Assembly (NCBI GenBank): GCA_002368355.1
Contig: AP018281.1
Span: forward strand, 2,356,001 to 2,420,000
DNA length: 64,000 nucleotides
Reading direction: 5' to 3'
From: Chondrocystis sp. NIES-4102
GTDB taxonomy: Bacteria; Cyanobacteriota; Cyanobacteriia; Cyanobacteriales; Xenococcaceae
This document shows positions 1 to 64,000 of the stretch, one piece after another. The position numbers were made by a program, and so were the translations under genes. Numbering within the stretch: position 1 is the stretch's first letter; each line of letters begins with the position of its first letter. Under the pieces are notes generated by a model. The model saw only the letters and a list, made by a program, of their open reading frames with translations, did no database searches and had not been told where the DNA came from.

Positions 1-1
1 T

Positions 2-301
2 GCCATTTTGTCTAAATTCCTAGGGATAGATGCCAATTTACTCCTAGAAATTATTATGCGATCGCCAACTTTTGGTATATTGGTTGAACAGATTGCACAA
101 GAACAAGCTAAAAATCAGGAACTTGCTCATATTTGGGCAAAAGTGACCATTCAACAGGCAATCTCTGAATTACGTATTAAAGTTAACCGTATTTCTAAAT
201 TTAATTACAGTTCACTCAAACAGCAAGAGTATAAATATCTTGTTAGTTTAAATTCTCTCAAACACATCAAGCCGATACTTATCCTCCCTGAACCCTTTTA
301 A
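2..301 (+). CDS. Unidentified protein, C-terminal part (cut by window edge)
   Basis: This open frame runs in from the left edge and stops at 301. It can be read from base 2, and a TTG at 8 is only one possible start, so the true N-terminus may lie outside the window. The visible 97-99 residues are mostly helical, rich in Leu, Ile and Gln, with no motif I recognise. Its 3' end overlaps the 3' end of the convergent methyltransferase gene by about 54 bp, which is long for two real genes. It may be the tail of a larger protein or a chance frame. Confidence 0.35.
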   Translation, partial: AILSKFLGIDANLLLEIIMRSPTFGILVEQIAQEQAKNQELAHIWAKVTIQQAISELRIKVNRISKFNYSSLKQQEYKYLVSLNSLKHIKPILILPEPF

Positions 302-835
302 ATGTTTTAATTGACGTTGGTCTAATTCTAGAAATGAGTCATGAACCAAATCACCAGTTAAGGGGTAAGTAGGTACGGGTAATGTCCAGTGAACTAAAAT
401 TAGATGACCACCTATGGTTAAATGTTCAATAATTAATTGTTGAGTTGTTTTAAAATCATCCCAATTTAAATAGTAACCAACTTCCGACATCACAGTTAAA
501 TCGAAAATTTCTGATGGATAGTCTTGAGGTACTTGAGCAATTTTAAAACGCACTTGTGGCAGATCTTGACATCGAGCGATCGCTTTTGACTGTGCTGTTG
601 GGGAAACATCGACTGAAAGTAGAGAATCACAACGTTGTGCTAAGGTCGCAGTCAGGACACCAATTGAACCACCTATTTCAAAAGCATTTTTATAACGAGG
701 CTTAGGTAGGGCGTTAACTGTTTTTTGATATTTTTGGGCTTCATAATCACTAGTTTCAAACTTCCAAGGATCAGGATCAGCTTGATATAACTCTTCAAAA
801 TAATCAGGTGGTAAGGAATATTCGGGTTTGCTCAT
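248..835 (-). CDS. NodS-like SAM-dependent methyltransferase
   Basis: A 195-residue class I methyltransferase. A glycine-rich SAM-binding motif (FEIGGSIGV, residues 52-60) follows a first helical segment, with the acidic residue of motif II at D76 (LSVDVS). The N-terminal pattern of a short helix then PDPW is typical of the NodS family, whose founder N-methylates the deacetylated glucosamine of Nod factor. The start ATG at 835 is followed by MSKPEY. It lies downstream of PIG-L deacetylase and acyl-CoA dehydrogenase genes on the same strand, so an N-methylated amino-sugar or lipid product is plausible. The substrate is not shown by the sequence. Confidence 0.8.
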   Translation of the reverse strand: MSKPEYSLPPDYFEELYQADPDPWKFETSDYEAQKYQKTVNALPKPRYKNAFEIGGSIGVLTATLAQRCDSLLSVDVSPTAQSKAIARCQDLPQVRFKIAQVPQDYPSEIFDLTVMSEVGYYLNWDDFKTTQQLIIEHLTIGGHLILVHWTLPVPTYPLTGDLVHDSFLELDQRQLKHLKGFREDKYRLDVFERI

Positions 836-1156
836 AAGTTGTGATCAACCAATAATTGATCTTGCAGGATTGTGGTTAATATTTAATTAATAGATGATCA
901 GTAATTGTAGATAATTTTAATCCGTTATACTGCTAATAATAATTCAATTTTACTTAACCCAATAAAAGGGCGAACCTTTCGTTAAATCTAACTGAATTAA
1001 TTCTATAATATCTTGTTTTAATGATAGTTAAATGATTATTTCAATTAATTTTATAAGCAAAATTAACCCTATTTCAAAAAACATCTTAACAGTGACACTA
1101 CTATTAAAATAATAATATTTCAGTAGCAAATACACAAAAACAAATTAAATTTCTGC
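836..1156. other. Intergenic, no gene seen
   Basis: About 320 bp of very AT-rich sequence between the methyltransferase and deacetylase genes. I see no conserved small gene, terminator or RNA. The size of this gap argues against tight translational coupling of the two neighbours, although they share a strand. Confidence 0.5.
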
Positions 1157-1912
1157 TCAACTAAGTTCCAAATAAATCTCCCAAGGTTGAGTAAAATTAG
1201 CAATCATTTCTACACTTAAACGAAAACCTTGTGGATCATCATCAATCAAATCACTAATTTGTGAAAGATAACGAGCGATCGCTTTTTTCTTTAGCTCTAA
1301 AACATCACTAATATCTAGTCGCCAAGCAGATACAGATGCAGTAAATTCCTGTCTTTGTTTGTGATCCCAATCCCAAATAGGATATTCAATAATTCGTGGT
1401 TGATGCAACAAATTACTACTACATAATTTTAACAATTGCCAACTAGCACGATGATCGGGGTGTGGATCTTGTCGCCAAGGTAAAAATATCAAAGATGGTT
1501 GTATACGTTTTAGATAATCATCACAAGCAGCAATAGCCTCTGGAGATTGACGACTATTTTCTACCCCACCATCGGGTAAACCCAGAAAAGTTACTGCGGT
1601 GGAATCTACACCTAAAATACCCAAAGCAGCTAAACTTTCACAAGCGCGCAATTCTTTTAAAACAGGTGCAGGATACTTTAAAGAATTAGGATGAGATTGA
1701 GTACCATCACTCACAATTAATACTTCCACAGTTAAATGCAATTGACGCAATAAAGCAATCAGTCCACCACAACCGAGAGTTTCATCATCAGGATGGGGAG
1801 CAACAATTAAAATAGGAGCATTAACTTTAGCTATTAAATCAATACTCACTAAAGGTAAGGTTTGAGGAGAATTTAGAGGCGAATTAGATATATCTAAATC
1901 ATAAGTAGTCAT
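1157..1912 (-). CDS. PIG-L (LmbE) family deacetylase
   Basis: A 251-residue zinc-dependent N-deacetylase of the PIG-L/LmbE family, which removes acetyl groups from GlcNAc-type substrates. The zinc motif APHPDDETLGCGG is at residues 38-50 (H40, D42, D43) and the second histidine motif HPDHRAS is near residue 150. Length fits the family. It is soluble, with no signal peptide. It sits between a NodS-like methyltransferase and an acyl-CoA dehydrogenase-like gene on the same strand. Such genes co-occur in other bacteria, which suggests modification of an amino sugar in a glycolipid or polysaccharide. The actual substrate is inferred only. Confidence 0.88.
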   Translation of the reverse strand: MTTYDLDISNSPLNSPQTLPLVSIDLIAKVNAPILIVAPHPDDETLGCGGLIALLRQLHLTVEVLIVSDGTQSHPNSLKYPAPVLKELRACESLAALGILGVDSTAVTFLGLPDGGVENSRQSPEAIAACDDYLKRIQPSLIFLPWRQDPHPDHRASWQLLKLCSSNLLHQPRIIEYPIWDWDHKQRQEFTASVSAWRLDISDVLELKKKAIARYLSQISDLIDDDPQGFRLSVEMIANFTQPWEIYLELS

Positions 1913-2226
1913 TGGTTATAAACCCTTGCTAATTGAGCAATTAACTATTACCAATTGGTGACAAGTTTAAAATATATATACTTGATCAATAGATAAATAA
2001 TTAAACATCAAATAAATAAAAATTCCTATATCTATTCCCTGTTTTAACAATTCAATCAATTAAAATCATCAACTCGGTTGCCACTATAACAAGAGAACAG
2101 ATTAAATAATATTTAATTTAATAACTGCTAAATCCTTCACCTGTATATCCGAGTTTAGATATTGCACAACTATCTATTAAATATCAATGTATTTCATATA
2201 ATTACATTTACTTTTAATCAATTGCC
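1913..2226. other. Intergenic, no gene seen
   Basis: About 314 bp of AT-rich DNA between the acyl-CoA dehydrogenase-like and deacetylase genes. No credible coding frame, RNA or strong terminator was found. Confidence 0.5.
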
Positions 2227-3315
2227 TTAAAACTTCCAAATCTCCTTAGCTGGAGTAGATTGCGAAAGAACATATTGACCTATATTAGTAATAGCAAGAT
2301 CAAAAACTGGTTGACGTAAATACAAAGTCAAATCCCTAATCAAACGTTCCATAGGTTCAGGTGGAAGCAAGCCCAAAGTACCAATTGAGCGTTCACTTAA
2401 TTGAATTGTATCAATACAAATCTGTTCAATAGCGGTTCTGACCATGTTGGCATAAGCCACTAACTGAGGTGCTTTTTCTTGAGGGTGTTGAGGATTACCA
2501 CCAAACATCGGAGCATAACTCTCAATCACTTGGGCTGCACCTTTTAACCAAAGAGTACCACTTTCAATAGCGATCGCCATTTTCCCCAAACGTTCTTGTT
2601 GATGGAGATTTTCACAACGATCTAACTTTTGCAAATAAGCACGAGTAGCATTAAACAAAGCTTCCGCACCGCCAAGATGCACCGCAGCAAAACGAACCAC
2701 CCCACTACTTAACCAAGGTTGTTGTAAATATTGTCCTGGTTGACCTATTAAAGCTATAGGATCGACTTCCACCCCAGTAAAATCTACTTTATAGCTTACA
2801 GTACCGCGCATTCCTAAAGGTTGCCACCAATCTGGATCAATAATTGTCTCCACCTCATCCATCGAGACAATACACATTTGCCATCTACCATCGGGCAGCT
2901 TACCATTAACAAAAGGACGTTCTACATATCCACACCCAGAACAAAAAGTTTTACTACCCTCCAAACGATACTTACCATTATCAAGAGGAACAATTTTTAC
3001 GCCGTCTGTTGCTTCAGCATTCCAAACACCGAAGATTTTATGACGATCTCTAGCATCTGCTGCATACTTTTCTATTTGCTCAGTTGTGCCAAAAGTTTGA
3101 ATCAATTGTAGGGCGTTGGCGTGTCCTTCAAATATTCGTCCGACAACTAAATTACCCACACCAATTTGTTTAAGAAGCAATAAAAACTCCTCGGTATAGA
3201 TATTTTCAAATCCTAAACCCAGTCCACCCAGACTATGACTTAAAGGTGCTGCCAATAATCCAGCTTGAGCAATTTGACGGAATTCTTCAACGGGAAAAAC
3301 TCCTTGCTTATCCAA
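2227..3315 (-). CDS. Acyl-CoA dehydrogenase-like protein, start uncertain
   Basis: A flavin-dependent acyl-CoA/acyl-ACP dehydrogenase-like protein. It shows the glycine-rich helical N-domain (LLAAPLSHSLGGLGLGFE), a central beta domain (DWWQPLGMRGTVSYKVDFTGVEVD) and a C-terminal four-helix region. From the TTG at 3315 it has 362 residues. Homology-like sequence continues upstream for 34 codons to an ATT at 3417-3415, which is preceded by an AGGAG-type ribosome site and followed by AGT ACT AAA (Ser-Thr-Lys). No ATG exists in that stretch before the stop. The gene therefore either uses a rare ATT start, or has lost its ATG and starts late at TTG. The reaction is unknown; it heads the PIG-L/NodS-like group. 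Confidence 0.75.
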   Translation of the reverse strand: MDKQGVFPVEEFRQIAQAGLLAAPLSHSLGGLGLGFENIYTEEFLLLLKQIGVGNLVVGRIFEGHANALQLIQTFGTTEQIEKYAADARDRHKIFGVWNAEATDGVKIVPLDNGKYRLEGSKTFCSGCGYVERPFVNGKLPDGRWQMCIVSMDEVETIIDPDWWQPLGMRGTVSYKVDFTGVEVDPIALIGQPGQYLQQPWLSSGVVRFAAVHLGGAEALFNATRAYLQKLDRCENLHQQERLGKMAIAIESGTLWLKGAAQVIESYAPMFGGNPQHPQEKAPQLVAYANMVRTAIEQICIDTIQLSERSIGTLGLLPPEPMERLIRDLTLYLRQPVFDLAITNIGQYVLSQSTPAKEIWKF

Positions 3316-3583
3316 TTTTGCAGCATTATCAGCAGCATAGTCGGAAATCTGCTGAACTTTACTAATTAAATCGTTAATAGATAAGCTGGCTCTAGCGGGA
3401 GAAAGTTTAGTACTAATGGGATCTACTCTCCTTATTTATACAGACATATTCTTAATTTTCTAAACAGCTTGGTAATTAGCGCGTCTATCTTTAGGGTTAA
3501 AAGTTAAATTTAATCTCCAATAAAGCTCTAAGCTAAATATCTTTATGAGAAATTTTACAATTAGGAACTAGTATCTTTTTGTT

Positions 3584-3616
3584 GTATAGTCAAATACTGA
3601 AAGTATGTAAATATAC
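3584..3616 (+). promoter_or_regulatory. Two tandem NtcA-type boxes (GTA-N8-TAC)
   Basis: Two perfect GTA-N8-TAC palindromes lie at 3584-3597 and 3603-3616, 19 bp apart, upstream of the amino-acid binding protein ATG at 3671. NtcA, the cyanobacterial nitrogen regulator, binds this consensus and activates promoters with a -10 box about 22 bp downstream. TAATAA-like sequence at 3640-3646 fits roughly. Nitrogen control of amino-acid uptake makes biological sense. The motif is short and occurs by chance, so the case rests on the pair and the target gene. Confidence 0.55.
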
Positions 3617-3670
3617 TCATGGAGTTGACCAACGACAATTAATAATAAAAATCTTTCTTCTTAAGTAACT

Positions 3671-4765
3671 ATGTCTATCTGGATGACTTGTAGGCGAAGA
3701 TTTAGCTCCGTATTATTAGCGTTAATGCTTACAAGCATTGGTACTGGCTGCGCTAGTAATAATAATCAAAGTGACAAGGAGCAAAAACAAACTACAGCAC
3801 AAGAGCAAGTAACACCTACCGATAATCGTTTAGCAACCATCATGAGGCGGGGGCGTTTAATTTGTGGCGTTAATGGTCAGCTACCTGGATTTAGTTCTAT
3901 CGATGAACAAGGTAAATATACAGGAATGGATGTTGATGTATGTAGAGCCATAGCAGCAGCATTGTTTGATAACCCAAGCAAAGTAGAATTTCGAGATCTT
4001 AGTACGCAAGATCGTTTTATAGCTGTGCAATCAGGAGAAGTAGACATCCTTAGTCGTAATACTACTTTGACTCTCAGCCGTGATACGTCAGTAGGACTGG
4101 AATTTGCACCGATAATTTTTTATGACGGACAGGGTGTGATGGTCACTCAAGCAAGTAATATCGAACGAATCGAAGACTTAGATAAAAAATCCGTCTGTGT
4201 CTTATCTGGAACAACTAACGAGCAGAATTTGGCGGATAAAATGCGACAACTAGGCTTAAAGTATGAACCTATACTATTTGAAGATATAGATCTTCTTTAC
4301 GAAGCCTATGAAAAAGGACGTTGTGAAGCAGTAACTAGCGATCGCACTCAATTAACCGTTCGTCGTTCAATTTTAGCTAAACCTGATGCCCATGAAATTA
4401 TTGATGAAGTTATTTCTAAAGAGCCTTTAGCCCCATTAGTAGCTAGTGGAGATCCCCAATGGTCTGATACAGTTAGGTGGATAGTTTATACCCTAATTGA
4501 AGCAGAAGAATTAGATATTAATTCCCAAACGATCGCAGAAATGGCTAAATCACCCAACCCCGAAGTACAGCGTTTTCTGGGTATTGAATCTAATCTAGGT
4601 GAGGAGCTTGGTTTACCTAACGATTTTGCTAAACGAATCATTAAACACGTTGGCAACTACGAAGAAATCTATGATCGTAATATAGGTGAACCTTTTGATT
4701 TAGAAAGGGGACAAAATGCACTCTGGACTGAGGGGGGTCTACTCTATTCACCACCTTTTAGATAA
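3671..4765 (+). CDS. Amino-acid ABC transporter substrate-binding lipoprotein (AapJ/BztA/NatF type)
   Basis: A 364-residue periplasmic binding protein for polar or general L-amino acids. The N-terminus has a positively charged, hydrophobic signal ending in a lipobox (GTGCAS, Cys27), so it is probably lipid-anchored. The mature part begins with [10 protein letters not shown] and contains [14 protein letters not shown] and the [11 protein letters not shown] segment typical of AapJ/BztA proteins; NatF of Anabaena is the known cyanobacterial relative. No permease or ATPase gene is adjacent, so it must work with components encoded elsewhere. The 3' end overlaps convergent surE by 22 bp. The NtcA-type boxes upstream suggest induction under nitrogen limitation. 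Confidence 0.88.
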
Positions 4766-5574
4766 TTGTCACTTAAAAAATTCTGCTGATAGAGATGTTT
4801 AACGATCGTAGCATCAGTCAAATTATATTGTAGGGGCGTAATGGTAATATAGCGATCGCGAATTGCTTGCACATCCGTTAAAATATGGGGTGGTAAATTA
4901 ATATCGTCTGGCTGTTCTATATCCTCTACAATTTCCCCTTCTAGCCAATAATAACTCTTGCCACGCGGGTCTAATCTTTTCTCAAATTTTTCTATATAAC
5001 GACGCAACCCCTGACGGGTAACTAAAACCCCTGCTATTTCTGAAGCTGGTAATGGTGGAATATTGACACTCAAAAATGGTGCTTTGGGATAATTTACCTG
5101 TGATAACTTTTCTAATAGTTCTAGTGCAAAATCTGCTGCTGGTTGAAATTCCCAGTAGGCAAAACTTGCTAAACTAAAAGCCACACTGGGAATACCTTCT
5201 AACACCCCTTCCATTGCTGCTGAGACTGTTCCTGAATATAATACATCAGTACCTAGATTGGGCCCATGATTAATACCAGAAAAGACAAAATCAGGACGGG
5301 TAGATAGCACCGCGCTTAAGGCAAATTTTACACAGTCTGCGGGAGTTCCAGAACAAGACCAAGCAATTACCTGATCATCAAATACAGAATCAGAATCAAT
5401 TTTAGAAGCTCTCAAAGGCTGATGAAGAGTTAAACCATGTCCCGTAGCCGAACGTTCGCGATCGGGACAAACAACCGTTACTTGATGACCAGCTTGGGCT
5501 AAGGTATTAGCTAAAGTGCGAACACCTAAAGCGAAAATACCATCATCGTTACTAATTAAGATATTGCTCATCAA
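4744..5574 (-). CDS. surE: 5'/3'-nucleotidase SurE
   Basis: A 276-residue SurE phosphatase, which hydrolyses nucleoside monophosphates and short polyphosphates with a divalent metal. The metal-binding SNDDG motif is at residues 8-12 (D10, D11), followed by the [13 protein letters not shown] loop and the [21 protein letters not shown]-type core, split here as GINHGPNLG then [14 protein letters not shown]. Length is slightly above the usual 250-265. The start could be Met1 or Met2 (MMSNIL). It is soluble and cytoplasmic, convergent with the amino-acid binding protein gene. Confidence 0.95.
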
Positions 5575-5715
5575 TTATTCGTAAGGTTGAAATAGGCTAT
5601 TGCTACCAAAGATAGCAAAAATTCCATCAGCTAGATGAATTATTTAAAGGGCGTTTGGTAATGATTATCCATTCATTTAGGTTTTGATGACGGTTTACAT
5701 AGTCACTAATAATTT

Positions 5716-5878
5716 TTAAGGCATTGTTGGGGGAGTGGTTGGAGGAGGTGTAGTTGGAGGTGTAGGTATTGGCGGTGTGCCTGGAGGTATGGTTGGAGGA
5801 GTGTTTGGGGGAGGTGTGGTTGGGGGAGTACTTGGGGGAGGAGTGGTTGGGGGAGTGCTTGGCGGAGGTGTGGGAGAT
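5716..5878. repeat. Imperfect tandem repeat coding a Pro/Thr tail
   Basis: About 160 bp of degenerate short tandem repeats, seen on the plus strand as variants of gtggttgggggagt and ggaggtgt. They encode the PPSTPPTTPP-type tail of the secreted protein on the minus strand. Unit number is likely to vary between strains through slippage. Confidence 0.8.
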
Positions 5879-6432
5879 ATAGGAGCATCAACAAAGCCAA
5901 TATCTAATAATTGTTCATAGGCTTTTTTCCCTAACCCACTAGTGGGACTTTGGGAGGTAATTATTTGTATTAACAAAGGAATAGATAATTCAGGTTTTTC
6001 TTGCGCTCGATGTACTAAAGCAAGTTCATAAGTAGCCTGATCTCTCTCTATCCCTGTTTCTAGGGCTTTTTTACGATGAGATTCCGCCACCGCATTATCT
6101 AGTCCTGAAAAACTATTAAACAATTGTAGATAAAAATTAGATAGCTGATTAAATACTTGGCGCGCACTTTGTAGTTTCTGTGCTGCTAGGTCATATTGTT
6201 GGTTATCTACGGCTTGATCTGCTTCTTGCATTAGTTTCTTACCACCTTCAATACTAAAAATACTATTTAATTTAATTGTACTTTTAGGAGTAGATTCTGA
6301 AGAAGTTGTTTCTTGTGCTTGCAGCGAAGTTATAGGTAATCCAATTAGTGATAAAGTCAAAATTAATAGATAACGTGTAGTTAAATTAAAAATTAAACTA
6401 AATTGTCGATCATTAATATTTAGTTTAGGCAT
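5716..6432 (-). CDS. Secreted TPR-like protein with proline/threonine-rich tail
   Basis: A 238-residue protein of unknown function. A hydrophobic signal (residues about 18-40, ending in an AQA-like site) predicts export. A helical region follows (about 55-170) with tetratricopeptide-like periodicity, such as ADQAVDNQQYDLAAQKLQSA. The last about 50 residues are almost pure Pro/Thr with small insertions, built from the unit PPSTPPTTPP. The tail suggests an extended linker or wall-spanning segment. The opposite strand in this repeat gives long glycine-rich frames that are not genes. Confidence 0.72.
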   Translation of the reverse strand: MPKLNINDRQFSLIFNLTTRYLLILTLSLIGLPITSLQAQETTSSESTPKSTIKLNSIFSIEGGKKLMQEADQAVDNQQYDLAAQKLQSARQVFNQLSNFYLQLFNSFSGLDNAVAESHRKKALETGIERDQATYELALVHRAQEKPELSIPLLIQIITSQSPTSGLGKKAYEQLLDIGFVDAPISPTPPPSTPPTTPPPSTPPTTPPPNTPPTIPPGTPPIPTPPTTPPPTTPPTMP

Positions 6433-6620
6433 AAGCTTAGATACAAAAACTTTTAGGCTTCAGGTATCTTATCACCCAATAACACAAGTGTCAGACTCAA
6501 CAACTTAATAATTGGAGCATTTAAACTGTTGTAATCTGCGATAAAGATTTTAACTGGTAGATTCCTAATCTCATCGCTTATCTTGGATAGGTTTATTTCA
6601 GGATAATCTAGGCTTGAATT

Positions 6621-8009
6621 ATGTATTGTCGAAGGTGGATTTTACTATGCTACTTATTGTTACTTACAGGCTGTCAAAAATTACCTCAACATTCAGCCAA
6701 ATTACCCCAAGATCCAGCGATCCAAGTTTATTTTAATCATCGACAAACCAAAAATAAATACACCGATCCTTATCGCCAAATCAAACGCCCTGGAGACAAT
6801 TTAGAAGCAGTAATTATAGAAGAAATAGCAGCAGCTAAGTCAACTATTAATTTAGCTGTACAAGAATTTAATTTACCTTTGGTGGCTCAAGCCTTAGTAG
6901 CAAGTCAACAACAGGGTGTAGAAGTAAAAGTAATTTTAGAAAATAACTATAGTAGCCCTCTAAGTGAGTTAAATCCACAACAAGTTGACAAATTAAAACA
7001 ACGCGATCGCTTGAAATATGATCAGTTTCAACAATTAGTAGATGTTAACGGTGATGGAAATCTAACTCAGCAGGAAATCTCTACTAGAGACGCTTTAATT
7101 ATTTTACGCCAAGCAGGAATTCCTCTAATTGATGATACCGCCGATGGGTCGAAGGGAAGTGGCTTGATGCACCATAAATTTATGGTAGTAGACAATAAAA
7201 CCGTTATTACAGGCTCTGCTAATTTTACCCTGAGTGACATACATGGGGATTTTGATAATTTAGATAATCGAGGTAATGTTAATCACTTACTACGTATCGA
7301 TAATCAGCAAGTAGCAAGTATATTCACTGAAGAATTTAATTATCTTTGGGGGTACGGGAATATTGGCGGAATTAATAGTAAATTTGGTTTAGATAAACCA
7401 GCGCGATCGCCTTTTATTATACGATGGGACAATACAGAAGTCTTAATCCAGTTTTCCCCCATTTCTAAAAGTAAAGATTGGCGAGAAAGTGGCAATGGTT
7501 TAATTAGTCAAATTCTCAATAATGCTAATGATTCTATAAATCTGGCTTTATTTGTTTTTAGTGAGCAGCAACTGGTGGATCTGCTGCAAACCAAGCAACA
7601 ACAAGGAGTGACTATTCAAGGGGTTTTCGATCCTGGTTTTGCTTTTCGTTACTACAGCGAAGTCTTGGATATGTTGGGTGTTACTGGTTATTATCGTTGT
7701 CAGCCAGAATCTGATAACAATCCTTGGCTACAACCTCTCAACACTATCGGTATACCCGATCTTGATTTAGGTGATAAGCTTCATCATAAATTTGCTGCGA
7801 TAGATCAGCATCTAGTTATTGCAGGCTCGCAAAATTGGACAGCAGCAGCCAATCATTTAAATGATGAAACTGTCATTGTGATTAATAATTATTTGGTGGC
7901 GCAACACTTCGAGCAGGAATTCACTCGCCTATATCAAACAGCTTCTTTCGGTTTATCTCCTAATGCCAAAGCTAAACTTCAACAGCAGCAAGCTCAGTGT
8001 AATAGTTAG
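6621..8009 (+). CDS. Phospholipase D-like lipoprotein with an EF-hand loop
   Basis: A 462-residue protein with two PLD/HKD half-sites: MHHKFMVVD then GSANFT near residues 188-205, and LHHKFAAID then GSQNWT near 388-405. Paired HKD motifs form one phosphodiesterase active site. The N-terminus has a signal and lipobox (LLLLTGCQ), so it should be an exported lipoprotein. Between the first beta-sheet region and the first HKD lies DVNGDGNLTQQE (residues 141-152), a textbook 12-residue EF-hand calcium loop with ligands at positions 1, 3, 5, 7, 9 and 12. Substrate (phospholipid or nucleic acid) is not evident. It is a single gene on the plus strand. Confidence 0.88.
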   Translation: MYCRRWILLCYLLLLTGCQKLPQHSAKLPQDPAIQVYFNHRQTKNKYTDPYRQIKRPGDNLEAVIIEEIAAAKSTINLAVQEFNLPLVAQALVASQQQGVEVKVILENNYSSPLSELNPQQVDKLKQRDRLKYDQFQQLVDVNGDGNLTQQEISTRDALIILRQAGIPLIDDTADGSKGSGLMHHKFMVVDNKTVITGSANFTLSDIHGDFDNLDNRGNVNHLLRIDNQQVASIFTEEFNYLWGYGNIGGINSKFGLDKPARSPFIIRWDNTEVLIQFSPISKSKDWRESGNGLISQILNNANDSINLALFVFSEQQLVDLLQTKQQQGVTIQGVFDPGFAFRYYSEVLDMLGVTGYYRCQPESDNNPWLQPLNTIGIPDLDLGDKLHHKFAAIDQHLVIAGSQNWTAAANHLNDETVIVINNYLVAQHFEQEFTRLYQTASFGLSPNAKAKLQQQQAQCNS

Positions 8010-8178
8010 CAAATTTAATACTTAAATAAGTAGGTGATCCTATTTATTGACATAAATTATCGATTAATGCTTTAATGGCTTTGAATAAATAATTGATTTT
8101 AATTCTCAATAAACCTAGCTTGGTCATTAAATTTTCTGGTTATAACCAAGCTTTATCTAAACTAGGAATAACATCATC

Positions 8179-8481
8179 ATGGAATATACAGAAGGTGACA
8201 ATTACCAGCAGAGTGAAGGGAAAAAAAATCTAGCAGCTACACAAGCCTCAAGCCGTATTGTGAACGTTAAAGGGGCTGATCGCTGGGATATATTTCGTCG
8301 TTTACAAGCTTTGGAAATAGAATGTCAATGTTCTAGTAATCAACCGTTATTAATTACCCTCAATAGTCCAACCACAGCACTACAAGTGTGGAGCGTAGTA
8401 AGACAGTTTAGTACACCTAGAAAGCAATTAATTGACTGGCTGAATAATTGTTGGGATGTGGAATACGATCTTACGAATTAG
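8179..8481 (+). CDS. Small cyanobacterial protein of unknown function
   Basis: A 100-residue soluble protein starting at ATG 8179. The first 25 residues are polar and probably disordered. The rest (RIVNVKGADRWDIFRRLQALE, split by a CQC motif at about residues 54-56, to LIDWLNNCWDV) looks like a compact alpha/beta fold. No signal peptide or membrane segment is seen. I cannot name a family with confidence; its composition is like conserved short cyanobacterial proteins. It lies 89 bp before the ferredoxin-domain gene on the same strand, so co-transcription is possible. Confidence 0.7.
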   Translation: MEYTEGDNYQQSEGKKNLAATQASSRIVNVKGADRWDIFRRLQALEIECQCSSNQPLLITLNSPTTALQVWSVVRQFSTPRKQLIDWLNNCWDVEYDLTN

Positions 8482-8570
8482 ATCAATGTCTGGGGATAGG
8501 AAAGAAAGATTGATTTGGTGATATCCCCAATAACCTTAGATAGTAATAATTTATTAATAAAAATTTGATC

Positions 8571-9116
8571 ATGCTAAAAGATAGCAGTGTAATTAATCCT
8601 TTTTGCTTCAAAGGTATAGTTGTAAAAATCTCTCAAGATCAAGGCAAAACAAAATACATTCAAATCAAGAGCGATAGCCAGAAATATTGGGTGAAAATTC
8701 CTAAAAGACTTAGAGACAGTCTTGATCCAATTAGTTGTGGTTATCAATTAGAAGTAGTAGGTAACATTAAACAAAATCTTAAAACTGGTAAATATAAATA
8801 TAAAGCAGAAGCAGTAGCGATCATTCCTCAAACAAATATAACTGCGACTACAACTAAACCCAAAGCACAAATACTAATCTGCCAAAAATCCAATTGCTGG
8901 AAAAATGGAGGTAAAGAAGTTTGCCAACAACTAGAAACAATTTTAAGCGATCGCCAAATAAAACAAGATGTTGTGATCAAAAAAACAGGGTGTTTAAAAA
9001 AATGTAAACAAGCCCCTACATTAATAATGTTGCCTGATAAAGCAAAATATAGTCAGGTAAAACCCAAACAAATAGAAAAGCTAGTGGAAAAGCATTTAAT
9101 TAGTAATTTTGCTTGA
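8571..9116 (+). CDS. Protein with thioredoxin-like [2Fe-2S] ferredoxin domain
   Basis: A 181-residue protein. The N-terminal about 75 residues (FKGIVVKIS to KAEAVAIIP) look like a small beta-barrel. The C-terminal half is a thioredoxin-fold [2Fe-2S] domain with the family spacing ICQKSNC ... TGCLKKC, giving four cluster ligands, followed by PTLIMLPD and a YSQVKP segment. Such domains occur in NuoE/HoxE-type subunits and in stand-alone ferredoxins. I prefer the ATG at 8571 over an in-frame TTG two codons upstream. The 3' end overlaps the convergent LysR gene by 17 bp. The redox partner is unknown. Confidence 0.82.
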   Translation: MLKDSSVINPFCFKGIVVKISQDQGKTKYIQIKSDSQKYWVKIPKRLRDSLDPISCGYQLEVVGNIKQNLKTGKYKYKAEAVAIIPQTNITATTTKPKAQILICQKSNCWKNGGKEVCQQLETILSDRQIKQDVVIKKTGCLKKCKQAPTLIMLPDKAKYSQVKPKQIEKLVEKHLISNFA

Positions 9117-10002
9117 GAAAATCAACAAACGCCCACACAGCATGGGATAGATCAGTATTTTTAGGAGTAGCAGCCACCACAATACGCTGTAAAGGTTGAG
9201 GAAGACGCAAAACCGCCACACCTTCGGGTAAATGAAACACCGACAACTGAGGCAAAATAGCTGCACCTGAGCCTGTAGCCACCAAATTAACTATTGTGTC
9301 ACTTTCCCTGACTTGCTCATTCGGTTTAAATTCATACCCTTGATCCTCAAAATACTTTTGTATCTCTAGAAAACAACTGTTTTGATTAGGATAGGAAATA
9401 ATCGGTAAGCTTAACAATTGTGTCCAACTAATACTAATATCCTCAGATGCCACTTGGTTTTGATCTCCAATATCAATTAGATCCGAATTAGCTGGCAAAA
9501 TCACAATATAATCATCTCGTAATACTTCAATAGTATCAAGATCCTTATTTCCAGAAGCGATAGTAAAACCAATGTCCGCTTGTCCCTCATAGACCATTTG
9601 TTCTACTTGTGGACAATCCTTTTCCTCAATAATTTTGACATCAATTTGAGGATATCTAAGCTTAAACTCGGCTCGAATTCTAGGTAATAGCTGGGCTGCT
9701 GCGCCTCTAAAAGCCGAAATCCTAATTTTTCCCCCATTCAAACTGCGATAACTATTAGCTTCTTCCCTAATATCATCAACAGACTTTAAAATTTGGTAAC
9801 AGTGCTTTAAAACATTTTCCCCAATGGGAGTAAGATTGACACCTTTTTTGCCCCGAAACAACAATTGCACACCTAAATCACTTTCCAAAGTTGCGATCGC
9901 ATGACTAATAGTAGGCTGAGTCAAATCTAATTCAATAGCTGCCTGACTGAATTTGCCATACTTAGCTACTGCAACAAACGACTTAATCTGGGAAAGTTTC
10001 AT
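9100..10002 (-). CDS. LysR-family transcriptional regulator
   Basis: A LysR regulator of 300 residues when started at ATG 10002 (MKLSQIKSF). The frame is open further upstream, but that extension would overlap the cysteine desulfurase gene and does not look like a LysR N-terminus. The winged helix-turn-helix spans residues 1-60 (SQAAIELDLTQPTISHAIATLE). A periplasmic-binding-protein-like effector domain follows from about residue 90. It starts 58 bp after the desulfurase gene on the same strand, so they may be co-transcribed. The effector and regulon are unknown. Confidence 0.9.
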   Translation of the reverse strand: MKLSQIKSFVAVAKYGKFSQAAIELDLTQPTISHAIATLESDLGVQLLFRGKKGVNLTPIGENVLKHCYQILKSVDDIREEANSYRSLNGGKIRISAFRGAAAQLLPRIRAEFKLRYPQIDVKIIEEKDCPQVEQMVYEGQADIGFTIASGNKDLDTIEVLRDDYIVILPANSDLIDIGDQNQVASEDISISWTQLLSLPIISYPNQNSCFLEIQKYFEDQGYEFKPNEQVRESDTIVNLVATGSGAAILPQLSVFHLPEGVAVLRLPQPLQRIVVAATPKNTDLSHAVWAFVDFLKQNY

Positions 10003-10060
10003 AGGGGAATTTTTCACAAATTCTCTGTCTATATTATAGATATTTTCTATAACTGTTTTT

Positions 10061-11233
10061 CTAACTAAATTGCAATTGTTTCGCCTGACGTAAAGATTCA
10101 ATAGTAGCGATCGCCTGCTGCCCAACTAAACTTATTTCCTCTAGGGTGTTAAATCTACCAATACCAAAGCGTAAAGAAGCATGGGCAAGTTTAGCATTTC
10201 GTCCCAAAGCCATAAGCACATGGGAAGGAGTAGTGTTCGTAGAAGAACAAGCAGAACCAGAGGACACGGCAACTACAGATTGTAATCCCAATAATAAAGC
10301 CGAACCATCTACACCTTCAACACTAATATTTAAATTACCAGGTAAACTTTGATTCAAATTACCATTAAGATAAATCCCTTCTAGCGGTTCAAACATCGAC
10401 CAGAGGTGTTGTTTAAGATCTAGAAGGCGCGCCGACTCCGATGACATTTGTGCTATGCCAATTTCCAACGCCTTAGCAAAGCCAACTATTTGGGGTGTAT
10501 AAAGAGTTCCAGATCTCATACCCCTTTCCTGTCCACCACCTTGAATTTGAGCAGCCAATTTAACCCTAGGATCGCGCCGACGAACATATAAAGCCCCGAT
10601 CCCTTTGGGCCCATATACCTTATGAGCAGTTAGAGACATCAAATCTATCTGCATAGCAGCCACATCCAAAGGAATTTTAGCGATCGCTTGAGCAGCGTCA
10701 GTATGAAATAAAACCCCGCGACTGTGACAAAGCTCACCTATTGCTTGTAAAGGCTGCAACACCCCAATTTCGTTATTAGCTGCCATCACCGAAACTAAAA
10801 TAGTATCCTCACGGATGGCTGAAGCTAATTGTGTCAGATCCAATAAACCATCAGGTTGCACAGGTAAATAAGTAACCTCAAAACCTAAATTCTCCAAATA
10901 AGCACAAGGATCTAATACCGCGCGATGCTCCGTTACCACAGTAATAATATGCCTACCTTGCTCAAAATACGCCTCAGCAACCCCTTTAATTGCCAAATTA
11001 TTTGCTTCCGTTGCGCCACTGGTAAACACAATCTCTTCAGGTGTAGCATTAATTATACTGGCGATCGCTTCCCTAGCTTGCTTAACCCCTGCATTAGCTT
11101 CCCAACCATATACATGACTATTAGTTGAAGGGTTTCCAAAATATTCAGTAAAATATGGCAACATAGCGTCTAACACCCGTTGATCTAAGGGGGTTGTGGC
11201 ATGGGCATCAAGATATATCGGACGTTGAGACAT
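10061..11233 (-). CDS. Class I cysteine desulfurase (IscS/NifS family)
   Basis: A 390-residue PLP enzyme that takes sulfur from cysteine for Fe-S clusters and thio-cofactors. Visible key residues are H103 (TEHRAVL), D179 (FHTDAAQ), the PLP lysine K205 (LTAHKVYGPKG) and the persulfide cysteine C329 in SSGSACSSTNTTPSHVL, the long flexible loop of the IscS/NifS class. Length is close to the family norm. No IscU or IscA gene is adjacent, and a LysR gene lies immediately downstream. The sequence does not tell a housekeeping from an accessory paralogue. Confidence 0.93.
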   Translation of the reverse strand: MSQRPIYLDAHATTPLDQRVLDAMLPYFTEYFGNPSTNSHVYGWEANAGVKQAREAIASIINATPEEIVFTSGATEANNLAIKGVAEAYFEQGRHIITVVTEHRAVLDPCAYLENLGFEVTYLPVQPDGLLDLTQLASAIREDTILVSVMAANNEIGVLQPLQAIGELCHSRGVLFHTDAAQAIAKIPLDVAAMQIDLMSLTAHKVYGPKGIGALYVRRRDPRVKLAAQIQGGGQERGMRSGTLYTPQIVGFAKALEIGIAQMSSESARLLDLKQHLWSMFEPLEGIYLNGNLNQSLPGNLNISVEGVDGSALLLGLQSVVAVSSGSACSSTNTTPSHVLMALGRNAKLAHASLRFGIGRFNTLEEISLVGQQAIATIESLRQAKQLQFS

Positions 11234-11674
11234 GAAAACTTATTTAATGGGAATTTCCTACAGCCATATTTTATCGTTTTGTAGAATGGCTTATTTATTC
11301 AACTATACGACCATAATCTCATTTAATCATGCGATCGCCGAGGCGTGGACTATGCTCAATCGTACCTCAATAGTTTTCCCGATTTTTGAAACAGAAAACG
11401 GATAATTTTTATCAGTTGCAATTACGTCTTTGAGAATTTTATTCACTTTAGGGTAAAAGTTTTAATTACTGGTGCGATCGCTCTTTATGTAGCCGAATTG
11501 AAAGCTGTTTATAATCTGCCAACTCCTGATGTAGATTGCAATGGCAATAGAGGAAAAAGCTTCTTTTTTTTGACCTATTATTGAAGAGGTGGAAATATTA
11601 CTTCTAAACTATCTGCTGTTGGAAAAAATAGTTAAGTTGATTTGTCTAGTGCCATTAGATCAAAAATAATAAAT
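11234..11674. other. Intergenic; possible decayed gene remnant
   Basis: About 440 bp between the desulfurase and VapC-like genes. A short open stretch on the plus strand near 11462-11580 reads LITGAIALYVAELKAVYNLP and runs on to a stop, but it has no good start and no recognised family. It may be a gene relic. A HIP1 site lies inside it. Confidence 0.35.
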
Positions 11675-12061
11675 TTAAATTAGCAGTTTAACTTGATATT
11701 GAGAAAATTTAGGATCAACAGTGATCAGGGTGAGATCGTTTTCGATTGCTTGTGAGATCAGCATTCTGTCAAAAGGATCTTTGTGATGTTGAGGTAAATT
11801 TTGTGTATTTAAAACACTAAAAACATCTAAAGCTAAAATTTTATATCCATCTTGTACGCAAGCCTCAAAAATCAAAGATTGTAAAGGTTTAGGTAGTTTC
11901 AGTTTTCCTTTGTTGACTTTGATAGTCATCTCCCAAATCGAAACAACTGAAAGATAAATTACATTATCAGGATATTGAATCACTCTTCTTTGTTCGTTAC
12001 TTAGTTTATCGTTGCCAGTAAGTAAGAAGATCCAAGCGCAACTATCCAGCAAGTATCTCAT
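11675..12061 (-). CDS. PIN-domain toxin (VapC-like)
   Basis: A 128-residue PIN-fold ribonuclease. Acidic residues expected for metal binding are present: D6 (YLLDSCAW), E44 (SIWEMTIKV), D95/D98 (HKDPFDRML) and D116 (LITVDPKF). The pattern matches the PIN subfamily paired with Phd/YefM antitoxins. The ATG overlaps the antitoxin stop by 4 bp, a sign of translational coupling. The toxin probably cleaves RNA when the antitoxin is degraded. No truncation is seen. Confidence 0.88.
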   Translation of the reverse strand: MRYLLDSCAWIFLLTGNDKLSNEQRRVIQYPDNVIYLSVVSIWEMTIKVNKGKLKLPKPLQSLIFEACVQDGYKILALDVFSVLNTQNLPQHHKDPFDRMLISQAIENDLTLITVDPKFSQYQVKLLI

Positions 12062-12297
12062 GCTCCAAACAAATTATTAATTTCTTCATCTTCCTCATCA
12101 AAGTCATCACTTATCATTATTTGCCCTGCGTATCTACCCCAAGGGTTTTTTGAAGTTTTCTCTTCTTCGGAAATATATTTGCTAATTATGGCTTTAGGAA
12201 TACCACGATTAGCAATGATAACTTCTTCTCCTAATTCAACTCTCTCTAGCAATTTAGATAAATTAGTTTTGGCTTGATGGATATTAACCTGTTTCAT
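12058..12297 (-). CDS. Phd/YefM-family antitoxin
   Basis: A 79-residue antitoxin. The N-terminal domain (VNIHQAKTNLSKLLERVELGEEVIIANRG) is the Phd/YefM DNA-binding fold, and the acidic C-terminal tail (SDDFDEEDEEINNLFGA) is the kind of flexible segment that wraps the toxin. It lies first in the operon with a 4 bp overlap to the PIN toxin. It should bind the toxin and repress its own promoter, which lies between 12298 and the divergent dehydrogenase gene. Confidence 0.88.
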   Translation of the reverse strand: MKQVNIHQAKTNLSKLLERVELGEEVIIANRGIPKAIISKYISEEEKTSKNPWGRYAGQIMISDDFDEEDEEINNLFGA

Positions 12298-12432
12298 AGC
12301 TAAGTCAAATAAACTAAGTTTAGTCTAATCTATAGTTAACACGATTAAACAAATTTTATAAAAATTGTTAGCATCAAAAGCAGCAAGTTACGCTAGTTTA
12401 TATAGCTCTAGTGACTGAGACAATAACCAAAA

Positions 12433-13800
12433 ATGGCGATCGCAACTATTAATCCTGCAACAGGGGAAACTCTCAAAACTTTTACCCCTTTAACTGAGGC
12501 TGAAATTGAAACAAAACTGGCTTTAGCACAATCTGCTTTTATAGAATATAAAAATACTACTTTTACTCAACGTAGTCAGTGGCTTAAGCAAGCAGCAGCT
12601 ATTCTAGAAAAAGATAAACAAAAGTTTGCCCAGATCATGACAACAGAAATGGGTAAAACCTTAACTAGTGCGATCGCGGAAGTAGAAAAATGTGCTGCGG
12701 TATGTAATTTTTATGCAGAGAAAGCCCCAGAATTTTTAGAGGATCTCACCATTGCTAGTGATGCTAGTCATAGTTATGTGTCTTATCAACCATTGGGGGT
12801 AATTTTGGCGGTAATGCCTTGGAATTTTCCTTTTTGGCAAGTATTTCGCTTTGCTGCCCCTGCCCTCATGGCGGGTAATGTGGGGATACTCAAACACGCT
12901 TCTAATGTGCCTCAATGTGCAACCGCGATCGAAGAAATTATTACTCAAGCTGGCTTTCCTGGGGGGGTGTTTCAAACCCTACTAATTGAAGCTAGTCAGG
13001 TTAAAACAATTATTGCCGATGGGCGGGTAAAAGCAGCTACCTTAACAGGAAGTGAGCCTGCTGGTAAAGCTTTAGCATCGGCTGCGGGGGCAGAAATAAA
13101 AAAAGTGGTGTTGGAATTGGGAGGGAGTGATCCTTTTATCGTATTAGATAGTGCCAATATATCCGAGGCGGTAACAACGGCGGTTAAAGCAAGGATGCTA
13201 AATAATGGACAGTCTTGCATAGCAGCAAAACGTTTTATTGTTAGTGAAAAAATTGCCGATGAATTTCAATCACAACTAATTGAGCAGTTTCAGGCTTTGA
13301 CTGTTGGCGATCCTATGGCAGAAACTACGGATATTGGCCCTTTGGCAACTGATAGTATACGTGCAGAATTAAGTCAGCAAGTAGAAAGTGCGGTTAAACA
13401 GGGAGGCAAAATCTTATCTGGGGGAGAAGCAATACAAGATTTACCAGGGAACTATTTTCAGCCGACTATTATCGCTGATATACCAGTGAATGCAGCTATA
13501 GCGCAAGAGGAATTTTTTGGGCCTGTTGCCTTATTGTTTCGTGTTGCCAATTTAGATGAGGCGATCGCTTTAGCTAATAATATTCCTTTTGGCTTGGGTG
13601 CTAGTGCTTGGACGAATGACGCAGTTGAAAGGGAGCGTTTGATTAGTGAAATTGAGGCAGGAGCAGTATTTATTAATGGTATGGTGAAATCAGATCCCCG
13701 TTTGCCTTTTGGGGGAATCAAGCGATCGGGTTATGGCAGAGAGTTAAGCAGTCAAGGAATTCTAGAATTTGTCAATATCAAAACTGTCTGGATTAAATAA
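12433..13800 (+). CDS. gabD: NAD(P)-dependent succinate-semialdehyde dehydrogenase
   Basis: A 455-residue aldehyde dehydrogenase. Catalytic C262 (NNGQSCIAAKRF) and general base E228 (VLELGGSDPF) have the usual 34-residue spacing. The N-terminus MAIATINPATGE and overall length match the short SSADH clade. In cyanobacteria this enzyme, with 2-oxoglutarate decarboxylase, closes the TCA cycle by oxidising succinic semialdehyde to succinate. No decarboxylase gene is adjacent. Annotation as GabD rests on clade similarity rather than a unique motif. Confidence 0.85.
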   Translation: MAIATINPATGETLKTFTPLTEAEIETKLALAQSAFIEYKNTTFTQRSQWLKQAAAILEKDKQKFAQIMTTEMGKTLTSAIAEVEKCAAVCNFYAEKAPEFLEDLTIASDASHSYVSYQPLGVILAVMPWNFPFWQVFRFAAPALMAGNVGILKHASNVPQCATAIEEIITQAGFPGGVFQTLLIEASQVKTIIADGRVKAATLTGSEPAGKALASAAGAEIKKVVLELGGSDPFIVLDSANISEAVTTAVKARMLNNGQSCIAAKRFIVSEKIADEFQSQLIEQFQALTVGDPMAETTDIGPLATDSIRAELSQQVESAVKQGGKILSGGEAIQDLPGNYFQPTIIADIPVNAAIAQEEFFGPVALLFRVANLDEAIALANNIPFGLGASAWTNDAVERERLISEIEAGAVFINGMVKSDPRLPFGGIKRSGYGRELSSQGILEFVNIKTVWIK

Positions 13801-13912
13801 TGAGATATTGCTAATATTTAACTAGTTAATCCAAGCTTATTTGAGCTTAAATATTTTAATTAAAGCTTTGTCTAGAGAACACTTAAATATTAGCCAACCC
13901 CTGGGCGGCGGT

Positions 13913-14410
13913 TTATTTATCTTGCCACTGACTATAGGGATATTTTGCCAAACTACTATTAAAATATTTTGCGGACTTTACCTCGCGCTCAATCCAATTG
14001 GGTAAAGTTACTTGCTGCTGTTCATCTTGCAACTCAACTTCAGCAATAATTAACCCTGCATTATCACCCCTAAATTCATCTACTTCCCAAATCAAATCAT
14101 CCTGCTCAATTTTATACCTAATTTTCTCAATCAATGGTTTGGAACATAGACTTGCCAACATTTCTTGTGCATCTTCGTAAGGAATAGCATATTCATATTC
14201 AGAACGTGTAATGCCTACAGTTTGACTTTTAATAGTTATATATCCTTGATCATCTATAATCCTTAACCTCACTGTAGTTCCATTGCCAGTTGGTATATAA
14301 CCTTGAGAATACCTACTACTATAAGCTTGTATTGTAGTAGAAAATTCAGTTTTATACTCCTGCCAGGCTGCTTTATTGACCAAATATTTACGTTCTATTT
14401 CCTTACCCAT
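13913..14410 (-). CDS. CYTH-domain protein (triphosphate tunnel enzyme family)
   Basis: A 165-residue CYTH protein. The signature EIERKYLV lies at residues 4-11, and alternating charged beta strands follow (TVRLRIID, YITIKSQTV, IWEVDEF, LIIAEVELQ), which form the tunnel binding triphosphates and metal ions. Known members hydrolyse inorganic triphosphate or thiamine triphosphate, or cyclise ATP. Which applies here is not evident. The gene is divergent from the P-II paralogue with 106 bp between them. Confidence 0.9.
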   Translation of the reverse strand: MGKEIERKYLVNKAAWQEYKTEFSTTIQAYSSRYSQGYIPTGNGTTVRLRIIDDQGYITIKSQTVGITRSEYEYAIPYEDAQEMLASLCSKPLIEKIRYKIEQDDLIWEVDEFRGDNAGLIIAEVELQDEQQQVTLPNWIEREVKSAKYFNSSLAKYPYSQWQDK

Positions 14411-14516
14411 TTATTTTTCCTATCAACACCCAAAATATAATATATAGCAATTATCAGATGTCTAAAACAATTAAATAAACTAACTGTAATTGTTAATAAA
14501 TATATAGGTATAGAAA

Positions 14517-14855
14517 TTGAAAAAAATAACAGCGATTATTCATGCTCACAAACTCAATGATGTCCAATCAAGTTTAATAACCTCTGGAGTAATTGGCATG
14601 ACAGTTACGGAAATCAAAAACTATGGACATAATAAGGGATCTATTAGTCGCTATCGAGGTACAGAGTATCGAGTAGAATTTGGCATTAAAACTAAAATAG
14701 AAGTAATTGTTGAAGCAGAATTAGCAGATTTAGTAGCTCAAGAAATATCCCTTGCAGGTCGTACTGGAGAAATTGGTGATGGTAAAATTTTTATCGAGGA
14801 AGTCGAGCAAGTAGTACGAATTAGAACAAAAGAAACAGGAATAACAGCTATTTGA
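14517..14855 (+). CDS. Divergent P-II (GlnB-like) signal protein
   Basis: A 112-residue P-II protein, aligned end to end with canonical GlnB without gaps. The start is TTG at 14517, since an in-frame TAG lies just upstream and MKKI matches the family N-terminus. The C-terminal nucleotide motif RTGEIGDGKIF (82-92), K58 and the RIRT segment are kept. Differences at sites important in canonical P-II are R9 to H, F11 to H, R38 to H, Q39 to N, and the phosphorylated S49 to T. Q39 normally helps hold Mg-ATP and 2-oxoglutarate, so ligand response may be altered. It is probably a paralogue and not the housekeeping GlnB. Confidence 0.85.
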   Translation: MKKITAIIHAHKLNDVQSSLITSGVIGMTVTEIKNYGHNKGSISRYRGTEYRVEFGIKTKIEVIVEAELADLVAQEISLAGRTGEIGDGKIFIEEVEQVVRIRTKETGITAI

Positions 14856-14946
14856 ACTATAATTTATTACTTAAGTAGAAGCGATAGTTACAAATGAATT
14901 ATGTCATAAGTGTAAATTTTTTCCTATTTATACTAATATTTTAAAA

Positions 14947-15390
14947 TTAGACAATAAAATTATTTTTTTCCCCTTGGGCAGCTTGCCAACTGCGAGCATC
15001 ATAATATAAATCAGCCAAAGTAATACTATATAAAGCTTCTTTAAACTTTTGATGTAATCGTTGCCACAAGCTAAAAGTTACCCAATCTTCAGCTAAATAA
15101 TTATCAGGAGAATAATTGCTTAAAGGCTCGATAGTTTCCCCCACAGCTTCTAAAACTTTGCCTAAAGAAATTTGTTCGGGTTTAAAGGCTAATTGATATC
15201 CTCCTTTGGCCCCCCTAACAGATTTAACAATTCCCGCTTTGCGCATTTCAATCAATAACTTTTCTAAATAAGGTGCAGGTAGATCTTGTCGTTGAGCGAT
15301 CATTTTTACTGATGCTGGTTGATATCCTGGTTGCAAACTAAGGTCTAATAATGCTTTGACACTATAATGACCACGAGTAGTTAATTTCAT
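14947..15390 (-). CDS. Rrf2-family transcriptional regulator without cluster cysteines
   Basis: A 147-residue Rrf2 winged-helix regulator. The DNA-binding part is at residues 1-80 (KLTTRGHYSVKALLDLS, then YLEKLLIEMRKAGIVKSVRGAKGGYQLA). IscR-type members carry three cysteines for a [2Fe-2S] cluster near residues 92-106; this protein has no cysteine at all, so any sensing must differ. Synechocystis has a comparable Rrf2 protein. It is transcribed away from the cyAbrB gene, with about 250 bp between them. Confidence 0.9.
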   Translation of the reverse strand: MKLTTRGHYSVKALLDLSLQPGYQPASVKMIAQRQDLPAPYLEKLLIEMRKAGIVKSVRGAKGGYQLAFKPEQISLGKVLEAVGETIEPLSNYSPDNYLAEDWVTFSLWQRLHQKFKEALYSITLADLYYDARSWQAAQGEKNNFIV

Positions 15391-15643
15391 TATTTTATTG
15401 TTTATCCCTAGAAAAAACTTATGTATATAAGCTGATATTTTTTAGATAAAATTGGCAAGATTAATTTAAGCTAGTGCTAATTAGTTCAAGGGAGAAAAAT
15501 TTCTAATTTTATTTAGTTAATTATGCCAGGGTAAGTGTAATATAGTTCTATATGAAGATAGCAAAGTAAAATATATAAACTTTGTATAACTTTAGCTAAA
15601 AGCGAAATTGTAAACCAAATAAATTTTTAGTTGTTTCAAGTTA

Positions 15644-16030
15644 ATGGCAAAAGCAACCCAACCTCAACCTTTAATAGGTTCAGCATTAATTACTAAAGTA
15701 AAAGAACTAGGTAATCTCTCAAAAGAGGAAAAAGCTAGAGAATGTGGCTATTATACAGTCACAAAAAACAACGTAGAACGAGTTAACATGATGAAATTTC
15801 TCAATGCTCTTATAGATGCAGAAGGAATTGAACTAGATAGCACGTCTAATGGTCAAGGTAGAGGTGGACGTTCTGCCAGTTATCGTATTAGTGTACAGTC
15901 GAATGGTAACTTATTGATTGGTTCTGCATATACCAAAAAAATGGGCTTAAAACAAGGAGATGAATTTGAAATAACCTTGGGTAGAAAACATATTCACCTA
16001 CGGCAACTTGGCGTAGATGATGAGGAATAA
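15644..16030 (+). CDS. cyAbrB-type transcription factor
   Basis: A 128-residue cyanobacterial AbrB. The conserved N-terminal region (LIGSALITKVKELG, ECGYYTVTKN, VNMMKFLNALIDAEGIELD) precedes a C-terminal swapped-hairpin AbrB DNA-binding domain (NLLIGSAYTKKMGLKQGDEFEITLG), the domain order specific to cyanobacteria. cyAbrB proteins influence carbon and nitrogen gene expression. Two clades exist, and I cannot assign this copy with certainty. ATG at 15644 gives the expected N-terminus. Confidence 0.93.
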   Translation: MAKATQPQPLIGSALITKVKELGNLSKEEKARECGYYTVTKNNVERVNMMKFLNALIDAEGIELDSTSNGQGRGGRSASYRISVQSNGNLLIGSAYTKKMGLKQGDEFEITLGRKHIHLRQLGVDDEE

Positions 16031-16376
16031 AATTTAATTAAATTTTTCAAATCTGCACAATAAATTAACTATCTAAACCGTTTAAAAGCAAAAATAATAG
16101 TCTGAGGATGTGGTTGTATAAAATATAAGCAACGGGAGCATCCTCACTAAAAAAAATTATTCTCAAGATGATAGATTGCCTATATAGCATTATTAATTCA
16201 AAGTTTTAAAAACATAGGGAATTATTAATAGCTAAGGATTGCACTTAAACTCAGCAACAATCTAGCAAATAGAAAGATGTTAGCGTTTAATAGCCAATAC
16301 CCAATTAAGGGATTCAAATTTAGTTGGTTTAATCAATGTTTCTTTTGGTAGGGATAAAGCCTCAAAAGAGTCCAAA
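16031..16376. other. Convergent intergenic region with an 8-bp inverted repeat
   Basis: About 345 bp between convergent genes. TGAGGATG at 16103-16110 and CATCCTCA at 16139-16146 form a perfect 8-bp stem with a 28-base loop. An A-run follows it on the plus strand, so neither strand shows the usual stem plus U-run terminator. It may still serve as an mRNA 3' end structure for cyAbrB. Nothing else was recognised. Confidence 0.4.
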
Positions 16377-17900
16377 TCAAGTAATAAATAAATAAATATT
16401 AGAATTTTCCTGCCATTTTTGAGCTAGTTCAGATTGTGACAAAGGGATGACATGGCGATCGCTATAAAAATTAAGGCTGGGTCGATCTTGGGTCATAGAA
16501 CTATAAATAACTGCATCAGAGGGGGTATATTCCCTAATTAGTTGAGCAACAGGTTTAACAGGATCTTGAGTTTTTAATTCCCAAATCCAGTGAGGGGAGA
16601 CAACCAACAACAACAATGAGACAAAAAGACCCCAAAATAACAAAGGGATAAACTGCTTGTCATGATGGGATAGAGCAATTGCCGTAGCTGCAAAAGTAAT
16701 AGTTAATGAACCACAAATAAAAGGCAAATAAAAATCGATATATTCGCGTATTCCCCAATAAAGACCAGCAAAAGCAGCCAAAACTGCCATCAAAACCAAG
16801 CCATAACTCCAAAACCGAGGATAATCAACATAACTAGGTAAATTACGCATCAAATCCAATTGCTTACCTATAGCCAGAGCGATCGCAGGATAAAGGGGTA
16901 AGATAGACCAATAATCTTGATTAAGTAATAAATAACCTAAGACGAAATAACCCCAAATCCAAACAAATAAAAGTTTTCCCCATCCCCAGTGGATATTTTT
17001 AATTACTAATCTCAACCCAGCCAGAATCATCAATGACCAGGGTAAAACATATTGCAGACTTGCCAACACATAATCTAAAAGCGTTTGAGGCATAAAGACC
17101 TGAGCATTAGTGCGACCCATAAATAGAGTAAAGAAAGCCCCAGGAGATTGAAGTTGATTGTAATAAATACCTTCGCCTAAATACCAAGCAACCCCAGGTG
17201 CAATACCCAAAACTAACCCAGCCCAAAAATAACCACAACTAATCAGACGTGGTGTATCCCAAGCCAAAAAAGCCAATAAAATAATTAAAATTTGAATACT
17301 TAAAAGCCCCTTAGTTAAACCCATCAGCCCTAGAGCAATTCCCGCAACTACAGCAATACGTAAATCACGACGACAACGCAAAATTGCCCAAATAGCCAGT
17401 AATTCAAAGCATAGTATAGGACCCCCCAGGGTAGCCAGACGACTAAAGCGCAATACAGGTAAACAAGTTAAATACACCAAAGCCGAAAACAAAGCAGGCG
17501 ATCGAGCGACAAAAATTTCGCGCCCAATATTATAAACTAAGAGAACTGAAATACAACCCAATAAAGCCCCAGGTAGACGAGTTGCAAATTCACTCACTCC
17601 TACAAATTTATAAGCGATCGCAATTAAATTAGGTATTAATGGCGGTGTTAAATAAGGCTCTCCCCACAAAGTAGGAAAAACCCAGTTTAATGACGAGCGT
17701 GATCCTTGATAAATTTCCTTGGCAAGCTGCCCTACTGTACCTTCTTCAAGGTCTAATAAAGGTAGATCACCCAAATTCACCAAAAATAAAATCAATGCCC
17801 CTAAAAACAAACCAGCAAAACAAAAGCAATCTAACCAAATTTCAGCTTGGCGTAATTTATTAGATGAGCGTCTCCAAATAGATGTAGGATGAGATGGCAT
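16377..17900 (-). CDS. GT39-like polytopic membrane glycosyltransferase
   Basis: A 507-residue integral membrane protein with about 12 hydrophobic segments from residue 27 on. The first extracytoplasmic loop has LPLLDLEEGTVGQLAKEI, matching the acidic catalytic loop of ArnT/PMT (GT39) enzymes that use polyprenyl-linked sugar donors. The C-terminal soluble tail is short. The acceptor (lipid, protein or glycan) is unknown. It is a single gene on the minus strand. Confidence 0.82.
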   Translation of the reverse strand: MPSHPTSIWRRSSNKLRQAEIWLDCFCFAGLFLGALILFLVNLGDLPLLDLEEGTVGQLAKEIYQGSRSSLNWVFPTLWGEPYLTPPLIPNLIAIAYKFVGVSEFATRLPGALLGCISVLLVYNIGREIFVARSPALFSALVYLTCLPVLRFSRLATLGGPILCFELLAIWAILRCRRDLRIAVVAGIALGLMGLTKGLLSIQILIILLAFLAWDTPRLISCGYFWAGLVLGIAPGVAWYLGEGIYYNQLQSPGAFFTLFMGRTNAQVFMPQTLLDYVLASLQYVLPWSLMILAGLRLVIKNIHWGWGKLLFVWIWGYFVLGYLLLNQDYWSILPLYPAIALAIGKQLDLMRNLPSYVDYPRFWSYGLVLMAVLAAFAGLYWGIREYIDFYLPFICGSLTITFAATAIALSHHDKQFIPLLFWGLFVSLLLLVVSPHWIWELKTQDPVKPVAQLIREYTPSDAVIYSSMTQDRPSLNFYSDRHVIPLSQSELAQKWQENSNIYLFIT

Positions 17901-18307
17901 AACTTAGGACTGGAAAAAAATCAATTTAAATCTTATTAAGACTTATAGTTATCTCAATGGAATTTTGATTTAAGAAAGATAGTTTTAATCTTAAATTTCA
18001 ATTTTTTTGCTCAACAACATTGTCTTCATCAGTTTATCTCTTTCTGTTGATACAGATAAATCAATTGTTTAAATAGTATAGGACTTGGTATTTTCAACTA
18101 AAATGTTAAAATATTTGACAGAAAAATAGTGATAACTTATTTAAATTTAGAGTTGGTTTTACTTTCAATTTTTAAACAGTTCATCGCCATCAACAGAATT
18201 AAATCAAGTAATTTCCAGATTAATAATATTGAGCAATTAAAGAAAACAATTAGCATCATCTAACTTAATTGACAATCTGCCGAAAATAGTTATTTTAAAC
18301 TTAGCTT
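17901..18307. other. Divergent intergenic region, no gene seen
   Basis: About 407 bp of AT-rich DNA between the divergent GT39 and antiporter genes, presumably holding both promoters. I could not identify a specific operator, small gene or RNA. Confidence 0.5.
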
Positions 18308-20209
18308 ATGGAAGGATCTTTTGAAATTACTCTACAAATAGTTATTGCTGTGCTTGCAGGTATTACTGCTCAAGTAATAGCAGAATATTTTCAAGTTCCT
18401 AGTATTGTTTTTTTGCTAATATTTGGCATTTTCTTAGGAGCTAACTCCTTAAACATTCTACACCCTCACGATTTAGGAATAGGGTTAGAAGTGATCGTTG
18501 CTCTTTCCGTTGCCATTATCCTTTTTGAAGGAGGGCTAAATTTAGAATTACGAGAATTAGGTAAAGTCTCAGGTAGTCTACGTAATTTGGTGACAATTGG
18601 CACTTTAATTACCCTTGTCGGCGGAGGAATGGCTGCTCATTGGCTGGCAGAATTCCCTTGGTCAATTGCCTTCCTCTATGCTTCTTTAGTAGTGGTTACA
18701 GGCCCTACAGTAATTAGCCCTCTTTTAAAACAAGTAAAGGTAGATCGTCAAGTAGCAACTTTACTAGAAGGAGAAGGAGTATTAATTGATCCTGTTGGCG
18801 CAATTTTAGCTGTCGTCGTACTTAACACCATTCTTAATACTAACGCTGCACCTTTAGATATTATCAGTGGTTTGGTCATGCGCTTAGGTATTGGGACTAT
18901 TGTAGGGGGATTAGGAGGGTGGTTACTCGGTCTATTTTTGAAAAAAGCTAACCTTCTTTCCGAAGAATTAAAAAATCTTGTCGTCTTAGCAGCAGTTTGG
19001 GGTTTATTTGGTCTGTCTCAAAGTTTATACAGTGAATCTGGATTAATGGCTACTGTAGTAGCTGGAATTGTGCTAAAAGCCTCTGCCATTCCTGAAGAAA
19101 GATTGCTTAAAAGGTTTAAGGGTCAATTAACTGTTTTGTGTGTTTCGGTCTTATTTATTCTTTTAGCTGCTGATTTATCTATCGACAGTGTATTTGCTTT
19201 GGGTTGGGGGAGTGTATTTGCTGTTTTTGTACTGATGTTGATAGTTAGACCAATTAGTATTATGGTCTGTACCTGGAATAGTAGTATGAATTGGCGACAA
19301 AAACTTTTTTTGGCTTGGATTGCTCCAAAAGGTATAGTTTCAGCTTCCGTAGCTTCCTTATTTGCCATTTTACTTACCGAGAAAGGTATTAATGGTGGTG
19401 ATGCTATTAAGGCTTTGGTTTTTTTGACTATTTTAATGACTGTTTTTTTCCAAGGGTTGACTGCACGTTGGGTGGCAAATTGGTTAAAAATTACTTCGAG
19501 TAACGCTAAAGGAGCAGTAATTATTGGCTGTAATTCCCTAGGTCGTTTTATGGGTCGTTTATTTCAACAGCTAGGAGAATCTGTGGTAATGATTGATACT
19601 GATCCCGAAGCCTGTAAAAAAGCGGAAGCTGATAATCTCCCTGTATATCAAAGTAGCGCGTTGGATACAGAGGTTTTAGCTGAGGCTGGAATTGATTCTA
19701 TGGGAACATTTTTAGCTTTAACGAATAATGGCGAAGTAAACTTAGTTTTAGCTCAAAGAGCAGTAGAAGAGTTTCAACCACCTAGGGTATTAGCTTCATT
19801 TCCCCAAAGTAGTTCGACGGAAAATACCAGTAAAACTAAAGTGGCGCAGGCGTTAATTTCCCAATTACCAATTAAAACTTGGAATAGCTATATCGATGAT
19901 GGACAAATAAAATTAGGGGTAACAATTCTAAACGAGCCAAATTTTTCTTTTAAGTTAGCTCATTTACAAACATTGATTCGTGCAGGGGAAATGCTACCTT
20001 TATTAATAAAACGTAATAATAATTTACAAGTAGCTGTCGCCGAGGAAGAATGGCAAGTGGAGGACGAACTTTACTATCTAATACATGATCCACGACCCAA
20101 ACTACTCAAGCGTTTATCAGGAGATAGCCAAGCATCTCGCCTAATTTTAGAAAAACTCCCAGAAGTAGAAGACATTCCTTTAGCTGCACCTCAAACGAGT
20201 CTTGAGTAG
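18308..20209 (+). CDS. CPA1-type cation/proton antiporter with TrkA-N domain
   Basis: A 633-residue two-part protein. Residues about 5-390 form a 12-13 helix Na+/H+ (or K+/H+) antiporter of the NhaP/CPA1 kind, with ILFEGGLNL, VVVTGPTVISPLL and EGVLIDPVGAI containing the ion-site aspartate. Residues about 398-510 form a TrkA-N Rossmann domain (VIIGCNSLGRFMG, then VVMIDTDPE) that should bind a nucleotide and gate transport. A C-terminal soluble region (about 520-620) resembles a degenerate TrkA-C. It acts in a cell membrane for ion and pH balance. Ion specificity cannot be told. Confidence 0.9.
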   Translation: MEGSFEITLQIVIAVLAGITAQVIAEYFQVPSIVFLLIFGIFLGANSLNILHPHDLGIGLEVIVALSVAIILFEGGLNLELRELGKVSGSLRNLVTIGTLITLVGGGMAAHWLAEFPWSIAFLYASLVVVTGPTVISPLLKQVKVDRQVATLLEGEGVLIDPVGAILAVVVLNTILNTNAAPLDIISGLVMRLGIGTIVGGLGGWLLGLFLKKANLLSEELKNLVVLAAVWGLFGLSQSLYSESGLMATVVAGIVLKASAIPEERLLKRFKGQLTVLCVSVLFILLAADLSIDSVFALGWGSVFAVFVLMLIVRPISIMVCTWNSSMNWRQKLFLAWIAPKGIVSASVASLFAILLTEKGINGGDAIKALVFLTILMTVFFQGLTARWVANWLKITSSNAKGAVIIGCNSLGRFMGRLFQQLGESVVMIDTDPEACKKAEADNLPVYQSSALDTEVLAEAGIDSMGTFLALTNNGEVNLVLAQRAVEEFQPPRVLASFPQSSSTENTSKTKVAQALISQLPIKTWNSYIDDGQIKLGVTILNEPNFSFKLAHLQTLIRAGEMLPLLIKRNNNLQVAVAEEEWQVEDELYYLIHDPRPKLLKRLSGDSQASRLILEKLPEVEDIPLAAPQTSLE

Positions 20210-20317
20210 AGGTATTGCACCAGCAAAAGCAGAAATTAATAGATTTTTTGCAGAATTGTCTTGAGTAGATCGGATTATCATATAGATGAAATTTACAAAT
20301 AATCGATCTTGTGCTTC

Positions 20318-20440
20318 ATGGATGTTAAGTTAATCCTGCTAATTTTCACAGCCGTTTTTACCGTAGCTTGTCTTTTCTTTGGAACTAAAGGTGGTTACTA
20401 CGACACTGATAAATATGATGGCAATGGTTCTGCTCATTAA
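20318..20440 (+). CDS. Small single-pass membrane protein (40 residues)
   Basis: A short frame from ATG 20318 to TAA 20440. It encodes an N-terminal hydrophobic helix (LILLIFTAVFTVACLFF, residues 5-21) and a polar Gly/Tyr/Asp tail (GTKGGYYDTDKYDGNG). The clear membrane-plus-tail design argues that it is real, and it resembles short conserved cyanobacterial membrane proteins. I cannot match it to a named photosystem or NDH subunit. It lies between the antiporter and beta-CASP genes on the same strand. Confidence 0.6.
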   Translation: MDVKLILLIFTAVFTVACLFFGTKGGYYDTDKYDGNGSAH

Positions 20441-20619
20441 TAAATAATTTACAATTAGACTCAGTTACCAAAAATTGAGCTTTTATTAAACAAAGTTAAT
20501 TCTCTTTAAATTAAATTAAATCAAGGCTCATCGATAACTTAAGATTTTAAACAAAGACACTTATTTTATTAGTTTAGTGTTCCTAGTAGTCGAGGTTGCA
20601 GTTTTCGGGAGTGGGTTAT

Positions 20620-22257
20620 ATGAAAAAAAGTCAGGGAAAAATTATTTCTAATTCCCTGCCTTTGTCATGTTATGTTTATGCAGCAGGCCATGAAGACGAA
20701 GGTATCTGCTTACTACTGCGTATTGGTAAATATCATATTTTGTTAGACTGCGGTTTAAAAGATTTACCTTCTTCGTTGTTAGTTAAGCAAACTTCCATAG
20801 ATTTAGCCTTTTGTTCCCATGCTCATGAAGATCATTGTCGTGGGTTACTAGATTTACATCGAACTTTTCCTGATTTACCGATCTATACCAGCGAGGTAAC
20901 TGCTAAATTATTGCCAGGTCAACTATTAGAAAATATAGACTGGTGTCAGACATTACCTTGGCGATCGCCTGTAAAAATAAATCCAGATCTACAAATAGAA
21001 TTGATTCCCGCAGGACATTTACCTGGTGCTGCTGCAATTATCATTACTTATCAAACGAGCGATCGCAGTTATAAAATCATGTACACAGGGGATTTTTCTG
21101 TGTCCAATTTTCAATTAGTTGAAGGGTTATCAATTGAAAATTTACGCGGTTTATCTCCTGATGTTCTAATTTTAGAAGGTAGTTATGGCACAGTGCGCCA
21201 CCCCCATCGCCGTCTCCAAGAAAAACATTTAATGGAGAGAATTAATCAGGCGTTGAGTTTAGGACAAAACGTGTTATTACCTGTCCCTTCTATGGGGTTA
21301 GGACAAGAAATTCTTAAACTTCTACGTTCTCATCATCAGTTTACAGGGCGAGATCTCGATATTTGGGTAGATGAATCTATTGCTATTACCTGTGACATCT
21401 ATCTAGAGTTATTGTCTCAGTTTCCTACATCGGTTCAAAATTTCGCTAAACATCAATCATTATTTTGGGATGAGCGCATTTGTCCTCGAATGCGAAGATT
21501 AGCTGTGTGTGGTGAATTTACTCCTAAGAATAATCCTCAAGTATTACTAGTAGACTATAAAAGTAATTTATGGCAGTATTTAACAGATGAAACAGCAAAA
21601 TGGTTAGTTTTATTACCCGAACATCCGCAACAATATCTACATCCAGATTCACCACGCTTAGAATTGCTGCGTAACCTATCTTCCGTTACCTTAGAAACCT
21701 ATCTACTAGCAGAACATAGCGACGGACGTAATACCACCCAACTAATACATAATTTAAAACCACAGCACGTTATCTTTGTGCATGGTTCTTTAAGCTATCT
21801 ATTAGAACTAGCCAGTTTAGAAGAGTTACGTAATCGTTACCAAATTCATGCCCCTGTGCAAGAAATCTTAGTGGAATTACCAATAGGCGATCGCTTTTTA
21901 CAACCCAAAGTTCCACAACCAGTATTTTACGAGGGAGAAATCAATGAATTAAGTTCAGCGATCGCTATTATTATTCCTGATTTTATTGGCAGCGATCCTC
22001 GATGGAAAAACATTGCCGATACTGGAATTATTCAAGCGCGTTGGCAGGGAGACGAACTTGTGGTGCGAGGAATTTCTCAGCGAGAGTTACTAAATTCTAA
22101 TAATCAAGCTCGCATATCATCTGATCTAGATTGCTGTAATCGTTGCCTGCACTATAATAATCAACGTTGTTGGAATCAATCTTCTCCTCTATACGGGTTT
22201 AAAGTTATTCCTGAAGGCTATTGTCCAGTCTTTGAATCAATCGAAGAAGTTAATTAA
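20620..22257 (+). CDS. Metallo-beta-lactamase/beta-CASP hydrolase with C-terminal Cys cluster
   Basis: A 545-residue MBL-fold nuclease-like protein started at ATG 20620 (MKKSQGK); an in-frame TTG at 20596 is less likely. The zinc motif SHAHEDH (residues 66-72) and further MBL residues (GHLPGA, TGDFS) are present. The beta-CASP insert (ILEGSYG, NVLLPVPSMGLGQE) and a C-terminal histidine segment (EHSDG, VFVHG) fit RNA-processing members of the CPSF/RNase J type. The last about 45 residues add a cysteine set (CCNRC, QRCW, GYCPVF) that could bind zinc or Fe-S. RNA is the likely substrate but this is unproven. Confidence 0.88.
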   Translation: MKKSQGKIISNSLPLSCYVYAAGHEDEGICLLLRIGKYHILLDCGLKDLPSSLLVKQTSIDLAFCSHAHEDHCRGLLDLHRTFPDLPIYTSEVTAKLLPGQLLENIDWCQTLPWRSPVKINPDLQIELIPAGHLPGAAAIIITYQTSDRSYKIMYTGDFSVSNFQLVEGLSIENLRGLSPDVLILEGSYGTVRHPHRRLQEKHLMERINQALSLGQNVLLPVPSMGLGQEILKLLRSHHQFTGRDLDIWVDESIAITCDIYLELLSQFPTSVQNFAKHQSLFWDERICPRMRRLAVCGEFTPKNNPQVLLVDYKSNLWQYLTDETAKWLVLLPEHPQQYLHPDSPRLELLRNLSSVTLETYLLAEHSDGRNTTQLIHNLKPQHVIFVHGSLSYLLELASLEELRNRYQIHAPVQEILVELPIGDRFLQPKVPQPVFYEGEINELSSAIAIIIPDFIGSDPRWKNIADTGIIQARWQGDELVVRGISQRELLNSNNQARISSDLDCCNRCLHYNNQRCWNQSSPLYGFKVIPEGYCPVFESIEEVN

Positions 22258-22284
22258 TTTCATAATTAATCCTCTACTTTCTAC

Positions 22285-22596
22285 TTATTCTTGATTATGT
22301 TCTGGTGATTGAGGGTGAATTTGCTCCGCTTCAGGACAGTCATCTGAGACCGCAATCTCACTATTAGTCTTCGATACAGAAGCCAGTTTTTGGGTAACAG
22401 CACCAATGCTTTCTAAACGTACCATTTCCTCCCAAGAACTAATTTCATCGTCTTCTTCTGTTTCATAACGGATGGTCACAACATCTCCCTCGAAATCAAC
22501 AATATGACCGCCTTCAATCCAGCGTTGTTGATCCCGCAAGTAAATACAAACTTCACGACCATCTTGACAGAGTTGATAAATCTTGCGGTGTAGCAT
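22285..22596 (-). CDS. Small conserved cyanobacterial protein (DUF6679-like)
   Basis: A 103-residue soluble protein. ATG 22596 is chosen because AAAGGAGAA, a strong ribosome site, lies just upstream and because MLHRKIYQLCQDGREVCIYLRD looks like the conserved N-terminus; a longer frame upstream lacks this support. The core is a small beta-rich fold with a conserved acidic patch (RYETEEDDEISSWEEMVRLESIGAVTQKLA). The family name is from memory and tentative. No function is known. It lies 133 bp downstream of another cyanobacteria-specific gene on the same strand. Confidence 0.82.
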   Translation of the reverse strand: MLHRKIYQLCQDGREVCIYLRDQQRWIEGGHIVDFEGDVVTIRYETEEDDEISSWEEMVRLESIGAVTQKLASVSKTNSEIAVSDDCPEAEQIHPQSPEHNQE

Positions 22597-22729
22597 GGGT
22601 TTCTCCTTTGCGAGTAACTCCTTTATCTTTGGATTGATTGTATATACTATTTCTATTTTGACACGATCCATACCAAGATGAATCTGCTTTGGGTGTCTGA
22701 TATTAATAAATCTCAGATATTTAATTTAT

Positions 22730-23608
22730 TTATTTTACTGGAGTTGGTAACTTTTCAAGATAACGTAAAAATTCTAACAATTGTTCATTCGTAAGATGTA
22801 GTCGGCTACGTTTACCATAGTGACTTTGCAAAAATTCTCGTCCATCGTCTCTTGTCCACCCCAGTCTTTTGATTTCAATATCGGTTTTCGAGACTATTTC
22901 ATGAATATCTAAAGTTTCGATTTGGGGAGTGGCAGTAGTTACTTCCTCATACAAAAATGTTTCAAATTGATTATCGATCTCAGGCTCATCGGCTAAAATT
23001 GCAGTAGCACTATCAAATAAATTATCAGAGTTAAGAATTGTTGAGGTTGGCGCAACTTTATCTTGCTTGTCTATTTGAGAGTTATCGGCAACCATTTCAC
23101 CCGTACCCTCAAATAAATTACCAGAGTTAGGAATTGTTGCAGTTTCAGATTCTTGTTCAACTTCAACGGGTGGAGAATATGTATTTGCTGGGGTAAATGT
23201 TGAATCAGATTGACTCTTAGAATTATTAGATAATGTCCCAATGGGGTTAGAAGCAGTTGAAGCAGATTCATTCTTAGAATTACTAGATAATGTCTCAGTG
23301 GAGTTTGATGCAGTATCTTCAGGTTCACTTATACTATCTTGAGGGGGGATAGATTGCGCCTGGGTAGTTGGTTGAATATCTAACACTAAAGCGGAGATCG
23401 CTCTTGTACGGGCATGATCTTCAGCAACTTCTACTTGATCTGCTGCTGCTAAAGCAGTGGCTAAAATTACGTTGTCTACTTCTAGGGAAACCTTAACTAT
23501 ATAAAGTCCTCGATCTATCTTAATTAACTCACTCAGTAAACTTCCGTGGGGATAATGTTGACGAAATTTAGCTAGCATCATGTCTTGGTATTGATTTTCC
23601 ATTTTCAT
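22730..23608 (-). CDS. Cyanobacterial protein with repetitive acidic linker
   Basis: A 292-residue protein of unknown function. The N-terminal about 80 residues (MLAKFRQHYPHGSLLSELIKI to RTRAISALVLDI) form a conserved-looking alpha/beta domain. The C-terminal about 50 (DIEIKRLGWTRDDGREFLQSHYG to EFLRYLEKLP) form a helical domain of the kind found at the end of several cyanobacterial proteins. Between them is a Ser/Asn/Glu-rich linker made of internal repeats. The architecture suggests a two-headed adaptor. I do not recognise a catalytic site. Confidence 0.72.
   Translation of the reverse strand: MKMENQYQDMMLAKFRQHYPHGSLLSELIKIDRGLYIVKVSLEVDNVILATALAAADQVEVAEDHARTRAISALVLDIQPTTQAQSIPPQDSISEPEDTASNSTETLSSNSKNESASTASNPIGTLSNNSKSQSDSTFTPANTYSPPVEVEQESETATIPNSGNLFEGTGEMVADNSQIDKQDKVAPTSTILNSDNLFDSATAILADEPEIDNQFETFLYEEVTTATPQIETLDIHEIVSKTDIEIKRLGWTRDDGREFLQSHYGKRSRLHLTNEQLLEFLRYLEKLPTPVK
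23206..23315. repeat. Two-copy 57-bp in-frame repeat
   Basis: Two adjacent copies of a 57-bp unit (19 codons), starting at about 23206 and 23263 and differing at roughly ten bases, encode the Ser/Asn linker. A second, looser duplication (about 23005-23045 and 23107-23147) encodes the (G/D)NLF(E/D) modules nearby. All preserve frame. Confidence 0.75.
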
Positions 23609-24174
23609 AAGTTTAGTACCAATCTACTACTTATAGCTTCGATAAAAAAGAAATTTGCCAATAAGCATTGAGAATTTACAATAGATACTGAACTGGCTAT
23701 CAATTAACTCGTAATTTGTGTGATTCATATCCACAATCACTATAAGCTGTTCAACCTTTAGTTTACTAGTTTGAGATAAGCTTATCAGCTTTAAGCCCAT
23801 CAGCTTGGCTTTTTTCGAGCATATCCCAGATACTTTTAAATTAGATATTTGCTCTAAAGTATATAAATCGATTACACAAGAGCGATAATCAAAGGACTAA
23901 TAGCTAAATAATAGACCAGAGAACTGCTATTAGGGCAGCAGTTTATGCAGAATCAAAAAAGGACGAGGCACATTGCGTTATTCTCACCTAGGTTAAGTCG
24001 CCAAAAAACCCATTCTCGAACAGGGAAGACAAAACTTTGAAGGTAGTAAGAGTCCTCAAGCAGCTTGGCTTTAATAGTTCTGCATCTAGTATCAAGATAA
24101 TATACGAGTTAGTATAGTCTTCTTCGCTTCTGTTGTAGTTACTAAAATTAAATTGGATTAAGGATAAATTTTAG
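23609..24174. other. Long divergent intergenic region upstream of RNase II-like gene
   Basis: About 566 bp between divergent genes. It has no coding frame I trust. The part from about 23935 to 24110 is less AT-rich than the rest and could be a leader RNA of the RNase-like gene. No known riboswitch or small RNA was recognised. Confidence 0.4.
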
Positions 24175-26433
24175 ATGGAATTTTCAATCGCTACATTACT
24201 TGCCCAATTTGTCGATGATAAACTAATCGCGGGCAAAAATCTCGAAAAAAAACTTGGTTGTGAAGATGACGAGAGTATAGAAAAATTACAAGTAACGTTA
24301 GATGCTCTCGAAAAAATCGGTGTTTTAACCAAAGAAAGAGGTAAATATCGCCGTCTTATTCAAGAAGGAGTGGTGGAAGCAAAATTAAGATGTTCGAGTA
24401 AAGGATTTTGTTTTGCCATTCAAGACGAAGAAAACGCAGATGATATCTATGTAAGAGAAAGTCATTTAAGTAATGCTTGGAATGGCGATCGCGTTTTTGT
24501 CAAAATTATTAAAGAAGGTAGTCGTCGTCGTTCTCCTGAAGGGGAAGTAAAATTAATTTTAGAGCGAGCTAATCCGTCTTTACTTGCTACAGTAACTAAT
24601 AAAGAAAGTAAGTATCGAGCAGTACCTTTAGATGATCGACTACTATTTGAATTAGATTTAAACGCCAATGGTCAAGATCTCGAAACAGCGTTAGAACATT
24701 TAGTTCATGTATCCGTCCTACGTTATCCTTTGGCACAAAAACCCCCTTTAGGTGAGGTGACAAAAATTCTGGGTAGTGATGCGGAAGAAGCTGCCGATGT
24801 CGATATAGTTTCCTGTAAACACGATCTACCTCAAGATTTTCCTCAAAAAGCGATCGCTGCTGCTGATCAGTTACCTAGTTCTCGTATTCCTGCAGCAGAA
24901 ATTAAAAATCGTTTGGATTTACGGGATAAGTTAACTTTTACCATTGAAACGGAATCTAATCTTAATAATACTTCCTGGATTGAAAACGCTTTTACTTTAG
25001 ATAAAACTGAATCAGGTAATTGGCAATTGGGTATCCATATTGCAGATGTTGCCCATTATATCGAACCTGAAGGGATTTTAGAGCGCATAGCCAGAAAAAG
25101 AGGTATTGCGGTTAATCTGCGTAAACAAGTTTTACCCTTATTTCCAGAAAAAGTTAGCAAAATCTGCTCTCTCATTCCAGGTAAAAACCGTTTAACTATA
25201 TCAGTACTAATTACTATCGATTCTCAAGGCGAAATTGTTGAATATACTATTACCCCAAGTGTAATTTCTGTAGATCATCAACTTACCTATCAAGAAGCTC
25301 AAGCAATGTTGAGTGAAGAACAAGAGCCTAGTAAAAAATTAGCCGAACTTGTATCATTACTGCAAAATATATTTTTGACCCTCAGTCCCTTAGTCAAAGC
25401 TCAACGCCTACAACGAGGTGGGTTAGAAGTTTATACACCAGAGATTCATAGTCTTTATAAAGATGAAGGTAGGGTAGGTACAATTCTTAATGTTGCGACT
25501 TTACCTGTTCACTCTATGTTAACTGAGCTTACCATATTAGCTGGCAGAGTAGTTGCTCAACATTTACAAGCTTTAGAATTACCTGGTGTTTATTGCACTC
25601 AGGCAGAACCAGACGTGGAAGAATTAGAAGACTTAATCAAGTTAGGTACTAATTTGGGTTTGCAATTGGATCTCGATATTGAAGACGCTGTAACTTCTCA
25701 AGACTATCAAAGACTGACAGAAAAGTTTGCCACCAATTCAGCCGTGATGGTTTTAAACTATCTACTACAGAGTACTTTTAAACCCGTCAAATATACCACT
25801 AAACCAGGTAAGCATTTTGGTTTAGCTTATGACGATGGCTATACTCATTGTATCTCTCCAGGTCAAAGATATATTGATTTAGTTATTCAACGCATCCTCA
25901 AAGCATTGTTTGAACATGGACGCGATCGCCGTCATAGTCGTACTAAACAAGGGGTGGATTTAACCAGTAGCACTTGTCATGGTGAAATAAATTGGAAGGT
26001 ATTACCTACTAATATTCAAGAGGAATTGGAAATTGAAATTCAAACTATGTTACCCTTCCTCAATGATCGCGAAAAGAAAGCCGAAGATGCCGAAAAAGAT
26101 CTCGCAGGCTTGAAAAAAGCTGAACAAATGAAAGAACGCACAGGTAAAATCTTTGAAGGTTTAATTACAGGTGTACAGTCTTACGGTTTCTTTGTGGAAA
26201 TTGAGGATTTATTAGTTGAAGGTTTGGTTCATGTTAGTTCTCTTAAGGATGATTGGTATGAATATCGTTCTCGCAATAGCTGCCTAGTTGGACGGAAAAA
26301 TCGCACTGCCTATCGTTTAGGCGATCGCGTGGAAGTGGAAGTTAAAAGCGTTGATTATTATCGTCAACAAATTGATCTGGTTACTGTTGGCGGTGGTAGT
26401 GAAGTACAAAATGCCGACTGGGAAGAGGAGTAA
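24175..26433 (+). CDS. RNase II/R-family protein lacking the catalytic aspartates
   Basis: A 752-residue RNB-family protein, probably the cyanobacterial VacB/Zam-type lineage. Order: winged-helix-like N-terminus (1-65), cold-shock-like domains (about 65-240), RNB domain (about 245-590) and a C-terminal S1 domain (GKIFEGLITGVQSYGFFVEIEDLLVEGLVHVSSL, shown here only as its start and end). In active enzymes the RNB motif reads TID...DxDDA; here it reads TIE at 256-258 and SWIENAF at 267-273, so four metal-binding Asp are gone. The SPIRRY motif is SPGQRY, losing an arginine needed for catalysis. It may bind RNA without degrading it. ATG at 24175. Confidence 0.85.
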   Translation: MEFSIATLLAQFVDDKLIAGKNLEKKLGCEDDESIEKLQVTLDALEKIGVLTKERGKYRRLIQEGVVEAKLRCSSKGFCFAIQDEENADDIYVRESHLSNAWNGDRVFVKIIKEGSRRRSPEGEVKLILERANPSLLATVTNKESKYRAVPLDDRLLFELDLNANGQDLETALEHLVHVSVLRYPLAQKPPLGEVTKILGSDAEEAADVDIVSCKHDLPQDFPQKAIAAADQLPSSRIPAAEIKNRLDLRDKLTFTIETESNLNNTSWIENAFTLDKTESGNWQLGIHIADVAHYIEPEGILERIARKRGIAVNLRKQVLPLFPEKVSKICSLIPGKNRLTISVLITIDSQGEIVEYTITPSVISVDHQLTYQEAQAMLSEEQEPSKKLAELVSLLQNIFLTLSPLVKAQRLQRGGLEVYTPEIHSLYKDEGRVGTILNVATLPVHSMLTELTILAGRVVAQHLQALELPGVYCTQAEPDVEELEDLIKLGTNLGLQLDLDIEDAVTSQDYQRLTEKFATNSAVMVLNYLLQSTFKPVKYTTKPGKHFGLAYDDGYTHCISPGQRYIDLVIQRILKALFEHGRDRRHSRTKQGVDLTSSTCHGEINWKVLPTNIQEELEIEIQTMLPFLNDREKKAEDAEKDLAGLKKAEQMKERTGKIFEGLITGVQSYGFFVEIEDLLVEGLVHVSSLKDDWYEYRSRNSCLVGRKNRTAYRLGDRVEVEVKSVDYYRQQIDLVTVGGGSEVQNADWEEE

Positions 26434-26818
26434 TTGAATAATTAATCATGGATAATTGATATTTGATATTTGATCAACTGTCAGTTATTCATTGATTCTT
26501 GAGGAAAAAGAAAGGAGACAGGAGACAGAATACAGGTAGTAGGCGCGGAAAGCGTCCCTGAGCGCAAGCTCTTGAGGCGACCAAAGCGCGAACGTGACGA
26601 TAGTAGGGGAGGGGGGAGGGGAGTAATCCCACAAGGGGACAATGAGAGTAACGCGCTACTTATTACTTGTAAAGAGTCAGTAGTTAGAAGGTAATGTTAA
26701 TTGAAAGCTAATAGCCCAAAGCCCAAAGCTAAAAGCCCTGAGTTGAAAAATGTTCTAACATTATTTCGTATTGCTATAACCACCAAGAGTTTTATAAATT
26801 CAAATTAATAACATTGAA
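26434..26818. repeat. Intergenic repeat-rich region
   Basis: About 385 bp. It holds AT-rich runs (gataattgatatttgatatt), a purine-rich stretch (ggagacaggagacagaatac), a GC-rich block at about 26545-26605 with gcgcggaaagcgtccctgag, then poly-purine (gtaggggaggggggagggga) and agcccaaagcccaaagct. The mix is like dispersed cyanobacterial intergenic repeats. No gene is seen. Confidence 0.55.
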
Positions 26819-28126
26819 ATGAAAGATCAAATAGTTGAACAGGTAATTGAGCTTGCACGTAAGAAAGGTATTAAAGCAGAAGCATATTATGTTGCTAGTC
26901 GCGATACGCCCATAGAATTTGCTAATAATCGTTTAAAATCTCTCGAAACCAAAGCTTCACAAGGAATTGCTTTAAGAGTAATTGCCGATCAAAAATTAGG
27001 GTTTGCAAGTTCAACTGATTTAACTCGTTTAGAAGATTTAGTAGACGCTGCTATCGCCACTGCCACCATTGGTGATCCTGTGGAATTCGACTTTAGTGAA
27101 AATATAACTTCCATTGAATCTCCCGTTGATTATCAACCACCTAAAACCGAGGAATTTGTCAAGGTGGGGGAAGATTTGATTGAGCAGGTACATAAATATA
27201 ATCCTGAGATTTTAGTAGATGCTAGTTTTCATGTTCGTACAAGTGAGGAGAAACTAGCAACCACTACCGATGTTTATACAGAGCAGTATGGGCAAAGTCT
27301 GAGTGCTACTTTATCAGGAAATTTGGTACGTGGGCAGGACTTTTTACAGGCTTATAGTTATCAAGTAACGCGCGATCGCACTCCTGATTATCAAGAAATT
27401 TTAACTAAACTGTTGGAGAAATACCAACGCGCCCAAACTACCGCCACAATCACTAGTGGTACTTATCCTGTATTATTTACTCCCAGCGCACTCAGCAGTA
27501 CTATGGGTCGGATGTTTGGTACAATTTTTTCAGGTCAATCTATTGTTCAAAAGGCTTCACCCCTAACCGATAAACTGGGAGAGAAAATAGTAGATTCTAG
27601 AATTACTGTCTATGAAGATCCGCACATTGGAGTTTCCGCCTGTGAATTTGACGACGAAGGAGTACCCACCAGTAAAAAGCATTTGATTGCACAAGGGGTA
27701 GTTGAACAATTTTACTGGGATAGACGCTGGGCAGCCCGTCAAGGTATCGAATCTACTGGCAATGGTTTTAGAGGCGGAATATCTCGCCCTAGCCCTAGTT
27801 TGGCTAATATTTGTATCGATCCTGGATCAACCAGTGTGGAAGATTTGATCGCTGATATGGAATCTGGGATTATTGTAGATCAAGTTTTAGGTGCAGGACA
27901 GTCGAATGTCTTAGCTGGAGAATTTTCTGTCAATATAGATTTAGGGTATAAAGTTGAACAGGGAAAAATTGTTGGTAGGGTAAAAGATACAATGGTAGCT
28001 GGCAATATTTTTGAAGCTTTTAGTAATATCGTAGATTTAAGCGATCGCCCTGAATGGGTTGGTAGTAGTGCTTATGTTCCTCACATTCTTTTTGCTCAAT
28101 TAGGAGTAGCAGCTAGACAGTCCTAA
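26819..28126 (+). CDS. TldD/PmbA-family protein, TldE-like
   Basis: A 435-residue member of the TldD/PmbA metalloprotease family. It has the family N-domain (IEFANNRLKSLETKASQGIALRV, in two parts) and the C-terminal beta domain (GNGFRGGISRPSPSLANI, VDQVLGAGQSNVLAGEFSVN). The HExxxH zinc motif of TldD is absent, so it matches the non-catalytic TldE/PmbA partner. TldD-TldE pairs process modified peptides and degrade unfolded peptides. No tldD gene is in the window. Confidence 0.88.
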   Translation: MKDQIVEQVIELARKKGIKAEAYYVASRDTPIEFANNRLKSLETKASQGIALRVIADQKLGFASSTDLTRLEDLVDAAIATATIGDPVEFDFSENITSIESPVDYQPPKTEEFVKVGEDLIEQVHKYNPEILVDASFHVRTSEEKLATTTDVYTEQYGQSLSATLSGNLVRGQDFLQAYSYQVTRDRTPDYQEILTKLLEKYQRAQTTATITSGTYPVLFTPSALSSTMGRMFGTIFSGQSIVQKASPLTDKLGEKIVDSRITVYEDPHIGVSACEFDDEGVPTSKKHLIAQGVVEQFYWDRRWAARQGIESTGNGFRGGISRPSPSLANICIDPGSTSVEDLIADMESGIIVDQVLGAGQSNVLAGEFSVNIDLGYKVEQGKIVGRVKDTMVAGNIFEAFSNIVDLSDRPEWVGSSAYVPHILFAQLGVAARQS

Positions 28127-28206
28127 ATAGTTGATAATTAATAATGGATAATTGATAATTGTTCATTCTTTCAACCATAATCTATTGAGGAAACAGGGAA
28201 TAGGGA

Positions 28207-28959
28207 ATGAAAAAGAGTAAGTTGATGAGATTTTTATTGCCTTTGGTTTTGTGTTTGACAACTTTGTTAACAGGCTGTGTAAACTACGATGTGGGGCTAA
28301 GTTTTGCCACTCCCTATAGTGGTGAGATTACTCAACATATTAAAGTTACAGACACTCTCAATAATCTTGCACCATCTGATAGTAGAAAATGGCTAAATAG
28401 TCTTGAGGAGCGATCGCGACAGTTAGAAGGTAATGTCAAAAAAATTAATGCGACTGAATTGGTGTTAACTATTCCCTTTAGTAATGGTGCAGAATTAGCC
28501 CACAAGTTTAATCAGTTGTTTCAGACAAGTATAGTTCCCAATGCCACTATACCTAAAGGCAAAGCCGATCTAATTCAACTCAATTCCCATATAGACTTAC
28601 ATCAGAGTAATTTAATTTTAGTTGAGCGTAATAGTCTGGATCTGGCGATCGATTTACGAGCTTTAAAGGTTTTGAGTAATCAAGACAAAATTCAAATAGA
28701 TCCAGATTCCCTCGCCAACATAGAATTGCAATTAAATACTCCTTGGCTGGCTCGTAACGTTGCTAGTACGGATAATATTCAACCAATTCGTAACCCACTG
28801 CGCAAAGGCTTGATATGGCAACTGCATCCAGGTGAAGTTAACCATATTCAAGCAGTGTTTTGGCTACCTAGTCCTTTGGGAATTGGCTCTGCCCTAATTA
28901 TTTTATTGATGTTAGGGGGCTTCTTCCTTAAATATCGTCGTTTTCCTGGATTTGCTTAA
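28207..28959 (+). CDS. DUF3153-type lipoprotein
   Basis: A 250-residue exported lipoprotein. The N-terminus has a basic start, a hydrophobic core and a lipobox (LLTGCVNYDV). The middle part is a beta-rich domain (VGLSFATPYSGEITQHIKV), and the C-terminus has a membrane helix (IGSALIILLMLGGFFL) before a short basic tail. These features fit the cyanobacterial DUF3153 family. Function is unknown. It starts 80 bp after the TldE-like gene. Confidence 0.82.
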   Translation: MKKSKLMRFLLPLVLCLTTLLTGCVNYDVGLSFATPYSGEITQHIKVTDTLNNLAPSDSRKWLNSLEERSRQLEGNVKKINATELVLTIPFSNGAELAHKFNQLFQTSIVPNATIPKGKADLIQLNSHIDLHQSNLILVERNSLDLAIDLRALKVLSNQDKIQIDPDSLANIELQLNTPWLARNVASTDNIQPIRNPLRKGLIWQLHPGEVNHIQAVFWLPSPLGIGSALIILLMLGGFFLKYRRFPGFA

Positions 28960-28985
28960 GCGGTATCTCCTTGACACCCAAAATT

Positions 28986-29375
28986 CTAAATTACCGCAAT
29001 ACATTCAATTTCCACCAGCACATCCTTTGGTAAACGGGAAACCTCAACACAGGCGCGGGCTGGGGCAGTATCTTCGGCAAAGTATTGAGCATAAACTTGG
29101 TTCATAGGGGTAAAATTAGCCAAATCACTTAAGAAAACGCTAGTTTTTACCACATTATCCCAAGTTGCTCCTGCTTCAGTTAAGATCGCTTCAATATTCG
29201 CCATCACCTGTTTAGTTTGTGCCGTAATATCTCCCTCCCCAACAATATTGCCAGACTCTGGATCTAAAGGAATTTGCCCTGCCAAAAACAACATTTGACC
29301 CTCCGAGGCGATCGCTTGATTATAGGGACCGACTGGGGCAGGAGCTTTGTTTGTACGAATTACTTTTTTAGACAT
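28986..29375 (-). CDS. ridA: RidA enamine/imine deaminase
   Basis: A 129-residue RidA (YjgF/YER057c) protein that hydrolyses reactive enamines and imines made by PLP enzymes. Hallmarks are [24 protein letters not shown], the catalytic arginine region ([14 protein letters not shown]) and the C-terminal VEIECIAV. The start overlaps the menA stop by 8 bp, so the two are probably translated from one mRNA. The metabolic link with menaquinone synthesis is not evident. Confidence 0.95.
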
Positions 29376-30321
29376 GGAGACTAATAACTAATCCTAAAAT
29401 TAATAATAATGAACTAGAAAGATATAAATTTACCGCGATAAACTTACTATTGCTTACCTGATCAGGTAAAGCGTGATTTTTCTGTACATGGGTTGCTAAT
29501 TGCCCAGCAAAGGGTAAACTTCCAAACACAATTAAACACAACATCGGTAGAGTACCAGCAACTATCAAAACCACTGTCAAAATATAAATACTAACAATCA
29601 TTAAAGTTAAGATTTTAGCCCCGTTACTAGTACCAAACCGCACAATAGGAGATCGCTTTCCTGCTGCTAAATCATCTTCTATTTGATGAAAATGGGAGCA
29701 AAATAAAATAATTGAGGTACTTAAGCCGATAATGCTCGAAATAATCAAAGCATTACCCGAAAAAGTCTGTGTTTGAGAATAATAAGCTGCTGATACTGCG
29801 CCTGGGCCGAAAGTAAAAAAACAAATAATTTCCCCCAAACCTAAATATCCTAAACGAAAAGGTGGGCCTTGATAGGTATAGCCTAAGAAGCAGCATAATA
29901 AAACTATTTCCAAAACCGTCCAATCTTGTTGCCACCAAGCTAAAGCAACTACCCCTACAATCCCTAAAACTAAACAAAGATTAGCTACCCAAAATATTAA
30001 GGACTTATTACCAGTTAGATTAACTACTGAATGGGCTTTATGAATATCAATCCCCGTGGACGAGTCAAATACATCATTGCTAAGATTTAACCAGGCAATA
30101 ATTAAAATAGCTGCCCCTATAAAGGTGAGAAAGATTTGCGGATTAAATACATGACTTTGACTATAAGCGATTGCCGTCCCAACTGCGATGGGGGCGATCG
30201 CCACACTGTAGATAGGCGGTTTTATAGCAGCTAACCATAATCGACGGCGATTTGTATGGATATTTTTACAGCTTACATCATCTTGTTGCTGATTTATTGG
30301 GCTTATTTGCTTGGTAGTCAT
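29368..30321 (-). CDS. menA: 1,4-dihydroxy-2-naphthoate phytyltransferase MenA
   Basis: A 317-residue UbiA-type prenyltransferase with about 8-9 membrane helices. The first Asp-rich motif, NLSNDVFD (with DSSTGID), binds the Mg-diphosphate; the second is [14 protein letters not shown]. It attaches phytyl to dihydroxynaphthoate in phylloquinone (vitamin K1) synthesis, the PSI A1 cofactor. The context supports this: menF and menD lie divergently just upstream, about 310 bp away. ridA overlaps its 3' end. Confidence 0.92.
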
Positions 30322-30635
30322 CGAGATTATACAAGCTAGGAAGTAACAATGAGCGTAATGATTAAAAATACAATCTTTAGTACCCTATCAGGTATAGTCC
30401 CTAGTGTTTAGATTAGTTTCATGAAAGTTTATCTTCCTGCTTAGTTTATTTGTAAAGATCCCAAATTCAGCAAGAGATACCAGAAAATGCCTTGCGACTT
30501 ATAAGTAAATATACTATGACTATTGCAGCTAGTAGCTTATAATATATATCATAAATTTACTTTTTTTTATTAGCTTTTTACTAATAAACGATTGCTTTAT
30601 TGTTTTAAAAAAATCTCTGTCACAACTTTTTGGGC
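30322..30635. other. Divergent men promoter region
   Basis: About 314 bp between menA (minus) and menF (plus), presumably holding both promoters. It is AT-rich, with a TATAATATATAT-like tract near 30538-30550 that could be a -10 region. No operator or small gene is recognised. Confidence 0.4.
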
Positions 30636-32087
30636 ATGACACAATCTAAAAGTCTTACTTCTTTTGCAACTCAATCTAATAATTTAATTTTAGATAGTAA
30701 TGATCCAGAATTAGAAAATTTTTGGCATAATAAACAGTTGCATTTTACAGTAACTAAGAATACCAAAATTCTCAGTATTAGCTATCAAATTCCTACTATT
30801 GAGCCTCTGGCTTGTTTACAAAAATTTAATAGTTCTGATAGTTTATATTTTTATTGGGAAAACTGTAGTAAACAAGAAGCATTAGCAGCCTGGGGTGTGA
30901 CCATCAGCGACTATGCTCAGTCTGATTCTCGCTTTAGTTATGCTCAAAAATTTGTGAAAAACTGCTTTAAACAAATTACTAAAGTGGGAGACAATAATTT
31001 AGTTGCAGCTAAACCTAGTGTCTTTTGTAGTTTTACTTTTTTTCCTGACCCTAACCAAGGTGAACCTTTTAAATCTGGAACTTTGTTTTTACCCCGATTT
31101 CAAGTAGTAAAAAAAGGCAAAAACTGTTGTTTAATTATTAACTTTCCTTTAAAAGAAGAACGAGATAAAAAAAAATCAATTCAGCAGCTTAAACAAAAAG
31201 TAAATAGTATTAATTGGCAAGATTATAGAATATTTAATACCCAAGCAAATACAAATAATAGCTTATTATCTATTGATCGTTACCAGTCTCAAGATCCCGA
31301 TTACTTTAAATCTGTTGTTGCTTCGGCTTTAAATTTAATTGCAGTAGACAAAATGAGTAAAATTGTACTTGCTCATACGACTGAAATTCAGTCTCCTGTA
31401 CCTTTTAAAGTCGTCGAATCATTAAATAATTTACGCAATTTACATCCAGACTGTTACATTTTCTCTACCAGTAATGGAGAAGGACAACATTTTATTGGGG
31501 CTAGCCCTGAACGTTTAATTAGTGTTCAAAATCAGCAATTAGTAACGGATGCTTTAGCAGGATCTGCCCCTAGAGGCAATAACAACACAGAAGACTTACA
31601 TTTAGCCAACTTACTACTAAAAAATAGAAAAGAAAAACGAGAACATCAAGCAGTTAGTGACTTTGTAATGCAGCGTTTACGCAGTATAGGCTTAAAACCC
31701 CACCAATTACCATTACAATTATTAAAACTATCTAACATACAACACCTCTGGACACCAATTTATGCCCATTTACCAGCAGATATTGAACCATTAGAAATAG
31801 TCGCCCTACTTCATCCAACTCCTGCGGTGGCGGGTGTAGCTACAGAATTTGCTTGTGAAAAGATTCGTCACTATGAAAAGTTTGATCGATCTTTATACGC
31901 AGCACCATTAGGTTGGGTAGATTATGATGGCAACTGCGAGTTTATAGTCGGTATTCGTTCAGCATTAATTGATGGCAACTGCGCCCGTTTATATGCAGGT
32001 GCTGGAATTGTTTCAGGTTCTAATCCAGATAAAGAATTTGAAGAAGTACAGTTAAAATTGCAGTCTCTGCTTAAGGCTATAGTGTAA
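30636..32087 (+). CDS. menF: Isochorismate synthase MenF
   Basis: A 483-residue chorismate-utilising enzyme that converts chorismate to isochorismate, the first step towards phylloquinone. The C-terminal chorismate-binding domain (about 225-480) has KIVLAHTTEIQ, FIGASPERLISV, DALAGSAPRG, HPTPAVAG and the final GAGIVSGSNPDKEFEE motif. I use ATG 30636 (MTQSKS); an in-frame TTG lies two codons upstream. It is followed after 86 bp by menD on the same strand. Confidence 0.93.
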   Translation: MTQSKSLTSFATQSNNLILDSNDPELENFWHNKQLHFTVTKNTKILSISYQIPTIEPLACLQKFNSSDSLYFYWENCSKQEALAAWGVTISDYAQSDSRFSYAQKFVKNCFKQITKVGDNNLVAAKPSVFCSFTFFPDPNQGEPFKSGTLFLPRFQVVKKGKNCCLIINFPLKEERDKKKSIQQLKQKVNSINWQDYRIFNTQANTNNSLLSIDRYQSQDPDYFKSVVASALNLIAVDKMSKIVLAHTTEIQSPVPFKVVESLNNLRNLHPDCYIFSTSNGEGQHFIGASPERLISVQNQQLVTDALAGSAPRGNNNTEDLHLANLLLKNRKEKREHQAVSDFVMQRLRSIGLKPHQLPLQLLKLSNIQHLWTPIYAHLPADIEPLEIVALLHPTPAVAGVATEFACEKIRHYEKFDRSLYAAPLGWVDYDGNCEFIVGIRSALIDGNCARLYAGAGIVSGSNPDKEFEEVQLKLQSLLKAIV

Positions 32088-32173
32088 AATTCCTGCTTTT
32101 CATACATAAGTTTATAGCAATTAATCAGATTATTAACCCCTGGCGAGTAGCTGTTAACTTTTATAATCAGATA

Positions 32174-33910
32174 ATGATTGATTTTCGTAATACAAATACC
32201 CTGTGGGCTTCGATACTCGTCGAAACATTGCATCGCTGTGGTTTAACTATGGCGGTAATTTGTCCAGGATCACGTTCAACTCCTTTAACCCTTGCTTTTG
32301 CTGCTCATCCTCAGATTACAGCCATACCCATATTAGACGAGCGATCAGCAGCTTTTTTTGCTTTGGGGAGGGCAAAAAAAACAGGATTACCTATAGCATT
32401 AATATGTACTTCTGGAACAGCAGGGGCAAATTTCTATCCAGCAGCGATCGAAGCCAAAGAAAGCGGTGTACCAATGATCATTCTAACCGCCGATCGCCCT
32501 GCTCAGTTACGCAATTGTCATGCAGGACAAACCATAGATCAGGTTAAACTTTACGGTAATATACCCAATTGGCAGTGTGAAATAGCTCTACCTGAAGCAG
32601 ACTTAGAAATGTTGAATTACCTACGTCAAAATATCATTCAGGCTTGGGAACAATCACTATTACCTACTCCTGGAGTTGTGCATTTAAATTTACCATTCCG
32701 TGAACCCCTTGCGCCTATAGAACAACCCCACGTTCAACTATTAAGCGATCAATTTTCTAGAAAGAATTTTTTTATTGATCCTTTTTCTCTAGGAAATAAT
32801 CACCCTAGTAGTAATCTCCCTTGGCATCATTGGCAAAATAAATCAGGTATTATTATTGCTGGAATAGCACAACCTCAAGATCCGCAAATTTATTGTCAGG
32901 CGATCGCCAATTTATCGCAAAGATTATCTTTTCCTGTCCTCGCAGAAGCCTTATCCCCTATTAGAAATTACGCTAATCTTAATCCTTATTTAATTTCTAC
33001 CTATGATGCTATCCTGCGCCACCATGATTATTGTCAAGCCTTGATTGCGGATGTAGTAATTCAAATTGGCGAACTTCCTACCAGTAAGCAACTTAGAAAC
33101 TGGCTACAACAGATAAATGTTCCCCGTTGGATTATTGCAGCTAAAATTGATAATTTTGATCCATTACATGGAAAAACTATTCATCTTCAGGTTGCTGTTG
33201 AACAAATAGTTAATCATCCAGACTTTGAGGTTAAATATCCTTCTCAATCAAACTACTGTCAGCAATGGTGTCAATTAGAAGCTCAAACCAGAAATAATAT
33301 AGACAATACTTTAGCCCAGTTAGAGAAAATTCAAGAAAGTAAAGCTGCTTGGTTGCTATCGAAAACTTTACCCCCTGCTACCTCAGTCTTTATTGCTAAT
33401 AGTATGTCCGTGCGCTATGCAGAATACTTTTGGAAACCCAATCAAAGACAATTAATGCCTTATTTTAACCGAGGTGCAAATGGAATTGATGGGACACTTT
33501 CTACTGCTTTAGGGATGGCTTATGGCGATGTGGGAGTATTATTGACTGGCGATTTATCCTTACTCCACGACACCAATGGTTTTTTAATTGATCAACAATT
33601 TCAAGGACATCTGACTATTGTAGTTATCAATAATAGTGGTGGTGGTATTTTTGAGATGCTACCTCTAGCTAATATAGATTCTTTAGCTACCGATTTTGAA
33701 AAATATTTTACTACTCCTCAGTCGGTAAATTTTGCTCAATTAGCTGCAGCTTACAATCTAGAATATCACCGAATAGATAGTTGGCAACAGTTAGAAGGGT
33801 TATTACAAAACCTACCCACCCAAGGAATTAGAATTTTAGAATTAAATTGCGCTCGCCGTCTAGATGCAGCTTGGTTGAAAAGCAAGTTAAATCAATTTGC
33901 CAAAAATTAA
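32174..33910 (+). CDS. menD: SEPHCHC synthase MenD
   Basis: A 578-residue thiamine-diphosphate enzyme that adds 2-oxoglutarate-derived succinic semialdehyde to isochorismate. The N-terminal motif CPGSRSTPL, the catalytic glutamate in LDERSAAFF and LICTSGTAGANFYPA are present. The C-terminal ThDP/Mg motif is GDLSLLHDTNGF with NNSGGGIFEMLP. Length matches the family. It lies downstream of menF and likely shares its mRNA. Confidence 0.96.
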   Translation: MIDFRNTNTLWASILVETLHRCGLTMAVICPGSRSTPLTLAFAAHPQITAIPILDERSAAFFALGRAKKTGLPIALICTSGTAGANFYPAAIEAKESGVPMIILTADRPAQLRNCHAGQTIDQVKLYGNIPNWQCEIALPEADLEMLNYLRQNIIQAWEQSLLPTPGVVHLNLPFREPLAPIEQPHVQLLSDQFSRKNFFIDPFSLGNNHPSSNLPWHHWQNKSGIIIAGIAQPQDPQIYCQAIANLSQRLSFPVLAEALSPIRNYANLNPYLISTYDAILRHHDYCQALIADVVIQIGELPTSKQLRNWLQQINVPRWIIAAKIDNFDPLHGKTIHLQVAVEQIVNHPDFEVKYPSQSNYCQQWCQLEAQTRNNIDNTLAQLEKIQESKAAWLLSKTLPPATSVFIANSMSVRYAEYFWKPNQRQLMPYFNRGANGIDGTLSTALGMAYGDVGVLLTGDLSLLHDTNGFLIDQQFQGHLTIVVINNSGGGIFEMLPLANIDSLATDFEKYFTTPQSVNFAQLAAAYNLEYHRIDSWQQLEGLLQNLPTQGIRILELNCARRLDAAWLKSKLNQFAKN

Positions 33911-34262
33911 AGTGAAATTTTAATAATTATTAAACTACTTATTTTTAAAATTAAAAAGCGTTGGAATATTGCTAAGTTAATAATAAAAGTTAAACAATTA
34001 ATTCCTTCTGATAATTTATTCTCCTCAGACTGTATTTGAGTTACATTAAGAGAGAGGACTAGCTTGGCTTGATAACAGAATCCTGAGATATGCCAATGAG
34101 GCTTGGTGTTTGATTGGGCGATTTCGCCCAGAATGCACATTTTCTATCAATAATGCCAATATCCCCTGGCTACTTCTATTAATATCCTTCTAAATAACCT
34201 GTACTTTTTTGTGCGATAATTCATAAAAGAAAAAAAAATTAATATTTGCTTAATATAAAGCA
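33911..34262. other. Intergenic upstream of rubA, no gene seen
   Basis: About 352 bp. A minus-strand frame here is rejected as noncoding. AT-rich DNA just before rubA (aataaTTAATATTTGCTTAATATAAAG-like, near 34238-34260) may contain its promoter. No RNA or operator is recognised. Confidence 0.4.
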
Positions 34263-34646
34263 ATGAATGACCCATCTAAAGAAGAACAATCAGTTTCAGA
34301 AGTAACTCCAGGAAGAGAAAAAACCCTAGCGCAACAAGCTCCATCGAGTTATGAATGTCGCGCCTGTGGTTATGTATACGTACCTTCCAAAGGAGATGAC
34401 CAGGGAAAAATTCCCGCAGGAACTTTGTTTACCGATTTACCTAGTGACTGGCGTTGTCCTGTGTGTGGAGTGCGCACCACTCAATTTGTAAACATTGGCG
34501 CACAAGGCGCACCTTCTGGTTTTGCTGAAAATTTAGATTATGGCTTTGGAGTTAATCGTCTGACTCCTGCTCAAAAAAATATTTTAATTTTTGGAGCGTT
34601 AGCTTTAGGTTTCATATTTTTCTTAAGCTTATATGGATTAAATTAG
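34263..34646 (+). CDS. rubA: Membrane-anchored rubredoxin A
   Basis: A 127-residue rubredoxin with iron ligands C32, C35, C65 and C68 (ECRACGYVY, WRCPVCG) and a single C-terminal membrane helix (about 103-124). This tailed form is found in oxygenic phototrophs and is needed for photosystem assembly. The order rubA-ycf48-psbEFLJ is strongly conserved in cyanobacteria and supports a role in PSII reaction-centre assembly. The N-terminal 28 residues are polar and probably flexible. Confidence 0.95.
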   Translation: MNDPSKEEQSVSEVTPGREKTLAQQAPSSYECRACGYVYVPSKGDDQGKIPAGTLFTDLPSDWRCPVCGVRTTQFVNIGAQGAPSGFAENLDYGFGVNRLTPAQKNILIFGALALGFIFFLSLYGLN

Positions 34647-34868
34647 CAGTATAAGAGTCAAACCCTCGACGGGTAAAATTGCTGCTGTGGACATAGGGTT
34701 GTAATTTAAGATCAACCTGTAGATTGACCGTTGCTTAGTATAAATATTGACTCTTATCTATTTTGGCGGTGAGGGAAAAAATAATTTTTAATTTTACTGT
34801 TTTTTCTGAAAATTTGCTGTTGAAAAGCTGCAAAAGACCGCTTTAATCTGCCTCAACCAGTCACAAAA

Positions 34869-35882
34869 ATGTTCATGAACTCATTGATCCAAAAATTAAA
34901 ACAAGTAGCTATTTTATTTGCAGTTTGTATATTTTGTATTAGCTGTAGTCAAGTACCTTCAACTGTAACTAATCCTTGGCAAACTTTAACATTGCCAACT
35001 GAGGCAATTTTTGCTGATATCGCTTTCACTAGTAACCAAGATCACGGCTGGCTAGTTGGCACACAAGCAACTTTATTTGAAACCTTTGATGGTGGAGAAA
35101 CTTGGAAACAAAAATCTCTAGAATTAGGAGATGAAAAAGTATCCTTGTCTGCCGTTAGTTTTGATGGTGATGAAGGTTGGATTGTGGGGCAGCCTTCAAT
35201 CCTGTTACACACAGAAGACGGTGGCAGTAGTTGGTCACGGATTCCTTTAAGTGCTAAATTACCAGGCTCTCCCTTGGGAATTACTGCTTTAGGGAAATCA
35301 ACGGCTGAAATGGTGACAAACTTAGGTGCAATATATAAAACCACTAATGGTGGGAAAAATTGGAAGGCTCTAGTAGAGGGAGCGGTAGGAGTTGCAAGAA
35401 ATATTCATCGTTCCAATGACGGTAAATATGTAGCAGTTTCAGCTAAAGGTAATTTCTATTCTACTTGGGAACCTGGTCAGACAGAATGGACTCCTCACCA
35501 ACGGACTTCTTCTCGTCGCTTACAAAACATGGGTTTTAACAAAGATGGTAGTCTTTGGTTATTAGCTCGTGGTGGTCAAGTACAATTTAGTGATGCAGAA
35601 AATTACGAAGAGTGGGATGAGCCTATTTATCCTGAAGTGTCCACAAGTTGGGGCTTTTTAGATGTTGCCTATCGTACTGATGATGAAATTTGGTTAGCAG
35701 GAGGTAGTGCAAATTTACTAGTAAGTCCAGATAAAGGGCAAACATGGTCAAAAGATCGTGATGTGGAAAATTCCCCCTCAAACTTTTATAAAATAGTTTT
35801 TCTTTCACCCCAGAAAGGCTTTATTCTAGGTGAACGAGGAACATTGCTTAAATATGTGCCCACTTCTGGCACGGCTGTTTAA
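34869..35882 (+). CDS. ycf48: PSII assembly factor Ycf48 (HCF136)
   Basis: A 337-residue seven-bladed beta-propeller protein. The signal ends in a lipobox (IFCISCSQ), as in cyanobacterial Ycf48 lipoproteins. Repeated blade motifs include TFDGGETWK, TEDGGSSWS, TTNGGKNWK and SPDKGQTWS (Asp-box like). It acts at the thylakoid lumen side, stabilising newly made D1 and helping reaction-centre formation. It lies between rubA and psbE, with 90 bp to psbE. Confidence 0.96.
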   Translation: MFMNSLIQKLKQVAILFAVCIFCISCSQVPSTVTNPWQTLTLPTEAIFADIAFTSNQDHGWLVGTQATLFETFDGGETWKQKSLELGDEKVSLSAVSFDGDEGWIVGQPSILLHTEDGGSSWSRIPLSAKLPGSPLGITALGKSTAEMVTNLGAIYKTTNGGKNWKALVEGAVGVARNIHRSNDGKYVAVSAKGNFYSTWEPGQTEWTPHQRTSSRRLQNMGFNKDGSLWLLARGGQVQFSDAENYEEWDEPIYPEVSTSWGFLDVAYRTDDEIWLAGGSANLLVSPDKGQTWSKDRDVENSPSNFYKIVFLSPQKGFILGERGTLLKYVPTSGTAV

Positions 35883-35972
35883 TAACTAACTATAGTTAGT
35901 TGTAGGTGGCGACCCTTGTTTCGTATTATGTAAAGAAAGCTTTAAAACTTTTAATAAGGAGAAATAGAACAC

Positions 35973-36218
35973 ATGGCAGGTACTACTGGAGAACGTCCAT
36001 TTTCAGATATTATTACCAGTATTCGTTATTGGGTAATTCATAGCATTACTATTCCAATGTTATTTATCGCAGGTTGGCTATTTGTAAGTACTGGACTTGC
36101 TTATGATGCTTTTGGTACACCTCGCCCTAACGAGTATTTTACTCAAGAGCGTATTGAAGTACCAGTAATTAGCGATCGCTATAATGCGAAGCAACAAATC
36201 AAAGAGTTTAATCAATAA
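35973..36218 (+). CDS. psbE: Cytochrome b559 subunit alpha PsbE
   Basis: 81 residues with one membrane helix. H23 ([11 protein letters not shown]) is the axial haem ligand shared with PsbF. The lumenal tail [21 protein letters not shown] is family-typical (listed here in part). The ribosome site AAGGAG precedes ATG 35973. First gene of psbEFLJ. Confidence 0.98.
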
Positions 36219-36238
36219 CTATTGTTAACAAAGTATAG

Positions 36239-36382
<144 letters not shown>

Positions 36383-36391
36383 GAGCAGATA

Positions 36392-36511
36392 ATGGATAGA
36401 AATCAAAACCCCAATAGACAACCAGTAGAGCTTAATCGTACTTCCCTTTATTTAGGGTTGCTATTGATTGCAGTCCTCGGTATTCTTTTCTCTAGTTACT
36501 TCTTTAACTAG
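36392..36511 (+). CDS. psbL: Photosystem II protein PsbL
   Basis: 39 residues, ATG 36392 to TAG 36511. The sequence [20 protein letters not shown] followed by a hydrophobic helix ending SSYFFN is diagnostic of PsbL. The ribosome site TAGGAG overlaps the psbF stop. PsbL sits at the PSII dimer interface and supports electron flow at QA. Confidence 0.98.
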
Positions 36512-36570
36512 AATCATAATCGTTTTGAACAAATTTTAATTATTAATTAGGAAGCAGGAGATTTAAAACA

Positions 36571-36690
36571 ATGTTTGCCAATGGAAGAATTCCTTTGTGG
36601 ATTGTTGCCACTATAGCTGGCATGGGTGTCATCACAGTTGTTGGGATCTTTTTCTACGGCTCTTATGCTGGTGTAGGCTCTGCAATGTAG
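36571..36690 (+). CDS. psbJ: Photosystem II protein PsbJ
   Basis: 39 residues, ATG 36571 to TAG 36690. [20 protein letters not shown] then [13 protein letters not shown] matches PsbJ. It is a single-helix subunit near the plastoquinone channel. Last gene of the operon, followed by a clear terminator. Confidence 0.98.
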
Positions 36691-36743
36691 AGTTCCCTAG
36701 CTATCTAAGTTACACCAACAGATGTAGAATCAATTAATATTAA

Positions 36744-36779
36744 ACCGCCTAGTATAATCAACTTGGCGGTATTTTTTTG
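36744..36779 (+). terminator. Rho-independent terminator of psbEFLJ
   Basis: ACCGCC (36744-36749) pairs with GGCGGT (36765-36770), followed by ATTTTTTT. Stem, loop and U-run are canonical and lie 54 bp after psbJ. Confidence 0.9.
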
Positions 36780-36861
36780 TTTATTATTCGATTCTGCTTT
36801 TCAATACGTTATGGTTGAAAATATCTTAAATAATTCTTTATCTAGTTAACCTGCTTTTAAT

Positions 36862-37854
36862 TTGAACAGAAATACTGTATTAAATTCTTTAAATGAAATA
36901 GATAATACTGACAAAGCAATCAAGCAATTATCCCCATCATCATCGTGGCAAAAAATATTGGGAGATATTATAAGCTTAGGAATTTTACTCTTAGCAGTTA
37001 TTGCTTTAGCTTTTTCACCAATCTTTACTAAATTAAGTGAAATAGAAATTAGCCCAACAGCTACTATTTTTAATCGTCTTTGGCTTGCAACTATAATTAT
37101 AAGTTGTTGGCAATTATTTAAAAATCCTGCAAATCTTAGACAAATTCAACCTCAAGAAAATAAGCCCCCCAACTATAAGCAAGAATTTTTATTAATCATT
37201 GCTAGTCTTTGTGCCACTATTTCTGCTTTATTATGGGCAATCTCCCTAACTCATACTAGTGTTGCCAGTTCTACAGTATTGCGTAGCTTGACACCTTTAT
37301 TTATTACTTTAGGTGCTTGGCTAATTTTCAAACAACAATTCAATTATCAATTTATCTTGGGAATGCTCCTTGCCATAGTAGGGGGGATAACAATTAGTTG
37401 GGATGACTTACAAATAGGAACAACTTACTTAGTGGGTGATGGCATTGCCTTACTTTCGGCTGCACTTCATGGTATGAATATACTAATTGTGGGATATTTA
37501 CGCGATCGCGGTTGTGCAACTACTAAAGTCCTATTTTGGCGATGTGCTGGTGGAGCATTAATCATTTTACCCCTAGCATATTTAACCGATAGTCGTCTGT
37601 TTCCAGTTTCTACCCAAGGATGGATAACTGTAATTGCTCTTGCTGTTGTTTGCCAAACCTTTGGACAGGGCTTGCTTGTCTACAGCCTTAAAAAATTCTC
37701 CGCCAGTTTTGTAGGTATTTTCACACTATTAAAACCAATAATTACTGCTCTGCTTGCTTGGATTATTTTCGCAGAACATCTGAGTTTGGCAAGTGGCATA
37801 GCTGTCATTTTAATTTTAATTGGCATTTATTTAGCCAAATCAAGTAGTGATTAG
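36862..37854 (+). CDS. EamA/DMT-family transporter
   Basis: A 330-residue membrane protein with about ten hydrophobic helices in two EamA repeats (about 45-180 and 190-325). Family marks include the early PIFTKLSE segment and GLLVYSLKKFSASFVGIFTLLKP (split by the reader into two parts) before the last helices. The only possible start near the N-terminus is TTG 36862. The substrate is unknown; DMT proteins export amino acids, sugars or nucleotide derivatives. It lies after the psbJ terminator and so is a separate unit. Confidence 0.85.
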   Translation: MNRNTVLNSLNEIDNTDKAIKQLSPSSSWQKILGDIISLGILLLAVIALAFSPIFTKLSEIEISPTATIFNRLWLATIIISCWQLFKNPANLRQIQPQENKPPNYKQEFLLIIASLCATISALLWAISLTHTSVASSTVLRSLTPLFITLGAWLIFKQQFNYQFILGMLLAIVGGITISWDDLQIGTTYLVGDGIALLSAALHGMNILIVGYLRDRGCATTKVLFWRCAGGALIILPLAYLTDSRLFPVSTQGWITVIALAVVCQTFGQGLLVYSLKKFSASFVGIFTLLKPIITALLAWIIFAEHLSLASGIAVILILIGIYLAKSSSD

Positions 37855-38206
37855 TTATCAAGATCTATAACCTAAATACTGTCAAATATAGAATCAACCT
37901 TATAACAGTTACTAGTTATAACTATTATTTTTAAAGCTTTACGCCATCCTCTCAACCTAAACTAAATATTTTTATTACTTTTAAAGACAAATGAGAATTA
38001 TAGTCATCATGTCTTGATATAGTGATGCTAATTAAACCAAAAATCTTTCAATAATTAGTTCTAGACAGTCTGCATCAACAATATTTAGTTATACATAAAA
38101 TAGAAAAAAGTCAATACTTATTAATAAAAATTATTTTTTGCTTGATATATGTTTACAATAGGGGTAGCATTTTTAAATTGCACGATAACTTAACAGAAAA
38201 ATATCT
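37855..38206. other. Intergenic upstream of OCP
   Basis: About 352 bp, AT-rich. TACAAT at about 38154-38159 could be the OCP -10 box, about 50 bp before the ATG; no good -35 was found. No small gene or RNA is recognised. Confidence 0.4.
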
Positions 38207-39166
38207 ATGCCCTATACTATCGATTCAGCTCGTAACATATTTCCTGATACCTTATCTGCCGACGCTGTACCTGCATTGACAGCTAGATTTAGTCAACTTA
38301 GTGCAGAAGATCAACTAGCATGGATTTGGTTTGCTTACTTGGAAATGGGCAAAACTATTACTGTAGCTGCTCCTGGGGCTGCTAATATGCAATTTGCTGA
38401 ACCTACTCTTGATCAAATTAAGGCAATGAGTTTTCAAGAGCAATCTCAAGTAATGTGTGATTTAGCCAATCGTGCAGATACTCCAATATGCAGAACTTAT
38501 GCTACTTGGACTCCTAATATTAAATTAGGTTTTTGGTATCGCTTAGGAGAGTGGATGGAACAAGGAATTGTTGCTCCTATTCCTGAAGGATATAAGCTAT
38601 CAGCTAATGCTAAGGCTGTATTAGAAGCACTTCAAGGTTTAGATTCAGGACAACAAATTACAGTATTACGTAATACCGTAGTTGATATGGGATTTGATGT
38701 AGCTAAAATGGGCAACTTTACTAGGGTTAGTGAGCCTGTAGCTCCTCCTACCGAGATGTCTAAGCGAACTCAAGTTAAGATCGAGGGTGTGGACAACCCC
38801 ACGGTATTAAATTACATGAACCTCTTAAATGCCAATGATTTTGATGAATTAATCAAATTATTTACTGCTGATGGTGCGCTACAACCTCCTTTCAAAAAAC
38901 CTATTGTTGGTCGTGATGCTGTACTAAAGTTTTTTAAAGAGGAATGTCCTAATCTTAAACTAGCTCCAGAACGTGGTGTTTCTGAACCTGCCGAAGATGG
39001 TTATACTCAGATCAAGGTAACAGGTAAAGTACAAACCCCTTGGTTTGGTGCTGGCGTAGGTATGAATATGTCGTGGCGGTTTTTAATTGATTCTGAAAAC
39101 CGAATTTTCTTTGTTGCTATTGATTTATTGGCATCTCCTAAAGAACTATTGAATTTAGCTCGTTAA
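38207..39166 (+). CDS. ocp: Orange carotenoid protein (OCP)
   Basis: A 319-residue photoactive carotenoid protein that senses strong blue-green light and quenches phycobilisome excitation. The N-terminal all-helical carotenoid domain spans about 1-165 and an NTF2-like C-terminal domain about 195-319, with a linker between. The residues that hydrogen-bond the carotenoid keto group, Y201 and W288 in Synechocystis, are Y203 and W290 here, a shift of two from a slightly longer linker. The FRP gene follows 400 bp later, the expected partner. Confidence 0.97.
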   Translation: MPYTIDSARNIFPDTLSADAVPALTARFSQLSAEDQLAWIWFAYLEMGKTITVAAPGAANMQFAEPTLDQIKAMSFQEQSQVMCDLANRADTPICRTYATWTPNIKLGFWYRLGEWMEQGIVAPIPEGYKLSANAKAVLEALQGLDSGQQITVLRNTVVDMGFDVAKMGNFTRVSEPVAPPTEMSKRTQVKIEGVDNPTVLNYMNLLNANDFDELIKLFTADGALQPPFKKPIVGRDAVLKFFKEECPNLKLAPERGVSEPAEDGYTQIKVTGKVQTPWFGAGVGMNMSWRFLIDSENRIFFVAIDLLASPKELLNLAR

Positions 39167-39211
39167 TTTTTGTAGTTACCAAATTAAATACAATTCAATA
39201 AACATATATGG

Positions 39212-39250
39212 GGCTGATTAATTTAGTTATGAAATGATCAGCCTTTTTTT
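39212..39250 (+). terminator. Rho-independent terminator after OCP
   Basis: GGCTGAT (39212-39218) pairs with ATCAGCC (39237-39243), followed by TTTTTTT. It ends the OCP mRNA about 45 bp after its stop. The remaining about 310 bp to frp holds no gene and presumably the frp promoter. Confidence 0.88.
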
Positions 39251-39565
39251 ATTAGGAAAATTCACCCTTTAAAGCTTTACATTGCTAACTTATTAAATTG
39301 AATAGATCTTCCAGACTGGCTATGCCTACAGTAGGTTGTGGCGAGGTAATGCACCTTTATCTTTATTAAATACATAGGTGTATATAAGAAATAAACTATC
39401 AAGTTCTCCCTCTCCTTAAAAGCTACAATTAGCAACCATCTACGCCAGTAAGCAGTTAACTATATTTTTATAAAATTGTACGATTCTAATTGAAGTTTTA
39501 ATGTTACTATTTTTACAATAATAAATACAATATATCTCATTTAAAATTAATATATAACTACTTTT

Positions 39566-39895
39566 ATGTTACAGAGTAGCGAAACAAAGTGGTCACCAAT
39601 GGAAGAAACAATAGCTCAACAAGCTTTGCAGAAAGCATATGAAAGAGAAACCACTGCTTTAATTGAGCATATTCGCGATCGCGCTAATTCAATTAATCAA
39701 CTAGAAGATCTTTGGTATCTTCACGACCTTTTAAGCACTAAAAGACACGAAATTGATGGTAAATATCACTACGATCAAACCACAATAGTATTTGATTTTG
39801 CCAAACTAGTAAAAGAAAAGTGGTTAAGTATTGAAGAATTAACAGGCTTAAAACCACAAATAATTACAAAAATATCAGTATTGGCGAGAATGTAA
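39566..39895 (+). CDS. frp: Fluorescence recovery protein (FRP)
   Basis: A 109-residue helical protein, the same length as Synechocystis FRP. It binds activated OCP, detaches it from the phycobilisome and speeds its return to the dark state. Residues known to matter in FRP fall at identical positions: W50, H53, D54 and R60 in LEDLWYLHDLLSTKRHEIDG. The ending KISVLARM also matches. Position just after OCP supports the call. A terminator separates them, so it is likely expressed from its own promoter. Confidence 0.95.
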   Translation: MLQSSETKWSPMEETIAQQALQKAYERETTALIEHIRDRANSINQLEDLWYLHDLLSTKRHEIDGKYHYDQTTIVFDFAKLVKEKWLSIEELTGLKPQIITKISVLARM

Positions 39896-39915
39896 GTAAA
39901 GATTAAAATCTAAAA

Positions 39916-40797
39916 TTATCTATTTTCTTCAAGCTGAGAATATCTTTTAGCTCTTACCTTAGATCCATACATTTGAGTATAAACCTGGGTAAATTCTGCT
40001 CCGAATAAAATAATTTGGGCTGAATAATATACCCAAGCCAAAAACACAATTAAAGATCCAGCAGCACCGTAGGCAGAACCCAAACTGCCTTTACTTAGAT
40101 ATAAACCCAAGAGAAATTTACCAAAAAGAAATAATAAAGAAGTAATTACAGAGCCGATAAAAACATCTTTCCAGGCAATTTTAATATCAGGAACATATTT
40201 AAACATCAAGCTAAAGAGAAAAGTCAATAAACCCAAAGAGACAATAAAGTCTAAATTTTCCCAAACAATTGCTGAACCTGGGAGAAAGTCAACTCTATAC
40301 ATCTTTAAAGCAGAAACTACCGCGCTTAAAATCAACGACAAAATCAAAATAAAACCGATCGCTAGCACCATTAAAAAAGAAAGTAATCTCTTGCGCAGAA
40401 AAGCTAACATACCTTTGCCAGCCTGGGGTTTAACTTTCCAAATAGTATTTAAAGCATCCTGCAATTGGGCAAAAATACCTGAAGCACCCAGAATCAATAC
40501 AGCTACACTAATTAAAGAAGCAATACCGCGAATTCGGGGCTGACTCATATTATTTAAAGCCACCAAGATAGGTTCTACAGCATCTTGTCCCAGTAAAGAA
40601 GTTAACTTTTCAGTAATTTGTGCTTGGGCGGTTTCCTGTCCAAAAAAAGCTCCAGCAATAGCGATCGCAATAACTAATAAAGGCGAAACAGAAAAGACCG
40701 TATAATAAGCTAAAGCTGCTGCAATGCGAGAAGCATTATCCTCTTGCCACTTTTTAAAAGTTGCTTTTAACAGCTTGGTAACTTTACGTAAATTCAT
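39916..40797 (-). CDS. YihY/BrkB-family membrane protein
   Basis: A 293-residue integral membrane protein with six helices. Conserved elements are RIAAALAYYTVFSVSPLLVI (residues about 21-40), LNTIWKVKP, and the C-terminal GSAYGAAGSLIVFLAWVYYSAQI then LFGAEFTQVY. The family was once mis-called RNase BN; its role is uncertain, perhaps transport. It is convergent with frp. Confidence 0.9.
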   Translation of the reverse strand: MNLRKVTKLLKATFKKWQEDNASRIAAALAYYTVFSVSPLLVIAIAIAGAFFGQETAQAQITEKLTSLLGQDAVEPILVALNNMSQPRIRGIASLISVAVLILGASGIFAQLQDALNTIWKVKPQAGKGMLAFLRKRLLSFLMVLAIGFILILSLILSAVVSALKMYRVDFLPGSAIVWENLDFIVSLGLLTFLFSLMFKYVPDIKIAWKDVFIGSVITSLLFLFGKFLLGLYLSKGSLGSAYGAAGSLIVFLAWVYYSAQIILFGAEFTQVYTQMYGSKVRAKRYSQLEENR

Positions 40798-40869
40798 CTA
40801 TTTATACGATTATCTAAGTTTAATAATCTTGGCGTATAGAAAAATTATAATTACCACAAGATCATAGTT

Positions 40870-41085
40870 CAATAACCCCTAGCTGCCCTAACAGGACGAG
40901 GTTGGGGAGTGTGGGATTTAGCCCACCGTAACTATTGAATAGCGCACTGAGCCTTAGCCTAACACATACTCTCAAGTATTTCGCTAGCTTGAGTTATCTA
41001 TAACCCTTCTGATTCAAGGGGCTTCTAAAGGGAGGACATTTTGGTTAAGGTGCGCGAAGCGACTAACACACTTTAAATAGGATTA
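40870..41085 (+). ncRNA. Probable omega RNA upstream of the IsrB-like gene
   Basis: About 215 bp of GC-richer, structured DNA directly before the IsrB-like start. Visible stems are GTGGG/CCCAC (40911-40925 region), CTCAAG/CTTGAG (40971-40976 with 40988-40993) and CCCTT/AAGGG (about 41002-41021). IscB and IsrB nucleases use an omega RNA encoded immediately 5' of the gene, with the guide at its 5' end, so place and structure fit. The ends cannot be fixed by eye. Confidence 0.5.
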
Positions 41086-41092
41086 TCTCCAA

Positions 41093-41744
41093 ATGCAAAG
41101 AGTACCAGTAGTAAATCCAGATGGCAGTCAAGCTATGCCAACCAAATGCTCTAAAGCTCGAAAATTATTACGAGAGGGTAAAGCAGTAGGCAAATGGAAC
41201 AAGCTAGGAATTTATTATATTCAGCTAACTTTTGAGCCATCAGGAAGATTCACGCAACCTATTGTCGTAGGTCTTGACCCTGGAAAAAAGTATAGTGGTA
41301 TGGCAATAGTAAGCAAAAAGATTACTTTGTTTACCGCTCACCTGTTTCTACCTTTTGAAACTGTTAAAAAACGTATGGAGCAGCGTCTCATGATGCGTCG
41401 TTTTAGAAGAGGTAGAAGGATTAACCGTAACCTGGCTATTAAGTTCAGAGCGCACCGTCAATGTAGATTTGCTAATCGCAGAAACAAAAAAGTCGCTCCA
41501 AGTATACGCTCAAATAGGCAGCTAGAAATCTCAGTTATTTCTCTGCTTAGCAAAATCTACCCGATTAGTAATATCGTTTTTGAATATGTCAAGGCGGATG
41601 TCGATTTAACCTCTGGTAGAAAAAAAGCACGTTCGGGCAAAGGTTTTTCGCCTGTTATCGTTGGTCAATCTTGGGCTATAGACCAGTTAAACAAGATTGC
41701 TCTTGTAGTCAAAAAGCTAGGTTGGCAAACTTCTAACCTTAGAA
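41093..41744 (+). CDS. IsrB-like RNA-guided nuclease, exon 1
   Basis: First exon (217 codons plus one base) of an IsrB/RRXRR-type nuclease. It has an N-terminal PLMP-like domain (VPVVNPDGSQAMP, KARKLLREGKA), RuvC-I with D62 (VVGLDPGKKYSG), an arginine-rich bridge helix (RLMMRRFRRGRR, about 98-130) and RuvC-II with E164 (NIVFEYVKAD). There is no HNH insert after RuvC-II, as in IsrB and unlike IscB. Unspliced reading ends at a stop in the intron at 41776. With exon 2 the protein has 402 residues. Related proteins nick or cut DNA guided by omega RNA. Confidence 0.82.
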
Positions 41745-44407
41745 GTGCGATTCGTTCTTACGAAACCTATATATAGGGGGATGTAAGGCATTGGTTGAGT
41801 AAGTTTATATGACTGGAGTTCGCACTTTAATCCTCAACCAATGATAACTAAATAATCTTATTGGTGAGTAACCTTATTGAGCTATAAAGCAAAGAAAATA
41901 AGGGAGATTCTTAATCTCTTAAAACACACAAGTCCAATCCGTCAGACACAGACGTGAAAGCAAAACCTCTGCGGTAGAGAGTGGTCTTCAATCCGTAAAG
42001 CGAGGGGACGGCGGAAAATTACTACTAGCCTAATGTGGTAATCCGTTGGCAAGTTCTCATGATGAACAAGGACTAAGGAGTTGACTGAATTGTCCCCAGT
42101 TAGAACTAGCGGAAAGGCTTATACGCTAGGAGACCTAAAAAGGCATTATCAAACGGTATATCCTTTGATAAACAGGTGATAACCAGTTTCTTATGAGTTA
42201 TCTGTGTTACCTAAAAAGTGGCAAATAGACTCCCATCTAAAAGAACAAAACAAAGATTATTTGGAACGAAGTAAATCAATTGTTTCTCTCAGGCAAAAGG
42301 TCGAAAACCTGAGTAATCAACCAAGATGTAACATCTAGTTTCATTAGCTAGGAAATAATTGATAAAGATAGAGTCAGAAGCTAAAGACTTCTTGTAATAA
42401 GAAGTATATGCTGACAGACTCACGATGAAACGGAAGATAGGGACATAAGTAGAAGTTAATAAGTTATGGACTATGTTGAATTAATACAACAAGAGTATGA
42501 ATGGGCAGACCTACCCTGGAAGAAATTCGAGAAGGTTCTGTATAAGCTTCAAAAACGTATCTATCAAGCGTCCATTCGTGGCAATGTCAAAAACATTAAA
42601 CGACTCCAAAAATTACTAATTAACTCCAGAAGTGCAAAATTAATATCGGTTCGTAAAGTCTCCCAAGATAACCAGGGTGCAAAAACGGCAGGTGTGGACG
42701 GAAAAAAAATGCTGACCCCAAAGCAACGTTTTGAACTGGTTGATAAAATCAACTTGGGTTCTAAAGTGTCTCCTGTTAGAAGGGTATGGATTCCCAAACC
42801 AGAAAAACAAGAGACAAGACCTTTAGGAATACCTACGATAAAAGACCGAGCAATACAATGCCTTGTCAAATTAGCTCTTGAGCCAGAATGGGAAGCAAAG
42901 TTCGAGAAAAACAGCTATGGTTTTCGACCTGGACGCTCATGCCATGATGCTATTGCAGCAATTTTCGATGCAACAAGATATAAACCAAAATATGTTCTTG
43001 ATGCTGATATCAGTCAATGTTTCGACTGTATCAATCACAGAAAATTACTACAAAAGCTAAAAACATTTCCAAAGCTTCGTAAACAAATACGAGCCTGGCT
43101 AAAGGCAGGAGTCTGGGATAAAGAAACACTTTTCATGACTAATAAAGGAGTACCTCAAGGCGGGGTATTAAGCCCCTTACTTGCAAATATTGCCTTGCAT
43201 GGAATGGAGGAGTATATCAAAGACTTTGCGGAAACTCAAAACATCACCTATCCGAATGGAGGATGTATGAGTAAACAACGTAAAAGAGACTCAATATCTC
43301 TAATTAGATACGCAGACGACTTAGTTGTACTCCACCACAAACATGACATAGTTGTGAAAAGCAAAGAAAAGCTCTCAAACTGGCTAAAAGAGATAGGACT
43401 AGAGTTAAAACCCAGTAAAACTCGAATTACACACACCTTACATAATTGTGGGGCTGAAAAAAAAGGATTCGACTTTTTAGGATTTAACGTCCAACAATAT
43501 ACCGTTGGAAAATACAACTGCGGAAAGTGTAGAGGAAAATCACTAGGCTTTAAAACCTTAATCAAGCCTAGCAAGAAAAGCATCCTAAGACACTATAAAC
43601 AACTGGCAAAAATAATTACCGAAGCCAAATCTTGGAAACAAGAAGCATTAATAGGTAAACTTAACCCTATTATTCGCGGATGGTGTAATTATTTTTCCAT
43701 AGGGGTGTCAAAGAAAGTTTTTCAAAAAATGGATTGGTTAATCTGGTGGAAACTCTTTAAATGGGGAATAAGTAGGCATAATAATAAAGGAAAGGATTGG
43801 TGTAAAAACAAATACTTCCAAAAATATGAAACTTACAACATAAACGAAGGTAAAATCATCAGTAAAAATTGGATATTCGCGACAACCAAAGATGGAAATA
43901 TTCATAATTGGCTACTTTCACATGGTGACACAAAAATCATCCATTATACGAAAGTAAAAAGCGATGTCAGTCCTTACGATGGAAACTTAATTTACTGGAG
44001 TTCCCGTATGGGAAAAAATCCCCTAATGCCATCCCGCAAAGCAAAATTGCTTAAAACCCAAAAAGGAAAATGCAACTGGTGCGGTTTAACGTTCAGACAA
44101 GATGATGTATTAGAAGTAGACCACGTTATCCCAAAATCAAAAGGTGGAACGGATTACTATAAAAACTTGCAGGTACTTCATCGACATTGCCATGATAAAA
44201 AGACATCAGCCGACGGATCACACGAACCTACCTTTAAACCAGTAAAACTCCCTCAAGGATGGTATTGGGAAGGAGGAATGTTGATTACATAGGGTCTAAT
44301 AGCGTATTGATGACAACAACCGTTTTATTGAGGAGCGCATTGAAGTGAAAGTTTCATGATGCGTTTTGTAGAGCAGTAGGTGGGGTAACTCACTTACTGA
44401 CTTTAAT
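41745..44407 (+). mobile_element. Group II intron with RT-maturase-HNH ORF
   Basis: The 5' end is GTGCG at 41745. Near the 3' end, domain V (about 44333-44370) has stems AGCGCAT/ATGCGTT and TGAAGT/GTTTCA closed by a GAAA tetraloop. Domain VI follows: CAGTAGGTGGG pairs with CTCACTTACTG, with A44400 bulged over a 5-bp basal stem. The intron ends in AT at 44407, which puts the branch A eight bases from the end, as expected. Removing 41745-44407 rejoins the nuclease exons in frame. The ORF lies in domain IV. Domains I-III (41745-42465) are structured but not resolved here. Confidence 0.87.
42466..44292 (+). CDS. ltrA: Group II intron reverse transcriptase/maturase with HNH domain
   Basis: A 608-residue intron-encoded protein. 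The RT domain has RPLGIPTIKDRAIQ, NSYGFRPGRSCHDAI, GVPQGGVLSPLLANI and the catalytic YADD at residues 282-285. The maturase (X) domain follows (IRGWCNYFS), then a C-terminal HNH endonuclease: CNWCG, VLEVDHVIPKSKGG, NLQVLHRHCHDKK. All parts look intact, so splicing and retrohoming should be possible. It starts 721 bp inside the intron. Confidence 0.95.
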   Translation: MDYVELIQQEYEWADLPWKKFEKVLYKLQKRIYQASIRGNVKNIKRLQKLLINSRSAKLISVRKVSQDNQGAKTAGVDGKKMLTPKQRFELVDKINLGSKVSPVRRVWIPKPEKQETRPLGIPTIKDRAIQCLVKLALEPEWEAKFEKNSYGFRPGRSCHDAIAAIFDATRYKPKYVLDADISQCFDCINHRKLLQKLKTFPKLRKQIRAWLKAGVWDKETLFMTNKGVPQGGVLSPLLANIALHGMEEYIKDFAETQNITYPNGGCMSKQRKRDSISLIRYADDLVVLHHKHDIVVKSKEKLSNWLKEIGLELKPSKTRITHTLHNCGAEKKGFDFLGFNVQQYTVGKYNCGKCRGKSLGFKTLIKPSKKSILRHYKQLAKIITEAKSWKQEALIGKLNPIIRGWCNYFSIGVSKKVFQKMDWLIWWKLFKWGISRHNNKGKDWCKNKYFQKYETYNINEGKIISKNWIFATTKDGNIHNWLLSHGDTKIIHYTKVKSDVSPYDGNLIYWSSRMGKNPLMPSRKAKLLKTQKGKCNWCGLTFRQDDVLEVDHVIPKSKGGTDYYKNLQVLHRHCHDKKTSADGSHEPTFKPVKLPQGWYWEGGMLIT

Positions 44408-44964
44408 AACATCTGAGACTAGAAAAGCAAAAAACTCAAAAAGGTGATGCAATTCCTTTTACTCATGCCACTGATGCCATAAGTTTGGCAGCTACTCAAT
44501 TTATTGACTACTTACCTTTTGAGAATTCAGGTGGAAGGGGTCATTGTTGGCAGGGAGAATTAACTGTTACTGATGCCCCATTTTTCGTAATTAAAAGACC
44601 TCCTATTAGTAGAAGACAATTACATTTAATGTTGTCCTCAAAAGGTGGAGTTAGACGTAAATACGGTGGCACAACTACTAGACATGGTTTCCGAAAAGGA
44701 GATTATGTTGAAGCAGTCAAGGCTGGAGTTAAATATCGAGGGTGGTGCAGTGGAGATACAGCATCTCAAGTCAGTATCTCGAATGCACACTGGAAGCGTA
44801 TCGGTCAGTTTACTGCATCCAAGGTTAAATTGTTGCAACGGTCAACAGGATTAATTTGTACACAGCAAGCAAATTTCAGGCGTTGCAGTTTGATTACTGG
44901 TGTTCGTTTCCTCCCTTCCCAGGCAAGCCGAGGAAGGAGTATCCACTCAAACATTTTTCGATGA
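44408..44964 (+). CDS. IsrB-like RNA-guided nuclease, exon 2
   Basis: Second exon of the split nuclease. Joined after exon 1 it reads NLR-KHLRLEKQKTQKGDAI, a smooth family-like sequence. It carries RuvC-III (H237 and D240 in THATDAIS) and a C-terminal domain with RPPISRRQLHLM, GVRRKYGGTTTRHGFRKGD and WKRIGQFTASKVKLLQRSTGLIC (given in parts), which in this family contacts the target-adjacent DNA. The final about 35 residues after STGLIC look non-conserved. Alone, this stretch could only start at an internal TTG (44485), which would lack the first RuvC-III residues. Confidence 0.82.
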
Positions 44965-45023
44965 ACTTATTTAAAATGGGAATTGGATTTAATTAATTAT
45001 GGCGATCGCGAATATACTACTAA

Positions 45024-45860
45024 CTACTTAAAAATAGCTGGTTTACGTTCAGAATTATTAAGTTGGGATGGTTGAGGTTGAGGTGCAACAGAATTACCTG
45101 TGCTAAGTTGTTGACCTGTACCACCATCAGCAGGGTCTAAAAATGGTCTAAGATCTATATTCTTAGGGGAAGGACGATTACCATTAGATCCTCCCAATAC
45201 CCGACCAACTTCGCCAATAATATCTTTTCCAGATTCATTATCCCCAAAAGTATAAACCCCTTGAGTTGAACCACCATCATCAGCAACTAACAAATTATCA
45301 AAAATCAGATCACGAGTTAATTGAGGATCTTGTCCTGGAGGAACAGTTAAAACAATTCGGCAATCTGTAGGATCTAATTGAGTAGTGACACAGATAGTAT
45401 CATAACCATTTTCCTCACCTGTAGCTAATTCTAATAATCCATCCTGACGATAAGCTTCAAAGCGATTAGTAATGGTGTCGCAGCGTTTTTCAGGAGTCCA
45501 TCCACCACCCAAAGCACTAGGAATTGCCCAAGGATAGCCCTCGCCAGGTTGGCTTTCTGGATAATACATGACTGTATATTCGCCATTTACTAGTTCACAA
45601 CTAAATCTAGTATCCTCATTTCGAGAAGAAGAAGAAGAAGAAGAAGAAGAAGAATTGCGGTTACTTGGTTGATTAATAATTACTTCAGGTGGTTGGTTGC
45701 TTTGACTAACTACTTGACGTAGCTGTTGCAGATTATTAAGTTTTAAATTGTTTAGAGGCAGAGCATTAACACTATTACTTATACCCAAAGAAGCTACTGT
45801 TAACCCTGGGATAGTAACTAAAGATACGAAAGATGTTAAATATTTGTTTAAAGATTTCAT
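45024..45860 (-). CDS. COP23-domain secreted protein
   Basis: A 278-residue exported protein with a signal peptide (residues 1 to about 33, VNALP cleavage-like). After a poly-Ser linker (residues about 70-79) comes a COP23-type domain with paired cysteines: RFSCELVNGEYTVMYYPES, KRCDTITNRFEAYRQDG, YDTICVTT and DCRIVL. COP23 was described as a circadian oscillating membrane-associated protein in Cyanothece. The C-terminal 60 residues are Pro/Gln/Asn-rich. Its function is unknown. Confidence 0.78.
   Translation of the reverse strand: MKSLNKYLTSFVSLVTIPGLTVASLGISNSVNALPLNNLKLNNLQQLRQVVSQSNQPPEVIINQPSNRNSSSSSSSSSSRNEDTRFSCELVNGEYTVMYYPESQPGEGYPWAIPSALGGGWTPEKRCDTITNRFEAYRQDGLLELATGEENGYDTICVTTQLDPTDCRIVLTVPPGQDPQLTRDLIFDNLLVADDGGSTQGVYTFGDNESGKDIIGEVGRVLGGSNGNRPSPKNIDLRPFLDPADGGTGQQLSTGNSVAPQPQPSQLNNSERKPAIFK
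45628..45655. repeat. Trinucleotide microsatellite (GAA)n coding poly-Ser
   Basis: Nine or so GAA units in a row on the plus strand, read on the minus strand as TCT serine codons. They lie between the signal peptide and the COP23 domain. Unit changes would only lengthen or shorten the linker. Confidence 0.9.
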
Positions 45861-46101
45861 AGATGGTAGTGATACTGTTATTTTATTTGAGGTTTGAAAT
45901 TTTACAGGATTAGTAATTTAAAATACCAGGAGCGCAAACTTAATCTGGTTAAATGCACTTCAGTAATTTTGACGATTAACAGATGTAAATGTTTCTTATA
46001 AGCATGAATAACTTACGCTAATTTAAAAATTAAATATATTATTCAATCTTCAACCTGACTATAAATCTACCAAACTATCGAAAAATAGGGGTTGTAAACA
46101 A

Positions 46102-47472
46102 ATGTGTGTCGGGCGAAATAATCCACTCGCAGCCGAAGCTTGGGAACTTTTAGAATCATCCATCATTAAATATAAAGGTAGCCCCATTGGTACAGAGGCA
46201 GCATCTGACAAGAGTTCACCCTCTTTAAACTACGATCAGTGTTTTGTTAGAGATTTTGTTCCCGCAGCCCTAGTTTTTCTCATGCGTGGCAGAAATGAAA
46301 TAGTTAGAAATTTTTTACAGGAAACTTTAACACTACAAATTACAGAAGGGGAGTTAGGTTTACTCCAACCAGGACGGGGATTGATGCCAGCTAGTTTTAA
46401 AGTTGTAGGCAAAGGAGAACAACAGTCTCTTAGGGCAGATTTCGGTGATCGTGCCATCGGTAGAGTGACTCCTGTAGATTCCTGTTTCTGGTGGTTATTT
46501 ATTCTGCGAGCCTATATTAAAGCTACGGGTGAGGGTGAATTTGCTCAGACTTTTGAAATGCAAAGGGGAATTCGGCTAATTATGGAACTCTGCCTTTGCG
46601 CCCGATTTGATATCTCTCCTACCCTTTTAGTCCCTGATGGGGCTTGTATGATTGATCGACGCATGGGAATTAGTGGGTATCCTTTAGAAATTCAGGCACT
46701 ATTTTACATCGCCCTTAAATGTGCTAAAGAGTTACTACTAGATAATACAGAAAATAACAAAATTATACAGGCAATAGATAATCGTCTTCCACTCCTGAAT
46801 ACTTATATTCAGAATAATTATTGGCTAGATCTAAAAAAACTAAATGACATTTATAGCTATCAATGCGAAGAATATGGAAAAAATGCCTCAAATCAATTTA
46901 ATATCTATTCAGAATCAATTCCCTATGCAGAATTGAGCGAATGGTTGCCTAAAAAGGGTGGGTATTTAGTTGGCAACGTGGGGACATCTCATTTAGACTG
47001 TCGTTTTTTTACATTGGGTAATTTACTGTCAATCTTATCTTCATTGGTAATGCCCAAACAAGGACGAATTATTATGCACACCATTGATAAAAAATGGGAT
47101 GACTTAGTAGGATCAATGCCAATGAAAATATGCTTTCCTGCACTGACGGGTAGAGATTGGCAAATACTGACAGGTTGCGATCCTAAAAATCGTCCTTGGT
47201 CTTATCATAATGGTGGTAATTGGCCAGTTTTGTTAGGCTTCTTTGTTGCAGCAGCAGTTAAGATGGGGCGTGTTGATTTAGTAAAAAAAGCTTTAAAAAT
47301 TGCTACTAAGCGTTTAAGTCAGGATAAGTGGGCAGAATATTATGATGGCAAAAATGGTCGTTTAATTGGGAAAGAGGCTAGAAAGAAGCAAAATTGGACA
47401 ATATCTAGTTTTTTATTAGCTCAAGAATTAATTGATCAACCTAAATATTTAGATTGGATTTGTTATGATTGA
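46102..47472 (+). CDS. GH100 neutral/alkaline invertase
   Basis: A 456-residue cytosolic sucrose hydrolase of family GH100, an (alpha/alpha)6 barrel. Typical segments are LNYDQCFVRDFVPAALVFLM, PVDSCFWWLFILRAY (acid residue in VDS), ISPTLLVPDGACMIDRRMGI (in parts), GYPLEIQALFY and RPWSYHNGGNWPVLLGFF. Length is normal for cyanobacterial InvA/InvB. No sucrose synthesis gene is adjacent. Confidence 0.93.
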   Translation: MCVGRNNPLAAEAWELLESSIIKYKGSPIGTEAASDKSSPSLNYDQCFVRDFVPAALVFLMRGRNEIVRNFLQETLTLQITEGELGLLQPGRGLMPASFKVVGKGEQQSLRADFGDRAIGRVTPVDSCFWWLFILRAYIKATGEGEFAQTFEMQRGIRLIMELCLCARFDISPTLLVPDGACMIDRRMGISGYPLEIQALFYIALKCAKELLLDNTENNKIIQAIDNRLPLLNTYIQNNYWLDLKKLNDIYSYQCEEYGKNASNQFNIYSESIPYAELSEWLPKKGGYLVGNVGTSHLDCRFFTLGNLLSILSSLVMPKQGRIIMHTIDKKWDDLVGSMPMKICFPALTGRDWQILTGCDPKNRPWSYHNGGNWPVLLGFFVAAAVKMGRVDLVKKALKIATKRLSQDKWAEYYDGKNGRLIGKEARKKQNWTISSFLLAQELIDQPKYLDWICYD

Positions 47473-47631
47473 CTATTTATTGTTGCTTCCCTTAACCTCG
47501 GTAACAAGATCAATAATTAGTTTCCATTTCTTTCTACCGTTAGTAGGGTGTAAAAGATAAATACCTACTTCTAAGATAAAGACATATATGGTTGGAAAAT
47601 TTAAACATAAAAATAATTAAGGTAAGCAATC

Positions 47632-48405
47632 ATGTCAGACTCAAGAAAAGAAAGAATTATTAGCGATCTCCAACAAGCAAAACAAACTGGAGAACTAAAA
47701 ACAGAAAAAATCCGCGCAATAGTGAAAAATGCGATCGCTCAAACAATTTCGGAATATAAAGAGGGTCGTAGTGAAATTGTTAACTTAGTACAAGATGCGA
47801 TCGCTGCTGTTACTGAAACTTTTCAAGAAAAAAGCGGTGAAGTAAAAGAAGAAGTGACTGCTTCTATTCAAGGTGCAATTGACGGTATTAGCGAGGCTAG
47901 AAGACAAAAAATTGCCGAAACTCAATCTGAAATTACTACCCTAGAAGCTAAAGTTGTTGAACAAGAGCAAGAATTGCAAGAGGATATTGATAATGCTTTG
48001 GCAAATGTTAAAACCCAAAGTGAGACTCAACCTGATAAAACTAAACAAGCGATCGTTGAAGCTGTAACTACTATTACTAACAGTGAAGAGTTTGCACTCC
48101 TGCAAAAACATTACGCTCGTCTTAAAGCTCAAACAGCCGTCCTACAAGCTAATTTAGCTAACCGTTATGGCGCACAATATGAAGAAGTTAATAAGTATTT
48201 AGAGGAAGCCAAAGTTTGGTACGAAAAGGCGAAAGAAGATCCCGACAATTTCTCTGAACCTATTAAGCGTAAAAGAGCAGAATTTGAAACCAAATTAGGA
48301 GCAACTGGGGGTGCAGTCGCCCGCAAAGAAAAGCAAGTTAAACAGTTATTGAAAGAGCTTTGGCATGAAGTTAGAGAGATTTTTCAAGATAAAACTCCTA
48401 AGTAA
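47632..48405 (+). CDS. Long helical, charged protein of unknown function
   Basis: A 257-residue soluble protein that is almost entirely predicted helix, rich in Glu, Lys, Gln and Ala, with heptad-like patterns (ISEARRQKIAETQSEITTLE, EAKVVEQEQELQEDIDNAL). No signal or membrane segment is seen. It resembles coiled-coil or stress-type amphipathic proteins. It begins 160 bp after the invertase gene; I infer no functional link. Confidence 0.7.
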   Translation: MSDSRKERIISDLQQAKQTGELKTEKIRAIVKNAIAQTISEYKEGRSEIVNLVQDAIAAVTETFQEKSGEVKEEVTASIQGAIDGISEARRQKIAETQSEITTLEAKVVEQEQELQEDIDNALANVKTQSETQPDKTKQAIVEAVTTITNSEEFALLQKHYARLKAQTAVLQANLANRYGAQYEEVNKYLEEAKVWYEKAKEDPDNFSEPIKRKRAEFETKLGATGGAVARKEKQVKQLLKELWHEVREIFQDKTPK

Positions 48406-48496
48406 TTACTGCCCTATTGTGGTTTAAAATTTGATACGTTTGGTAATGATTATTCATAGCTTTTAACTTTAGGGTTGGGGCTATGATTTTTTTTGG

Positions 48497-48530
48497 GTAG
48501 TAGGTAGTAGGTAGTACGTAGTAGGGGTTG
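48497..48530. repeat. Short tandem repeat (TAGTAGG)n
   Basis: Tandem copies of a TAGTAGG-like heptamer in the gap between the helical protein gene and the phosphatidyltransferase gene. Similar heptamer repeats are common in cyanobacterial intergenic DNA. The gap (48406-48631) has no gene. Confidence 0.7.
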
Positions 48531-48631
48531 AGTTAAGAGTCAATAATTATCGATGATCATTTAGCTTTTTAAAGCTGATGAATAAAGGGTAAAAGCTAAA
48601 AGCTAGTATGTATTAGTCAGAAAACCTAAAT

Positions 48632-49291
48632 TTAATCTAATTTCTGATGATTAATTAAATCTATCTTGGCTATCTCTTGAGCAGCACTTTGTAGTTGTAA
48701 AATATTAGTTGCTTGTTTTAATAGATAAACTGGTAAGCAAATAAATATACATAATTGCCAGATATCTAAATCAAAATTCCCCAAACTAAAATTATAGCCA
48801 ACTAAATAAAAATTAAGATATAGCAGGATATAAAACACCTCGTTACCCAAGATCAAAAGATCCATAAAAGTTTTATTGCCATAGTAAAGCTTTAATAGAC
48901 CATTATTTGACCATTGAGCAGAGTCTTTATGGCTAGTTTTACCCAGTATACCTGTAGCGTAAACCAGATAATAATGACTACTAACATCAAGAGCGATCGC
49001 GCCTATCAAAGCTAATAAATAATTTGGATATAATTGCGCCAAAATCAAGCATAAGCCAGCCGTAGCGCAACGATCCGCCACCATGTCTAAAGCAGCACCA
49101 AAATTACTACTTTGGTTATAAGCACGAGCAGCGCGACCATCAAATTCATCTAAAATAAAAGCGATCGCATATAAACTAATACATAATTGCCATAACCCAA
49201 GCGTATGACAAATAAAGCTACACAAATAAATGATCAATCTTAGATAACCAATAATATTTGGTACAAATAAAAAAACTTTATTGAAAGACAT
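48632..49291 (-). CDS. CDP-alcohol phosphatidyltransferase resembling eukaryotic phosphatidylinositol synthase
   Basis: A 219-residue membrane enzyme with about six helices. The catalytic CDP-alcohol motif is complete: D48, D51-G52, A55-R56, G65, D69 and D73. Sequence around it (VFLFVPNIIGYLRLI, SNFGAALDMVADRCATAGLCL, LDVSSHYYLVYA, TSHKD, LLKLYYGNKTFM, GNEVFYILLYL) follows the eukaryotic PI synthase (CDIPT/PIS1) more closely than the usual bacterial PgsA. It would join CDP-diacylglycerol to inositol or a similar alcohol. Activity is an inference. GC content is like its neighbours. Confidence 0.85.
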   Translation of the reverse strand: MSFNKVFLFVPNIIGYLRLIIYLCSFICHTLGLWQLCISLYAIAFILDEFDGRAARAYNQSSNFGAALDMVADRCATAGLCLILAQLYPNYLLALIGAIALDVSSHYYLVYATGILGKTSHKDSAQWSNNGLLKLYYGNKTFMDLLILGNEVFYILLYLNFYLVGYNFSLGNFDLDIWQLCIFICLPVYLLKQATNILQLQSAAQEIAKIDLINHQKLD

Positions 49292-49293
49292 AA

Positions 49294-49340
49294 TCAGAAG
49301 TCAGGAGTCAGGAGTCAGAAGTCAGGAGTCAGAAGTCAGA
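49294..49340. repeat. Heptanucleotide tandem repeat (CAGGAGT/CAGAAGT)
   Basis: Six or so copies of tcaggag/tcagaag in tandem just upstream of the PI-synthase-like start. It is the kind of short tandem repeat common in cyanobacteria. Its position could affect transcript leader length. Confidence 0.8.
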
Positions 49341-49388
49341 ATATTTATTATTTATTTCCTAATTTCTTATTACTTTCCCATAGCAATA

Positions 49389-50492
49389 CTAATCATCCAT
49401 CTGCCAAGGCTGAGTAATATTACCTTCATCCAATATTTTCTTAGGACGTAAAACAAACACTAATTGACCAACAATTGGTACATCAGGCAAATCTTCAAAC
49501 CAACGTAATTCTAATTTATCTTCAATTTCCACCACAAAATAACTGTTGACATCCCAATTCTTATTGCCTCGATCCAAAATAATTAATACTTCTTCAACTT
49601 TGCCTGCTAAAGACTTCGGTAAGCGATCGCTTGTACATAAATAGGCAATAGGATCAGCAGCTTTTAAAATTGCTTGCCATCCTGGAATTGGCACAAAAGT
49701 ACCACCACTAGTTTGAATACTGCCGAAAGGTTGCTCAACTTTTACAGAATTGACTGCTTCAATGGCTTGACTATTAAGGGGATATGAACCAGCTAAAGGA
49801 ACAATTCGAGGTAATTCCTCTTCAACTTCTAAACGGTATAAAGGTAAAAGAGGTTCATTGGCACTTTTAACTACACTAAAATCACTTAATAACTTTTCGA
49901 TCGCACTCCTTGCACTAGCTGAATGAGCAAATTTTAAACCTTGGGCAATTAAACGCGATCGCTGCTGTAGATCTTTTTGGCTTTTTGCCCTTTTCCAAGA
50001 CAAATAAGCTACCCAGTCGCCAGGATGACTAGTAAAGTCGGCGGGTAACTGAGACATTCGCGATACATCTTGAATAGTTTTCGCCACCAAATGCGCACCA
50101 TCCACATCCAACCGTTTATCACAAGCAAGCAAGGCTGCGTCTACCCGTTGTTTTTGATTTAATATTCGCAACTCATATAAAACATCGCTACGAGGACCTT
50201 TAAAATACTGTAATACCTCTGGTGGGACATTTGCCTCAACTAAATTATCAAAAACTTGCGCTGCGACAATTACTAAGTTTTGTTGACTATTTTGAAACCC
50301 TGTATCCTCAAAAATTTGCCCAGGACTATACCCTGCCTTTTGTAACTTTTGGCAAATCTCACCCCATTCTACCCAACTACCTTCTTTATGGAGTAGCGAT
50401 CGCATTAATTCCTGTGCTTGTGCTGTTGATATTTCAGTCTGACTATTTTGTGACATATTCTCCATAATTAATTGTGTTTCTTCAGAGAGCAT
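49389..50492 (-). CDS. raf1: RuBisCO accumulation factor Raf1
   Basis: A 367-residue chaperone that brings RbcL dimers to the L8 core. The N-terminal alpha domain (about 20-200) has SWVEWGEICQKLQKAGYSPGQIFEDTGF (in parts) and FKGPRSDVLYELRIL; the C-terminal beta domain (about 215-360) has PLYRLEVEEELPRIVPLAG and ELRWFEDLPDVP. ATG 50492 gives a slightly long N-terminus, with alternatives at Met10 or Met13. No RuBisCO gene is in the window. Confidence 0.93.
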   Translation of the reverse strand: MLSEETQLIMENMSQNSQTEISTAQAQELMRSLLHKEGSWVEWGEICQKLQKAGYSPGQIFEDTGFQNSQQNLVIVAAQVFDNLVEANVPPEVLQYFKGPRSDVLYELRILNQKQRVDAALLACDKRLDVDGAHLVAKTIQDVSRMSQLPADFTSHPGDWVAYLSWKRAKSQKDLQQRSRLIAQGLKFAHSASARSAIEKLLSDFSVVKSANEPLLPLYRLEVEEELPRIVPLAGSYPLNSQAIEAVNSVKVEQPFGSIQTSGGTFVPIPGWQAILKAADPIAYLCTSDRLPKSLAGKVEEVLIILDRGNKNWDVNSYFVVEIEDKLELRWFEDLPDVPIVGQLVFVLRPKKILDEGNITQPWQMDD

Positions 50493-51185
50493 TTTCTCGA
50501 CACAGCAGTATAGGTTTAAAATTCCATACCTTCTAACTGTTAGCGAAGATCAAACTTACTTATCTTACTTAATAATCAAAGGTCTACAAATCATTAATAA
50601 TAATTCTGTCATGGTTTAACCTCAAGCTAATAAATATTTGCCCAAAAAGTTTAAAAAACAAATTTCAATCTGGATTTTTTTTCTGTCTTTAGTAATAATA
50701 AATTTCGGGTGGTCTTTTTATACCCATATCAAATATCAAGAAGGTTATGTAATATTTTTTACCTTAATCTAATAAATACTTACGCAGACTTGATATTTAA
50801 ACTATTGTAAGCGTCGAAAAGTTAACCCGTGTAATTTTTCTGCAAATTGCTTACAATGCCATAGAAGCGAAAATAAAGAAAACTTTGTACTTTCTTTATA
50901 AATCTTCAGAAAAAAACCCTCATTTTCTGTCTAATCTTTACCAAAATTGTCATAATCGAGGCTAAAATCGGAAAATAATCGCGCGGTTCTAGTTGATAAC
51001 ACTCACTAAATAACTTGTCCTAAATGATTCATCAGGATACTGGCACATATTTAACCGCCAATTAGCAATCCTAATAATCTAGGGTTAAATTAAAGTGTAA
51101 ATAAATACCAACTAGGTTTCACTTAACTAAACTTAACTAAAAAAATATCATTAAATTTTCACTGAAGGAGCAAGAGGAAAACGGC
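50493..51185. other. Long divergent intergenic region upstream of sigA
   Basis: About 693 bp between raf1 (minus) and sigA (plus). It contains one possible short frame (50638-50772, listed separately) and otherwise AT-rich DNA. A long 5' leader for sigA is plausible. GGAG occurs in AAGGAGCAAG about 12-20 bp before the sigA ATG as its ribosome site. Confidence 0.5.
50638..50772 (+). CDS. Possible 44-residue membrane protein
   Basis: A TTG-started frame encoding a basic N-terminus (PKKFKKQ), one hydrophobic helix (ISIWIFFLSLVIINFGWSF) and a short tail (YTHIKYQEGYVIFF). The layout is that of a real small inner-membrane protein, but there is no clear ribosome site and no family is recognised. 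In AT-rich DNA such frames also arise by chance. Confidence 0.25.
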   Translation: MPKKFKKQISIWIFFLSLVIINFGWSFYTHIKYQEGYVIFFTLI

Positions 51186-52307
51186 ATGACCCAAGCTAAT
51201 CAAGTTCTAGCAACAATCGCCAATCCTGATAACGACTGGGAAATTCTTATCGACGAAGATCTAGACAAAGATCCAGATGATCTAGATCTTAAAAGTGACC
51301 TTAAAGGAGAGAAGAAAAAAGCTAGCGGAACTCGTCGTGCTGAACGAGGTAGAAAGAAACCTTATACAGAAGATTCTATTCGTATATATTTACAAGAAAT
51401 TGGTCGAATTCGACTGTTAAGAGCCGAAGAAGAAATTGAATTAGCTCGCCAAATTGCCGATTTATTGGAATTAGAAAGATTAAAAGATAGTCTAGAGGAT
51501 GGTTTAGGTAGAGAAGCTACTGAGGAAGAATGGGCAAGAGAAGTCGATATGGAATATCGCAAATTCCGTCGTCGCCTATTTATTGGTCGTAGAGCTAAAG
51601 ATAAAATGGTACAGTCGAACTTACGTTTGGTTGTTTCCATTGCCAAAAAGTATATGAACCGAGGGTTATCTTTTCAGGATTTAATTCAAGAAGGTTCATT
51701 AGGACTAATTAGGGCAGCAGAAAAATTCGACCACGAAAAAGGTTATAAATTCTCGACCTATGCAACTTGGTGGATTAGACAAGCAATAACTAGAGCGATC
51801 GCCGATCAATCTCGCACTATTCGTCTACCTGTCCATTTATACGAAACTATTTCTCGTATTAAGAAAACCACTAAACTACTTTCCCAAGAACAAGGACGCA
51901 AACCCACCGAGGAAGAAATTGCAACTCGCATGGAGATGACAATTGAGAAGTTAAGATTTATTGCTAAATCCGCTCAATTACCTATATCTTTAGAAACTCC
52001 CATAGGCAAAGAAGAAGATTCTCGTTTAGGTGATTTTATTGAAGCCGATGGGGAAACACCAGAAGATCAAGTGTCTAAAAGTTTACTTAGAGAGGACTTA
52101 GAAAGTGTATTAGATACCCTCAGCCCTCGTGAACGTGATGTTCTACGTCTACGTTATGGTTTAGATGATGGTCGCATGAAAACACTAGAGGAAATCGGAC
52201 AAATCTTTAATGTAACTCGCGAACGTATTCGTCAAATCGAAGCCAAAGCCTTACGTAAACTACGTCATCCCAATCGCAACAGCATACTTAAAGAGTACAT
52301 TCGTTAG
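51186..52307 (+). CDS. sigA: Group 1 (principal) RNA polymerase sigma factor SigA
   Basis: A 373-residue sigma-70 factor. Region 1.2 ([15 protein letters not shown]), region 2 ([37 protein letters not shown]), region 3 ([16 protein letters not shown]) and region 4 ([38 protein letters not shown]) are complete. The acidic-basic N-terminal extension and the ending ILKEYIR mark the housekeeping cyanobacterial sigma. Confidence 0.96.
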
Positions 52308-52321
52308 AGTTAATTAGTAAT

Positions 52322-52349
52322 CTACCCCTAGACAGACAAATAGGGGTAG
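52322..52349 (+). terminator. Perfect 9-bp inverted repeat after sigA
   Basis: CTACCCCTA (52322-52330) and TAGGGGTAG (52341-52349) form a perfect stem with a ten-base loop, 15 bp after the sigA stop. There is no U-run, so it may stabilise or define the mRNA 3' end and not act as a classic intrinsic terminator. Confidence 0.5.
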
Positions 52350-52526
52350 GTGCGTTCTGGATTAGCAAAATTATCTATAAGCGTGATTAATTTGAGTTGT
52401 TATACAAAACAGACAACTTAAATACTTTTTATACAATTACTCAAACACGATTTCAAATCTCAGCCTGTTATGGTGATTATTGTTAGCTTATCTGTTAACA
52501 AATAATTTAAGAATAGGTAAAATATA

Positions 52527-52928
52527 ATGGCTGATATCGTTGATACCGCAGTAAGTGCAGGCTCGTTTGAAACTTTAGTTGCTGCGGTTAAGGCTGCTGG
52601 CTTAGTAGATACTCTTAAAGGTGAAGGTCCATTTACCGTTTTTGCACCTACTGATGAAGCATTTTCCAAACTTCCAGAAGGAACGGTAGATAGTTTACTA
52701 AATGATATTCCACAACTAACCAAAATTTTGACTTATCATGTTGTTCCTGGCAAAGTCATGGCTGCTGATGTAACTACAATGAAGTCGGCAACAACAGTTG
52801 AAGGTTCAGAATTAACCATAGATGCAAGTAGTGGCGTAAAAATTAACGATGCTACAGTATCTCAAGCTGACGTAGAGGCTGATAATGGTGTTATTCACAT
52901 TATTGACACAGTATTAATACCTCAATAG
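52527..52928 (+). CDS. Fasciclin (FAS1)-domain protein
   Basis: A 133-residue single FAS1 domain. The H1 motif ([17 protein letters not shown]), the YH motif ([10 protein letters not shown]) and the H2 motif ([11 protein letters not shown]) are clear. There is no signal peptide at the ATG used, so it may be cytoplasmic or exported by an unknown path. FAS1 domains mediate adhesion or protein contacts; the role in cyanobacteria is unknown. Confidence 0.93.
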
Positions 52929-53184
52929 TTTGAGCATAATCTAACACATCATAGTGAATAGATAGAGTAAATGGAGTAATACTGCCAATAGTAATTACTT
53001 CATTTATTTTTTTGATGATTGTTAATGGCGATCGCGCTATACCTCAAGCAAACAATGGCGATGATGATAAATTACTTAAAATATAGCTATAGGAAAACGC
53101 TAACATCAAACAGTAGGGGTTGCAAATCATATTGACAACTGCCAAAACGTAAAAAAACTGGAATGAGGATGAGGATCTATTCCT

Positions 53185-53858
53185 ATGGCAAAAAGGTCGC
53201 TACAAGCATCGCTAGCAGGAGTTAAACAAGCAAAAAAAGCTTTCGATAATCTTGGTTGGACTCAAGACAACTTGGCAGCAGAAGTAAATTTAAAAACTCG
53301 TCAGCCAGTCTGGAGATTTTTTACTAATCGTCCCATTGAACGTTATACTTTTATCGAAATTTGTTCAGTCTTAGAACTAAACTGGCGAGAAATAGCCGAA
53401 AATCCGCCATCAGAGGGTATAGACTCAGAAGCAGGACAACTAATTAGTATAGAAGCCTTAGTTAAACAGGTGCGATCGCAACGCCGAGATAAGGTGCAAC
53501 AGCAGTGTGGCATATTACATTTATTAGATACAAATTATCCTGTAGCGATCGAGGATATTTATGTTGAAATCAATATTTCCCAAGAGATTACTAGTCGGCA
53601 GTGGATAGAAATTACTAATCTAGAATATCCCACCTGCAAAGAATTAAATCAAACCGCTTCAAAAACAATACCAGGCATTGAAGCAATTACAGATCAATCA
53701 AAACTAAGGATATTAGGACAACCAGGATCTGGTAAAACTACTTTTCTACAATATCTTGCCATTGAGTGTAATCGAGGTAACTTTGCATCTAACCTGATTC
53801 CTATTTTTATTAGTTTAAGAGATTTTGCTGACGAGTCTAAAAAAACAGGCGACTTTAG
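53185..53858 (+). pseudogene. NACHT NTPase gene, 5' part (interrupted by IS)
   Basis: Codons 1-224 plus two bases of a NACHT-type STAND ATPase. An N-terminal helix-turn-helix-like domain (NLGWTQDNLAAEVNLKTRQP, FIEICSVLELNWREIAE) occupies residues about 20-72. The NACHT P-loop is ILGQPGSGKTTFLQYLA (about 176-192). The insertion cuts after GDF at the first two bases of a serine codon. In the present DNA the frame runs on to a stop at 53907. Related bacterial NACHT proteins act in phage defence; the HTH-NACHT layout is common in cyanobacteria. Confidence 0.87.
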
Positions 53859-53921
53859 CCAAACCACGAGAAGCCCAGCATTCTGGCGCAGCCGAATGTC
53901 TGGATGAATCGTGGGCTGGGT

Positions 53922-54332
53922 CTAGCTTGGCGTATTTTGATTCTCGATATAATTTTTTAATACAGATATTGTAACTCCACCACAAGAAGCTATAAAGTAA
54001 GACTCATTCCAAAATACTTTTTTCCAATAAATTTTGTTTATTTCTTCTGGAAATTCTTGTCTCAATCTCCTGCTGGTAACTGATTTAATATTGCCTATGA
54101 ATTTGGGTAGTTCCATTTGTGGGTAGTACTGAAATAACAAATGTATATGATTGTCTTCTCCATTGAACTCAATCACTTTGCAATCCCATTTTTCACACAA
54201 TTCAGTTATCACGTCTCTCAATCTGCTAATCATTTCGCCAGTTAAAACCTTTTTTCTATACTTGGTTGTCAAAACTAAATGAGCTTTTAAATCAGATACA
54301 GACCTGGCACTAGAAACAAAATCATTCCTCAT
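53922..54332 (-). CDS. tnpA: IS200/IS605 TnpA Y1 transposase
   Basis: A 136-residue HUH single-strand transposase. The HUH motif is NHIHLLF (H62, H64), and the catalytic tyrosine is probably Y128 (VLKNYIENQ). It excises and inserts single-stranded element DNA using end hairpins. It is divergent from tnpB with 46 bp between starts. Length is typical. Confidence 0.94.
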   Translation of the reverse strand: MRNDFVSSARSVSDLKAHLVLTTKYRKKVLTGEMISRLRDVITELCEKWDCKVIEFNGEDNHIHLLFQYYPQMELPKFIGNIKSVTSRRLRQEFPEEINKIYWKKVFWNESYFIASCGGVTISVLKNYIENQNTPS

Positions 54333-54378
54333 TCTTCTTGTGCTACAATAACTGTATCTAATTATAACAACGCTGACT

Positions 54379-55764
54379 TTGATTTACAATTATCAGTACC
54401 GACTAAAGCCCACTACAGAACACAAGCTAGTACTCAATGACTGGCTTCGGATTTGTCAGTATTGGTATAATCGACAGCTTGGCGAGCGGTTTGACTGGTG
54501 GGAACAAAATCGTAGCTACATTGATAGATGTCTTTTGGTATGTCATTTGCCTGAACTCAAGGACAAACCTGAGTTTTACGGACAGAAAAAGCAGTTACCC
54601 GTAATCAAACAAGATTTGGTTATTGTAGGCTGGAGTGGTGAATTGCTAGATTTTAACTCTGTGCCATCTCAAACACTACAAGAGGTGTGCAAAAGAGTCA
54701 AACTAGCTTTTGAGCGGTTCATTGCTGGTGATTCAAAAGGAAAGCGTAGTGGAAAACCAAGATATAAAAACACTGCTCGTTTTAGGTCAATAGTGTTTGA
54801 CTCCTTCAAACTACATTCTTGTTCTGTTGGAGGCAAATGGCTTTATTTATCATTACCTAAAATTGGCATAATCAATGTGCGCCATCATCGTCCACTGCCT
54901 AATGGTGCAGTATTAAAGCAAGCACAGATAATCAAAAAAAGTGACGGATGGTATATTAATCTACGGCTTCAAGATGATTCTGTACCTGACTTCAAATCAA
55001 ATATTACTCCCAGTTGGAATAATTCCTTGGGGATGGATGCAGTACTGCATGAAGATGATTATCTGGCTACCAGCGAAGGTGTTAAATTGCCTAGCCTTAA
55101 GTCTTTTCGCTCCTCACGAGACAAGCTAGCCAAGGTATCAAAACGCAAATCTACCAAAAAGAAAGGTAGTAAATCAAGACGAAAACTAGCAAAACGGGAA
55201 GCAAAACTTCACTCCTCAATAGCTAGAGCTAGAAAAGATCACGCTTACAATACTGCCCACGCGCTACTGAAAACGGGCAAAAAAGTTTTCTTTCATGAAA
55301 AGCTCAATCTTGTTGGGTTGAGTCGAAGGAATAAAGCAAAAACTGATACTAATGGTAAATTTTTACCTAATGGGCAGTCGGCGAAATCAGGATTAAATAA
55401 GTCTTGGGCTGATGCTGCTTTTGGTCAGTTTTTCAACATACTGAAGTTCAAAGCTGAAAAAGCTGGGGCTTTGGTAATACCTGTAAATCCACAATACACC
55501 TCAATGTTGTTGCCGTACAAAGATGAGTTTGTCTTTACTGATTGCGGTATTCGGGAGTATTGGGATGAAGAATTAAACCTTTTGATTGATAGAGACGTTT
55601 CAGCCTCTATCAATGTCAAGAGAGTGGGGCTGGACTTGTTCCCCACTATAAAACGCTGTAAAGGGAATCCAGTAGTGATTGCATCTACTACTAATAGTAC
55701 CTTAAAGGAAGTTCTCTCTACCCTCCGAGGTTTGGAGAAGCCAGCGTTATACTCGAAGAGTTAA
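54379..55764 (+). CDS. tnpB: TnpB-family RNA-guided nuclease without the usual zinc finger
   Basis: A 461-residue TnpB with TTG start at 54379. It has a helical N-domain (IYNYQYRLKPTTEHK, YWYNRQLGERFDWW) and a split RuvC: D220 (SLGMDAVLHEDD), E307 (VFFHEKLNL) and D406 (DRDVSASINV). In most TnpB a four-cysteine zinc finger lies between the last two; here the stretch (YTSMLLPYKDEFVFTDCGIR) has one cysteine, so the finger is degenerate or replaced. Such nucleases cut the empty donor site and promote element retention. Confidence 0.88.
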   Translation: MIYNYQYRLKPTTEHKLVLNDWLRICQYWYNRQLGERFDWWEQNRSYIDRCLLVCHLPELKDKPEFYGQKKQLPVIKQDLVIVGWSGELLDFNSVPSQTLQEVCKRVKLAFERFIAGDSKGKRSGKPRYKNTARFRSIVFDSFKLHSCSVGGKWLYLSLPKIGIINVRHHRPLPNGAVLKQAQIIKKSDGWYINLRLQDDSVPDFKSNITPSWNNSLGMDAVLHEDDYLATSEGVKLPSLKSFRSSRDKLAKVSKRKSTKKKGSKSRRKLAKREAKLHSSIARARKDHAYNTAHALLKTGKKVFFHEKLNLVGLSRRNKAKTDTNGKFLPNGQSAKSGLNKSWADAAFGQFFNILKFKAEKAGALVIPVNPQYTSMLLPYKDEFVFTDCGIREYWDEELNLLIDRDVSASINVKRVGLDLFPTIKRCKGNPVVIASTTNSTLKEVLSTLRGLEKPALYSKS

Positions 55765-55780
55765 CGTCTGGAGAAGTCAC
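55640..55780 (+). ncRNA. Probable TnpB guide RNA (reRNA) at the element right end
   Basis: TnpB guide RNAs come from the 3' end of tnpB plus the element's right end, and the guide is the adjoining host DNA. Here that scaffold would span roughly 55640-55780, with short stems such as CTCC/GGAG at about 55720-55740. The guide would begin at 55781, inside the NACHT gene. The 5' limit is a guess. Confidence 0.45.
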
Positions 55781-57140
55781 CTTATTAAACTACATTGAGG
55801 CTGAGTTGTTAGATTGTGGAATTTTAGCAAGCGATACAGTTGAAATATTGATCGAAGGCAAAATTTTACTATTGCTAGATGGACTAGATGAAGTGTTAGA
55901 TCACGATAAACATATAATTAGCCAGGAAATAGTCAGATTTTCCGAAAAATATAGTAAAAATATCTTGATCGTTACCTGTCGCACCCCAGCCAAAACTAAC
56001 ACCCTCAGACGTTTTAGCGATATCGAAATCACACCCTTTACTCAACGGCAAATTATCGCTTTTACCCACAAGTGGTTTGCCATATTTACTAAAAATCATC
56101 TTTCTAATCAGGATATCGGCAGACAATTTTTAGCACAACTAGACTTACCTGAAAATTTGCCCTTGCGCCGACTGGTTGCCACGCCTTTATTTTTACATCT
56201 TGCTTGTTGGGTATTCCATCGTCAAGAACAATTTCCTAGTAAAAAAGCTGAATTTTATAAACAATGCCTGTATTTGCTTTTAAACAAATGGGACACAATT
56301 AGAGGAATTAAACGAGATGAAGTTTATCAAGGGTTTAGTTTGCCACAGAAGCTTAAATTAATTAGTATGCTTGCAACTAAAACTTTTGAAAAAGGGGTAT
56401 ACTTCTTTGAACAATCAGCTATCCAAGATTATATTAGTGACTTTATTTGCAATTTACCCAACGCTCCAAGTGATCCTGAAGAATTAGAATATGATAGCGA
56501 AATAGTTTTAAAAGAGATAGAGTTGCAACATGGAATAATAGTAGAAAGAGTACAAGGAGTTTTCTCTTTTTCCTGTTTAACTTTTCAAGAATATTTTATA
56601 GCTCGTAAAATAGCTCTTTATGAACATTTACAGTCATTATCAGTTTTAAAAAGTTTAGTCACTCATATAAGTGATCCACGCTGGCGCGAAGTGTTTATCT
56701 TAACCGTTACTATGTTGCGTAGTGCCGATCGCTTAATCTCTTTAATGAAGCAGGAAATTGATAATCTAGTGGCATCAGATGCTTATGTGCAAGAGTTTTT
56801 AACTTGGGCTAGTCAGACATATTTAGTAACATTGCAACCGACTTTAAGTACTACTAGTTTCGCCTTTACTCAAATTCAAGCTCAAATGTCTTCCCCTCAG
56901 CAAGAAATGATCTTGCAATCATGGTGGCAAAATGATCATCTTTCTTTGTCTGAGCGATTAGAAACAGTGGCTTCTGTTCATCGTAGTATAGAGTCTGACT
57001 GGAATTTTAGTTTAGAACAACAGCAAATTTTAGAACGATACTATAATGCTAACAAGCTACTAATCGACTGTCTAAATAGTAATTGTCAAGTTACCTTTGC
57101 ATTACGTAGGGAAATTGAAACAGCTTTACTATTGTTTTAG
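55781..57140 (+). pseudogene. NACHT NTPase gene, 3' part
   Basis: Continuation of the interrupted gene: the frame resumes as LLNYIEAELLDCGI at 55782. It holds Walker B (KILLLLDGLDEVLD), the sensor region (NILIVTCRTP), the winged-helix part of NACHT (LRRLVATPLFLHLACWVF) and the SFSCLTFQEYFIARKI motif before a C-terminal helical domain of the NCH2 type. There is no decay beyond the insertion. The restored protein would have 677 residues. A separate internal start for this fragment is unlikely to give an active ATPase. Confidence 0.87.
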
Positions 57141-57174
57141 TTAGATAAATTATAAATACTTGAGAAAATAAATC

Positions 57175-58017
57175 TTGAAACAACAATTGTCATTAAGCGA
57201 TAATTTACTTGCACCTATCATCTTGGTAGGATTGGTTCTCTTAATTGGATTAAATAGTTTTATTATTGTTAATCCTGGAGAGGCTGGAGTTATCAGTATT
57301 TTAGGTAAAGCTCAAGATGGAGTTTTATTAGAAGGGATTCATTTAAAACCCCCTGTAATTTCCGTTGTCGATATTTACGATTTAACAGTACAAAAATTTG
57401 AAGTACCAGCCCAAAGCTCAACCAAAGATTTACAAGATTTATCAGCTAGTTTTGCAATCAACTTTCGTCTCGATCCTTCTTTAGTTGTAGAAATTCGTCG
57501 GACACAAGGAACTTTAGCGAATATTGTTTCTAAAATTATTGCACCCCAAACCCAAGAATCCTTTAAAATTGCTGCTGCAAGACGCACGGTAGAGGAAGCT
57601 ATTACCCAAAGAAATGAACTTAAACAAGACTTTGATGATGCTTTAAGCGATCGCTTGGAGAAGTATGGTATTGTTGTACTAGATACTAGTGTTGTAGATC
57701 TAGAGTTTTCTCCAGAATTTGCCAAAGCAGTAGAAGAAAAACAGATTGCTGAACAAAGGGCTAAAAGAGCTATTTATGTGGCTCAAGAAGCTGAACAAGA
57801 AGCACAGGCGGATATTAATCGTGCTAAAGGTAAAGCAGAGGCACAGAGATTATTGGCGGAAACTTTAAAAGCCCAAGGAGGTCAATTAGTTCTACAAAAA
57901 GAGGCAATTCAAGCTTGGAAAGAGGGCGGATCTCAAATGCCTAAAGTATTGGTTATGGGAGGCAAAGAGCAAGCAGGTATTCCTTTTTTGTTTAATCTGA
58001 GCGATGTTCAGCAATGA
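57175..58017 (+). CDS. Prohibitin-like SPFH-domain membrane protein
   Basis: A 280-residue protein with an N-terminal membrane helix (LLAPIILVGLVLLIGLNSF), an SPFH/band 7 domain (about 32-200, VNPGEAGVISILGKAQDGVL, VPAQSSTKDLQDL) and a C-terminal helical coiled region (EQRAKRAIYVAQEAEQEAQADI in parts). Prohibitins form ring assemblies in membranes and affect membrane proteases. The start is TTG 57175. It lies 34 bp after the NACHT gene on the same strand, so co-transcription is possible. Confidence 0.9.
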   Translation: MKQQLSLSDNLLAPIILVGLVLLIGLNSFIIVNPGEAGVISILGKAQDGVLLEGIHLKPPVISVVDIYDLTVQKFEVPAQSSTKDLQDLSASFAINFRLDPSLVVEIRRTQGTLANIVSKIIAPQTQESFKIAAARRTVEEAITQRNELKQDFDDALSDRLEKYGIVVLDTSVVDLEFSPEFAKAVEEKQIAEQRAKRAIYVAQEAEQEAQADINRAKGKAEAQRLLAETLKAQGGQLVLQKEAIQAWKEGGSQMPKVLVMGGKEQAGIPFLFNLSDVQQ

Positions 58018-58039
58018 TTAGTTACTTAAGTAGGGAAAT

Positions 58040-58273
58040 TTATTTAAAATCCACATTAATAAGTGATTGACGGGGAAATAGACTTACCACAAATTGACTA
58101 ATGTTAGCTTTTATTTGTTGACTTCCACTTCTATAAGGTTGAGGTAAAAAAACGTCTCCTGCTATAATCCAAAAGACCAAAATAGTAAAACACAATTCAA
58201 CAAATAATTTCCAGCGCATTGTTTTTAACCAAGATTTTAAGCTAATTTTTTCAATTTGAAATAGCAGTCTCAA
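58040..58273 (-). CDS. Small membrane protein of unknown function
   Basis: 77 residues from TTG 58273, or 59 from ATG 58219 (MRWKLFVEL). One hydrophobic helix (LCFTILVFWIIAGDVFL) is followed by a polar tail (PQPYRSGSQQIKANISQFVVSLFP). The pattern WK(L)xVEL...IAGDVFLP looks like a conserved short cyanobacterial protein I cannot name. It is convergent with the prohibitin gene. Confidence 0.55.
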   Translation of the reverse strand: MRLLFQIEKISLKSWLKTMRWKLFVELCFTILVFWIIAGDVFLPQPYRSGSQQIKANISQFVVSLFPRQSLINVDFK

Positions 58274-58448
58274 GTTTTATCTTAAAAATATGAAGACTGT
58301 ATAAATTTATGCCTATCTTAATCTCAGTCTAATCACCCCAGAACAATATAACTTCAGTATTCCTACCAAAATAATTGCTTTCTTTCTAATAAGCATTCAG
58401 AGTTTTCTCCCAAAAACATTTACTTGAATTTAATTAATATGATAAGAA

Positions 58449-58478
58449 AACCGCCTCTAGAAATTACTAAAAGCGGTT
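58449..58478 (-). terminator. Likely terminator after the BI-1 gene
   Basis: On the minus strand AACCGC pairs with GCGGTT, followed by TTCTT. It lies about 50 bp downstream of the BI-1-like stop. The U-run is weak. The rest of 58274-58526 has no gene. Confidence 0.6.
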
Positions 58479-58526
58479 AAATAAATTATTCAATTAATGA
58501 GCAATTAACTACTAATCACTTAATAA

Positions 58527-59255
58527 TTAATCACGGCTATTCATGGCGATTAATAAACGTAGGATAAAGACAAACAGGTTGATATAAGTAAGATACATAG
58601 AAAGGGCAGCAGGTAAATACTGTTGATCTTCATAGGTACGAGGCAAAACATAAAAATCAACTACAGCAACGCCTGCAAACAAAGCTACACCCACACCAGA
58701 AATAGCAATTTCTAACCAACTAGGAGTGTATACCCCAAAGACAGAGAAAAGTAATTGTCCTACTAACACAACGAGTAAGGCTGTTACCCCAAGACGGACT
58801 GTCTGTGCCAGGGCTAGACCATCTTGATCGCTAAGATTTGATCCTATATTACGCCCTAAAATAAAAGTTACACCACACCCAAGGGCAGCAATACCAACCC
58901 CTTGAATGCCCACGCCCGAAGTACTCAAAGCTAAATAAATGATACCGCTAAGAGTATAACCAGATAAAAGACTATAAAGAGCTAGTAGAGGTAAAGCAGT
59001 ACTATTGTTACCTTGAGTTGCAACGTTGCGAGCTACGAAAAAGAGAACCAATTCCGCAATCATTGCCCCAAAAAAGGTAGGCATAAATAGATCAGGACGA
59101 GAGGCAATTACTCCCAAACCGCCATAAGTACCAAGAGCGGTTAAGATTAGACCTCCACCTAAATATGGTAAAGCATTATTAATGACATTGGGCCCAAGGA
59201 TAGGTTGCCCTTGTGCTTGCTGCATTGCTTTTCTAAAATTGCTTGTGTTACTCAT
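58527..59255 (-). CDS. Bax inhibitor-1/YccA-family membrane protein
   Basis: A 242-residue protein with seven membrane helices and the BI-1 pattern: N-terminal polar segment, LTALGTYGGLGVIA, GYTLSGIIYLAL, VVDFYVLPRTY and the C-terminal helix YINLFVFILRLLIAM. Bacterial relatives are pH-gated calcium leak channels or protease regulators. The role here is unknown. Confidence 0.9.
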   Translation of the reverse strand: MSNTSNFRKAMQQAQGQPILGPNVINNALPYLGGGLILTALGTYGGLGVIASRPDLFMPTFFGAMIAELVLFFVARNVATQGNNSTALPLLALYSLLSGYTLSGIIYLALSTSGVGIQGVGIAALGCGVTFILGRNIGSNLSDQDGLALAQTVRLGVTALLVVLVGQLLFSVFGVYTPSWLEIAISGVGVALFAGVAVVDFYVLPRTYEDQQYLPAALSMYLTYINLFVFILRLLIAMNSRD

Positions 59256-59433
59256 GATTTTTTTAACTAAATCAATATTGATAGTTTAAGTTTACTGATC
59301 TACTTTGATCTTAATTCAACCAACAATTTTAAGGCTTGGGCTGATTACCGTAATTTCTAACAATTAACGAAACCTAGTATCTGCGTAAGTTGGTAAACTA
59401 AAGTTAAGAATAATCAAGACTGTATAAAAAGCT

Positions 59434-61176
59434 ATGTCAGTAGTAAACAAAGCCAAAGATGTTCAGGTATTTCCTGTAGCTACTAATACTCGTGTACTGC
59501 GATCGCGTACTTGGGATCGTCTAAAGTTTGAAATAGAATATGGTCTACAAAAAGGCACTACAGCTAATTCTTATTTAATCGAAGGGGATAAAATAGCTTT
59601 ATTAGATCCACCAGGGGAATCCTTTAGTGAGATTTTTCTTGAGGCATTACAGGCAAGAATTGAGCCGAAAAAGATTGATTATCTGATTTTAGGACATATT
59701 AATCCCAATCGCGCTACAACCGTTCAGCAATTATTAAGTATAGCTCCCCAAATTACCATTGTTTGTACTAATCCTGGGGCAATTTCTCTACGGAAGATTT
59801 TAGCCGAGGCAGATTTAGAGTTAAATATTCAGGTAATTAAAGGGGAAGAAACCTTAGATTTAGGTCAAGGACATATATTAGAATTTATTCCCACTCAAAA
59901 CCCACGTTATCCTGATCATCTTTGTACCTACGATTCTAAAACCCAAGTTCTTTATACAGATAAACTTTTTGGTTGTCATGTATGTGGCGATCGCGTTTTT
60001 GATGAAGGGTGGACTATAGATTTAGAAGATCGTCGTTATTATTTTGACTGTATAATGGCATCCCATGCCCGTCAAGTATTAACTAGTTTGGATAAATTGG
60101 CGGATAAACCTGCTCGTATTTATGCTACAGGACATGGATATCTAGTTAAATATAGTGTTAATGAATTAACTCATGATTATCGTACTTGGGCGCAAAATCA
60201 AAATGATCGTGATTTGAGTGTGGCTTTAATTTACGCTTCCGCCTATGGTAATACCGCAACTATTGCCACCGCGATCGCTCTTGGCATTACAAAGGCAGGA
60301 GTTGCAGTAGAATCGATCAATGCAGAATCAGCTAAACCCGAAGAAATTCAAACCGCGATCAAAAAATCCGTTGGTTTTATTATGGGATCACCCACATTAG
60401 GTGGACACGCCCCTACCCAAATTCAATCTGCTTTAGGTATAGTCTTGGCAAATGCAGCTAAAACCCAGCTTGCAGGCGTATTTGGTTCTTTTGGCTGGAG
60501 TGGCGAAGCAGTAGATATTTTAGAGAATAAGTTTCGTAATGCTGGGTATAAATTTGGATTTGAACCAATTAGAGTAAAATTTACCCCCACCGATGCCGTA
60601 TTAAAAACCTGTGAGGAAGCAGGTACAGATTTTGCCCAAACCCTCAAAAAAGCCAAACGCGATCGCAAGAAAGTAAGACAAGCACAGGGTATTACTTCTG
60701 ATGTTGATCGTACTGAACAGGCTCTAGGAAGGCTCGTTGGTTCACTTTGCATTGTTACTACTAAAAAAGATGAGGTTTCAGGAGCGATGTTAGCTTCTTG
60801 GGTATCTCAAGCAACTTTTAACCCACCTGGCTTAACTGTAGCTGTGGCGAAAGATAGGGCTATAGAATCTTTGTTGTTTACAGGTAATAGTTTTGTTTTA
60901 AATGTTTTACCAGAAGGTAAGCATCTTAGTTTAATGAAACATTTCCTTAAACCCTTTGCCCCAGGTGCAGATCGCTTTGAAGGGGTAGCAACGGCAACCG
61001 CTACTAATGGATGTCCAATTTTAAATGATTCTTTGGCTTATGTGGAATGTCAAGTAGCTAATCGTATGGAATGTGGCGATCATTGGTTATTATATGCTGT
61101 TGCTGATCAAGGGAAAGTTTTACAATCTGAAGGTATTACTGCCATTCATCATCGTAAATCAGGAACTCATTATTAA
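59434..61176 (+). CDS. Flavodiiron protein, Flv1/Flv4 class
   Basis: A 580-residue three-module protein: metallo-beta-lactamase-like (1 to about 255), flavodoxin-like (about 262-405, IYASAYGNTATIA, GSPTLGGHAPT) and C-terminal NAD(P)H:flavin reductase (about 428-575). This is the cyanobacterial arrangement for light-dependent O2 reduction. The first diiron motif, normally HxExD, reads H88-I-N-P-N92, and a later histidine is replaced (PRYPDH), as in Flv1 and Flv4, which form heterodimers with Flv3 and Flv2. No partner gene is adjacent; by absence of an flv2-flv4 operon I lean towards Flv1. Confidence 0.88.
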   Translation: MSVVNKAKDVQVFPVATNTRVLRSRTWDRLKFEIEYGLQKGTTANSYLIEGDKIALLDPPGESFSEIFLEALQARIEPKKIDYLILGHINPNRATTVQQLLSIAPQITIVCTNPGAISLRKILAEADLELNIQVIKGEETLDLGQGHILEFIPTQNPRYPDHLCTYDSKTQVLYTDKLFGCHVCGDRVFDEGWTIDLEDRRYYFDCIMASHARQVLTSLDKLADKPARIYATGHGYLVKYSVNELTHDYRTWAQNQNDRDLSVALIYASAYGNTATIATAIALGITKAGVAVESINAESAKPEEIQTAIKKSVGFIMGSPTLGGHAPTQIQSALGIVLANAAKTQLAGVFGSFGWSGEAVDILENKFRNAGYKFGFEPIRVKFTPTDAVLKTCEEAGTDFAQTLKKAKRDRKKVRQAQGITSDVDRTEQALGRLVGSLCIVTTKKDEVSGAMLASWVSQATFNPPGLTVAVAKDRAIESLLFTGNSFVLNVLPEGKHLSLMKHFLKPFAPGADRFEGVATATATNGCPILNDSLAYVECQVANRMECGDHWLLYAVADQGKVLQSEGITAIHHRKSGTHY

Positions 61177-61445
61177 TTGATAATTACGTTTGTGGTTTGA
61201 CTGTACAGCAATATTTATTAAATGTGTAGGCTGTTCTATGGTAGTAAAGCTTGGCAGGATTATCTTTATTTTTAAAATGCAATTGCTATAGTTAAAATTT
61301 GCAATCTTTCTGCTTTACTATAGCACTACGTAAAAACGCTCTTGACATTTTTGATATATTACCTATTTGCTTTATCTTATTCTTTAGGACTACCTATAAG
61401 CCGATTAATAGTAATGTTTTAATCTAATTTTGTACGACTACACTA

Positions 61446-62228
61446 GTGTTAATTTTAATTGCTTCTGCTAAAACCTTAGATTTTGAAACTCCTGTAACTA
61501 TCGATCGCTTCGCTCAACCTGATTTTTTAACTGAAGCTGAAATTTTGGTAAAACAATTACGTAACCTATCAGTATCAGAAATTGCCTTAATGATGAAAAT
61601 GAGTGATAAATTAGCTAAGGTTAATGTTTCTCGTTATCAAACCTGGCAATCAACCTATGATAATACTCAAGCCAAACAAGCTTTATTAGCTTTTCAGGGG
61701 GATGTCTATCAGGGATTAAAGAGCGATCGCTTTACTACGGATGATTTTGATTTTGCTCAGGATCATTTAAGAATTTTATCTGGTTTATATGGTTTACTTA
61801 AACCTTTAGATCTAATTCAACCCTATCGTTTGGAAATGGGTACTAAATTAACTCACCCTAAGTTGCAAGATTTGAAAGTTAATAATCTCTATGATTTTTG
61901 GCAAAATAAATTAACCCAAGCCGTTAATCAACAGTTAAGTAAATTAGATCAGCAAGTAATTATTAATTTAGCTTCTAATGAATATTTTAAAGTCTTGCAA
62001 CCCCAACTTTTATCTGGAGATATTATTACCCCAGTCTTTAAAGATTGGCACAATGGCACATATAAAATAATTAGTTTTTATGCAAAGCAAGCTCGCGGAA
62101 TGATGGCAGCTTATCTGATTAAAAATAAAATACAAAATATAAAAGATATACAAACTTTTGCCGAGGTTGGTTATAGTTATAATTCTGCACTATCAGATAA
62201 TAAAACTTTGGTTTTTACTCGTCAATAA
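61446..62228 (+). CDS. yaaA: YaaA (DUF328) peroxide-stress protein
   Basis: A 260-residue YaaA-family protein with GTG start at 61446 (MLILIASAKTLDF). Conserved segments are LSVSEIALMMKMSDKLAKVN, LLAFQGDVYQGL, LSGLYGLLKPLDLIQPYRLEMG (in parts) and INLASNEYFK. E. coli YaaA lowers free iron and protects DNA under peroxide. It is a single gene with about 270 bp of noncoding DNA upstream. Confidence 0.93.
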   Translation: MLILIASAKTLDFETPVTIDRFAQPDFLTEAEILVKQLRNLSVSEIALMMKMSDKLAKVNVSRYQTWQSTYDNTQAKQALLAFQGDVYQGLKSDRFTTDDFDFAQDHLRILSGLYGLLKPLDLIQPYRLEMGTKLTHPKLQDLKVNNLYDFWQNKLTQAVNQQLSKLDQQVIINLASNEYFKVLQPQLLSGDIITPVFKDWHNGTYKIISFYAKQARGMMAAYLIKNKIQNIKDIQTFAEVGYSYNSALSDNKTLVFTRQ

Positions 62229-62531
62229 TTATTAATTGTGTTGTGGGATATCACTATAAAATTCTCTTCTCCCAAAAAGCGATCGCCATTATCAAGTTAG
62301 CAGTTTTTGTTTACAATTATTAACAAACAATATTTGTGTTGCTAATTCAAACACTGACATATTATATAACTCTTAACTATTTAAACTGGTAAGTTTTATC
62401 TATACCATAACAATCAGTAATTTGATAATTTGACAACTATTTAAAAACGTTTATAGACTATTTGGGTGGTTTATATTTTTTCCAATAAATGGGAACTATA
62501 CATTAGTAACCATTAATAAACATCTTCACTA
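62229..62531. other. Intergenic, no gene seen
   Basis: About 303 bp with a HIP1 site at 62279-62286. It probably carries the promoter of the two-gene unit that follows. No RNA or terminator is clear. Confidence 0.4.
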
Positions 62532-62876
62532 ATGGAAATTTTAAATCCATCTATCGAGCAGCTAGTTACAGAAATAATAGCTGTCAATCATGCTTGGAAA
62601 GAAGCTAAACATTTATTCGATATTATTGATAATCCTTTAGCCAATTCCTTAAGGGATTTAAAAGCAAATTTACAAGTTAGATTGTTACGTAGCTACGCGC
62701 CAATAAAAGTTTATTTAACAGTAGATAAAAATCCTAATGCCGATTATGACGAACCCCTTTACGGTTTGCAGTTGGTGACATCAGTAAATGGCAGAAAAGA
62801 TGCTGCACATCTGCCCATCAGAGTTGCACAAGCCAATTTATCACAGTCAGAATTAGATCAATTTGTAAGAAGTTAA
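62532..62876 (+). CDS. Unknown protein, first in unit with ZorA-like gene
   Basis: A 114-residue soluble protein with a helical N-terminal half (SIEQLVTEIIAVNHAWKEAKHLF) and a beta-rich second half (IKVYLTVDKNPNADYDEPLYGLQLV). No motif or signal is recognised. It ends 21 bp before the next start with GGAG between, so the two are very likely co-transcribed. Its function may be tied to that membrane protein. Confidence 0.65.
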   Translation: MEILNPSIEQLVTEIIAVNHAWKEAKHLFDIIDNPLANSLRDLKANLQVRLLRSYAPIKVYLTVDKNPNADYDEPLYGLQLVTSVNGRKDAAHLPIRVAQANLSQSELDQFVRS

Positions 62877-62897
62877 TTTTTTAGGAGATACTAAGAA

Positions 62898-64000
62898 ATG
62901 GTTAATATTATCTTTTGCTTGGCTATTGTTGGAATAGCATTTTGGATTGGTCTAAAAGAACAGAAATTCATAAGTGATTATCAAAAAGAAGATTATGTCA
63001 TAGTCAAAGAATCTATTGACAACTTACAGCAATACAAAATAAATAATAAAAATATTATACAGTCTCAAAAAAAAGAAACTGAAATTATAAAATGGCTAAC
63101 TCAACATTTAAAAGGAGAATTGCATTCTTCAGGTTTTAAGCCAGAACAAGATAAAAATGGCGATTTTATTTTATTTTCTTACCCGTCTTTTTTAGGAAAA
63201 CCAGTACCTCGAAGTCCTGTTAATTTTGCTCCTGCTTTATTAACTGCAATTGGTATTTTAGGCACTTTACTGGCATTTTCCTAGGCTTACAAGGAATAGA
63301 TTTAGGAAATATAAGTGAAACTCAACAACTTATTTTAGCTAGTCAAAAGCTATTAGCAGGAATGAAAACAGCATTTGTAACTTCTTTATTTGGAATGGGT
63401 GCTGCTATTTTTTTCATTTTATATTTATCTTGGGGAGAACAGGAGCGTACTAAGATTCGTAATAAATTACGTAGAGAATTAAGCAACATTGCTTTTTTAG
63501 AAAATCCCAACCGTCTTTTATCCCGTTTAGATAACCAGGAAGATAGAGAAGTTGTCAAAACCCTACAAGCTGTTGCAGATAACATATCTTGTTTAAATGC
63601 TGATGTTATTGCTAGTGCTGTTAAAAGTGCGCTTGCATCACCAGATAGTCCTTTAGTTTCAGAATTAAAACAAATTATAGATAATACATTAGGTTTATCT
63701 AATTTAACTCCAAATGCGATAGCGTCTGCAACAACAGATAAATTTACGCTTTTAATTAATCCAATTTCTGAAGAAATAAAACAACTTAGACAATTTCAAC
63801 AAAGCCAAGGGCAAACTGTAGAAAGTTTAGTTAAACAATTGCGTAACGAGTTAATTGAGCCTGTCGTTACTAGATTAGATCAAAGTGCAGAATTAACTAA
63901 AGAAGCATCAGTAGCAGTCAGCAATTTAAAAAATGAATTAGGGGGTATTAGTCAGAGTTTAGCTGGCGCAGTAACTACTATTCAAACTTTCCAACAGGAT
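62898..64000 (+). pseudogene. MotA/TolQ/ExbB-like (ZorA-like) protein with frameshift, cut by window edge
   Basis: ATG 62898. The first membrane helix (IIFCLAIVGIAFWIGL) is followed by a soluble stretch, then a second helix (FAPALLTAIGILGTLLAF) where the frame stops at 63284. Coding clearly continues in the -1 frame from 63278: LGLQGIDLGNI, GMKTAFVTSLFGMGAAIFFI (third helix), then a long helical tail to the window end. Adding one T to the TTTT run at 63276-63279 restores a single protein. The LLTAIGILGTxxGL and GMxxAFxTSL patterns are those of the MotA/ExbB proton channel family, and the long tail recalls ZorA of Zorya defence. Real mutation or read error cannot be told apart. Confidence 0.75.

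What the first reader, a model, noticed from the sequence alone, without database searches (positions are those of the whole stretch)
41093..44964. IsrB-like RNA-guided nuclease gene split by a group II intron, with exons that rejoin exactly
Seen: exon 1 (41093-41744) carries PLMP, RuvC-I (D62), bridge helix and RuvC-II (E164); exon 2 (44408-44964) carries RuvC-III (H237, D240) and the C-terminal domain. Between them lies an intron starting GTGCG and ending AT, with domain V and a domain VI whose bulged A is eight bases from the 3' end. Removing it gives NLR-KHLRLEKQ in frame and a 402-residue protein. Known: IscB/IsrB are ancestors of Cas9. Inference: nuclease production depends on ribozyme splicing by the intron's own maturase, a nested parasite arrangement that may throttle or time nuclease activity.
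Basis: partly seen in the sequence, partly recalled or inferred. Interest (0 to 1): 0.8.

Follow-up and report, generated by a model that had tools for sequence, protein, structure and literature searches.

The report
Mobile ribozyme intron inside IsrB nickase
In a cyanobacterium, a gene for an RNA-guided DNA-nicking enzyme of the kind related to the ancestor of Cas9 is interrupted by a recently arrived self-splicing mobile intron, and related genomes show such introns cutting other copies of this gene or even its guide RNA.

Summary
Exons 41093-41744 and 44408-44964 join in frame into a 402-residue IsrB that aligns in one stretch, across the junction, to solved DtIsrB (E 8e-56). The 2,663-base insert is a group II intron with matching domains V-VI and an RT/maturase/HNH protein. 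It occurs five times in the genome, four copies identical, at unrelated sites sharing a 5'-exon motif: its ends are exact, it arrived recently, and IsrB is one target among several. Nothing shows that it times or throttles IsrB, which should be a nickase.

The wider pattern is more interesting. IsrB is found in 66 of 195 genomes of the order. Of 61 other IsrB loci inspected (a set enriched for broken matches), nine carry a group II intron in or directly before isrB. Two genomes of different families share one site inside the RuvC-I codons. In two other genomes the intron cuts the omega-RNA; joining its halves in a script restores an RNA 91-93% identical to uninterrupted relatives, with 50 of 50 consensus pairs. 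Both parts of an OMEGA system can thus depend on splicing. Introns in transposase genes are known; this I did not find described.

The parts
40847..40866 (+). predicted guide region (flank just outside the conserved left end); position approximate
   Evidence: Homology to the three closest upstream stretches starts at 40864-40867. The 20-mer has one exact match in the genome, itself, and one with 3 mismatches. Guide assignment is inferred from IsrB/IscB locus architecture.
40867..41092 (+). omega-RNA scaffold (conserved structured RNA upstream of the ORF)
   Evidence: Noncoding, up to 87.5% identical to relatives. Consensus fold of 13 of 49 upstream stretches, chosen for similarity: 30 pairs, 368 of 388 cells paired, 24 pairs with double changes; slid controls 5-10, 50 column shuffles at most 1. 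No Rfam match up to E 5.
41093..41744 (+). IsrB exon 1: PLMP, RuvC-I (D62), bridge helix, RuvC-II (E164), HNH-linker equivalent
   Evidence: (PF14239 RRXRR E 4.7e-46). Domain names follow PMC9581776.
41745..44407 (+). mobile group II intron, 2663 nt, 5' GTGCG, 3' AT
   Evidence: Five copies in own genome with the same ends; RF00029.
42045..42050 (+). candidate EBS2 (GUUGGC) pairing with the IBS2 of the five insertion sites
   Evidence: Best summed pairing over the five sites; EBS1 not resolved. Tentative.
42466..44292 (+). intron-encoded protein: reverse transcriptase (YADD), maturase, HNH endonuclease, 608 aa
   Evidence: TIGR04416 338 bits, cut-off 300.
44331..44407 (+). intron domains V and VI with branch-point A
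44408..44964 (+). IsrB exon 2: RuvC-III (H237, D240) and TAM-interacting domain; C-terminal tail out of register with relatives
44910..44965 (+). right end of the element: hairpin followed by ...TTTTTCGATGA
   Evidence: Homology to the five closest relatives ends at 44965. Fold of this 3' region in 6 sequences (window included): 23 pairs, 127 of 138 cells paired, 8 pairs with double changes.

Best explanation
A non-autonomous OMEGA element (omega-RNA from about 40867, isrB ORF, hairpin right end at about 44965) was recently entered by a mobile group II intron. The intron RNP found a match to its target motif (5' exon ...CTAACCTTAGAA, 3' exon A) at isrB codon 218 and reverse-spliced there. Transcription should now give a precursor from which the intron splices with its own maturase, rejoining the exons into a catalytically complete IsrB nickase; unspliced RNA gives only a 227-residue fragment without RuvC-III and the TAM-interacting domain. 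In this locus the omega-RNA lies upstream and is uncut. The intron gains a dispensable, mobile harbour; IsrB pays with splicing-limited expression. Shown by sequence: anatomy, exact ends, multi-copy spread, collinearity with intact relatives, recurrence of introns at IsrB loci. Inferred: splicing in vivo, IsrB activity, cost and benefit.
For: In-frame rejoining and one-stretch alignment to DtIsrB across the junction. Uninterrupted collinear relatives in the same genus and order (66 of 195 genomes have a match, closest 70-78% identical). dN 0.17-0.22 against dS 1.2-2.0 for the five closest of 12 relatives compared. Intron core present. Five copies, four identical, at sites sharing a 5'-exon motif, one in frame inside a TPS-domain gene; such spread normally needs spliced intron RNP (established knowledge of retrohoming). 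Covarying omega-RNA and element ends.
Against: No transcript data. Identical copies mean the insertion is young, so open exons do not prove splicing. EBS1 was not identified. The C-terminal frame differs from relatives. RmInt1, a comparable intron in a transposase gene, ligates under 1% of exons in vivo (PMC4238363, section 11).
Confidence: 0.8

Rival explanations
1. The insertion has in effect silenced IsrB: the intron reacts poorly or not at all in this exon context, and the locus is on its way to decay.
For: Recent insertion; low exon ligation of RmInt1 in a dispensable host (PMC4238363); decayed cases exist: L114, whose intron begins CTGCG, and L129, which joins two different sites.
Against: The recognised core parts are intact in the window copy, and the same RNA has evidently been mobile, which needs splicing.
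Confidence: 0.25
2. The intron is an evolved valve: its splicing, for example with temperature or Mg2+, times or limits IsrB nicking to the benefit of host or element.
For: Proposed for RmInt1 in ISRm2011-2 (PMC4238363); introns recur at IsrB loci; two families share one RuvC-I site.
Against: The same intron sits unchanged at unrelated sites; 52 of 61 other IsrB loci inspected show no intron.
Confidence: 0.07
3. The intron lineage in the window is a specialist that homes to isrB.
For: The isrB site has CTAACCTTAGAA, as has one other site.
Against: IsrB is 1 of 5 sites; six related introns fetched (L120-L125) have no IsrB match in their flanks.
Confidence: 0.04
4. The intron brings an HNH domain to an HNH-less IsrB and so repeats the IsrB-to-IscB transition.
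For: The intron protein's HNH resembles the HNH part of the IscB model (NF040563 positions 183-239, E 3.6e-11).
Against: The HNH is in a separate ORF of the intron with its own start; the site (codon 218) is about 32 residues after the HNH-linker equivalent (residues ~166-185, my reading of the alignment with PMC9581776).
Confidence: 0.01

Closest known systems
IsrB / DtIsrB OMEGA nickase (PDB 8dmb; PMC9581776, passages read)
   Same: PLMP, split RuvC, bridge helix, no HNH, C-terminal TAM-interacting domain, large upstream omega-RNA; residues 2-370 aligned, E 8e-56
   Different: ORF split by a group II intron; last ~28 residues unmatched; omega-RNA not recognised by Rfam
RmInt1 group II intron in the ISRm2011-2 transposase gene (PMC4238363, abstract and section 11 read)
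   Same: mobile group II intron with maturase inside a protein gene of another mobile element; full-length host protein needs splicing
   Different: host here is an RNA-guided nickase gene (and in relatives its guide RNA); the intron protein carries HNH; the window intron is not tied to one element
Thermosynechococcus elongatus introns (PMC2882425, passages read)
   Same: cyanobacterial, multi-copy, some insert at a conserved site in an insertion sequence or in another intron
   Different: no RNA-guided nuclease host in the passages I saw
IStrons (PMC4227781, listing and start of abstract only)
   Same: ribozyme intron joined to an insertion sequence
   Different: there a group I intron is part of the IS element itself; here a group II intron sits inside the nuclease gene or omega-RNA

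Membership tests
IsrB | PLMP plus RuvC-I/II/III with catalytic D, E, H/D | tested here: met
   only in the joined frame
IsrB | no HNH domain in the nuclease ORF | tested here: met
   RRXRR only in exon 1 and the joined protein, nothing in exon 2
IscB (considered) | NCBIfam IscB equivalog cut-off | tested here: not met
   NF040563 95-98 bits, cut-off 175: not filed as IscB
IsrB | omega-RNA directly upstream of the ORF | tested here: met
   (conservation, structure and covariation; no Rfam model match)
IsrB | omega-RNA-guided nicking next to NTGA | not testable with these tools
   Right end ...CGATGA is compatible with an NTGA motif; no assay
mobile group II intron | GUGYG...AY ends, domains V and VI with bulged A | tested here: met
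mobile group II intron | RT-maturase(-endonuclease) protein | tested here: met
mobile group II intron | several copies at sites with a shared IBS-like motif | tested here: met
mobile group II intron | EBS1/IBS1 and EBS2/IBS2 pairing | tested here: inconclusive
   EBS2 candidate, EBS1 unresolved
mobile group II intron | splicing in vivo | not testable with these tools
   No transcripts available

The most novel reading that the evidence does not exclude
In cyanobacteria, group II introns repeatedly colonise OMEGA loci and split either the nuclease ORF (in two families at the same RuvC-I codons) or the guide RNA scaffold itself, so that an RNA-guided nuclease system becomes conditional on ribozyme splicing of its protein or of its omega-RNA.
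Probability: 0.5. Interest if true: 0.7.

Novelty: new variant of a known kind. Interest (0 to 1): 0.55.

Why it matters
IsrB is a nickase relative of the ancestor of Cas9. A natural intron at the RuvC-I codons, between RuvC-II and RuvC-III, or in the omega-RNA makes production of the enzyme or its guide depend on a ribozyme, in a nest of intron, nuclease and transposon. Ten intron-bearing IsrB loci in six genomes make it directly testable whether splicing limits RNA-guided nuclease dosage, whether a spliced omega-RNA works, and whether catalytic-motif DNA is a conserved homing target. The window case alone is a clean but expected example of a mobile intron in a mobile gene.

Tried and rejected
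Empty site: the upstream neighbour gene has a match in 12 of 13 genomes of the genus. In the 11 loci compared, homology stops near 40811, and the two downstream neighbour proteins have no match in the 1,500 bases or less that each locus holds. No empty chromosomal site was found.

Guide target: the predicted 20-mer has one exact match (itself) and one with three mismatches; no target inferred.

Named relatives: the genome contigs protein scan confirmed no relative. A RuvC-I junction pattern gave three contigs; one, Microseira wollei, holds IsrB and the intron protein, the other two had no match and are taken as chance.

50 had an open 3' exon of at least 60 codons, 47 not, 2 were too short. 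By blastp none of the 50 is IsrB; I read 6 as TnpB (Pfam supports 5; L139 had no match) and, by eye, 6 as nested reverse transcriptases. The list is top-scoring hits only and does not include the window intron; 5' exons were not read. So IsrB does not stand out among introns at large, which counts against a preference for it. IsrB's share of the genome would give about 0.005 (G000), 0.016 (G091), 0.003 (G099) and 0.025 (G154) hits by chance (the script used 22 introns for G000 where 19 matched, 0.004 with 19). That null ignores selection against hits in needed genes, and intron counts for G091 and G154 are capped.

It raised my odds for the novel case from 0.35 to 0.5 and the interest from 0.45 to 0.55.

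Aulosira laxa plasmid fragment starting at IsrB residue 214: no group II match. G066 contig ending near residue 214: no intron start after it. HNH delivery: rejected by position.
Full report
Observation. The reading frames are as described. Exon 1 (41093-41744) and exon 2 (44408-44964) join to a 402-residue protein, with D62, E164, H237 and D240 in place. Against all solved chains the joined protein matches DtIsrB (8dmb) in one stretch, residues 2-370, E 8e-56, through the junction at residue 217; the eight IscB-type chains listed have their best stretch within residues 3-177. Pfam gives RRXRR for exon 1 and the joined protein and no HNH. The IscB equivalog model scores 95-98 bits against a cut-off of 175. 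PADLOC has no model for either exon; the intron protein matches reverse-transcriptase models there. So the gene is IsrB-like and expected to be a nickase.

Intron. 41745-44407 begins GTGCG and ends AT. RF00029 matches its last 77 bases over the whole model (46 bits, cut-off 40). Domains V-VI fold 6.5 standard deviations better than shuffles, with an unpaired A eight bases from the end. Its 608-residue protein has RVT_N, RVT_1, GIIM and HNH.

The intron occurs five times in the 5.0-Mb genome. Four copies are identical over 2,663 bases; the one on contig C5 is a base shorter, about 99.9% identical, with its protein match broken in two. The 5' exons share a motif: TTCTAACCTTAGAA here, AGCTAACCTTAGAA, AGCTAACAATAGCA, TGCTAATAGTAGGA and AGGTAACATAAACA elsewhere; the 3' exons begin with A, though for C5 only one base is held. 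One other copy lies in frame in an 895-residue TPS-domain frame. One has no spanning frame of 60 codons, one only an antisense frame, and one lies at a contig end. A candidate EBS2 (42045-42050) pairs best with the five; EBS1 was not resolved. The insertion is therefore recent, exact and not specific for isrB.

The OMEGA element. Upstream, homology to the closest relatives starts sharply near 40867 and reaches 87.5% identity in noncoding sequence. A consensus fold of 13 of 49 upstream stretches, picked by similarity, has 30 pairs, 368 of 388 cells paired and 24 pairs with changes on both sides. Sliding one side by 1-3 columns leaves 98-173 of 376 cells and 5-10 such pairs; 50 column shuffles reach at most 1. 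The structure comes from the same alignment, which favours it over the slid versions. Downstream, homology to the five closest relatives ends at ...TTTTTCGATGA after a hairpin. No ORF of 80 residues lies in the element apart from the exon frames, the intron protein and two antisense frames over the latter, so no transposase.

Close relatives end their frame near residue 378; here a one-base difference near codon 373 gives an unmatched tail. Before that, dN is 0.17-0.22 and dS 1.2-2.0 against the five closest of 12 compared; for the seven others dN is 0.36-0.44 and dS is 1.8-4.5 or not computable. The protein was under constraint, though this predates the intron.

Recurrence. In the order, 66 of 195 genomes hold IsrB at E <= 1e-30, with 166 matches (in most genomes at most 9 candidates were scored). 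I examined 61 other IsrB loci: 29 best-of-genome matches (L012-L040) and 32 stretches fetched mainly because the match was partial (the 33rd, L137, is IscB-type). Introns were sought by tblastn with the intron protein, by Rfam on 52 of the 61, two of them as refetches L114 and L115 (L032-L040 were not scanned by Rfam), and by my own domain V-VI model on all 61. Seven of the loci found were among that model's 12 training rows and match it by construction; L035 and L129 were not and score 73 and 69 bits. Nine of 61 carry a group II intron in or directly before isrB; in the 29 unselected loci it is 2 (L024, L035). With the window this is 10 loci in 6 genomes. Loci end 1,500 bases from the match or at contig ends, so introns further upstream could be missed. 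A weak, cut-off match in L050 (21 bits) lies away from its isrB and is not counted.

In the ORF. L126 (G099, another family) has a 2,585-nt intron at exactly the same codon boundary, DPGKN|YSG. The two introns match only in pieces (68% over 640 bases in the longest), and the second exons are about 65% identical. L059/L114 has one two codons later whose first base is C, not G, so it is probably decayed. L128 (G154) has it near codon 28; with the Rfam end the frame is off by one, and it is in frame only if the intron is taken one base longer, my inference.

Before the ORF. In G154, L127 and L035 have the intron 3' end directly before TCTCTTTATG / TCTCTTAATG, at the isrB start; L127's 5' side is ...CTCCAAGGATTA, L035's 5' side was not fetched. 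L129 joins that 5' side to the codon-28 3' side. The intron of L128 is 97.0% and 90.3% identical to those of L129 and L127, while the exon-2 sides are 82.3% and 75.4%, as expected if introns moved between already diverged isrB copies.

In the omega-RNA. In G048 (L024/L263; Crinalium epipsammum PCC 9333 by the length of a plasmid) a 2,888-nt intron lies between ...GGGGATTGCTAGAAC and CAATTCTGGCGACG..., about 180 bases before an uninterrupted isrB; its protein is 52% identical to the window's. The halves joined in a script are 90.9% identical over 231 bases, with one gap, to the uninterrupted RNA of L025. In G032 (L049/L264) a 2,153-nt intron lies in the 3' part of the RNA; the joined halves are 92.7% identical over 232 bases to L031. 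A consensus of 11 uninterrupted relatives has 50 pairs, 36 with double changes; the joined RNAs of G048 and G032 keep 50 of 50 each. In G048 14 of these pairs span the junction, in G032 none. The 5' ends rest on a GTGYG next to omega-RNA sequence. The isrB of G032 also has a frame break near residue 245.

Wider survey. The own genome has 19 domain V-VI matches. My script printed 16 of 19, one of them (L262) on the wrong strand. The 3'-exon frames over 60 codons are a reverse transcriptase, a TnpB, IsrB, the TPS gene and one 436-residue frame that I did not search. The TnpB case, on C2, appears split five bases after the nearest in-frame ATG by a different intron, whose 5' end is the one GTGCGA candidate in range. 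In the order-wide sample 6 of 50 open 3' exons look like TnpB (Pfam supports 5) and none is IsrB. The bias, if real, may be towards mobile genes in general.

Mechanism. Splicing would rejoin the window's exons; without it translation ends ten codons into the intron. In G048 splicing would be needed to close a hairpin of the guide RNA. Whether splicing is efficient is unknown. In RmInt1 under 1% of exons are ligated and its authors propose a limit on the host IS (PMC4238363, abstract and section 11). That is a fair analogy, but for an intron that has just arrived, with the same sequence at other sites, it is not evidence of regulation.

Literature. Searches for group II intron with IscB (15 of 15 listed), IsrB with intron (12 of 12), group II intron with TnpB (20 of 20), HEARO with intron (10 of 24 listed) and TnpB/intron/splicing/IStron (15 of 49 listed) (open PubMed Central only) showed no title or abstract start describing an IsrB gene or omega-RNA split by a group II intron. 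I did not read the listed papers in full; of one on circular omega-RNAs I saw 12 passages, none on this (PMC12558985). This is weak evidence of absence. Nesting of group II introns in insertion sequences and other introns is documented in a cyanobacterium (PMC2882425, passages).

Noticed in passing
window 53185-57140: An IS200/605-type pair (136-aa TnpA-like ORF 53922-54332 minus, TnpB 54379-55764 plus; read by eye, TnpB place also) separates two ORFs that look like halves of one NACHT-type NTPase gene (by eye). The genome has 12 matches of equal score to this TnpB type. It might supply transposase in trans to the IsrB element.
   Followed up: no
L192 / L245 (G000:C2:25080-25156): A TnpB gene in the same genome appears split by a different group II intron five bases after the nearest in-frame ATG.
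   Followed up: partly
L263:1402-4289 (G048) and L264 (G032): Group II introns inside the omega-RNA of IsrB loci; joined halves keep 50 of 50 consensus pairs. This may deserve a study of its own.
   Followed up: partly
L137:1792-2006 (G000:C3): HEARO RNA (RF02033, 139 bits) beside a short RRXRR-like frame: a separate IscB-type locus in the same genome.
   Followed up: no
L127, L128, L129 (G154): Two intron sites in isrB copies of one genome and a third copy that joins the 5' side of one site to the 3' side of the other, as if introns had recombined and deleted the start of the gene.
   Followed up: partly
L139, L153, L156, L192: Several introns have their 3' end just before or at the start of a TnpB frame.
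   Followed up: partly
L151, L155, L159, L183, L184, L232: Introns whose 3' exon is another group II intron's reverse transcriptase, i.e. nested introns (read by eye).
   Followed up: no
L115:8805-8901: TPP riboswitch (67.6 bits) about 400 bases upstream of the split isrB, on the opposite strand.
   Followed up: no
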